Shown here piece by piece: positions 1 to 34,421 of a stretch of 34,421 nt of DNA. Every line of letters begins with the position of its first letter. Position 1 is the first letter of the stretch. Under the pieces are notes generated by a model. That model was given only the letters and a program-made list of their open reading frames with translations. It made no database searches and was not told the DNA's origin. A program made the position numbers and the translations under genes. Source of the stretch: an uncultured Clostridia bacterium (GTDB taxonomy: Bacteria > Bacillota > Clostridia > Oscillospirales > Oscillospiraceae); NCBI GenBank assembly GCA_946547105.1, contig CAMNOV010000015.1:1-34421 (forward strand). The letters are read 5' to 3'.

Positions 1-197
1 AGCGTGCGGCGGCGCAGGTCGGCGGGGTTGTTGCGCGTGGTGAGCGCGTGCAGGTCGGCCATAAAGTAATAGCAGTCGTACTGCTCGGCGCGCTCGGCCC
101 AGTTTTTGATGGCGCCCAGATAGGAGCCGAGCGTCAGGTCGCCGGTGGGCTTGATGCCCGAGAGCATGACTTTTTTCTTTTCAATCGGAGTGTCCAT
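1..197 (-). CDS. trpS: Tryptophan--tRNA ligase, N-terminal part (runs off window)
   Basis: Only the first 65 codons are present; the gene continues past base 1. The product would charge tRNA-Trp in the cytoplasm. The visible N-terminus reads MDTPIEKKKVMLSGIKPTGD and continues LTLGSYLGAI, which is the class I synthetase nucleotide-binding region of TrpS (SGIKPTG, with TLGSYLG replacing the HIGH signature). It is followed by a YYFMADLHALT segment typical of TrpS. The ATG at 197 is preceded on the minus strand by GAGG at a suitable distance. The gene is divergent from gltX and shares a promoter region with it. Identification is strong despite truncation; the KMSKS motif lies outside the window. 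Confidence 0.93.
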   Translation of the reverse strand, partial: MDTPIEKKKVMLSGIKPTGDLTLGSYLGAIKNWAERAEQYDCYYFMADLHALTTRNNPADLRRRT

Positions 198-241
198 ATG
201 TGTACCTCGTTTCTGTGAGAAGCTTCCTTTGATGATCTCAT

Positions 242-270
242 ATTTTATCAAATCAACTGCATCTTGACAA
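242..270 (-). promoter_or_regulatory. trpS promoter
   Basis: On the minus strand TTGTCA (270-265) is followed after exactly 17 bases by TAAAAT (247-242), a good housekeeping sigma promoter firing towards trpS. Its -35 box overlaps that of the gltX promoter on the other strand by five bases. Confidence 0.6.
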
Positions 271-292
271 CGGGGTAAATGCAAAATAAAAT
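264..292 (+). promoter_or_regulatory. gltX promoter
   Basis: TTGACA (264-269), a 17-base spacer, then TAAAAT (287-292). This is a near-consensus housekeeping promoter with a predicted start near base 299, about 30 bases before the gltX ATG. Confidence 0.75.
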
Positions 293-330
293 AGGAAAGC
301 TATCACAAACGACATTCGGAGGAACATTCG

Positions 331-1806
331 ATGAAAGACCTGACCTGGTTTGAGGACATGGAGAGCCGCATCCCGCATGGCGAGGTGCGCACCCGCTTTG
401 CCCCTTCCCCGACCGGCTATATGCACGTGGGCAATCTGCGCACGGCGCTTTATACTTACCTCATCGCCCGCCACAACGGCGGCAAGTTCATCCTGCGCAT
501 TGAGGACACCGACCAGGGCCGCCTGGTCGAAGGCGCGGTGGACGTGATTTACAAGACCATGGCCGAGTGCCATCTCGAGCACGACGAAGGCCCGGACGTG
601 GGCGGCCCCGTGGCGCCTTATATCCAGACCGAGCGCCGTCCCTTCTATAAAGAATACGCGGAGCTGCTGATGAGCCGCGGCCACGCCTACCGCTGCTTCT
701 GCGAGAAGACCGAGAGCGAGGAGGACAGCGGCCAGTTCGACCGCGCGGACGATCCCTGCCGCAGCTTAAGCCAGGCGGAGTCCGACGCGCGCGCCGCAGC
801 CGGCGAGCCCTACGTCATCCGCCAGCGCATCCCGCACGAGGGCACCACCACCTTCCACGACGAGATCTTCGGCGACATCACCGTGGAAAACACCACGCTC
901 GATGACCAGGTGCTCATCAAGCGCGACGGCCTGCCCACCTATAACTTCGCCAACGTCGTGGACGACCACCTCATGGGCATCACCCACGTCGTGCGCGGCA
1001 GCGAGTATCTCTCCAGCGCACCGAAGTACAATCTCCTGTACGAGGGCTTTGGCTGGGAGATCCCGAAGTACGTGCACTGCTCGCCCGTCATGCGCGACGC
1101 GCACAACAAGATGTCCAAGCGCCATGGCGACCCCTCCTATGAGGACCTGATCGCCCAGGGCTTCCTGACCGACGCGGTGCTCAACTATGTCGCGCTGCTG
1201 GGCTGGAGCCCGCGCGGCGAGCAGGAGATCTTCTCCCTGGACGAGCTGAAGGCGGTCTTCGAGATGAGCGGCATTTCCAAGTCGCCCGCCATCTTCGACA
1301 TCGAGAAGCTGCGCTACTTCAACAGCGAGTACATCCGCGCCATGACGCCGGAGGCCTTCGCCAAGGTCGCCGAGCCCTGGATCCGCAAGGCCGTGAAGAA
1401 CGAAGCCTATGATGCGGCGGCCATCGCCGCGCTGCTGCAGCAGCGCACCGAGGTGCTGACCGATATTCCTGAGAAGCTGGACTTCTTCGATGAGCTGCCG
1501 GACTACGGCACCGAGCTCTTTGTGCATAAGAAATCCAAGTCCGACGAGCAGAGCTCCCGCGAGGTGCTTGCACAGATCATCCCGGCCTTTGAGGCGCTGC
1601 CCGCCTGGGACGACGAGAGCATCCTGGGCGCGATGGTGAAGATGGCCGAAGATCAGGGCGTCAAAAACGCCAAGATCATGTGGCCCGTGCGCATTGCCGC
1701 CGCGGGAAAAGCCGTCACGCCCGGCGGTGCGGTGGAGATCTGCCGCATCCTCGGCCGCGAGGAGACCCTGCGCCGCCTGCGCATCGGCCTCGAAAAACTG
1801 AGCTGA
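331..1806 (+). CDS. gltX: Glutamate--tRNA ligase
   Basis: The 491-residue product is a class I aminoacyl-tRNA synthetase that attaches glutamate to tRNA-Glu in the cytoplasm. The N-terminus carries the ATP-binding signature FAPSPTGYMHVGN (residues 23-35; HVGN is the HIGH-equivalent), and the second signature KMSKRHG lies at about residues 260-266. A Cys-containing insert (CFCEKTE...DDPC, around residues 125-145) sits where many bacterial GluRSs have a zinc-binding loop. Length is normal for the family. The ATG follows GGAGG. Whether the enzyme is discriminating or also charges tRNA-Gln cannot be decided here. It is divergent from trpS and is followed by a hairpin terminator that overlaps the next gene's ribosome binding site. 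Confidence 0.97.
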   Translation: MKDLTWFEDMESRIPHGEVRTRFAPSPTGYMHVGNLRTALYTYLIARHNGGKFILRIEDTDQGRLVEGAVDVIYKTMAECHLEHDEGPDVGGPVAPYIQTERRPFYKEYAELLMSRGHAYRCFCEKTESEEDSGQFDRADDPCRSLSQAESDARAAAGEPYVIRQRIPHEGTTTFHDEIFGDITVENTTLDDQVLIKRDGLPTYNFANVVDDHLMGITHVVRGSEYLSSAPKYNLLYEGFGWEIPKYVHCSPVMRDAHNKMSKRHGDPSYEDLIAQGFLTDAVLNYVALLGWSPRGEQEIFSLDELKAVFEMSGISKSPAIFDIEKLRYFNSEYIRAMTPEAFAKVAEPWIRKAVKNEAYDAAAIAALLQQRTEVLTDIPEKLDFFDELPDYGTELFVHKKSKSDEQSSREVLAQIIPAFEALPAWDDESILGAMVKMAEDQGVKNAKIMWPVRIAAAGKAVTPGGAVEICRILGREETLRRLRIGLEKLS

Positions 1807-1830
1807 TCCCTGCTTTTACACATAGTATCG

Positions 1831-1871
1831 CCTCTGTTGGGAAAAATAAGACCCAACAGAGGTGATTTTTT
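1831..1871 (+). terminator. gltX terminator that doubles as the ypeB ribosome-binding region
   Basis: A perfect 11-bp stem (CCTCTGTTGGG 1831-1841 with CCCAACAGAGG 1852-1862) and a 10-base loop are followed by TGATTTTTT. The AGAGG of the 3' arm plus the following TGA is also the Shine-Dalgarno sequence of the gene starting at 1873, so the hairpin would hide that site in any transcript that contains both arms. Confidence 0.75.
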
Positions 1872-1872
1872 C

Positions 1873-3150
1873 ATGTCAAAACGCAAATTGTCCCGCCGCG
1901 CGCTGGTGAGGATCCTGAGCTTTTCCGCCGCGGCGCTCGTCGCGCTGAGCCTGTTTTCCGCCGTCTGCTGGGGACACCTGCAGGCCTTCCGCCGCCAGAC
2001 GGCCGTCGACGCCGACCGCGCCTTTGAGGAGACCGTCGGCGCGCTGAACGATCTGAGCGAATCGCTCGAAAAAAGCCGCTATGCCGGGGACGGGCCGATG
2101 TGCGCCAAGGTCTGCGCCGAGATCTATGCCGATGCCGGCCGGGCCGGCACGGCGCTGTCTGCGCTGCCCTTTTCCACCGTGGAGATGGAGGAGCTCAAGC
2201 GCTTCATCAGTCTGAGCGGCGATTACGCCTACACCCTCTGCCGCGAGGCGGCGGAGCAGGGACTGACCGAAGAGCAGCGCGGCAATCTCACCGCCCTGTC
2301 CGAGACGGCGGCGGAGCTGGCGGAGAGCCTGCGCGCCATGCACGGGGATCTGCGCGACGGCGTGCTGACCATGGACAGCCGCGAAAAGCAGGTGGCCAAT
2401 ATCCTCGATGAGGCGCCCGCCTTTCTGAGCGCGCGCCTGGGCGACTATGCGCGCGATTTCCCCGCGGCGCAGGAGCTGCGCTACCATGGGCAGTATTCCG
2501 CTCGCGACAAGGAGAAGGCGCAGCCTGCGGATGAGGCGCAGGCGCGGGAGCTGGCGGCGGCGCTGCTCGGGTGCGAGCCGGGAGACCTGGAAATCGCGGC
2601 GCGCTTTGAGGATCAGAGGCGGCTGCTGCTGGCCAAGGACGGCAAAACCGTTACGGTGACGGCCTCCGGCATCGAGAGCCTGCGCGATTCCCGCCTCGTC
2701 AGCGAGAGCAGGCTCAGCGACGGCGAGGCGAAGGCCGCCGCGGAGGAAGCCCTGCGGGAACTGGGCTATGAAGGTCTGTGCTGGGAGGAGAGCGCGCACC
2801 GCGGGAACGTTCTGGAGCTGCGCGGCAGCGCGGAGACGGACGGCGTGGCGGGGCTGGATCACGAGATCACGGTCAGCGTCGCGCTGGATGACGGAACGAT
2901 CGTCTCCCTGGATCTGAGCGCCGCCGGGGGTGAAGAGGAGACGGATGACTGGCCGCTCTCCGCGGAGGAAGCGAAGGCAATGGTTCCCACCGGGCTTCAT
3001 CTGCGCCATGTGCGGCGCGTGACGATCGCCGGGGCGGACGGGCGGAGCCTCGCCTGCTGGGAGCTCGACTGTCTGGATGACAGCGGAAAATGCGTGCGCA
3101 TCTACGTGAACGCGCAATCCGGCAAACAGGAAGAGATCTTGATCGGCTGA
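1873..3150 (+). CDS. ypeB: Spore germination protein YpeB
   Basis: YpeB is the partner that localises and stabilises the cortex-lytic enzyme SleB in spores of Bacillus and relatives. The 425-residue product has a short basic N-terminus, one membrane segment (about residues 11-32), then the YpeB-type helical domain with the LSESLEKSRYA motif and the LPFSTVEMEELKRFISLSGDYAY stretch, followed by PepSY-like repeats in the C-terminal half (around residues 210-420). An in-frame start exists at 1837, but it lies inside the terminator hairpin. The ATG at 1873 has AGAGGTGA seven bases upstream and is preferred. No sleB gene is adjacent, unlike in Bacillus. A terminator follows. Confidence 0.88.
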   Translation: MSKRKLSRRALVRILSFSAAALVALSLFSAVCWGHLQAFRRQTAVDADRAFEETVGALNDLSESLEKSRYAGDGPMCAKVCAEIYADAGRAGTALSALPFSTVEMEELKRFISLSGDYAYTLCREAAEQGLTEEQRGNLTALSETAAELAESLRAMHGDLRDGVLTMDSREKQVANILDEAPAFLSARLGDYARDFPAAQELRYHGQYSARDKEKAQPADEAQARELAAALLGCEPGDLEIAARFEDQRRLLLAKDGKTVTVTASGIESLRDSRLVSESRLSDGEAKAAAEEALRELGYEGLCWEESAHRGNVLELRGSAETDGVAGLDHEITVSVALDDGTIVSLDLSAAGGEEETDDWPLSAEEAKAMVPTGLHLRHVRRVTIAGADGRSLACWELDCLDDSGKCVRIYVNAQSGKQEEILIG

Positions 3151-3155
3151 AAACA

Positions 3156-3182
3156 GCCCCGGGTAAAACCGGGGCCGTTTTC
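3156..3182 (+). terminator. ypeB terminator
   Basis: GCCCCGG (3156-3162), loop GTAAAA, CCGGGGC (3169-3175), then CGTTTT. The flanking AAAA and TTTT extend the stem around one mismatch. It could serve as a rho-independent terminator. Confidence 0.75.
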
Positions 3183-3219
3183 ATAACAGGGATTTCATGG
3201 GAAAAGAAGAGATTAAGAC

Positions 3220-3248
3220 TTGATAAGTAGGGGAAGATGCGGTAAAAT
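3220..3248 (+). promoter_or_regulatory. Promoter of the hyp maturation operon
   Basis: TTGATA (3220-3225), 17-base spacer, TAAAAT (3243-3248). The predicted start near 3255 leaves a leader of about 60 bases before the hypF GTG. Confidence 0.65.
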
Positions 3249-3315
3249 GATACACGGATTATTGTCTGATTTTTGACGAAGCCGAAAGCTCCGTCGGGAA
3301 GGTCGCCGGGAAAGC

Positions 3316-5580
3316 GTGGAAAGAGCAACAGTCAACATACACGGGATCGTCCAGGGCGTCGGCTTCCGGCCTTTCATCCATAAGCTGGTGCGCGAGTACC
3401 GGCTCAGCGGTTTCATCAAGAACACATCCTCCGGCGTGGAGCTGGAGCTGGAGGGCGAGCGGCCGGAGCTGGAGCGCTTCGTGGCGGATATTCCGGCGCG
3501 CGCGCCGAAGCTGGCGCTCATCGAGCGCGTCGAGACGAGATACAGCCCGGAGCTGAAGCATTTTCAGGGCTTTGAGATCCGAAAAAGCCGCACTGAGGCG
3601 CTGCGAAATACCCTCGTGTCCCCGGACGTCGGCATCTGCGACGACTGCCGCCGCGAGCTGCTCGACCCCGCCGACCGGCGCTACCGCTATCCCTTCATCA
3701 ACTGCACCAACTGCGGTCCGCGCTTTACGATCATCAAGGACCTGCCCTATGACCGGGCGCTGACCTCGATGAGCGGCTTTCCGATGTGCCCGGACTGCGA
3801 CCGCGAATATCACGACATCGAAGACCGCCGCTATCACGCGCAGCCGGACTGCTGCCCGGTCTGCGGCCCGCGCGTCTTCTATCTGGACGCCGAGGGGCGC
3901 GAAGTTCCGGGAAGTGGAATCGAGCTCGCCCGCGCGGCGCTGAAGCAGGGAAAGATCATCGCGGTCAAGGGCCTCGGCGGCATGCATCTGGCCTGCCGCT
4001 GCGACGATCCCGCCATCGCGCGGGAGCTGCGCCGCCGCAAGCAGCGCGACGAAAAGCCCTTTGCGGTCATGGCGCGCGATACGGAGTGTGCCAGGAAACT
4101 CTGCTTTGTCAGCGATGAAGAGGCCAAAGTGCTCGAGAGCTTCCACAAGCCCATCGTGCTGCTGCGCAAGCGCGCCCCCGGCCTGGAGCATCTGAGCGAA
4201 AACGGCTACCTTGGCGTGATGCTGCCCTATACGCCGCTGCACGTGCTGCTGTTCGGCGACGATATCGACATGCTCGTCATGACGAGTGCGAACCTCTCCG
4301 ACACGCCCATTATGTTCAAAAACGATGAGGCGCTCGAGAAGCTGCACGGCATTGCCGACGGCTTCCTGCTGCACGACCGCGAGATCCAGACCCGCTGCGA
4401 CGATTCGCTCTGCTGGGTCCTGGGCGGGAAGGAATACTTCGCCCGCCGCAGCCGCGGCTACGTGCCCTTTCCGCTGCAGATGGGGCGACCGCTGCGGCCG
4501 ATCCTCGCCTGCGGCGCCGAGCAGAAGTCGAGCTTCAGCCTCTCGCGTGAAAACTGCGTGTTCTCCTCGCAGCACATCGGCGATCTGAAAAACATCGAGA
4601 CCTACGAGCACTATGCCGCGCAGATCCGGCACTTTGAGCGCCTGTTCGATATCCGACCGGCGCTGCTCGTCTGCGATAAGCACCCCGATTATCTTTCCAC
4701 CGCCTACGCGCTCGAACGCGGCGAAGGGGAGGGGATCCCGGTCCTGCCGGTGCAGCACCACCACGCGCACATGGCCGCCTGCATGGCGGATAACGGCCTG
4801 GAGCGGCCGGTGATCGGCCTCGTCTGGGACGGCACGGGCTACGGTGACGATGGGACGACCTGGGGCGGCGAATGTCTGATCGGAGATTTCCGGGGCTATG
4901 AACGCTTCGGCTCGATCCGGCCGATCCCGCTGATCGGCGGCGACCGGGCGACGAAGGAGCTCGACCGCGTGGCCTTCGCGCTGCTGCGCGAGTCCGGACT
5001 GGACGTTTCGGCGATCCCCGATGCTGATCAGTATGAAAAAATGCTCGCGGGCGGGCTCAACTGCCCGGAAAGCTCCGGTATGGGCCGCCTTTTCGACGGC
5101 GTGGCCGCCATCCTCGGCATCAAGCGCATGGCCTCCTACGAGGGACAGGGCGCGGTGCTGCTGGAGGCCGCGGCTGCGGAGACGGCGGGCGAATACCCGA
5201 TCGTCCTTGAGGGCGGACCCCTGCGCTTTGACTGGCGGCCGATGATCCGCGCGATCGCGGCGGAGCGGGACGCGGGCGTACCGACGGCGGAGATCGCCGG
5301 GCGCTTTCACAACACGCTCATCGCGATGGCCGTGCGGCTCTGCCTCGCGGCGCGGGAACAGACGAAGATCAGCGACGTGGCGCTCTCGGGCGGCACGTTC
5401 CAGAATATGAGTTTGATGACGAAGCTGCCGGCGGCGCTCGAACAGGAGGGCTTTCGCGTCTGGCGGCATCAGAGAGTTTCGGCCAACGACGAGGGTCTGT
5501 CCCTCGGTCAGCTGATGATCGCCGAAGCTTATTTGGAGGAACAGGATCATGTGTTTGGCGGTCCCGCTGAAACTGATTGA
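3316..5580 (+). CDS. hypF: [NiFe] hydrogenase maturation carbamoyltransferase HypF
   Basis: HypF uses carbamoyl phosphate and ATP to make the carbamoyl group that becomes the cyanide ligands of the NiFe active site, delivering it to the HypE C-terminal cysteine. The 754 residues show the full architecture: an acylphosphatase-like domain (VQGVGFRPF, residues 12-20), two zinc-finger blocks (CDDC from residue 108 with CTNCGP; CPDC from 158 with CCPVCGP), a YrdC-like domain (about 200-370), and a Kae1-like domain with HHHAH at 481-485 and GLVWDGTGYGDDG after it. The start is GTG with only a weak upstream GGGAA, but the sequence fits the family start. The 3' end overlaps hypC by 32 bases, so translation is probably coupled. 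Confidence 0.96.
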   Translation: MERATVNIHGIVQGVGFRPFIHKLVREYRLSGFIKNTSSGVELELEGERPELERFVADIPARAPKLALIERVETRYSPELKHFQGFEIRKSRTEALRNTLVSPDVGICDDCRRELLDPADRRYRYPFINCTNCGPRFTIIKDLPYDRALTSMSGFPMCPDCDREYHDIEDRRYHAQPDCCPVCGPRVFYLDAEGREVPGSGIELARAALKQGKIIAVKGLGGMHLACRCDDPAIARELRRRKQRDEKPFAVMARDTECARKLCFVSDEEAKVLESFHKPIVLLRKRAPGLEHLSENGYLGVMLPYTPLHVLLFGDDIDMLVMTSANLSDTPIMFKNDEALEKLHGIADGFLLHDREIQTRCDDSLCWVLGGKEYFARRSRGYVPFPLQMGRPLRPILACGAEQKSSFSLSRENCVFSSQHIGDLKNIETYEHYAAQIRHFERLFDIRPALLVCDKHPDYLSTAYALERGEGEGIPVLPVQHHHAHMAACMADNGLERPVIGLVWDGTGYGDDGTTWGGECLIGDFRGYERFGSIRPIPLIGGDRATKELDRVAFALLRESGLDVSAIPDADQYEKMLAGGLNCPESSGMGRLFDGVAAILGIKRMASYEGQGAVLLEAAAAETAGEYPIVLEGGPLRFDWRPMIRAIAAERDAGVPTAEIAGRFHNTLIAMAVRLCLAAREQTKISDVALSGGTFQNMSLMTKLPAALEQEGFRVWRHQRVSANDEGLSLGQLMIAEAYLEEQDHVFGGPAETD

Positions 5581-5767
5581 AATCAAGGGCAAAGAGGCCG
5601 TGGGGGAGTCCCTGGGCATGCGCCGCTCGGTGCGGGTGGATTTCATTGAAAACCCGCAGATCGGCGACTACGTGATCGTCCACGCCGGCTTTGCCATCGA
5701 ACGGCTGCCGGAGGAGCAGGCGCTGGAGGATATCGGCGCCTGGGAGGAAGTACAGCATGCCCTCTGA
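5549..5767 (+). CDS. hypC: [NiFe] hydrogenase maturation chaperone HypC
   Basis: This 72-residue protein begins MCLAVP, the HypC signature. The cysteine exposed after removal of Met1 carries the Fe(CN)2CO unit between HypD and the hydrogenase large subunit. Length and the conserved DYVIVHAGFAIERL segment match the HypC/HybG family. It overlaps the end of hypF by 32 bases and the start of hypD by 11 bases, with GAGGAA before its ATG. It should partner HypD and then MbhL encoded downstream. Confidence 0.96.
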   Translation: MCLAVPLKLIEIKGKEAVGESLGMRRSVRVDFIENPQIGDYVIVHAGFAIERLPEEQALEDIGAWEEVQHAL

Positions 5768-6824
5768 AGCGGAAGTCTGGCTGGAAAAGATCCGCGCGCT
5801 GCCGCGGATGGACGTGAAGCTGATGGAGGTCTGCGGCACCCACACGATGTCGATCGCCCGGGCGGGGATCAAATCCCTGCTGCCGGAGGGCGTGGAACTG
5901 CTGAGCGGCCCCGGCTGCCCGGTCTGCGTGACCCCGGCCGCCGCCATCGACGCGGTGCTCGCCCTCGCCTCCGAGCCCGGCGTGATCGTGACGAGCTACG
6001 GCGACATGCTGCGCGTGCCGGGCAGCCGCCCGGGCGACAGCCTGGCCCGCCGCCGCGCCCTGGGCGCGCAGGTGGCGCTGGTCTACTCGCCGGTCGACGC
6101 GGTGGAGATCGCGCGGCAGAACCCGAAGAAAGAAGTCGTGTTCCTCGGCGTCGGCTTTGAGACCACCGCCCCCGGCACCGCCGCCGCCGTGCTGACAGCG
6201 CGGGAGCGGGGCGTGACGAACTTCTCGGTCTGGTCGATGCTCAAAACGGTGGAGCCCGCGCTGCGTGCGCTGCTGCGGCAGGAGGACTTTGCGGTGCAGG
6301 GCTTCCTCTGCCCCGGCCATGTGGCCACGATCATCGGCGCGGAGGCCTTCCGCTTCCTGCCGGAGGAATACGGCATTCCCGCCGTCGTGGGCGGCTTTGA
6401 GCCGGAGGAGATCCTGCATGCGCTCTATCTGCTGCTGCGGCAGCTCGCGGAAGGAAAGCCGCGGCTGGAAAACGCCTATCCGCGTGCGGTGAGCGCCGCG
6501 GGCAACCGCCTGGCGCAGCGCGTGATGGCGGAATGCTTCAAGCCCCGGCGCGATCTGTGGCGCGGCCTCGGGGCAATCGAAGGGAGCGGCCTCGGCTGGC
6601 GGGAGGATTTTTCTGCTTTCGACGCGGAGAAAAAGTTCGATCTTGCTGTCGAAAACACGGAAGGCCCGGCGGGCTGCCGCTGCGGCGACGTGATCTGCGG
6701 CCGCTGCCGCCCGGCGGACTGCCCGATGTTCGGCAGACGCTGCACACCGGAGGATCCGGTCGGACCCTGCATGGTGTCCTCGGAGGGCGCCTGCGCGGCG
6801 GCATATAAATATCAAACGGTGTAA
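5757..6824 (+). CDS. hypD: [NiFe] hydrogenase maturation protein HypD
   Basis: HypD is the iron-sulfur scaffold on which HypC and HypE assemble the Fe(CN)2CO centre. Diagnostic motifs are MEVCGTHT (Cys26) and GPGCPVCVTP (Cys54, Cys57). A C-terminal Cys-rich [4Fe-4S] region (CRCGDVICGRCRPADCP, then C in GRRC and GPC) is also present. The chosen ATG at 5757 lies 11 bases inside hypC with GGGAGGAAG just upstream. The same frame stays open back to 5691, but that extension falls inside hypC and has no HypD-like residues. The 355-residue length is normal. Confidence 0.96.
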   Translation: MPSEAEVWLEKIRALPRMDVKLMEVCGTHTMSIARAGIKSLLPEGVELLSGPGCPVCVTPAAAIDAVLALASEPGVIVTSYGDMLRVPGSRPGDSLARRRALGAQVALVYSPVDAVEIARQNPKKEVVFLGVGFETTAPGTAAAVLTARERGVTNFSVWSMLKTVEPALRALLRQEDFAVQGFLCPGHVATIIGAEAFRFLPEEYGIPAVVGGFEPEEILHALYLLLRQLAEGKPRLENAYPRAVSAAGNRLAQRVMAECFKPRRDLWRGLGAIEGSGLGWREDFSAFDAEKKFDLAVENTEGPAGCRCGDVICGRCRPADCPMFGRRCTPEDPVGPCMVSSEGACAAAYKYQTV

Positions 6825-6825
6825 T

Positions 6826-7824
6826 ATGGACGAAATCATTACGCTTGACTATGGCAGCGGCGGCAAAAAGACCGCCCGCCTGATCGAAAACAGCATCCTG
6901 CCCGCGCTGGACAATCCCGCGCTGCGGGCCTTGAACGACGGCGCCGTGATCCCCGGCGCGGAGCAGCTGGTCTTCTCCACCGACAGCTTCGTGGTCGACC
7001 CGGTCTTTTTCCCGGGCGGGGACATCGGCAAGCTCGCCGTCTGCGGCACGGTCAACGACATCGCGATGTGCGGCGGCGTGCCGAAATATCTCAGCTGCGC
7101 GCTGATCCTGGAAGAGGGCTTCCCGATGCGCGACCTGGAGCGCGTGCTGGATTCCATGAAACAGGCCTCGCAGAAGGCCGGCGTGCAGGTCGTGACCGGC
7201 GACACCAAGGTGGTCGAGCGCGGCCGCGGCGACAAGATTTATATCAACACCGCCGGCATCGGCTTTCTGAAATATCCCGGCCTGGAGCCCGCGGCCATCC
7301 GCCCCGGCGACAAGGTGCTGGTCTCCGGCACGGTCGGCGACCACGGCACGGCCGTGATGCTGGCCCGCAGCGGCATGATGCAGGGCGAGCTTCGCTCCGA
7401 CTGCGCGGCCCTGAACGGCCTGGCGGAGAAGATCCTCTCGAGCGGCGCGAAGGTGCGCGTGCTGCGTGATCCGACGCGCGGCGGCGCGGCGACGACCCTG
7501 TGCGAGTTCGTGGAGGGCGGCGCCCTGGGCATTGAGCTGGAGGAGGCGCAGATCCCCGTGCGCGGCGAAGTCAAGGCCGCCTGCGAGCTGCTGGGCCTCG
7601 ATCCGCTCTACTGCGCCAACGAGGGCAAGCTCCTGTGCGTGGTCGCGCCCGAGGACGCGGAGACCGCGCTCGCCGCGATGCGCGCCTGTCCGGAGGGCGA
7701 AAACGCCGCCGTCATCGGCACCGTGACGGAAAACTACCCCGGCAAGGTGACGCTGCGCACGCCGCTCGGCGGCCGGCGGATCCTGCAGAAGCTCAGCGGC
7801 GCACAGCTGCCGAGGATCTGCTGA
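6826..7824 (+). CDS. hypE: [NiFe] hydrogenase maturation protein HypE
   Basis: HypE dehydrates the carbamoyl group on its C-terminal cysteine to a thiocyanate that donates the CN ligands. The 332-residue sequence shows the PurM/AIR-synthase-like fold: LDYGSGGKKT at the N-terminus, STDSFVVDP, a D-T-K-VV segment around residue 125, and RDPTRGG. It ends in PRIC, the required C-terminal Cys. The ATG begins one base after the hypD stop with little Shine-Dalgarno sequence, suggesting coupling to hypD. It is the last gene of the first hyp block; 95 bases separate it from the hydrogenase genes. Confidence 0.96.
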   Translation: MDEIITLDYGSGGKKTARLIENSILPALDNPALRALNDGAVIPGAEQLVFSTDSFVVDPVFFPGGDIGKLAVCGTVNDIAMCGGVPKYLSCALILEEGFPMRDLERVLDSMKQASQKAGVQVVTGDTKVVERGRGDKIYINTAGIGFLKYPGLEPAAIRPGDKVLVSGTVGDHGTAVMLARSGMMQGELRSDCAALNGLAEKILSSGAKVRVLRDPTRGGAATTLCEFVEGGALGIELEEAQIPVRGEVKAACELLGLDPLYCANEGKLLCVVAPEDAETALAAMRACPEGENAAVIGTVTENYPGKVTLRTPLGGRRILQKLSGAQLPRIC

Positions 7825-7846
7825 TTCGGTTTTAGTATTCCATATG

Positions 7847-7875
7847 GACGTTCGCGCTCTGCAGAGAGCGCCGTC
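7847..7875. other. Inverted repeat in the hypE-mbhK gap
   Basis: GACG-ttc-GCGCTCT-gcag-AGAGCGC-CGTC forms an 11-bp stem with a three-base bulge. It is not followed by a T run on the plus strand, so it does not look like a terminator. It may be an mRNA processing or stability hairpin, or a protein-binding palindrome ahead of the hydrogenase genes. Confidence 0.45.
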
Positions 7876-7919
7876 AATAAATAGCAAGAGTATAAAATGT
7901 CAATAGAGAGGTGAAAGGA

Positions 7920-8321
7920 ATGCAGGAGAACAAGGTAACGCAAATCACCCGGGACGAGATCGTCCCCCTGGCCGAGCGCATGAAGAAGGCCGGACGTTAT
8001 CTCGTCATGATCCATGGCTGGCTGGACAAGGATGGACAGCCGGTGGTCAGCTGGGACTACTCCGTGCCGCCCGCCGTTGAGTGCTATCGCGTCGTCGGTG
8101 AGACGAAGCTGCCCTCGATCGGGGAGATCTACGACACGGCGGCCAGCTGGCCCGAGCGCGAGCTCAACGAGCTGTTCGGCATCGAGTTCGAGGGGCTTGA
8201 CATGTCCAAGCGGCTGTTTCTGCCGGAGGATATGCTGGAGACCCAGGGAAAGGGCCAGATCATGGTCACGCCCCTGAGCGAACTCGTGGACAACATGAAG
8301 AAAGTCAAGGAGGAGGAATGA
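7920..8321 (+). CDS. mbhK: Energy-converting hydrogenase NuoC-like subunit (MbhK/EchD-like)
   Basis: This 133-residue protein belongs to the complex I 30-kDa/NuoC family and forms part of the peripheral arm that joins the large subunit to the rest of the complex. The signature is WPERELNELFGIEFEGL around residues 75-91, the NuoC core motif (W-x-E-R-E-x-x-D/N-x-F/L-G). A GTG nine bases upstream (7911) is in frame, but it is embedded in the Shine-Dalgarno AGAGGTGA (7907-7914). The ATG at 7920 is therefore the likely start. It is the first gene of the hydrogenase cluster proper, immediately before the large subunit (GGAGGAATGAG spans the junction). Confidence 0.9.
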   Translation: MQENKVTQITRDEIVPLAERMKKAGRYLVMIHGWLDKDGQPVVSWDYSVPPAVECYRVVGETKLPSIGEIYDTAASWPERELNELFGIEFEGLDMSKRLFLPEDMLETQGKGQIMVTPLSELVDNMKKVKEEE

Positions 8322-8322
8322 G

Positions 8323-9405
8323 ATGAGCTATATCGTTCCGATCGGCCCTTACCATCCCGCTTTGGAGGAGCCGATCCACGCAAAGCTGATCACGGAGGGC
8401 GAGGTCATCAAGGACGCGGAGGTCTTCGTCGGCTATAACCACCGCGGCATCGAGAAGCTGGCCACCGAGCGCAACTGCATCCAGACCCTGGTACTGGTCG
8501 AGCGCGTGTGCGGCATCTGCTCGCACTCCCACGCCTTTACCTACGCCATGTGCGTGGAGGACATCAACGGCATCCAGGTGCCCAAGCGCGGCGACTATAT
8601 CCGCGTCATCACCGCGGAGCTGGAGCGTCTCCACTCTCACTTCCTCTGGATGGGCATCGCCTGCCACATCATCGGCCATGACAGCATGTTCATGCACATC
8701 TGGGACGAGCGCGAGCTCGTGATGGATCTGCTCGAGCGCATGACCGGCAACCGCGTCAACTACGCGATGGTCACGATCGGCGGCTCCCGCCGCGACATCG
8801 ACGACGATCTGCGCCGCGATCTGCTGGCCGCCATGGACAAGCTGAAGGCGCCGCTCGACCGCATCGTGGACATCGTCCTTAACGACCGCACCATCGCCAT
8901 GCGCACCAAGGGCGTCGGCGTGCTGACCAGAGAGGACGCGCTGCGTATGGGCGCTGTCGGCCCGCACGCGAGAGCCTCCGGTGTCGATATCGACGTGCGC
9001 CGCGATTCCCCCTACTCCGCCTACGGCGACTTTGAGTTCAACGTGCCCGTCTGCTCCAATGGCGACGTGTTCGACCGCGTGGTCGTCCGCGCGCTCGAGT
9101 GCTATGAGAGCATCAAGATCATCCGCCAGGCGCTGGAGAATCTGCCCGAAGGTCCGATCAACCTCGGCAACAAGCTGGTGAAGATCAAGGAAGGCGTGTC
9201 CGTGAAGATGCACGAGGCCCCGCGCGGCCAGCTCAGTCATATGGTCGTCGGCGACGGCAGCTTCAACAACCACCGCATCAGCGTGCACGTGCCCTCTTAC
9301 AAGAACACCCCCACCGTGCCGCACATGCTGCGGGGCAACACCGTGGCCGACGCCGGCCTTATCATCGCCAGCATCGACCCCTGCTTCAGCTGCCTCGACC
9401 GCTGA
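8323..9405 (+). CDS. mbhL: Membrane-bound [NiFe] hydrogenase large (catalytic) subunit, group 4
   Basis: This subunit holds the NiFe centre where protons are reduced to H2. The 360-residue product has both Ni-binding motifs: RVCGICSHSH (Cys63, Cys66) and DPCFSCLDR (Cys354, Cys357), with all four ligating cysteines. This separates it from Nuo, Mbs and Mbx relatives that have lost them. The protein ends at the Arg of the second motif, so it lacks the C-terminal extension that maturation proteases normally remove, as in some Ech-type enzymes. It is shorter than respiratory large subunits, as expected for group 4. The stop codon overlaps the hypA start by one base. Electrons should arrive through MbhJ and MbhN. 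Confidence 0.95.
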   Translation: MSYIVPIGPYHPALEEPIHAKLITEGEVIKDAEVFVGYNHRGIEKLATERNCIQTLVLVERVCGICSHSHAFTYAMCVEDINGIQVPKRGDYIRVITAELERLHSHFLWMGIACHIIGHDSMFMHIWDERELVMDLLERMTGNRVNYAMVTIGGSRRDIDDDLRRDLLAAMDKLKAPLDRIVDIVLNDRTIAMRTKGVGVLTREDALRMGAVGPHARASGVDIDVRRDSPYSAYGDFEFNVPVCSNGDVFDRVVVRALECYESIKIIRQALENLPEGPINLGNKLVKIKEGVSVKMHEAPRGQLSHMVVGDGSFNNHRISVHVPSYKNTPTVPHMLRGNTVADAGLIIASIDPCFSCLDR

Positions 9406-9746
9406 TGCACGAACTGTCCATTGCCCGCAGCATCATCGCGATCGTGGAACAGGCGGCGAAGGACGAGGGCTTTGAGCGGGTGCTGGAGATCCGCCTGAAA
9501 ATGGGCGAGTTTTCCGGCCTCGTGCCCGAGTGCCTGCGCGAGTTTTTCCCGATCGCGGCGAAGGATACGCCCGCCGAGGGCGCGAAGCTCGTCATGGAAA
9601 CGGTCCCGGCCGCCTTCCGCTGTCTCGACTGCGGCTATGAGGGCCCGGCCGACCGGAAAAACGCCTGCTGCCCCCGCTGCCGCGGCACCGCTCTGCGCAT
9701 GACGCAGGGACGCGAATTCTATGTGGAAGATCTGAAAGTCGAATAA
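9405..9746 (+). CDS. hypA: Hydrogenase nickel incorporation protein HypA
   Basis: HypA delivers nickel to the hydrogenase large subunit, normally with the GTPase HypB. The 113 residues start MHELSI (His2 and the N-terminal amine bind nickel). They contain a structural zinc site of two CxxC motifs: Cys73/Cys76, and Cys88 or Cys89/Cys92. The gene is wedged inside the hydrogenase cluster directly after the large subunit (TGATG overlap), away from hypFCDE, consistent with nickel insertion into MbhL as it is made. No hypB is present in this window. A repeat element follows before the next hydrogenase gene. Confidence 0.96.
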   Translation: MHELSIARSIIAIVEQAAKDEGFERVLEIRLKMGEFSGLVPECLREFFPIAAKDTPAEGAKLVMETVPAAFRCLDCGYEGPADRKNACCPRCRGTALRMTQGREFYVEDLKVE

Positions 9747-9750
9747 ATCG

Positions 9751-9886
9751 GGCTTCCCCTTGAGGGGGAAGCTGTCAGCCGCCGAGCATCCGCGAGGCGG
9801 ATGACTGATGAGGTGTCAGACTCTTGATCGGAACCGAGAAACACCTCATCCGGCCCTGCGGGCCACCTTCTCCTCCAGGAGAAGGC
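9751..9886 (+). repeat. Multi-hairpin intergenic repeat, copy 1 (inside the hydrogenase cluster)
   Basis: About 136 bases made of consecutive hairpins: GCTTCCCC-ttga-GGGGGAAGC; GTCAGCCGCC...GGCGGATGAC (one mismatch); GATGAGGTGT...ACACCTCATC around a 24-base centre; GGCCC-tgc-GGGCC; CCTTCTCCT-cca-GGAGAAGG. The same order of five hairpins, with diverged sequence, occurs at 25645-25778 in the opposite orientation. This matches a mobile or REP-like intergenic family. It lies between hypA and mbhA, so it would be transcribed within the hydrogenase mRNA. Confidence 0.7.
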
Positions 9887-9924
9887 AACAAGGAAAAGTT
9901 TTTTGAAAAAGGAGATGGTTCCCC

Positions 9925-10443
9925 TTGCGAAAGACAAAAGCTCCGGCCGTCATCGCCACCTTTGTCGTCTGCTTCCTCTTCTGGCTGCTGCTGACCTGGT
10001 CGGTCAAGCCCCAGGAGCTGATCGCCGGCGCCGTGGTGAGTCTGGCGGCGGCCCTGTTCTCCGCGCGCTTCTTCATCCATGAAAAAGCGTTCTGGTTTGC
10101 CAACCCCGCCAAGCTGTTCACCGGCCTGTTTTACTGGGTCTGCGTGTTCCCCTGCGAGCTGATCAAGGCCAACCTGCACATGGCAAAAGTGGTGCTGGGC
10201 GGCTGTAAGGTCAAGCCCGGCATCGTGAAGATCCCCTCGAGCCTGGAGAGCGACTACGGCCGCGCGGCTCTGGCCAACTCCATCACCCTGACCCCCGGCA
10301 CCATCACCATGGAGATCGTCGAGGAAGAGGGCAAGCCCTGGTACTACGTCCACTGGATCGAGGCCGAGTCCGACGGTGAAGAGGCCGGCGAGGCCATCAA
10401 GGGCCGGATGGAAAAATGGATCAGGAGGTTCTGGGAGAAATGA
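9925..10443 (+). CDS. mbhA: Mrp/Mnh antiporter subunit E-like protein of hydrogenase (MbhA)
   Basis: This 172-residue membrane protein of the MrpE/MnhE family belongs to the ion-translocating arm of the hydrogenase. Two hydrophobic segments near the N-terminus (about residues 8-48) are followed by a third around 65-80. The family-typical cytoplasmic part then contains the conserved SLESDYGRAALANSITLTPGT segment and a short WYYVHWIE strand. The start is TTG, with a good AAGGAGAT eight bases upstream. A nearby ATG at 9914 is out of frame. It is the first gene of the membrane block and overlaps mbhB by four bases. Confidence 0.92.
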   Translation: MRKTKAPAVIATFVVCFLFWLLLTWSVKPQELIAGAVVSLAAALFSARFFIHEKAFWFANPAKLFTGLFYWVCVFPCELIKANLHMAKVVLGGCKVKPGIVKIPSSLESDYGRAALANSITLTPGTITMEIVEEEGKPWYYVHWIEAESDGEEAGEAIKGRMEKWIRRFWEK

Positions 10444-10703
10444 AAACTGATCTGATCGTATTTGCCGTGCTCTTCGGGGCGCTGGCAGCCGTGGCGATGA
10501 TCCGCCTGATCAAGGGTCCCACCGGCGCCGACCGCATGGTCGCCGGCGACGTGGCCGACACCCTGATCTGCTGCGCGATGATCCTCTTCGCTCTTTACAG
10601 CGGCAGAGGCATCTACCTGGACATCGCCATCATCGGCGCCATGCTCGGTATCGTCGATACCATGCTGGTCGGCCGGTTCCTGGAAAAAGGAGGGAAGAAG
10701 TAA
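10440..10703 (+). CDS. mbhB: Mrp/Mnh antiporter subunit F-like protein (MbhB)
   Basis: This 87-residue protein with three predicted membrane helices belongs to the MrpF/MnhF family and is a small structural subunit of the Mrp-like ion module. The conserved RLIKGPTGADRMVAGDV loop after helix 1 is diagnostic. The frame is open from 10416, but the ATG at 10440 overlaps the mbhA stop (ATGA), has GGGAGA just upstream, and gives the usual family length. The stop overlaps the mbhC ATG by one base. Confidence 0.93.
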   Translation: MKTDLIVFAVLFGALAAVAMIRLIKGPTGADRMVAGDVADTLICCAMILFALYSGRGIYLDIAIIGAMLGIVDTMLVGRFLEKGGKK

Positions 10704-11050
10704 TGCTGATGTGGATCAAAATAATCAGCGACGTGCTGATCGCCTGCGGCGCCTTCTTCGCTCTGGTCGGCGTGCTCGGCATCCTCCGCATGCCCGACAC
10801 CTTCTGCCGCATGCAGGCGAGCACCTGTGTGTCGACCCTCGGCGTGCTCGGCGTTGCGCTCGGCGGCCTGCTTCACGCGATCTTCGTTATGAACAGCGCT
10901 TCCACCGCGGTGAAGATCGCCGTGATCTGCCTGCTGATCCTCGTCACGAACCCCGTCGGCTCGCACGCCATCGCCAAGGGCGCCTACAAGGCGGGCATCC
11001 GTCCCGAGACGCCCATGGAAACAGATGATCTGGGGAGGGACAGCGAATGA
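10703..11050 (+). CDS. mbhC: Mrp/Mnh antiporter subunit G-like protein (MbhC)
   Basis: The 115-residue product has three hydrophobic segments and the MrpG/MnhG signature GVLGILRMPDTFCRMQAST, followed by the conserved TNPVGSHAIAKGAY segment near the C-terminus. It should pack with subunits E and F in the Mrp-derived arm. Overlaps of one base with mbhB and four with mbhD show tight operon structure. Confidence 0.93.
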   Translation: MLMWIKIISDVLIACGAFFALVGVLGILRMPDTFCRMQASTCVSTLGVLGVALGGLLHAIFVMNSASTAVKIAVICLLILVTNPVGSHAIAKGAYKAGIRPETPMETDDLGRDSE

Positions 11051-11301
11051 GCACCTGGATAGTCATTTTGAACGCGCTGATTCTGATCGGCCTGATCGTG
11101 TCCGCGATCCTGGCCTCCGTATCGGAAAAGCTGCTGTCGTCCGTCATCGCGCTGAGCGTGACCGGCATCTTCGCCGCGGCGGAGTTCCTGCTGCTGCACG
11201 CGCCCGACGTTGCCATCTCCGAGGCCGCCGTCGGCGCCGCGCTCGCTCCGATGATCTTCATCGTCACCCTGAGAAAGCTGAAAGGGGGCGGCGATAAATG
11301 A
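11047..11301 (+). CDS. mbhD: MbhD-like subunit (DUF4040; equivalent to part of the MrpA C-terminal region)
   Basis: The 84-residue protein is almost entirely hydrophobic, with three predicted helices. It matches the DUF4040/MbhD family, which corresponds to a section of the C-terminal region of MrpA in antiporters. The segment LLHAPDVAISEAAVGAALAP is the family hallmark, with an acidic pair (D, E) in a membrane-embedded stretch that may take part in ion transfer. It overlaps both neighbours by four bases. A full-length MrpA is absent, as in archaeal Mbh complexes. Confidence 0.9.
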   Translation: MSTWIVILNALILIGLIVSAILASVSEKLLSSVIALSVTGIFAAAEFLLLHAPDVAISEAAVGAALAPMIFIVTLRKLKGGGDK

Positions 11302-11663
11302 AAAAGTTTCTGACCTGGGTCTGCCTGGGGCTGATCCTCTTTGCCGGCGTGTTCGACAGCGTCAACCTCAACGACATGCCCCGCACCTACAGCGGCCAGA
11401 AGGCGCCGGTCCCGGTTTACGAGCTGTGGCAGGATCCCGAGAGCGCCGATGAGGAAGCTCCCGTGGACGGCGCTGCCGCCGCCATCGTGAACCAGAACCT
11501 GAAGAACACCCATGCCGTCAACGATGTGACCTCGATCGTCTTTGACTTCCGTGGCTATGATACCATGGGCGAGGCCTTCATCCTGATCACTGCCGTGGCC
11601 GGCACGATGGTCATCCTCTTCAACAAGAAAGAAGACAAGAAGAAGGAGGATGAGCAGGCATGA
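11298..11663 (+). CDS. mbhE: MbhE-like hydrogenase subunit
   Basis: The 121-residue protein has one N-terminal membrane segment (residues 4-20), an exported or loop region of about 60 residues, and a C-terminal helix (about 90-110) ending in a Lys/Glu-rich tail. The stretch NDVTSIVFDFRGYDTMGEA followed by a helix is the conserved core shared by MbhE and the end of MrpA. It lies between MbhD and MbhF, as in Pyrococcus mbh operons, and overlaps both by four bases. Assignment rests on motif and order. Confidence 0.87.
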   Translation: MKKFLTWVCLGLILFAGVFDSVNLNDMPRTYSGQKAPVPVYELWQDPESADEEAPVDGAAAAIVNQNLKNTHAVNDVTSIVFDFRGYDTMGEAFILITAVAGTMVILFNKKEDKKKEDEQA

Positions 11664-12127
11664 AAAACGGCATTACCGTGAAAAACGTGATCCAGCCCTG
11701 CGGCGTGGACACGATCCTGCCCCTGGCGATGGTCTACATCTGCTATATCATTCTCCATGGGCACCTGTCTCCCGGCGGTGGTTTCCAGGGCGGCGTTCTG
11801 GTCGCTGCGGTGATCGTGCTGCTGGCGCTGGCCTACGGCTATGAGACCGCGGCGGGCACCATCAGCTTCGGCCTGGTGCACCACGGCGAGGGCCTGGCCT
11901 CTGTGTGCTATGTGGCGCTGGCCTTCATGGGCGCGGCTGTCGGCGCGCAGTTCTGCCAGAACATTCTCTACACCCACGGCGCCATCGGCGACCTTTACAG
12001 CTCCGGCACGATCTTCTGGATGAACGTGACCGTCGGCGTCAAGGTCTTCACCGGCATCAGCTCGGTGTGCCTGCTGATGCTCGGCGTCCTGCGGGACATT
12101 GACGAGAAAGAGAGGGACTGCAAATGA
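11660..12127 (+). CDS. mbhF: Mrp/Mnh antiporter subunit B-like protein (MbhF)
   Basis: This 155-residue MrpB/MnhB family membrane protein has four hydrophobic segments. The motif GHLSPGGGFQGGVL at about residues 34-47 is the family signature, and VGVKVFTGISS near the C-terminus also matches. It is part of the ion-translocating arm. The four-base overlap with mbhG indicates coupling. Confidence 0.93.
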   Translation: MKNGITVKNVIQPCGVDTILPLAMVYICYIILHGHLSPGGGFQGGVLVAAVIVLLALAYGYETAAGTISFGLVHHGEGLASVCYVALAFMGAAVGAQFCQNILYTHGAIGDLYSSGTIFWMNVTVGVKVFTGISSVCLLMLGVLRDIDEKERDCK

Positions 12128-12474
12128 TTCTGATGAACTACATAGCCGCCTTCTTCCTCATCGTTCTCGGCCTGTACACGATCGTCACCAAGTATAACCT
12201 GGTCAAAACGGTCATCGGCCTGAGCATCATGGACTACGGCGTGAACCTCCTGATCGTCTCGATCGGCTTCAATCCCGGCGGCACCGCGCCGATCTTCACC
12301 TTCTCGGAGCTCAACCCCTCGAGCTTCTTTGTCGATCCCATCCCCCAGGCGCTCACGCTGACGAGCATCGTCATCGGCGCCTGCGTCACCGCCATGTCCC
12401 TGTCGCTTGTGATGAAGATCTATGAGCAGTACGGGACGATGGACACCCGTGAGGTAAGGAGGCTGAGAGGATAA
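12124..12474 (+). CDS. mbhG: Mrp/Mnh antiporter subunit C-like protein (MbhG, NuoK family)
   Basis: The 116 residues form three hydrophobic helices with the MrpC/NuoK arrangement: LGLYTIVTKYNLVKTVIGL in helices 1-2, and DPIPQALTLTSIVIGA before helix 3. The latter is the most conserved MrpC motif. It should sit beside MbhH in the membrane. A one-base overlap joins it to mbhH. Confidence 0.94.
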   Translation: MILMNYIAAFFLIVLGLYTIVTKYNLVKTVIGLSIMDYGVNLLIVSIGFNPGGTAPIFTFSELNPSSFFVDPIPQALTLTSIVIGACVTAMSLSLVMKIYEQYGTMDTREVRRLRG

Positions 12475-14375
12475 TGAGTATGCTTTCTTATCAGCATTTC
12501 CCGATCTACGCGATCATGCTCTATTTCCTCGGCGCGTTCCTGATCGTCCTCTTCGGGAAGAACAAGATCGCCCGCCACTGCCTGGCGCTGCTGAGCGTCA
12601 CCGGCTCTCTGGCGCTGCTGGTCTCCCTCGTGCCCCGCGTGATGACGGGCGGCGAGATCATCACCTACTGGATGGGCAACCGCGCCTATTCCGGCGGCTA
12701 TGCCATCGGCATCGCGCTGGAGGTCGACGCGCTGAGCCTGTTCTTCGCGCTGCTGGTCGCGGTCGCGGTCTTCGTCTCCGGCGTCTACTCCATCCGCTAC
12801 ATGGAGCATGACGACAACATCCCCCAGTATTACACCCTGTTCCTGATGCTCGCCGGCGGCGTGATGGGCCTCGTGCTCTCGGGTGACCTGTTCAACATGT
12901 TCATCATGGTGGAGATCCTCACCTTCGCCGCGGTGGCGCTGACGGCCTTCCGCAATACCGCCCGCGGCGCGCTGGAGGCGGCCTTCAAGTACCTCGTGGT
13001 CGGCTCCATCGGCTCGACCTGCATCCTGGCCGGCACCATCATGCTCTATGCCCAGGTGCACACGCTGAACTTTGCCCAGCTGAGCGGTCTGATCCCCGGC
13101 CACATCCACGGCGCGACCCGCGTGGCCTTCGCGCTGCTGTTCGTGGGCTTCAGCACCAAGGCCTTCCTGGTGCCCTTCCATCCGCTGGCGGCGGACGCGC
13201 ACGGCGCGGCTCCCGCCTCCGTCTCGGTGCTGATCTCGGGCGTTCTCACCAAGTCCGGTATCTACGGCATCATCCGTCTGGTCTACTTCCTGTTCCAGAC
13301 CATGAACCTCCGCCCGATCCAGTTCATGCTGGTCTTCGTCGGCAGCGTGAGCATGTTCGTCTGCGTTACGATGGCGCTGGCGCAGCATGACTTCAAGCGT
13401 CTGCTGGCCTTCCACAGCATCTCCCAGATCGGCTACGTGCTCACGGCGGTCGGCCTGTCCACCGCGCTGGGCATCTCCGCCGGCCTCTACCACGCGATGA
13501 ACCACACCATCTTCAAGGGCCTGCTGTTCCTTGCTGCCGGCGCCGTGCTGCACGAGACCGGCACCACCGACCTGGATCGCCTCGGCGGTCTTTCGAAGCG
13601 CATGCCCCATACGACGGTGCTGTTCCTGATCGGCGCCGCCTCCATCAGCGGCATCCCGCCCTTCAACGGTTTTGCCAGCAAGTGGCTGATCTACCAGGCC
13701 GCTTACCTGCGCGCCGTGGAAACCGGCAACATCGGCTACCTGCTCGTCACGATCATCGCGCTTGTCACCAGCACCCTGACCCTGGCCTCCTTCGTCAAGG
13801 TCAGCCAGTCTGTCTTCTTCGGCCAGCTGCCCGATGAATTCAAGGATGTCAAGGAAGTGCCCTTCGGCATGCGCCTGGCGATGAGCCTGTTCGCCATCCT
13901 CTGCGTGCTGACCGGTCTGCTGCCCGACCTCGTCACGAAGGTCCTCACGGGCCCCGCGGCCCAGGCCGTGCTCAACCCGGTGCGCTACATCGCCGCTGCC
14001 CGCGGCATCGAAGTCCCCGCCGAGACCGCCGCGCTGCCGCAGGCTGCCGGCGCCTGGAGCCCGATCAACTGGCTCCTGCTGCTGGGCATCTCGCTCTTCG
14101 CCATCACGCTGGTCGCCCTGCTCGGCAAGTACGACCGTGTCAGCGAGAACGCCTCCGCCGAGACCCTCCCCGCCAAATACGACCTCTTCTTCAGCGGTGA
14201 AAAGAGCGTCTACTCCCAGGTCGGCGGCGGAGACCTCTTCTGGGGCTTCAAGTACAACTGGCGGCATTATTTCAGCTTCATGCATGATCTTCACAGCGGC
14301 ATCGTCAACGACTATGCCCTGTGGGCGGTGGTAGCGCTGGCGCTGGCCATCGCGTTCCTGCAGATCGTTCTTTAA
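12474..14375 (+). CDS. mbhH: Proton-conducting antiporter-like subunit (MbhH, MrpD/NuoN family) with C-terminal extension
   Basis: This is the large antiporter-like subunit that should carry the H+ (or Na+) channel, with about 14 membrane helices. The family core includes GLVLSGDLFNMFIMVEI (around residues 130-146, with the key Glu), STKAFLVPFHPLAADAHGAAP (about 225-245, with the broken-helix Lys) and the NHTIFKGLLFLAAGAV block. At 633 residues it exceeds the roughly 490-510 usual for MrpD/NuoN. The extra C-terminal part from about residue 520 has one membrane helix, a polar stretch ending in FMHDLHSGIVNDYALW, and a final helix. No separate mbhI gene exists here, so this tail may be a fused MbhI-type lateral helix; this is inference. 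Confidence 0.93.
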   Translation: MSMLSYQHFPIYAIMLYFLGAFLIVLFGKNKIARHCLALLSVTGSLALLVSLVPRVMTGGEIITYWMGNRAYSGGYAIGIALEVDALSLFFALLVAVAVFVSGVYSIRYMEHDDNIPQYYTLFLMLAGGVMGLVLSGDLFNMFIMVEILTFAAVALTAFRNTARGALEAAFKYLVVGSIGSTCILAGTIMLYAQVHTLNFAQLSGLIPGHIHGATRVAFALLFVGFSTKAFLVPFHPLAADAHGAAPASVSVLISGVLTKSGIYGIIRLVYFLFQTMNLRPIQFMLVFVGSVSMFVCVTMALAQHDFKRLLAFHSISQIGYVLTAVGLSTALGISAGLYHAMNHTIFKGLLFLAAGAVLHETGTTDLDRLGGLSKRMPHTTVLFLIGAASISGIPPFNGFASKWLIYQAAYLRAVETGNIGYLLVTIIALVTSTLTLASFVKVSQSVFFGQLPDEFKDVKEVPFGMRLAMSLFAILCVLTGLLPDLVTKVLTGPAAQAVLNPVRYIAAARGIEVPAETAALPQAAGAWSPINWLLLLGISLFAITLVALLGKYDRVSENASAETLPAKYDLFFSGEKSVYSQVGGGDLFWGFKYNWRHYFSFMHDLHSGIVNDYALWAVVALALAIAFLQIVL

Positions 14376-14388
14376 GGAGGTGGGAAGT

Positions 14389-15432
14389 ATGTTTACACCT
14401 GCGTTTTTCACAACGGCCCTGCTGTACCTGGGCTATATCCTCATCTTCCCCGGCTTCCTGTTCTGTTTTGTGATCGGCCTGCTGCTCTGCGGCATCGACC
14501 GCAAGGCCGTGGCCCGGATGCAGAAGCGCGTAGGGCCTCCCATCCTGCAGCCCTTCTATGATTTCTTCAAGCTCTGCGGCAAGGAGACCATCGTCCCCGC
14601 CGCGGCCTCCCGCACCACCTTCATGCTCGCGCCCCTGGTGGGCCTGGCGGCGCTGGTGGTCATCCAGCTGTTCATCCCGGTGTTCAACTTCCGGGTCTTC
14701 CGCAATCTGCCCGAAGTGGCCGACATGATCGTCATCCTCTACCTGCTGCTGATCCCGGCGGTCTCCGTGATGCTGGGCGGCGCCGCCACCGGCTCGCCCT
14801 ATGCGGGCATCGGCCTGAGCCGTGAAATGGTCACGGTGCTGGCCGTTGAGCTGCCGCTGGTGATGGTGCTGCTGAGCGTGGCCAAGGCGGTGGGCAATGA
14901 GCTCGGCACCGGCCTCGTCTTCTCGCTGAGCGGCGTGGTCGATTACCAGGCCGCCCACGGCAGCCTGATCGGCCATATCAGCATGATCCCCGCCGCGCTG
15001 GCGATGCTGCTGATCATCCCCGGCGAGACCGGCAACCATCCCTTTGACGCGGCCGAGGCCGAGACCGAGATCTGCGAAGGCCTGCTGGCCGAGTACAGCG
15101 GCGCGCCCCTGGGCATCTACAAGCTCAGCCACGCCGTCAAGATGCTGACCCTGACGAGCCTGTTCGTGGCGCTGTTTCTGGGCGGCATCGGCACCGGCGT
15201 CGAGCATCTGGTCGCCGCCGTCGGCCTGACCGGCGCCGTCGCCGGAGCCGTGTCGCTGATCCTGCAGGTGCTGATCCTGGTGCTGCTGTGCATCGTTCTC
15301 ACCCTGGTCACCATTTCCTTCGTCCATGCCGTCACGGCCAGACTGAAGATCGAACAGCTCTTCAAGTACTACTGGACCGTGGTCACCGGGCTTGCTCTGA
15401 TCAGCCTGGTGCTGGCCTGGTACGGATTCTGA
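14389..15432 (+). CDS. mbhM: Membrane anchor subunit (MbhM/EchB/NuoH family)
   Basis: The 347-residue NuoH/HyfC/EchB family protein has about eight membrane helices. It links the NiFe arm to the ion-pumping arm. Diagnostic segments are RKAVARMQKRVGPPILQPF (about residues 38-56), and GNHPFDAAEAETEICEGLLAEYSG (about 215-240), whose acidic loop faces the redox arm in complex I relatives. An in-frame GTG at 14380 lies inside the AAGGAGGTG Shine-Dalgarno sequence, so the ATG at 14389, six bases after it, is the start. Confidence 0.94.
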   Translation: MFTPAFFTTALLYLGYILIFPGFLFCFVIGLLLCGIDRKAVARMQKRVGPPILQPFYDFFKLCGKETIVPAAASRTTFMLAPLVGLAALVVIQLFIPVFNFRVFRNLPEVADMIVILYLLLIPAVSVMLGGAATGSPYAGIGLSREMVTVLAVELPLVMVLLSVAKAVGNELGTGLVFSLSGVVDYQAAHGSLIGHISMIPAALAMLLIIPGETGNHPFDAAEAETEICEGLLAEYSGAPLGIYKLSHAVKMLTLTSLFVALFLGGIGTGVEHLVAAVGLTGAVAGAVSLILQVLILVLLCIVLTLVTISFVHAVTARLKIEQLFKYYWTVVTGLALISLVLAWYGF

Positions 15433-15443
15433 GGAGGCGCGAT

Positions 15444-15887
15444 ATGTTTAAGAAACTGATCGAAGAGAGCACCGGCAAGTCCCCGTGGCTGTTCCACATC
15501 AACGCCGGCTCCTGCAACGGCTGCGACATCGAGCTCGTGTCCGTGCTCACCCCGCGCTATGACGCGGAGCGCCTCGGCTTCAAGCTGTCCGGCACGCCCC
15601 GCCACGCCGACATCGTCGTCGTCACGGGTCCTGTCACCCAGCAGTCGCTGGCCCGCGTGCTGCGCACCATCGAGCAGGTCCCCGAACCGCGCTGCATCGT
15701 CACCATGGGCTCCTGCCCGCAGAGCGGCAACGTCTTCCGCGGCAGCTACGCCATCGCCGGCCCCCTGTCCAAGTACGTCCATGTGGACGTGGACGTCGCC
15801 GGCTGCACGCCCAAGCCCGAAGCCGTCATCGACGGCCTGGTCAAGGCCACCGAGATCCTGCGTGAGAAGAGGAGGGCGATGAAGTAA
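15444..15887 (+). CDS. mbhJ: Membrane-bound [NiFe] hydrogenase small subunit (MbhJ/EchC/NuoB family)
   Basis: The 147-residue small subunit holds the proximal [4Fe-4S] cluster next to the NiFe site. Ligands are visible as CNGCDIE (Cys24, Cys27), MGSC (Cys91) and AGCTPKPE (Cys121). It lacks the Tat signal and extra clusters of respiratory hydrogenases, as expected for group 4. The frame is open from 15288, but the ATG at 15444 is preceded by GAGGAGG and gives the family length. The stop overlaps the mbhN ATG by one base, so the two Fe-S subunits should be made together. Confidence 0.95.
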   Translation: MFKKLIEESTGKSPWLFHINAGSCNGCDIELVSVLTPRYDAERLGFKLSGTPRHADIVVVTGPVTQQSLARVLRTIEQVPEPRCIVTMGSCPQSGNVFRGSYAIAGPLSKYVHVDVDVAGCTPKPEAVIDGLVKATEILREKRRAMK

Positions 15888-17116
15888 TGGATTTCCCCTT
15901 TGTCAAAGAAGCGCTGAGCTCTCTGTTCAAAAAGAGCAGCTGTGACATGTATCCGATCAAGCCGAGCGAAGCCGCCCCCAACTACCGCGGCCGCATCGTC
16001 TTCCATCCGGACAAGTGCATCAACTGTATGATGTGCGAGCGCGTCTGCTCCGGCAGCGCCATCACCCACACCAGCGAGCAGACTCCCGAGGGCGAGCTCA
16101 TCACCCGCACCTTCTACCTCGGCTCCTGCACCTTCTGCGCGACCTGCATGGACTTCTGCGGCCACGGCGCCATCGAGTTCACGCGCGATTACCACATGAT
16201 CGCCACGAAGGAAGAGGATCTGATGGTCTCCGGTACCTTCCTCAAGAAGCCCCCGGTGAAGAAGCCGAAGCCGGCCGCGCCCGCCGCCCCGAAGGCGGAG
16301 GCCAAGCCCGTCACTCCCGCTGCTGCCGCCGGCACGGTCATCAAGCCCCGCGACGACGGCAAGCCCGTCCAGGTGCCTTCCAAGTGCGTCTACTGCACGA
16401 TCTGCGCGAAGAAGTGCCCGGCCGGTGCGCTGGAGGTCGACCGCGCGGCCAAGACCTGGACGCTCAACGAGGACGAGTGCGTGGCCTGCGGCACCTGCGC
16501 CGAAGCCTGCCCGAAGAAGGCCATCCTGATGCCGGGCGACGAGCCCGTCACCGTGGAGGCCGCCGCGCCCGCCGCCCCGAAGGCGGAGACCAAGCCCGCC
16601 GCTCCCGCTGCTGCAGCCGGAACCGTGATCAAGCCGCGTGATGACGGCAAGCCCGTCCAGGTGCCTTCCAAGTGCGTCTACTGCACGATCTGCGCGAAGA
16701 AGTGCCCGGCCGGTGCGCTGGAGGTCGACCGCGCGGCCAAGACCTGGACGCTCAACGAGGACGAGTGCGTGGCCTGCGGCACCTGCGCCGAAGCCTGCCC
16801 GAAGAAGGCCATCCTGATGCCGGGCGACGAGCCCGTCACCGAAGGAGCCGCCGCGCCCGCCGCTCCGAAGGCGGAGACCAAACCTGCCGCCCCGAAGGCC
16901 GAGGAAAAGCCAGTCGAGCCGCCCAAGCCGCGCGACGACGGCCGTCCGGTCCAGGATCCTTCCAAGTGTGTCTACTGCACGATCTGCGCCAAAAAGTGCC
17001 CCGTCGGGGCGCTGGAGGTCGACCGCGCGGCCAAGACCTGGAAGCTGGACGAGGATCTCTGCATCGGCTGCGGCAACTGCGCCCTCGTCTGCCCGAAGCA
17101 GGCCATCCTCTACTGA
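15887..17116 (+). CDS. mbhN: Polyferredoxin subunit of the hydrogenase (MbhN/EchF-like, eight predicted [4Fe-4S] clusters)
   Basis: Residues 1-120 are an ordinary MbhN/NuoI-type subunit with two cluster motifs (Cys44/47/50/54 and Cys81/84/87/91). After it come Ala/Pro/Lys-rich linkers and three two-cluster ferredoxin modules whose first motifs start at Cys167, Cys263 and Cys361. Each reads CVYCTICAKKC, with a second CxxCxxCxxxC motif 31 residues on. The total is eight predicted [4Fe-4S] clusters in 409 residues, against two in the Pyrococcus subunit. Modules 1 and 2 repeat every 96 residues and are identical at the DNA level over 192 bases. The likely role is to accept electrons from reduced ferredoxin and pass them to MbhJ, with the added modules acting as a tethered relay or store. 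It is the last gene of the cluster. Confidence 0.92.
   Translation: MDFPFVKEALSSLFKKSSCDMYPIKPSEAAPNYRGRIVFHPDKCINCMMCERVCSGSAITHTSEQTPEGELITRTFYLGSCTFCATCMDFCGHGAIEFTRDYHMIATKEEDLMVSGTFLKKPPVKKPKPAAPAAPKAEAKPVTPAAAAGTVIKPRDDGKPVQVPSKCVYCTICAKKCPAGALEVDRAAKTWTLNEDECVACGTCAEACPKKAILMPGDEPVTVEAAAPAAPKAETKPAAPAAAAGTVIKPRDDGKPVQVPSKCVYCTICAKKCPAGALEVDRAAKTWTLNEDECVACGTCAEACPKKAILMPGDEPVTEGAAAPAAPKAETKPAAPKAEEKPVEPPKPRDDGRPVQDPSKCVYCTICAKKCPVGALEVDRAAKTWKLDEDLCIGCGNCALVCPKQAILY
16361..16840 (+). repeat. Internal tandem repeat in mbhN (288-base period)
   Basis: Bases 16361-16552 are identical to 16649-16840 (192 bases), a 288-base period encoding ferredoxin modules 1 and 2. A third, diverged module follows at about 16943-17113, offset by 294 bases. 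Linkers between modules differ in sequence but keep the PAAPKAE-type composition. Confidence 0.9.
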
Positions 17117-17135
17117 TTATCCAATGATATCCAAT

Positions 17136-17170
17136 CACCGCCCGTCGAAACCGACGGGCGGTGAATTGTT
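17136..17170 (+). terminator. Hydrogenase operon terminator
   Basis: Perfect 12-bp GC-rich stem CACCGCCCGTCG (17136-17147), loop AAAC, CGACGGGCGGTG (17152-17163), then AATTGTTT. The T run is short but the stem is strong. Confidence 0.75.
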
Positions 17171-17263
17171 TACTTCGGCGTAATGATTTGTTTAATCTTG
17201 CCTCTTGCGCCCGCTGCGGAAAAATGATAAGCTAAGATCAACAAGGAAAGGAGTGTGATCCGT

Positions 17264-17677
17264 TTGGTCAAGATCATCATGGGTCTCAAGGGTTCCGGAA
17301 AAACGAAGCGTCTGGTGGACATGGTGCGCGAGGCGGTCAATCTGCAGCATGGCGACGTTGTCTGCATCGAGAAGGAAAAGAAGCTCACCTTTGACATTCC
17401 CTATCAGGCCCGGCTGATCGACGCCGGCGCGTACGGCATCGGTTCTTATGAACTGCTGAAAGGCTTTGTCTGCGGCCTGCACGCGGGCAATTATGATATT
17501 ACGCACATCTTTATCGACAACTTCTTCAAGCTGGCCGGGGACAAGTCCATGGACAAGCTGGACGAGTTCGTCGCCTGGCTGGAGGAATTCTCCGCCAGGG
17601 AAAACGTTGAGGTCGTGCTGAGCGTCTCCGCCGAGGCCGAGAACGCCGGCGAGCGCACGAAAACGCACCTGATCTGA
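17264..17677 (+). CDS. Small P-loop NTPase-like protein of unknown function
   Basis: The 137-residue soluble protein opens with a Walker A motif GLKGSGKT (residues 7-14), four residues after a short hydrophobic strand. A possible Walker B strand, THIFIDNFF, follows around residue 81. No kinase-specific or transporter signature was recognised. A GTG at 17255 is also in frame but sits one base after AGGAG (17249-17253); the TTG at 17264 has ten bases of spacing and gives an N-terminus starting directly at the P-loop strand. The gene stands alone between two terminators. Function is unknown; a nucleotide-dependent role is inferred only from the P-loop. Confidence 0.75.
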   Translation: MVKIIMGLKGSGKTKRLVDMVREAVNLQHGDVVCIEKEKKLTFDIPYQARLIDAGAYGIGSYELLKGFVCGLHAGNYDITHIFIDNFFKLAGDKSMDKLDEFVAWLEEFSARENVEVVLSVSAEAENAGERTKTHLI

Positions 17678-17691
17678 TCGAAGAAACGGCA

Positions 17692-17725
17692 ACAGCCGGG
17701 CTGCCTGTGCAGCCCGGCTGTTTTT
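17692..17725 (+). terminator. Terminator after the P-loop gene
   Basis: Perfect 13-bp stem ACAGCCGGGCTGC (17692-17704), loop CTGT, GCAGCCCGGCTGT (17709-17721), then TTTT. It lies between convergent genes. Confidence 0.88.
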
Positions 17726-17743
17726 CTGTGTCTGGGATGATCG

Positions 17744-18880
17744 TCAGCCAATCGTGCTGAAATCGACCATGTCGAGGATCGCGTCGACCTCCGCCTCACT
17801 CAGGCCTTTGAGCTGCACGATATGCAGCGTCACGAAGGAATTGTCCAGATAGACGTAGGCGAACATGTCGGTGCCGTTTTCCAGCACGGTCAGCTCCGTG
17901 CCGTCGGGCGTGGTGTGCGTCCGCTCGCTGAAGGAAGCGATGTCCTTCACGCTGTCGAAGATCTCAGTGCCGCTGGAGAGCGTCCCGTAGGGGGAATTGT
18001 AAAGATAGCAGCTCGTGCCGAGGTTCGACAGCTCCTCCGTGGTGAAGAAGCTCACGGCGAAGGTGCCTTCGTCATAGTAGTAGAACTTGTCGTAGCCGGT
18101 GGGCGCGGTGCGGAAGAAGCTTTTGCCGCCGGCGCAGATCTGATCGACGGCCGCGGTGATCTCCTCGCGTTCGTAGCCGTTGTCCACCTCGCCGATGTTC
18201 TGCCACATCAGGCTCATCTCGTGCCGCAGCTTCAGGCCGTGCTTCGCGGCGATCTCCTCCAGTTTGTCGGCCATCTCCTGCGTATAGACGTGGTAGTTGA
18301 AGTCATAGCCGGAGAAGCCCTTGGCGCGCATCTCCCAATAGGCTTCGAACTGCGCGTAGTCCTCGCCGGATACGACGCGGCGCTCGATCTCCTCTTCTCC
18401 GCGCAGGAAGATCATCGTCACAGTTCCGTCCTCGTTTTCCTCGACCATCGAGCCGCTGCTGCCTTCCGGGGCTTTGCAGCTTTCCGGCTCGCGCGGCGCG
18501 TTTTCCGCGCACCAGGCGCGCCATTCCGCCCAGGCGGCGGCGGAGTTGTCGATCTTCTCGCGCACAGCGCTGCCCATCTCCTCCGGCACGTCCTGCGGCT
18601 GGGTCATGGAGAAATATCCGTCGCCCGGTTCGGCCCGCTCGGCGAGAGAGCCTTCCGTGATCTGCATGGCCCGCAGACCGAAAATGCCGGTCGCATAGGC
18701 CGCGGCGCCCAGCGCCAGGATCAGCGCGGCCGCCAGCGCGAGGGTAAAAATCCGTTTCTTTTTCATGCTTACGATCCTTTCCGAGGAGCCGGATGCAGCC
18801 TCGGGCACAGGACGGTACGCTTCGGCGACGAAAGCCTCGTCGATCTCGCCGACGGCCTTTGACAACAGTTCCCGATTCAT
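17744..18880 (-). CDS. Putative membrane-anchored anti-sigma factor
   Basis: The 378-residue product is encoded directly after an ECF sigma factor with an ATGA overlap (start 18880-18878), the usual arrangement for a cognate anti-sigma. A cytoplasmic N-terminus of about 40 residues is followed by a basic KKKR and one membrane helix (residues 43-66). The large extracytoplasmic domain that follows is rich in acidic and aromatic residues and has no enzyme motif I recognise. The N-terminal part has no HxxxCxxC zinc motif, so it is not a ZAS-type anti-sigma. The frame is open further upstream to 19126, but that part overlaps the sigma gene and is not coding. The role is inferred from position and topology. 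Confidence 0.8.
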   Translation of the reverse strand: MNRELLSKAVGEIDEAFVAEAYRPVPEAASGSSERIVSMKKKRIFTLALAAALILALGAAAYATGIFGLRAMQITEGSLAERAEPGDGYFSMTQPQDVPEEMGSAVREKIDNSAAAWAEWRAWCAENAPREPESCKAPEGSSGSMVEENEDGTVTMIFLRGEEEIERRVVSGEDYAQFEAYWEMRAKGFSGYDFNYHVYTQEMADKLEEIAAKHGLKLRHEMSLMWQNIGEVDNGYEREEITAAVDQICAGGKSFFRTAPTGYDKFYYYDEGTFAVSFFTTEELSNLGTSCYLYNSPYGTLSSGTEIFDSVKDIASFSERTHTTPDGTELTVLENGTDMFAYVYLDNSFVTLHIVQLKGLSEAEVDAILDMVDFSTIG

Positions 18881-19434
18881 ACAAGCAAGCCCTCCTTCAT
18901 CAAATGATGTCTCAGTTTTTCGCGGAGACGGAAAAGACGGACGGAGATCCGGTTGGGGCTGCCCTTCGTTAGAGCGGCCAGCTCCGTCACGGAGTCCGCA
19001 TACCAGTAGCGCCGGACGAACAGGAAGCGGTCTTCCTTGCTCAGGCCCTGCAGAAAGCGGCTGATCGCCGCGCCGAGCTCCTTCGCCTCCAGTTCGGTTT
19101 CCACGTTCATGCCGGAGGGGATGCACTCCTCCAGCTCGTCAAGCACCAGCTCATAGCCGCCGCTGCGCTTCTGCGCGGTGTTGGCGTGATAGCGATTGAC
19201 GGCCAGGTTGCGGACGATCCGGCAAACATAGCTGGCCAGCGTCTGTGGACGCTGCGGCGGGATCGTGTTCCACACGCCCAGATAGGCGTCGTTCACGCAT
19301 TCCTCCACGTCCAGCCGGTCGCACAGGATCCTCGCCGCCGTTTTCTTCACGGCGGCGCCGTATTTTCGGTCCAGCTCCTCAATGGCCTGTTCCGAGCGCT
19401 CATAGAACAGAGCAATGATTTGACTGTCCTCCAA
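18877..19434 (-). CDS. RNA polymerase ECF-type sigma factor
   Basis: The 185-residue sigma-70 family protein has region 2 (QIIALFYERSEQAIEELDRKYG through CVNDAYLGVWNTIPP and YVCRIVRNLAVNRYH) and region 4 (LSKEDRFLFVRRYWYADSVTELA, with a helix-turn-helix ending in RLFRLREKL). It should direct polymerase to a small regulon, with release controlled by the membrane protein encoded next to it. A GTG at 19443 is in frame but lies inside AAGGAAGTGA, a nearly perfect Shine-Dalgarno sequence. The TTG at 19434, five bases after it, is the better start and gives the usual M-E-D start of such factors. Two TAAGATTT repeats upstream may be part of its own promoter. Confidence 0.9.
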   Translation of the reverse strand: MEDSQIIALFYERSEQAIEELDRKYGAAVKKTAARILCDRLDVEECVNDAYLGVWNTIPPQRPQTLASYVCRIVRNLAVNRYHANTAQKRSGGYELVLDELEECIPSGMNVETELEAKELGAAISRFLQGLSKEDRFLFVRRYWYADSVTELAALTKGSPNRISVRLFRLREKLRHHLMKEGLLV

Positions 19435-19482
19435 GGGCGTCACTTCCTTTCCGCTTCACCCTGTAACTAAAGATCGGCGGGC

Positions 19483-19510
19483 AAATCTTACACCTGTTTT
19501 GAAAATCTTA
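19483..19510 (-). promoter_or_regulatory. Paired TAAGATTT direct repeat upstream of the ECF sigma gene
   Basis: On the minus strand TAAGATTT occurs at 19510-19503 and again at 19490-19483, exactly 20 bases (two helical turns) apart and about 50-75 bases before the sigma start. The spacing suggests a recognition element, such as an autoregulated ECF promoter or operator. No function is proven. Confidence 0.4.
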
Positions 19511-19547
19511 ACATCATCCGGCAAAAAAGAAAACCGGGCCCGGGTGC

Positions 19548-19576
19548 TTGTTTGATCTTTGCATTTATGGTATAAT
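19548..19576 (+). promoter_or_regulatory. Promoter of the envelope-glycan operon
   Basis: TATAAT at 19571-19576 is preceded by TGG (extended -10). A weak -35 TTGTTT (19548-19553) lies 17 bases upstream. Confidence 0.65.
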
Positions 19577-19651
19577 CTATAATCACGGTTTGTACCCGTA
19601 TAGCGGGCATACGGAAATCGAGATCCGGCGCACAGGCGCCAAGAGGTTTTT

Positions 19652-20725
19652 ATGGCTCAGAAGAAGAAAACAAAGAAAACAGGCGCGGGAAAACTGCTCG
19701 GCCGCGTGCTGCTGGTCGTGCTGGAAACGCTGCTTCTGCTGGTGATCGGCCTGTATGCGGTGATGCTCGTGCTGGCGCACGGCCCCTCGCCCCGCGCCGG
19801 CCGGGAATTTGCCATGACCATGCGCGAGACCAGCGCCTTGAAATTCGTCGCGCGCATCTATTTCAGCGAGGAAGAGCTCGCCGAAATGGAGCAGAATAAG
19901 GGCGCCGGCGACTACGCCGAGACTGACACCTCGCTCATCACCATCCCCTCGGAAAAGCCGGCGGCCGACCCTGTCCAGGGTCCGGCGGCGGACGCCTGGG
20001 GCCTTGTGGACGACGACGGCGACGGCATCGTGGTCGAGCGCGTCAACGGCCAGGGCTTCAACGGCTATATGATGGTCGTCTACGACGCAAGCCGCGTCGT
20101 CATGGGCTGCCAGCCGACCTACTTCGGCCGTCAGGGCTTCACCGTCGAGCAGATGGTGCAGCACTATGACGCGGTGGCCGGCATCAACGCCGGCGGCTTT
20201 GACGATCCCGGCGGCATGGGCAACGGCAGCATTCCCGATACGATGGTCGTCTTCAACGGCGAGATCTACTACGCGGGCAACGGCGTCGGCAACGGCTTTG
20301 CCGGTCTGGACGGCGACCACATCCTGCACGTCGGCAAGCTCAGCCGCCAGGAGATCGAGGCGGCGGGCATCCAGTACGGCGTGTGCTTCGGCCCGGTGCT
20401 GGTCGTCAACGGCGAGGCGGCGGACGTGAGCACGCTCGGCAGCGGCCTCAACCCGCGCACGGCCATCGGCCAGCGCCCGGACGGGGCGATCCTGCTGCTG
20501 GTCATCGACGGCCGCCAGGCCACCAGCGCCGGCGCGCGCTACCAGGACCTCGTGAACATCATGCTGGCCTATGGCGCGGTGAACGCCTGCAACATGGACG
20601 GCGGCTCCTCCTCGCTGATGTACTATAACGGCGCGTATCTGAACAACAAGGCCTTCGTCGTCGGCGAACGCACGATCCCCACCACGTGGCTTGTGCTGAA
20701 AGAGGGGGCGAGCATCGATGGCTAA
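19652..20725 (+). CDS. Phosphodiester glycosidase family protein (NAGPA/DUF2233)
   Basis: The 357-residue protein has a Lys-rich N-terminus, one membrane anchor (about residues 17-42), then an extracellular catalytic domain of the NAGPA-like phosphodiester glycosidase family, which removes sugar phosphodiesters. Typical motifs are AGINAGGF, NPRTAIGQRPDGAILLLVIDGRQ (around 268-290) and GAVNACNMDGGSSSLMYYNG (around 308-328), which hold the conserved Arg and Asp. Some members process wall-teichoic or exopolysaccharide glycans, but the substrate here is unknown. The ATG follows AGAGG. It is the first of four tightly spaced genes, suggesting co-ordinated work on a surface glycan. Confidence 0.87.
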   Translation: MAQKKKTKKTGAGKLLGRVLLVVLETLLLLVIGLYAVMLVLAHGPSPRAGREFAMTMRETSALKFVARIYFSEEELAEMEQNKGAGDYAETDTSLITIPSEKPAADPVQGPAADAWGLVDDDGDGIVVERVNGQGFNGYMMVVYDASRVVMGCQPTYFGRQGFTVEQMVQHYDAVAGINAGGFDDPGGMGNGSIPDTMVVFNGEIYYAGNGVGNGFAGLDGDHILHVGKLSRQEIEAAGIQYGVCFGPVLVVNGEAADVSTLGSGLNPRTAIGQRPDGAILLLVIDGRQATSAGARYQDLVNIMLAYGAVNACNMDGGSSSLMYYNGAYLNNKAFVVGERTIPTTWLVLKEGASIDG

Positions 20726-21815
20726 GCAGAAAAAACGCAGGCTGGACGGCTTTCGCGCCTTCCTGCTGATCTACGCGCTGATCTTCCTGGCGCTGCTGCC
20801 GGCGCTGCTGCGCCCGCTGTGGAATTACCTCGCCGAATATGAGCAGAGCGGCCCGGACAGGGCCATGGAGCGCTATCTGGATTCGATGGACGAGGCGCAC
20901 GTGCGCGCCCTGTCCGCGGATTTCCTCGCGGGGCTCGATCTGCGCTATCAGGACGGGGACCAGGCCTTCGCCGCGGTACAGAAGGTGATGAGCGGCGAGC
21001 TGCGCTATGCGCTCAAGAGCGCCGATACCGACCTGCGCCACGCGGAATACAATATCCGCAGCGGCAATCAGCTGCTCGGCAGCGTGCGCATCGCCAAGGG
21101 CGAGGACCCGCGCTTCGGCTTTGCGCCCTGGGAAGTGGAGAGCGAGAGCTACGACTTCAGCTGGCTGCTGGGCGACGATGAGATCACCGTGCCCGATTTC
21201 TGGACCGTGCTCTGCAACGGTACGCCGCTCGGCGAGAGCGACCGCGTTGGCGAGCCGATCCCCTTTGACGTGCTGGAAAACTTCTACGGCGACAGCCGCT
21301 TCGACCTGCCGAGCTATGTGACCTACCGCGTCGAGGGCGTGCTGGGCGAGGCGCCCTTCACGATCCTGGACCGCGAGGGCCGGGAAGTGGCGCGGGACGT
21401 GAAGCCGGACGAACTCGCCGTGCTCGCCAACTGCAGCGCGGAGGAAGAGGAGCAGGTCAAAACCCTGCTGGACGGCTTCCTGCAGCGCTATATCGACTGC
21501 CTGTCCAACGCCAGCCGCAACGTGCAGGGCAACTACAATGCCCTCAAGCCCTATATCGTCTCCGGCAGCGACATTGACCGCCGCGTGCGCGACAACATGG
21601 AGGGCCAGCAGTGGGCCCACAGCGGCGGCGACACGGTCACAAACCGCGAGGACCTGCTGCTGATGAACCTCGGCAGCGGCTACTACCTCGCCGAACTGGA
21701 CTACACCCTCGACACCATCGGCAACAAGGGCCATGTGGAGTCCGTCAACCGCGTCATCGTGCTCATGCGCGAGACGGACCAGGGCCTGAAAGTGATAGAG
21801 ATTTACAGCCTCTGA
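20718..21815 (+). CDS. Membrane-anchored protein of unknown function
   Basis: The 365-residue protein has a basic N-terminus (residues 2-9), one membrane segment (about 13-34) and a large extracellular domain without a motif I recognise. The C-terminal 110 residues (NVQGNYNALKPYIVSGSD onward) and the strand-rich middle resemble NTF2-like or DUF-type sensor folds only in general composition. It overlaps the glycosidase gene by eight bases and is 13 bases before the glycosyltransferase, so it is probably a partner in the same envelope pathway. Function is not assigned. Confidence 0.8.
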   Translation: MAKQKKRRLDGFRAFLLIYALIFLALLPALLRPLWNYLAEYEQSGPDRAMERYLDSMDEAHVRALSADFLAGLDLRYQDGDQAFAAVQKVMSGELRYALKSADTDLRHAEYNIRSGNQLLGSVRIAKGEDPRFGFAPWEVESESYDFSWLLGDDEITVPDFWTVLCNGTPLGESDRVGEPIPFDVLENFYGDSRFDLPSYVTYRVEGVLGEAPFTILDREGREVARDVKPDELAVLANCSAEEEEQVKTLLDGFLQRYIDCLSNASRNVQGNYNALKPYIVSGSDIDRRVRDNMEGQQWAHSGGDTVTNREDLLLMNLGSGYYLAELDYTLDTIGNKGHVESVNRVIVLMRETDQGLKVIEIYSL

Positions 21816-21828
21816 GGAGGAAAACACC

Positions 21829-22551
21829 ATGACAGACCATACAAACTGCCTGGAACATCTGGCGGTCATCCTGCCCTCGCTGGATCCGGACGATAAATTT
21901 GACAAAGTGGTGGAGGGCCTGGTGCAGGCCGGCTTCCGGCACGTCGTCATCGTGGACGACGGCAGCGACGAGCAGCACCAGATCCACTTTGAGAAGGCGG
22001 CGCAGTATCCCTGCTGCCGCGTGATCCACCACGGCGTGAACAAGGGCAAGGGCCGCGCGCTGAAAACGGCCTTCCGCTGCGTGCTCGACGAGCTGCCGGA
22101 GGCGGCGGGCGTCATCACCATCGACGGCGACGGCCAGCACCTGCTGGAGGACATCATCGCCTGCGGCGAACGCCTGCTCACGCTCGAGCGCACGGTGGTG
22201 CTCGGCTGCCGCGACTTCGACGCGCCCGGCGTGCCGCCGCGCAGCGTCTCCGGCAACAAGACCACCAACCGCATGTTCAAGCTCTTCTTCGGCATCACCA
22301 TCTCCGACACCCAGACCGGCCTGCGCGCCGTACCGCGGGAGCTGCTGGAGACCTTCTGCGCCATGGAGGGCGAGCGCTTCGAGTACGAGACCAACATGCT
22401 GCTGATGATGCAGCGCCAGGGCATCCCCTTTGTCGAGCAGCCGATCGCCACGGTCTACGACCCGGACGATTACAGCTCGCACTATCACGCAATCAAGGAC
22501 TCCTGGCGCATCTTCAAGATCATGGCAAAGGCCAGGTTTGGGAAGAAATGA
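21829..22551 (+). CDS. Family 2 glycosyltransferase (polyprenyl-phosphate sugar transferase type)
   Basis: The 240-residue soluble GT-A enzyme is likely to move a sugar from a nucleotide donor to a lipid phosphate at the inner membrane face. The nucleotide-binding VVIVDDGSDEQ lies at residues 42-52, with GVNKGKGRALKTAF following. The metal-binding D-x-D is in ITIDGDGQH (about 99-107), and the DTQTGLRAVPREL block and ERFEYE acceptor region resemble DPM1/GtrB-like enzymes. It lacks the C-terminal membrane helices of GtrB. GAGGAGG precedes the ATG. It overlaps the GtrA gene by four bases (ATGA), a pairing typical of GtrA/GtrB glycan-modification systems. Confidence 0.92.
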   Translation: MTDHTNCLEHLAVILPSLDPDDKFDKVVEGLVQAGFRHVVIVDDGSDEQHQIHFEKAAQYPCCRVIHHGVNKGKGRALKTAFRCVLDELPEAAGVITIDGDGQHLLEDIIACGERLLTLERTVVLGCRDFDAPGVPPRSVSGNKTTNRMFKLFFGITISDTQTGLRAVPRELLETFCAMEGERFEYETNMLLMMQRQGIPFVEQPIATVYDPDDYSSHYHAIKDSWRIFKIMAKARFGKK

Positions 22552-22964
22552 AGAAATACTGGCAGCTGATCAAATACTCGCTGGCTTCCCTGAGTTCCTT
22601 TGCGCTGGATACGGGCCTGTTCTATCTCTTCAAGCGCTTCGTGTTCGGCGGTCTCGGCGCCTGGGCGGATCTCGCCTGCACGGTGGCGGCGCGCGCGATC
22701 TCCTCGTTTTACAACTTCAACGTCAACAATCGCCTGGTCTTCGGCCACCGCGGCGAGTACGGCAAAGCGCTGGGGCGCTATTATCTGCTGGCCGTGCCGC
22801 TGATGCTGGCCTCGGCGGGCTTCGTCACGCTCCTTGACCGCAGCCTCGGCGTGACCGCGCCGGGCCTCTCGACCGCGATCAAGGTCTGTGTGGACACCGT
22901 CCTTTTCCTCGCCAGCTACCTCATCCAGAAAAAATGGGTGTTCAAAAAGAAAGAAGAAGCATAA
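22548..22964 (+). CDS. GtrA family membrane protein (putative lipid-linked sugar flippase)
   Basis: The 138-residue protein with four predicted membrane helices fits the GtrA/DPMS family: KYSLASLSSFALDTGLFYLF at the N-terminus, the ARAISSFYNFNVNNRLVF motif around residues 49-66, and a last helix ending in YLIQKKWVFKKK. GtrA proteins are thought to flip polyprenyl-phosphate-linked sugars across the membrane. Here the donor would be the product of the preceding glycosyltransferase, making a glycan side group for an envelope polymer. It is the last gene of the operon, before a terminator shared with the convergent clpB. Confidence 0.9.
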   Translation: MKKYWQLIKYSLASLSSFALDTGLFYLFKRFVFGGLGAWADLACTVAARAISSFYNFNVNNRLVFGHRGEYGKALGRYYLLAVPLMLASAGFVTLLDRSLGVTAPGLSTAIKVCVDTVLFLASYLIQKKWVFKKKEEA

Positions 22965-22968
22965 ACAA

Positions 22969-23003
22969 AAGCCGCGATTTCTGTATGGCAGAAATCGCGG
23001 CTT
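22969..23003. terminator. Bidirectional terminator between the GtrA gene and clpB
   Basis: Perfect 15-bp stem AAGCCGCGATTTCTG (22969-22983), five-base loop, CAGAAATCGCGGCTT (22989-23003). On the minus strand it is followed by TTGTTTAT, so it fits clpB termination well. On the plus strand the T tract is weak. Confidence 0.78.
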
Positions 23004-23041
23004 GCTGTCTAAAAACTAAGAACTAAAAACTGAGCCGCTGC

Positions 23042-25621
<2,580 letters not shown>

Positions 25622-25644
25622 AGTTTTCTCCTTTCTGCGCCCTT

Positions 25645-25778
25645 GGCCTTCCTTCCACAGAAGGGAGGTGTCATCCGCCGCTTTCCGAAAGGCGGATGAC
25701 GGAGGGTTTTCCTGATCTGCCTTCCGGCGGAGGAACCCTCAGGCGCTTTGCGCCAGCTCCCTTTTGCGAAAGGGAGCC
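25645..25778 (-). repeat. Multi-hairpin intergenic repeat, copy 2 (upstream of clpB)
   Basis: About 134 bases, read on the minus strand: GGCTCCCTTT-cgca-AAAGGGAGC; GGCGC-aaa-GCGCC; GAGGGTT...AACCCTC (imperfect) around a central segment; GTCATCCGCC...GGCGGATGAC; CCTCCCTTCT-gtgg-AAGGAAGG. The size and serial-hairpin plan resemble the copy at 9751-9886, with related outer hairpins. It fills the gap between the RHH gene and clpB and would be transcribed with them. Confidence 0.7.
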
Positions 25779-25783
25779 AACCG

Positions 25784-26443
25784 TCAGATATGCACCGGTG
25801 CGTTGATGAGATAAGAATAGTAGGCGGCCTCGATCTCGTGCGCGTCCATCCTGCCGCTGAGAAAACTCTTCATCAGCTTGTCGAACAGCTGCACGTATTC
25901 GGAGATGGCCGCGGCCAGCTCCTCCGCCGTACAGTTCTTGTCCGGCGCGGCGAGGCTGCGCTCGAACTTGCCGTCGTACAGGGCGTAGCTGAGCCGCCGA
26001 CCGATCAGCGGCGCAAGGTGCGTGTCCTCCAGCCGCTTCCACAGCCGGAAAAACTCGGTCATTGCGGCCAGCAGCGGCGCGGACTGCGTGCGGAAGACGA
26101 CGCTGAGCGCGCCGATCGACTCGCCGCCGCTGCGGTAGAGCTCCACCTCGTACTTGATGGTGGGGCGGTACTTGTATTCCAGCGAGCTCTTGAGCGACAT
26201 CGACAGGCTGTTCGGCGCGAAGAAGGGCACCAGCTCCCGCGAGGGCGCCAGCAGCTGCTCGACGGCGGACAGCACGTCGCTGATGCGGCGCTCGGGCGTG
26301 GTGTAGCCGACGTACTCGGCCAGGATCTGGTTGATGAGGCTGGAGCGGTTGGCGCCCATGCGGTGGGCCATCGCGTCCACCTCGCGGACGACGTCCTCGC
26401 TGAGCATCAGGCTGTACAGAGTCTTTTTCATATCCCGGATCAT
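25784..26443 (-). CDS. Ribbon-helix-helix (CopG-like) domain protein, possible regulator
   Basis: In the 219-residue protein, residues 5-50 look like a ribbon-helix-helix DNA-binding fold: strand KKTLYSLMLS, helix EDVVREVDAMAHRMG, turn A-N-R-S-S, helix LINQILAEYV. The remaining 165 residues are mostly helical and match nothing I recognise; they may sense a ligand or form oligomers. Two starts are possible (26443 and 26431); the first has AAGGAAAGAG upstream. A consensus promoter and a 15-base palindrome over its -10 box suggest autoregulation. It is the gene upstream of clpB with no promoter between them, so it may control clpB. Confidence 0.78.
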   Translation of the reverse strand: MIRDMKKTLYSLMLSEDVVREVDAMAHRMGANRSSLINQILAEYVGYTTPERRISDVLSAVEQLLAPSRELVPFFAPNSLSMSLKSSLEYKYRPTIKYEVELYRSGGESIGALSVVFRTQSAPLLAAMTEFFRLWKRLEDTHLAPLIGRRLSYALYDGKFERSLAAPDKNCTAEELAAAISEYVQLFDKLMKSFLSGRMDAHEIEAAYYSYLINAPVHI

Positions 26444-26460
26444 CTCTTTCCTTGATATCT

Positions 26461-26475
26461 TATGGTAGTATCATA
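26461..26475. promoter_or_regulatory. Candidate operator over the -10 box of the RHH gene promoter
   Basis: TATGGTA-G-TATCATA is a 15-base inverted repeat with one mismatched pair and covers the -10 hexamer. RHH repressors bind short palindromes, so it is a plausible autoregulatory site; this is inference. Confidence 0.45.
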
Positions 26476-26498
26476 GCGCCGTCTGAAAACTTTGTCAA
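26470..26498 (-). promoter_or_regulatory. Promoter of the RHH gene (and probably clpB)
   Basis: On the minus strand TTGACA (26498-26493), 17-base spacer, TATGAT (26475-26470): a nearly perfect housekeeping promoter. AT-rich sequence with the palindrome ATTTATATAAAT lies just upstream and may act as an UP element. Confidence 0.82.
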
Positions 26499-26574
26499 TA
26501 GATTTATATAAATTTATTGCCGAATTATATGAACAAACTGAAAATAATTGCCGGGAAAAATTGCGCGTCCCGGC

Positions 26575-26603
26575 TTGATTTTTCCGGCGCGATTGGGTAT
26601 AAT
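26575..26603 (+). promoter_or_regulatory. tRNA-Ser promoter
   Basis: TTGATT (26575-26580), 17-base spacer, perfect TATAAT (26598-26603), 18 bases before the mature tRNA 5' end. Confidence 0.8.
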
Positions 26604-26621
26604 GGCACAGCAAGTGCATAT

Positions 26622-26712
26622 GGACAGGTATCGAAGCGGTCATAACGGCCCTGACTCGAAATCAGGTGTACCAGCAATGGTACCGTGGGTTCGAATCCCA
26701 CCCTGTCCGCCA
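26622..26712 (+). tRNA. tRNA-Ser (anticodon CGA)
   Basis: The acceptor stem GGACAGG pairs with CCTGTCC. The anticodon stem CCTGA/TCAGG holds loop CTCGAAA with anticodon CGA, which reads UCG. A long variable arm (GTACC-agcaat-GGTAC) marks a class II tRNA, as expected for serine. The T arm GTGGG-TTCGAAT-CCCAC, discriminator G and encoded CCA complete the gene. It is 91 bases long and has its own promoter and terminator. Confidence 0.96.
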
Positions 26713-26752
26713 AAACAAGAACTCCCCGCCTACGACGGGGAGTTCTTGTTTT
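26712..26752 (+). terminator. tRNA-Ser terminator
   Basis: Perfect 17-bp stem AAAACAAGAACTCCCCG (26712-26728) with CGGGGAGTTCTTGTTTT (26736-26752), loop CCTACGA. The T run is part of the stem, and the stem begins at the last base of CCA. Confidence 0.88.
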
Positions 26753-26763
26753 GGAAGATGATC

Positions 26764-26862
26764 GGGATTCGAAGGGCGCGGGAGTGAATGACGTGCCGGT
26801 GGCACGTCAGAGCCGCGCCCCGGCCCGCCCGCAGGCGGGGAATCCCACCCTGTCCGCCAAAA
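26764..26862 (+). repeat. T-arm-bounded hairpin unit A with tRNA-Ser 3' end
   Basis: It starts GGGATTCGAA (reverse complement of a T-loop) and ends in GGGGAATCCCACCCTGTCCGCCAAAA, whose 20 bases from GAATCCC through CCA equal the tRNA-Ser 3' end. Inside is a nested structure: GGGCGCGG (26774-26781) pairs with CCGCGCCC (26813-26820), around TGACGTGCC-ggt-GGCACGTCA (26789-26809), then CCCGCC-cgca-GGCGGG. There is no D arm or anticodon arm, so this is not a working tRNA. Confidence 0.7.
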
Positions 26863-26900
26863 GAAGAAGGCCCATCCGCAAGGATGGGCCTTCTTCTTTT
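26859..26900 (+). terminator. Second tRNA-type terminator, after unit A
   Basis: Perfect 19-bp stem AAAAGAAGAAGGCCCATCC (26859-26877), loop GCAA, GGATGGGCCTTCTTCTTTT (26882-26900). It begins at the final A of the CCA copy, as the true tRNA terminator does, but its sequence is different. Confidence 0.82.
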
Positions 26901-26910
26901 GGCATACTCA

Positions 26911-27008
26911 GAGGGGATTCGAACGGGAGCGGTGTAAGAAAACATGCCGGTGGCATGTTTTCCCCGCGACCTGGCCTCCGCCGCAGCGGAGGTCGAATCC
27001 CACCCGTC
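26911..27008 (+). repeat. T-arm-bounded hairpin unit B
   Basis: It starts GAGGGGATTCGAACGGG and ends GGTCGAATCCCACCCG. The core is AAAACATGCC-ggt-GGCATGTTTT (26939-26961), followed by CCTCCGC-cgca-GCGGAGG. It shares the plan of unit A (T-loop complement, a hairpin with loop GGT, a hairpin with loop CGCA, T-loop sequence) but the stem sequences differ. The CCA and terminator are absent; bases 27009-27058 that follow hold nothing recognisable. Confidence 0.65.
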
Positions 27009-27058
27009 GTGATGAACCCAAAATCCTAAAATCCGCACGCTTTTCCCGGTACTGAAAA

Positions 27059-27122
27059 GTGGCACGTCAGAGCCGCGCCCCGGCCCGCCCGCAGGCGGGG
27101 AATCCCACCCTGTCCGCCAAAA
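27059..27122 (+). repeat. Truncated copy C of unit A
   Basis: These 64 bases are identical to 26799-26862, exactly 260 bases upstream. The copy begins in the loop of unit A's inner hairpin and includes the tRNA-Ser 3' end with CCA. The 5' half of the unit is missing. Confidence 0.85.
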
Positions 27123-27123
27123 A

Positions 27124-27150
27124 GAAACACCCGGCTTGTCCGGGTGTTTT
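27124..27150. terminator. Third terminator of the tRNA array, shared with hutD
   Basis: GAAACACCCGG (27124-27134), loop CTTGT, CCGGGTGTTTT (27140-27150). On the minus strand the hairpin is followed by TTTCTTTTT, so it can also end hutD transcripts. Confidence 0.82.
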
Positions 27151-27168
27151 CCTGATTCAGATGTCCGA

Positions 27169-27753
27169 TCAGATCCGCCGCATCCGGCAGAGCATCAACG
27201 AAGCGCCGTTCGCCGCGCGCAGAGACAGTGCGTGATCGCCGCTGCAGAGCAGGCTCTCGCCGCAGCGCAGTTCAAGCTGCTCCGTGTCGACCGTGACCGT
27301 GCAGGCGCCCTCTGCTGCATAAAGCAGCACTTGCTCCGCACCTTCCGTCGTGAGCGCCCGCCGCTCCCCAGCATCGAGAAATACGGCCTCCATCGAGCCT
27401 TCCGCCCGGCCGTGGCGCAGCATCAGGTTAAAGTCGGTGCAGCGGCCGAGACTGTGCGTCCGCTCGCCGCCGGAAAAGGCGTGCACCTCATAGGGCCGCA
27501 GCTTGATCGGCGCGCCGCCGCCGTGCGTGAGCGTGATCCCGCCGCGCAGCGTCGCGATCAGCCGCTCATAATCCGGCAGCGCCGTGAAGTCGGACTCGTC
27601 CAGCTCCACCGTCGCGGAGCTGACGCGCCAGAGAAAGTCCCGCGCGGTGTATGTTGCGCCCGTCGGCGCGATCAGCAGCTGCGTGGTCGTTCCACCGCTC
27701 CATACCGAGCGTACGTAGTCCGCCGGCGTCCGTTTTTCCCAGGTTCCTCTCAT
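27169..27753 (-). CDS. hutD: HutD family protein
   Basis: The 194-residue cupin-fold protein of the HutD/Ves family (PF05962) shows conserved N-terminal residues WSGGTTTQLLIAP and DFLWRVSSATVE, a LPDYERLI segment and LTHGG. HutD is linked to histidine utilisation in Pseudomonas and its biochemical role is still unclear. No hut genes are nearby, so a link to histidine catabolism is not supported here. GGAGG precedes the ATG. It is transcribed divergently from ohrR. Confidence 0.88.
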   Translation of the reverse strand: MRGTWEKRTPADYVRSVWSGGTTTQLLIAPTGATYTARDFLWRVSSATVELDESDFTALPDYERLIATLRGGITLTHGGGAPIKLRPYEVHAFSGGERTHSLGRCTDFNLMLRHGRAEGSMEAVFLDAGERRALTTEGAEQVLLYAAEGACTVTVDTEQLELRCGESLLCSGDHALSLRAANGASLMLCRMRRI

Positions 27754-27783
27754 GTTCTGCCTCCGTATACCCTTTTCACCGCT

Positions 27784-27812
27784 ATCTTAGCACAAACAGA
27801 TCAAAACAGCAA
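27784..27812 (-). promoter_or_regulatory. Candidate hutD promoter
   Basis: On the minus strand TTGCTG (27812-27807), 17-base spacer, TAAGAT (27789-27784). Spacing is ideal but the -35 matches consensus only at TTG. Confidence 0.4.
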
Positions 27813-27829
27813 ATCGGCTGAAAAACAAC

Positions 27830-27858
27830 TTGACAAGCTGAAATATATTTGATACAAT
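27830..27858 (+). promoter_or_regulatory. ohrR-gpx promoter
   Basis: TTGACA (27830-27835), 17-base spacer, TACAAT (27853-27858). The -10 lies inside a perfect palindrome, consistent with repression by the adjacent regulator. Confidence 0.82.
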
Positions 27859-27864
27859 ATATTT
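27841..27864. promoter_or_regulatory. Palindromic operator for OhrR/MarR
   Basis: AAATATATT (27841-27849), six-base centre, AATATATTT (27856-27864): perfect 9-base arms overlapping the -10 box. AT-rich palindromes of this kind are known OhrR/MarR sites, and the regulator gene starts 28 bases downstream. Confidence 0.72.
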
Positions 27865-27892
27865 GCATCAAACAAAGGGAGGAGGAAGCGCT

Positions 27893-28351
27893 ATGGAATA
27901 CCGGGAAGATGAGGCCATGAAGCTGGCCAATCAGCTCTGTTTTCCGCTGTATGCGGCCGCACGGAACGTGACGGGTCTGTACACGCCCTGGCTCAAGCCC
28001 CTGGGGCTGACCTATACGCAGTATATCGCGCTGCTGGTGCTGTGGGAGCAGGACGGCCTGACCGTGGGCGAGATTGGCGAGAAGCTGATGCTCGACAACG
28101 GGACGCTTTCTCCGCTGCTGAAAAAGCTGGAGCAGGCGGGCGTCGTGCAGCGGCAGCGCAGCCGCGCGGACGAGCGCGTGGTCGTTGTAACACTGACGGA
28201 GGAAGGCCGCGCCCTGCGGGAAAAGGCGAAGGACGTTCCCGCCAAGGTGGCCGGCTGCATCGATCTGCCGCCCGAAAAGGCGCAGGCGCTGTACGCGCTG
28301 CTCTACGAGCTGCTGGACAATCAGAAGAATAAACCATTGAAAGGAGAATAA
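27893..28351 (+). CDS. ohrR: MarR family organic-peroxide sensor, OhrR type
   Basis: The 152-residue winged-helix repressor closely follows OhrR. LANQLCFPLYAAARN carries the reactive Cys16, followed by LGLTYTQYIALLVLWEQDGLTVGEIGEKL, then the DNA-binding helix LDNGTLSPLLKKLEQAG and the wing R-S-R-A-D-E-R. A second cysteine, Cys122, is about 106 residues on, close to the Cys22-Cys127 spacing of the two-cysteine Xanthomonas OhrR. A disulfide switch is therefore likely. An in-frame TTG at 27863 lies within the operator; the ATG at 27893, with GGGAGGAGG upstream, is the start. It precedes a glutathione peroxidase gene, the likely target. Confidence 0.9.
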   Translation: MEYREDEAMKLANQLCFPLYAAARNVTGLYTPWLKPLGLTYTQYIALLVLWEQDGLTVGEIGEKLMLDNGTLSPLLKKLEQAGVVQRQRSRADERVVVVTLTEEGRALREKAKDVPAKVAGCIDLPPEKAQALYALLYELLDNQKNKPLKGE

Positions 28352-28900
28352 ATGATGAAAACAGTGTACGATTTTACGGTGAAGGACCGGCAGGGCAAGG
28401 AGCACAGCCTGTCGGAGTATCAGGGCAAGGTGCTGCTCATCGTCAACACGGCGACCGGCTGCGGCTTCACCCCGCATTATGAGCCGCTGGAGGCCATGTA
28501 CAAGGAGATGAAGGAGCAGGGCCTGGAGATCCTGGACTTCCCCTGCAACCAGTTTGCCAACCAGGCGCCCGGCGATGACGAAGAGATCCACCAGTTCTGC
28601 ACGCTGAAATTCGGCACGGAGTTTCCGCAGTTCGCAAAGATCGACGTCAACGGCGAGACCGCCGATCCGCTTTTTGCTTACCTCGCCACGGAAAAGCCCT
28701 TCGAGGGCTTCGGCAAGGGCCTGAAGAACGCGGCGCTGAACAAGTTCGCGGACATGAACAACAAGCAGTACGGCGATAAGGCCTACATCAAATGGAACTT
28801 CACGAAATTCCTCGTCGACCGCGAGGGCAAGGTCGTCGCGCGCTTTGAGCCGACCGTGGACATGAAGGACGTCCGCAGCGCCGTCGCCGCCGCTCTTTAA
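28352..28900 (+). CDS. Glutathione peroxidase family (thiol peroxidase-like) protein
   Basis: The 182-residue thioredoxin-fold peroxidase reduces peroxides in the cytoplasm. The catalytic motif NTATGCGFTPHYEPLE has a cysteine (Cys37) rather than selenocysteine. The family blocks FPCNQFANQ (Cys65) and IKWNFTKFLVDREG, with the active-site Gln and Trp, are present. Many bacterial Cys-type members use thioredoxin rather than glutathione, which is likely here too. ATGATG gives two possible starts, 28352 and 28355, after AAGGAG. It directly follows ohrR and probably replaces OhrA as the peroxide-detoxifying partner. Confidence 0.93.
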   Translation: MMKTVYDFTVKDRQGKEHSLSEYQGKVLLIVNTATGCGFTPHYEPLEAMYKEMKEQGLEILDFPCNQFANQAPGDDEEIHQFCTLKFGTEFPQFAKIDVNGETADPLFAYLATEKPFEGFGKGLKNAALNKFADMNNKQYGDKAYIKWNFTKFLVDREGKVVARFEPTVDMKDVRSAVAAAL

Positions 28901-28927
28901 TTCATCAAAGGAGAGAACGAAGCAGGA

Positions 28928-30079
28928 ATGAGCAGGGTACAGGAAGCAGAAGCAGGGATCGGAGCGCAGAGCTCCCGGGAAAAAACGATCATCAAAACCA
29001 GCATCATCGGCATTGCCGCCAATGTGTTTCTCGCCGCCTTCAAGGCGGCCGTCGGCCTGATGACCAACTCCATCGCCATCGTGCTCGATGCGGTCAACAA
29101 CATCTCCGATGCGGGCAGCTCGCTGATCACCATCATCGGCACCAAGCTGGCCGGCCGTGAGCCGGACAAGAAGCATCCCTTCGGCTACGGGCGCATCGAG
29201 TACCTGAGCGCGATGATCATCTCCGTGATCGTTCTGTATGCGGGCATCACCTCTTTTGTGGAATCTGTCAAGCAGATCATCCATCCCGAGACGCCGGACT
29301 ACACGGTCGTTTCGCTCGTCATCGTCGCCGTCGCGGTGGTCGTGAAGATCCTGCTCGGGCGCTATGTCAAAGGCGTCGGCGTCAGGGTGAATTCGGATTC
29401 TCTCATCAACTCCGGCGAGGACGCCACTCTCGACTCCGTGATCTCGGCCTCCACGCTGGTCGCGGCGGGCATTTTCCTGCTCTTCCGCGTGTCGCTGGAG
29501 GCCTGGCTCGGCGCGATCATCTCCCTTGTCATCATCAAGTCCGGCGTGGAAATGATGAAGGACACGATCTCCCAGCTGCTCGGGGAGCGCAACGACGTGG
29601 AGCTCGCCAGAAGCATCAAGCAGACCGTCACGAGCTTCCCGGACGTGCAGGGTGCCTACGACCTGGTCCTCAACAACTACGGGCCCGACACCTGGAACGG
29701 CTCCATCCACATCGAGGTGCCGGACACCTATTCGGCCGACCGCCTGGACCAGCTGCTGCGTGATATCCAGGTGGAGGTCGCGCAGAAGCATCAGGTCATC
29801 CTCACGGCCATCGGCGTCTACTCGGTGAACACGAAGGACGCGGAGACCATCGAAGCCAAGAAAAAGCTGCTGGAGATCGTCTTCGCCCATCCCCACGTCA
29901 AGCAGCTGCACGGCTTCTATCTGATCAAGGACAAGAAGACCATGCGCTTCGACCTGGTCATCAGCTTTGACGCGCCGGACCGCCGCGCCGTGTACGAGGA
30001 AGTGATGGCCGACGTGCAGAAAGCCTTCCCGGACTATACGCTGCAGGGCGCCATGGACACGGACTTCGCGGAAGAATAA
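28928..30079 (+). CDS. Cation diffusion facilitator family transporter
   Basis: The 383-residue inner-membrane metal/H+ antiporter has six predicted helices (residues about 20-215) and a C-terminal ferredoxin-like cytoplasmic domain (about 220-310), plus an extra region of about 70 residues. The membrane site reads LDAVNNISD in helix 2 and EDATLD (D-x-x-x-D) in helix 5, where zinc exporters have H-x-x-x-D. An Asp-only site is associated with manganese or iron export, but specificity is not certain. AAAGGAGA lies 13 bases before the ATG, so the start is slightly uncertain. It may be co-transcribed with the peroxide genes; metal efflux and peroxide defence are commonly linked. Confidence 0.92.
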   Translation: MSRVQEAEAGIGAQSSREKTIIKTSIIGIAANVFLAAFKAAVGLMTNSIAIVLDAVNNISDAGSSLITIIGTKLAGREPDKKHPFGYGRIEYLSAMIISVIVLYAGITSFVESVKQIIHPETPDYTVVSLVIVAVAVVVKILLGRYVKGVGVRVNSDSLINSGEDATLDSVISASTLVAAGIFLLFRVSLEAWLGAIISLVIIKSGVEMMKDTISQLLGERNDVELARSIKQTVTSFPDVQGAYDLVLNNYGPDTWNGSIHIEVPDTYSADRLDQLLRDIQVEVAQKHQVILTAIGVYSVNTKDAETIEAKKKLLEIVFAHPHVKQLHGFYLIKDKKTMRFDLVISFDAPDRRAVYEEVMADVQKAFPDYTLQGAMDTDFAEE

Positions 30080-30104
30080 GCGGGCACGAACCGATCAACA
30101 GCAA

Positions 30105-30145
30105 GCTCCCCTCCGCCGCATCCCGGCGGAGGGGAGCCTTTGCTT
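30105..30145 (+). terminator. Terminator after the cation transporter
   Basis: Perfect 13-bp stem GCTCCCCTCCGCC (30105-30117), seven-base loop, GGCGGAGGGGAGC (30125-30137), then CTTTGCTTT. Confidence 0.82.
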
Positions 30146-30167
30146 TGCCGCGCGGCGCAAAGAGGCC

Positions 30168-30197
30168 TTGACGCGGCGCCCGCCCTTTCCGTATAAT
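30168..30197 (+). promoter_or_regulatory. Promoter of the deoxyribosyltransferase-like gene
   Basis: TTGACG (30168-30173), 18-base spacer, perfect TATAAT (30192-30197). Confidence 0.78.
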
Positions 30198-30285
30198 ACA
30201 GGCAGAAAGTCGAACAGCCAAAAAGCCGGGGCTGATTTGACCGCGCCTCTTCCCGGCGCGGCCCGGACAGAAGGAGAACAGATCC

Positions 30286-30714
30286 ATGGACAAGAGAAAG
30301 ATCTACATTGCGGCGCCGCTTTTCTCCGAAGGGGAGCGCGCCTTCAACGAGCGCATCGACGCGATCCTCCGCGCCTGCGGACACGAGACCTTCCTGCCCC
30401 AGCGGGAGGGCGGCTGCGTGGCCGATCTGCCGGAGACAATCGAGGGCCTGCCCAAGCGGCAGTATCTCTTCCGGCTCGACTGCGCGCACATGGACTGGTG
30501 CGACACGCTGCTGTTCCTGTTCGACGGGCGCGTGCCCGACGAGGGCGCCTGCTTCGAGCTGGGCTACTGCTTTGCCAAAGGGAAGCGCTGCATCGGTTAC
30601 AAGACGGACGCCCGGAGCTTTATCGACGGCTTTGACAACGTGATGCTGCACGGCGCGCCGGAAACGGTGCTGCACAGCGAACAAGAGCTGCGCGCCTTCT
30701 TCACGCTCGGCTGA
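30286..30714 (+). CDS. Nucleoside 2-deoxyribosyltransferase-like protein
   Basis: The 142-residue protein belongs to the nucleoside 2-deoxyribosyltransferase family (PF05014), which moves deoxyribose between bases or hydrolyses nucleotide glycosidic bonds in salvage. The N-terminal KIYIAAPLFSEGE and the region PDEGACFELGYCFAKGK, with the likely nucleophilic Glu and the conserved E-L-G-Y, define the family. FDNVML near the end also fits. The substrate cannot be told from the sequence. AGAAGGAGA precedes the ATG. It has its own promoter, and a hydrolase gene follows 31 bases later. Confidence 0.88.
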   Translation: MDKRKIYIAAPLFSEGERAFNERIDAILRACGHETFLPQREGGCVADLPETIEGLPKRQYLFRLDCAHMDWCDTLLFLFDGRVPDEGACFELGYCFAKGKRCIGYKTDARSFIDGFDNVMLHGAPETVLHSEQELRAFFTLG

Positions 30715-30745
30715 GCGAAAAACAGCAAAGGGAGGAAACGCTGCT

Positions 30746-31549
30746 GTGAGTATTCCGATTGAAACCGTCCGCACCGGGACCTTCACCATGGACTATTTCC
30801 GCTTCGGAAGGGGCAGCCGGACGCTGGTCATCCTGCCGGGACTGAGCGTCCAGAGCGTCATGCCGGCCGCCGACGCGGTGGCCGAGGCCTACCGGGCGCT
30901 CGAGGATGACTTCACGATCTATCTCTTCGACCGCCGCGCGAACCTGCCCCCGGTCTACACCGTGCACGACATGGCGCGCGATACCGCGGCGGCCTTCCGG
31001 ACCCTCGGGCTGGAGCGGGTCTGCCTGTTCGGCGCGTCCCAGGGCGGCATGATCGCGCTGGTGATCGCGCTGGAATACCCGGAGCTGGTCGACAAGCTGG
31101 TGCTCGGCTCCAGCTCCGCCCACGTCCGGGAGGAGCAGTTCCGGGTGCTGGAATCCTGGATCGACCTGGCTGCGAAGAAGGATCGGGCCGGGCTGTATCT
31201 GGCCTTCGGGCGCGAGATCTACCCGCCGGCAGTCTTCGAACAGTGCAGGGAAAGCCTGCTCGCCGCCGCTGAAACGGTGACGGACGAGGATCTGGCGCGC
31301 TTCATCATCCTGGCTGAGGGCACACGGGGCTTCAACGTGGTGCCGGAGCTGGACAGGATCCGCTGCCCGGTGCTGGCGCTCGGCGTCTATGAGGACCGGG
31401 TCCTGGATTCGGACGCCACGATGGAGATCGCGGAGAAGCTGGACGCGCGGCCGGATTTTCGCCTGTACATGTATATCGGCTACGGCCATGCCGCCTTCGA
31501 TACCGCCCCGGATTACCGGGAGCGGATCCTGCGCTTCCTGAACAGCTGA
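30746..31549 (+). CDS. Alpha/beta hydrolase fold protein
   Basis: The 267-residue soluble hydrolase has the nucleophile elbow GASQGGM (Ser about residue 97), a likely acid in VYEDRVLDSDA (about 213-223) and the catalytic His in YGHAAFD (about 251). The oxyanion strand LVILPGL lies at the N-terminus. The catalytic triad is therefore intact, but the substrate is unknown. The start is GTG with GGGAGG ten bases upstream. It probably shares a transcript with the preceding deoxyribosyltransferase-like gene and ends before a strong terminator. Confidence 0.88.
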   Translation: MSIPIETVRTGTFTMDYFRFGRGSRTLVILPGLSVQSVMPAADAVAEAYRALEDDFTIYLFDRRANLPPVYTVHDMARDTAAAFRTLGLERVCLFGASQGGMIALVIALEYPELVDKLVLGSSSAHVREEQFRVLESWIDLAAKKDRAGLYLAFGREIYPPAVFEQCRESLLAAAETVTDEDLARFIILAEGTRGFNVVPELDRIRCPVLALGVYEDRVLDSDATMEIAEKLDARPDFRLYMYIGYGHAAFDTAPDYRERILRFLNS

Positions 31550-31580
31550 CGCGGAAAAAGCCCTGGCTATCGGCTCGTAG

Positions 31581-31602
31581 GGGCTGCCGCCCCCGGCAGC
31601 CC
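31581..31602. repeat. GC-rich hairpin in the intergenic gap
   Basis: GGGCTGCCG (31581-31589), loop CCCC, CGGCAGCCC (31594-31602). There is no T tract, so it is not a terminator by itself; it may be a short repetitive extragenic palindrome. Confidence 0.4.
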
Positions 31603-31624
31603 GGCGGGAAGACCCAAATGATCA

Positions 31625-31673
31625 AAAAACTCCGGCGAATTCGGACCTTGAAGCCGTTTTCGCCGGAGTTTTT
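31625..31673. terminator. Bidirectional terminator between the hydrolase and EFR1 genes
   Basis: Perfect 15-bp stem AAAAACTCCGGCGAA (31625-31639) with TTCGCCGGAGTTTTT (31659-31673), 19-base loop. T runs lie at the 3' end on both strands, fitting convergent genes. Confidence 0.82.
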
Positions 31674-31725
31674 CCGTTTGTTTTCTGCTGCGCGGGCTGT
31701 TTTCACAGTCCCTTTTGCGCCGACA

Positions 31726-32508
31726 TCAGTCGATGTGGATGATCTTCTGCGTCAGATCGGCGGCAGAGACCGTGGGATTCGGGAAGCGTTCGCGCTTCTC
31801 GGTGATCTTGCCGACGTTGATGGCCTGCTTCGGGCAGTACTGCACGCAGCTCAGGCAGCCGATGCAGTTCTTGCCGAAGCTGGGCTTGCCGCCGACGAGC
31901 TGGATGTTGTTGCGCGGGCAGATCTTTACGCAGCTGCCGCAGCCGATGCACTTGTCGTTGGCCTTGAAGTTTTTGATGTTTTTGGCGTTGATGCCGGAAA
32001 AGCCCTTGCTTTCGAGCGCGAACACCGCATTTTTGGGCGGCTTTTTCTCGCTGCGCTTCATCGCGCGCACCGCGCCGCCGACCTCCAGCGCCTTGCGGTC
32101 GATCCGCTCCTGGGCGGTCTTTTTGGACGTGGGCGGGATGGTGAGCCGGTGGGGCATCAGCCAGATGCAGGTGGAGTGGTTGCTGATCGTGTTCCAGTAG
32201 TCGAGGCCCACGATCTCGTCGATCTTGTGCAGGCCGCAGCCCATGTAGCCGGCGAACTGCTCCACGGCGAACTTGTAGGCGCCCGGCGCGATCTTGATCG
32301 CCTTGACGTAATCCTCCACGTCGCCGGGCAGGCCGCCGCCATAGCAGGGGAACACAAAGCCCACGCGCTTGGCTTCGGTGGCGTCCGTCTTCGCGGGGTA
32401 GCTGCGCATCATGACGATGTCGGTATCACCCAGGACCTGGGCGATGCTTTTGGCCATGTTCAGGCAATGGCCGGAGCCGGAATAACAGTAGATGATGTTT
32501 TCGGACAT
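31726..32508 (-). CDS. EFR1 family ferredoxin-flavodoxin protein
   Basis: The 260-residue protein joins an N-terminal flavodoxin-like domain (YCYSGSGHCLNMAKSIAQ, the FMN phosphate loop; FPCYGGGLPGDV) to a C-terminal two-cluster ferredoxin. Cluster motifs are CIGCGSCVKICP and CIGCLSCVQYCP (about residues 188-228). This is the EFR1 (EF-type flavodoxin-ferredoxin) arrangement found in anaerobic Firmicutes, probably an intracellular electron carrier. AAGGGAGAG precedes the ATG. It is the last of four minus-strand genes here, separated from the DUF1295 gene by its own promoter and a terminator. Confidence 0.9.
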   Translation of the reverse strand: MSENIIYCYSGSGHCLNMAKSIAQVLGDTDIVMMRSYPAKTDATEAKRVGFVFPCYGGGLPGDVEDYVKAIKIAPGAYKFAVEQFAGYMGCGLHKIDEIVGLDYWNTISNHSTCIWLMPHRLTIPPTSKKTAQERIDRKALEVGGAVRAMKRSEKKPPKNAVFALESKGFSGINAKNIKNFKANDKCIGCGSCVKICPRNNIQLVGGKPSFGKNCIGCLSCVQYCPKQAINVGKITEKRERFPNPTVSAADLTQKIIHID

Positions 32509-32524
32509 GCTGATTCTCTCCCTT

Positions 32525-32554
32525 ATAATAATTTTCCCATATCAAGTATACCAA
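32525..32554 (-). promoter_or_regulatory. Candidate promoter of the EFR1 gene
   Basis: On the minus strand TTGGTA (32554-32549), 18-base spacer, TATTAT (32530-32525), close to the ribosome binding site. Confidence 0.5.
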
Positions 32555-32595
32555 GAAAACCCCGCCTCCGCAAGGACTCCCGGCCCTGCGGAATA

Positions 32596-32625
32596 AAAAA
32601 GGAACACCCTGAGGTGTTCCTTTTT
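32596..32625 (-). terminator. Terminator after the DUF1295 gene
   Basis: Perfect 13-bp stem AAAAAGGAACACC (32596-32608), loop CTGA, GGTGTTCCTTTTT (32613-32625). Read on the minus strand it ends in TTTTTT. Confidence 0.88.
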
Positions 32626-32635
32626 GCGTTTTTGA

Positions 32636-33436
32636 TCAGGCCACGAGCCACTTGTACTTCTCCACGCTGTAGAGCGGGACGAAGGGCAGCAGAATGGGCA
32701 CGGTCTTGACGAATTTCTGATACTCGGGATCCTTGCCGTAATTCTTGTTCTGGCGGACCTCCAGACGGCGGGCGCCGGAGAACATGACGAAGATGATGCC
32801 GCAGTAGCCGATCGCGCAAACGAGCCACTGCCAGCCCTTGACGGCGCCGATGCCGGAGATCAGCACGCCGGTCCAGAAGATCATCTCGCCCAGATAGTTC
32901 GGGCAGCGGACGATGCGGAACAGGCCGGTGTCCACAAAGCGGCGGGGATTGATCTTCTTGGCCTTGTTTTTCTGGATATCGGCCGCGGACTCCAGCGTGA
33001 TGCCGCAGACCATGATGATCGCGCCGATGAAGACGAAGGCGTTGTCAGAGGCAACGTTCTTCATGCGGAAGAACACCGGGGAGACCTGGGTGGCGTAGAG
33101 CAGGGCGCAGGTGATCCAGATGGCGAGCTTGACGCCCATGGGCACGGTCTTGCCGTCCTTGATCTCGCCGACCATGTTCTTCTTATAGGAGCTGCTTTTG
33201 AGCTCGCGGTAAGCGAGATAGCCGCCCAGACGGCAGCCGTAGCAGAAGAAGATGATGCAGCAGATGATCGTTCCGGCCGTCAGGGTCTTGCCGAAGAGGA
33301 TCAGCATCAAGAGGCCCGCGGCGGCGATGGAAAAGCCGTAGCCGAGGGAGATGAACCACACGTAGTTTTTGAAGCCGATGGAGCTGACCAGCATGGCCAG
33401 GCCGAACAGAAGCCAGAAATACCAGGCAGGATACAT
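32636..33436 (-). CDS. DUF1295 / steroid 5-alpha-reductase-like membrane protein
   Basis: The 266-residue integral membrane protein has about seven hydrophobic segments. The C-terminal signature NPRRFVDTGLFRIVRCPNYLGE (around residues 162-183) is typical of the DUF1295/ICMT/steroid reductase superfamily, which binds NADPH or S-adenosylmethionine near that motif. DUF1295 proteins are mostly uncharacterised, and the substrate here is unknown. The ATG at 33436 follows AAGAAGGA. It is downstream of an unknown membrane protein and a PCP_red-like protein in what looks like one operon. Confidence 0.87.
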   Translation of the reverse strand: MYPAWYFWLLFGLAMLVSSIGFKNYVWFISLGYGFSIAAAGLLMLILFGKTLTAGTIICCIIFFCYGCRLGGYLAYRELKSSSYKKNMVGEIKDGKTVPMGVKLAIWITCALLYATQVSPVFFRMKNVASDNAFVFIGAIIMVCGITLESAADIQKNKAKKINPRRFVDTGLFRIVRCPNYLGEMIFWTGVLISGIGAVKGWQWLVCAIGYCGIIFVMFSGARRLEVRQNKNYGKDPEYQKFVKTVPILLPFVPLYSVEKYKWLVA

Positions 33437-33473
33437 GATAACAGTCCTTCTTTCTTGTTATGTTTATATAAGT

Positions 33474-34082
33474 TTATGACAATTTGAACTCGCGCAGACC
33501 GGCGCGGTGCAGACCGGAAACGCCGATGAGCAGCAGGATCTGCCCCAGGGTGTTCACGCCCTGCTCGATCCAGTTGTCCGCTGCGGAATCGCCGCCGCGG
33601 GCGCCGAGATAACCCATGCCCATATAGCAGAAGAAGCAGAGCACGAATATCGGGATCAGCCAGCCCTTTTTCATTTTCTTCGCCACGACGCTCAGTCCCG
33701 CGCACATCCCGCCGAGACCCAGCACCATCATCCCGATGAAGCCGAAGGTCATCGGCGCCATGGCCAGGGCGGCTTTTTTGCGCAGAGCCAGCATCAGCAC
33801 GATGCTCAGTCCCGTCAGCAGCAGACCGGTGGACTGCAGCGGCAGAAACAGCCGGTTGAGCAGCGGATAGTTCCCGACGCCGGTCGCGATCAGAAGCTTG
33901 TACAGGGCCTTCAGAAAACCGGCCAGGAATGAGACGCATACGCCGAGATCCAGGCAGGCGAAGCAGCCCTTCGACATCTTGTTGTACAGCCCGCGCATCA
34001 GCAGCCTGCCGGAGATGCCGAACAGGATCACGGGGATAAAGTCGAACAGAGCCATCGGGACGGTGTAAACGGATCCTTCCAC
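33474..34082 (-). CDS. Integral membrane protein of unknown function
   Basis: The 202-residue protein has about five or six hydrophobic helices and no family motif I recognise. Two cysteines (KGCFACLDLG, about residues 38-47) sit at the edge of a helix. The start is GTG with AAGGAGG eight bases upstream, and that site overlaps the stop of the preceding gene (TAAGGAGG), so the two are coupled. Its place between a PCP_red-like protein and a DUF1295 protein suggests a role as a membrane partner of a redox system; this is inference. Confidence 0.8.
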   Translation of the reverse strand: MEGSVYTVPMALFDFIPVILFGISGRLLMRGLYNKMSKGCFACLDLGVCVSFLAGFLKALYKLLIATGVGNYPLLNRLFLPLQSTGLLLTGLSIVLMLALRKKAALAMAPMTFGFIGMMVLGLGGMCAGLSVVAKKMKKGWLIPIFVLCFFCYMGMGYLGARGGDSAADNWIEQGVNTLGQILLLIGVSGLHRAGLREFKLS

Positions 34083-34095
34083 GGCTGTGCCCTCC

Positions 34096-34421
34096 TTACT
34101 TGGTCTTGCCCTTTTCCTTGGCGCGCTTGTCGTTGATGATGTCCATCTCGCGGGCCGTGACCTCGGTCACGCCGTTTTCTTTGGCCCAGGCCACGCAGCC
34201 CTTGAGCACGGTCGGCAGGAAGATGCGCGGCACGTTGAGGAGCTTTTCGAGCGCGTCGTCGGTGAAGTGCACGTTCGGGTCGGTGCGGTCGGCGGCATAG
34301 CGGACGGAGGAGAGCGTAGCGTTGCGGATGGGCAGCAGCTCCGGCACCAGGTGCGGGGTCTTGGCGAACCAGAAGTTCTTGCTGTCGCGGTAGCCGTGGC
34401 AGATCAGCACGTTCGGCCAGA
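34096..34421 (-). CDS. C-terminal part of a protein with a PCP_red-like domain (runs off window)
   Basis: The frame is open to the window edge; only the last 107 or so residues are seen and the true start lies outside. The region HFTDDALEKLLNVPRIF onward to GVTEVTAREMD resembles the PCP_red (protochlorophyllide reductase 57-kDa subunit) small domain found at the C-terminus of several redox-related proteins and not limited to photosynthesis. The preceding LICHGYRDSKNFWFAKTPHL segment was not recognised. The organism is not expected to be phototrophic, so a different reductive role is likely. Confidence 0.65.
   Translation of the reverse strand, partial: WPNVLICHGYRDSKNFWFAKTPHLVPELLPIRNATLSSVRYAADRTDPNVHFTDDALEKLLNVPRIFLPTVLKGCVAWAKENGVTEVTAREMDIINDKRAKEKGKTK

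Follow-up and report, generated by a model that had tools for sequence, protein, structure and literature searches.

The gene at positions 15887-17116 of the 34,421-nucleotide stretch of DNA analyzed here (hereafter the window), from a rumen-type gut bacterium of the Clostridia, is the last gene of an operon encoding an Mbh-type group 4 [NiFe] hydrogenase. The following genes and features were found on the plus strand.

6826..7824, + strand: HypE maturase (TIGR02124 over cut-off)
7911..8321, + strand: MbhK-like subunit (Complex1_30kDa)
8323..9405, + strand: MbhL-like [NiFe] large subunit with both CxxC pairs (RVCGIC, DPCFSC); best match 6cfw_L
9405..9746, + strand: HypA
9925..12127, + strand: whole Mrp-type antiporter module, MrpE to MrpB (next six lines)
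9925-10443, + strand: MrpE (MNHE over cut-off)
10416-10703, + strand: MrpF (over cut-off)
10703-11050, + strand: MrpG (over cut-off)
11047-11301, + strand: MbhD (over cut-off)
11298-11663, + strand: MbhE (under its Pfam cut-off)
11660-12127, + strand: MrpB (MnhB over cut-off)
12124..12474, + strand: MrpC/NuoK-like subunit (over cut-off)
12474..14375, + strand: MbhH-like ion-pump subunit, 633 aa
14380..15432, + strand: MbhM/NuoH-like subunit
15444..15887, + strand: MbhJ-like small subunit
15887..17116, + strand: mbhN-like gene, one open frame of 409 aa with eight predicted [4Fe-4S] clusters
17135..17164, + strand: strong terminator-like stem 3' of the mbhN-like gene, 13 pairs, 10 of them G-C

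The best solved relative of each of MbhL, MbhJ, MbhH and MbhM is the MBH of Pyrococcus furiosus (PDB 6cfw), which bears out the Mbh-type assignment made in a preliminary description of this DNA. The CxxC pairs for Ni binding, the MbhJ subunit with the MbhM/MbhH membrane arm and the Mrp-antiporter module (with MbhE under its cut-off) are all present, while the usual MbhN with two [4Fe-4S] clusters is replaced by a subunit with eight motifs. Taking two clusters as usual and not as required, the complex is of the Mbh type with a variant MbhN. Four such cysteines of MbhL bind Ni according to the section of the source on this subunit (PMC11228991). MbhL stops right after DPCFSCLDR, so that there is seemingly no C-terminal peptide to cleave during maturation. 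MbhH has 633 residues compared with 510 in P. furiosus, being 123 residues longer than 6cfw_H, and the match stops at residue 511 of 633. No separate MbhI gene was identified in the window operon, and the extra C-terminal part of MbhH may be a fused MbhI. The location of the stem directly after the mbhN-like gene suggests that the operon probably ends there; over the whole window, two terminator-like sites were found compared with 1.7 expected by shuffling.

Anatomy of the enlarged ferredoxin subunit

Translation of the mbhN-like gene placed 32 of the 33 cysteines of the protein in eight complete CxxCxxCxxxC motifs. In 2,000 residue shuffles of the 409-aa sequence, the mean number of motifs was 0.019 and the maximum two; a chance origin of the eight motifs was thus rejected. 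Pfam detected four two-cluster Fer4_7 stretches and seven Fer4 stretches. These results agree exactly, in number and coordinates, with the motifs reported in the preliminary description. The gene can be divided as follows.

15887..16246, + strand: module 1 (residues 1-120), MbhN/HycF/NuoI-like electron-entry module; two motifs (Cys44-54, Cys81-91), fourth Cys without a following Pro
16247..16330, + strand: linker 1, Ala/Pro/Lys rich, predicted to be disordered (pLDDT under 50 at about residues 124-148)
16340..16534, + strand: module 2, ferredoxin-like; two motifs spaced 31 (Cys167-177, Cys198-208)
16628..16822, + strand: module 3, identical in protein sequence to module 2 (Cys263-273, Cys294-304)
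16922..17113, + strand: module 4, terminal (Cys361-371, Cys392-402)
16269..16556, + strand: DNA repeat copy 1, 288 nt, 95% identical to copy 2
16557..16844, + strand: DNA repeat copy 2, 288 nt

For module 1 (residues 1-118), the NCBIfam NuoI and PRK08348 (MbhN-type) models ranked first, both under their curated cut-offs for a single piece, and the solved chains 7z0s_F (HycF) and 6cfw_N (MbhN) were matched. For modules 2 and 4, HycF-type, ferredoxin, EFR1 and PorD models ranked first, with no single piece above its curated cut-off; solved relatives of module 4 included FwdF, a 9sfi ferredoxin chain and MvhB. The subunit is built from an MbhN/NuoI-like module followed by three ferredoxin-like modules on Ala/Pro/Lys/Glu linkers. 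On the minus strand of 15887-17116, a frame is open over the same 410 codons, probably as a side effect of G+C-rich coding sequence.

Run twice, on different alignments, AlphaFold predicted four ferredoxin domains (pLDDT about 77-91). Values below 50 were obtained for the linkers, at about residues 124-148, 225-244 and 321-342, and for parts of residues 13-33. The pTM values of the two runs, 0.34 and 0.33, suggest beads on a string with no fixed arrangement of domains. A Foldseek search with the predicted fold returned FwdF first, then HycF and NuoI. Together with the linker composition (40% Ala, 22% Pro, 12% Lys and 11% Glu), both runs sustain the earlier proposal of three extra two-cluster modules on linkers predicted to be flexible.

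Modules 2 to 4 lie within a tandem DNA repeat at 16269-17109 with a period of 288. The first two copies differ at 14 of 288 nucleotides, 12 of them before and two after an identical tract of 199 bp at 16355-16553; seven of the 14 are synonymous and follow one another in a run between 16327 and 16354. Over 186 nt, module 3 of the window is 98.4% identical to module 2 of the window, whereas compared with three sister species it shares 83-84% identity with their module 3 and 91-92% with their module 2. Module 2 has therefore probably been copied recently over module 3 of the window, or into its place, although an assembly error may instead account for this one copy.

An identical tract of this kind raises the question of an assembly or frame artefact in this metagenome-assembled genome (MAG), as 199 bp exceeds common short-read length. 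Two other MAGs are broken, or end their contigs, at the module repeat (L102/L117 of RUG12056; L020/L081 with L105/L133), which indicates that the repeat does trouble assembly. Against an artefact, seven other distinct eight-motif proteins occur in the same genus, including seven named contigs from several MAG sets, closed homologues always contain two, four, six or eight motifs, and the internal modules of the three sister species differ from one another. We consider an artefact extremely unlikely. The preliminary description had proposed that close relatives without the modules would reveal a frameshift or assembly error; the same eight motifs were found in relatives from other assemblies, and such an origin of the enlargement as such was rejected. 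The least certain point is whether this particular genome has three modules or four. Assembly breaks caused by the repeat may also hide such genes in surveys.

Distribution and repeated origin of the extra modules

To compare module number across relatives, as the preliminary description had suggested, 76 distinct homologues were parsed from loci L001-L141, a few of them from other genera of the family. Named relatives are mostly rumen and gut MAGs labelled Ruminococcaceae, Oscillospiraceae, Eubacteriales, Clostridiales or Clostridia. The MbhJ gene was present at the same locus in all 76 cases and the MbhM gene in 73. Among the 72 closed homologues, six have two motifs, 49 have four, nine have six and eight have eight; none has an odd number. 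Of those left open at a contig end, two have two motifs, one has three and one has four. Several rows were dropped before this count: L041/L138, with two motifs, whose start pattern was missed; L023/L085, with four motifs, in which no start was recognised; the frame-broken L102/L117; the fragments L105/L133 and L134; L047; and loci of other proteins. Counted per genome, among 61 same-genus genomes including that of the window, eight motifs were found in six, six in six, four in 39 and two in three (one of these genes being cut by a contig end); two further genomes carry six or more motifs in repeat-broken pieces, and the gene was not found in five genomes that are 65-97% complete. The eight-motif state therefore recurs in relatives, and the occurrence of relatives with zero, one, two or three extra units suggests that the enlargement is real and evolved repeatedly. 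Since module number differs between related species, no particular number seems essential.

In other families of the phylum, 28 loci were retrieved (L142-L169), every one of them with two motifs; they come from a search with 45 matches, 15 of which were left unfetched, one of those in a 606-aa frame. Within this sample, the earlier view that two clusters are the norm is supported. Three two-motif relatives (L043, L046 and L124) already carry an Ala/Pro/Lys-rich tail with no module, and three four-motif proteins (L110, L114 and L115) have linkers of up to 135 residues with no module remnant visible by eye. These observations suggest an order of gain in which the linker came first, then one module and then tandem copies. 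A similar module fragment, divided between two frames and close to stops, was seen at 6001-6197 of locus L106 on a Myxococcales-labelled MAG contig, and is likely misbinned or a remnant.

The extra modules of the closed homologues look like soluble ferredoxin and differ in kind from module 1. Their two motifs are spaced by 31 residues in 91 of 91 cases, compared with 37-39 in all 72 first modules, and a Pro follows the fourth Cys in 180 of 182 extra motifs compared with none of the 144 motifs of module 1. A Pro at this position is typical of soluble clostridial ferredoxins. Every one of the 66 proteins measured has a linker before its first extra module, with a median length of 29 aa (range 16-135), and linkers between later modules have 26-57 residues.

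A main tree was built by a quick method from MbhJ, MbhM and the MbhN N-terminus (79 rows). The eight-motif proteins fell into two clades, one comprising the window, L006, L036 and L009 with the six-motif L077, the other L007, L008, L010 and L067 with the six-motif L073 and the broken L020. A single clade of eight-motif proteins was rejected (log-likelihood 181 lower, AU p 7.6e-79), as was one clade for all 17 six- and eight-motif rows (AU p 1.1e-40); the groups were named after the trees had been seen, for which the AU test does not allow. The trees indicate that the eight-motif state arose at least twice within the genus. In a tree of module DNA, modules 2 and 3 of the second clade grouped together (85/91), and module 3 of L006, L036 and L009 stood apart with L077 (89/95), in agreement, with moderate support, with a repeated origin.

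Enlarged subunits were also found beyond the family. In genus g403, which belongs to another family of the order, loci L170-L174 have eight, eight, six, at least seven (contig end) and eight motifs. The motifs of L170 are spaced more closely (37, 52, 31, 31, 31, 60, 31), and the g403 N subunit is perhaps a more compact arrangement. In a module tree of 54 columns, made with 54 chosen modules from 26 proteins, the 29 modules of the window's family (28 from genus g1 and one from g51) lay on one side of a branch, and those of g403 outside them (100/99). As to where the extra modules came from, this tree resolves neither the g403 nor the Ech-like modules, and one clade of the 11 g403 modules was not rejected (AU p 0.27). 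The Ech-like loci are so labelled from their gene order and from an MbhL-like neighbour of the ferredoxin subunit with 37-41% identity. Four of them have eight motifs (L049, L182, L187, L190), five have four (L053, L179, L180, L184, L188) and seven have two (L181, L183, L185, L186, L189, L191, L192). EchF-like subunits of the same order thus appear to have been enlarged likewise and independently.

These comparisons bear on whether the tail (modules 2 to 4) is a nearly neutral repeat expansion, like a coding minisatellite, in which unequal crossing over adds and removes modules with little functional effect. In its favour, at least 11 changes of motif number are required over 72 labelled rows of the main tree (13 on a tree of the N-terminus only), and module 3 of the window appears to have been overwritten by module 2. 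The motifs, however, are intact, enlarged subunits also occur in a second family and among Ech-like enzymes, and between species the pN/pS of modules 2, 3 and 4 is 0.18-0.27 in both clades. For comparison, module 1 gave 0.26 and 0.05 in the two clades, the 66 terminal modules 0.34, and paralogous modules within one protein 0.18-0.49, higher than orthologous ones. The extra modules thus appear to be under purifying selection; a purely neutral repeat is disfavoured by these ratios, and we regard it as very unlikely.

Possible function of the ferredoxin tail

The genome of the window (G000) is a 1.89-Mb assembly of 110 contigs, 85.6% complete. It contains five loci above the cut-off of PF17147 (PFOR_II); as this model also exceeds its cut-off in 12 of 14 control genomes, not every one of the five need reduce ferredoxin. 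An RnfB match over cut-off was found with its neighbours, as was a frame for a 56-aa two-cluster ferredoxin. With a free ferredoxin gene still present, the tail has not replaced free ferredoxin. Within the window, a 260-aa protein encoded at 31726-32508 on the minus strand has a ferredoxin-like domain near its C terminus and scores under the cut-off of the RnfB model. No match to an [FeFe] hydrogenase was found in this 85.6% complete assembly, and Mbh may be its sole hydrogenase.

Among the 61 same-genus genomes, 21, many of them incomplete, have no detectable [FeFe] hydrogenase. The match was absent from 12 of 14 genomes with six or more motifs and from 8 of 41 with fewer (Fisher p 1.8e-5). 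For these 55 rows, G002, G039 and the five genomes without the gene were left out and G064 was added; L020 was scored as six or more from two unjoined contig pieces, a weak match in G010 (E 5.5e-6) was scored as present, and loci were assigned to genomes by hand. In genomes at least 90% complete, absence in 4 of 6 compared with 4 of 18 was not significant (p 0.13), and correction for relatedness left 2-4 independent pairs on the tree, with no signal and no power. The link between many modules and an absent [FeFe] hydrogenase is a lead only, inseparable from shared ancestry.

We consider it fairly probable that modules 2 to 4 serve as captive ferredoxins, gathering electrons and delivering them to the MbhN module, in a relay role that we infer. 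Module 1 would keep the place of MbhN, next to MbhJ as in the P. furiosus MBH, and would hand electrons on towards the [NiFe] site. The tail modules would be ferredoxins unable to diffuse away, with ferredoxin oxidoreductases and free ferredoxin as likely donors, and the linkers would let each of them swing to module 1 and to outside partners. The tail could thereby raise the local concentration and capacity of the low-potential donor at this H2-making, ion-pumping enzyme, holding up to six further electrons beside an enzyme that uses two per H2. The gene and operon, the motifs, the predicted folds and linkers, selection and repeated evolution are established here, whereas we infer that the clusters are occupied, that electrons flow in this direction, that partners are contacted and that the enzyme benefits. 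Points against this reading are the free ferredoxin gene that remains, the variable module number and the higher pN/pS of paralogous modules.

The same anatomy, and a motif number that climbs in twos, would also suit an electron buffer that mainly stores up to six extra electrons, with no specific docking of partners. Buffering would free two-electron proton reduction from the limit of one-electron ferredoxin collisions. We regard it as unlikely: a buffer has no obvious need for long flexible linkers, which precede the first extra module in every protein measured. The tail could instead be a docking scaffold, each module binding a different ferredoxin oxidoreductase to form a channelled supercomplex as in other polyferredoxins. 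The five PF17147 loci of this genome would provide candidate partners, and the closest solved structures to the tail include two polyferredoxins, FwdF and MvhB. The identity of modules 2 and 3 in the window favours added capacity over one partner per module, and no partner gene was seen within the operon, which makes such a scaffold rather improbable.

The captive-ferredoxin tail can be compared with known systems. HycF of Escherichia coli formate hydrogenlyase (7z0s_F) resembles module 1, being the best single-subunit sequence match and scoring high by fold, but has 180 residues compared with 409 in the window protein; its electron donor is formate dehydrogenase, unlike that of the window enzyme. 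Two of the three clusters of the P. furiosus MbhN-MbhJ pair sit in MbhN. Module 1 aligns to residues 4-108 of this MbhN (6cfw_N, 139 aa), to which the window subunit adds three two-cluster modules at the C terminus. The count of three clusters for MbhN and MbhJ together is given in the passage of the source on these subunits (PMC11228991).

According to the sections of PMC3087415 that treat them, the methanogen polyferredoxins EhaP, EhaQ, EhbK, MvhB and FwdF contain 6, 10, 14, 12 and 8 clusters, respectively. Like the window subunit, they are multi-cluster proteins whose genes accompany those of redox enzymes and of hydrogenases, energy-converting or other; unlike it, each has a coding sequence of its own and is not joined to a hydrogenase's electron-entry subunit (PMC3087415, same sections). 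The window subunit has the tandem two-cluster modules of MvhB, FwdF and EhbK and, being fused to the MbhN module in one frame, is not stand-alone; we do not class it as a polyferredoxin, though it may work like one. As outlined in the relevant part of PMC4320612, Ech1 and Ech2 of Thermoanaerobacter kivui are also ferredoxin-linked energy-converting hydrogenases with an extra iron-sulfur protein, but EchF has two predicted clusters, and the four-cluster HycB is encoded separately. CarE of Acetobacterium woodii, in the portion of PMC5861303 describing it, similarly joins a ferredoxin-like domain, a possible adaptor, to a redox enzyme; this is a single N-terminal domain in another enzyme family. 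Among the matches listed from the open-licence literature, considered by title and beginning of abstract, none described a fused, length-variable ferredoxin chain on MbhN or EchF. Within that sample, such a chain on the electron-entry subunit would be new, and separate polyferredoxins beside energy-converting hydrogenases are known.

Taken more widely, Mbh- and Ech-like hydrogenases of gut Clostridia may repeatedly have evolved a length-variable chain of captive ferredoxins, in which gene conversion and unequal crossing over shift the number of modules. The chain would serve as a tunable electron antenna, of most consequence where the enzyme is the sole hydrogenase; we put this forward tentatively, as possible rather than probable. 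The succession of linker, one module and tandem copies also suggests a possible route to polyferredoxins. Similar hydrogenases with one to four ferredoxin modules form a natural series in which one could test directly whether electron delivery is accelerated or buffered by tethered iron-sulfur domains, and such tethering is a design idea also wanted in bio-hydrogen engineering. Ferredoxin-driven H2 in the gut and rumen feeds methanogens, and the tail may set how the enzyme collects electrons for this hydrogen.
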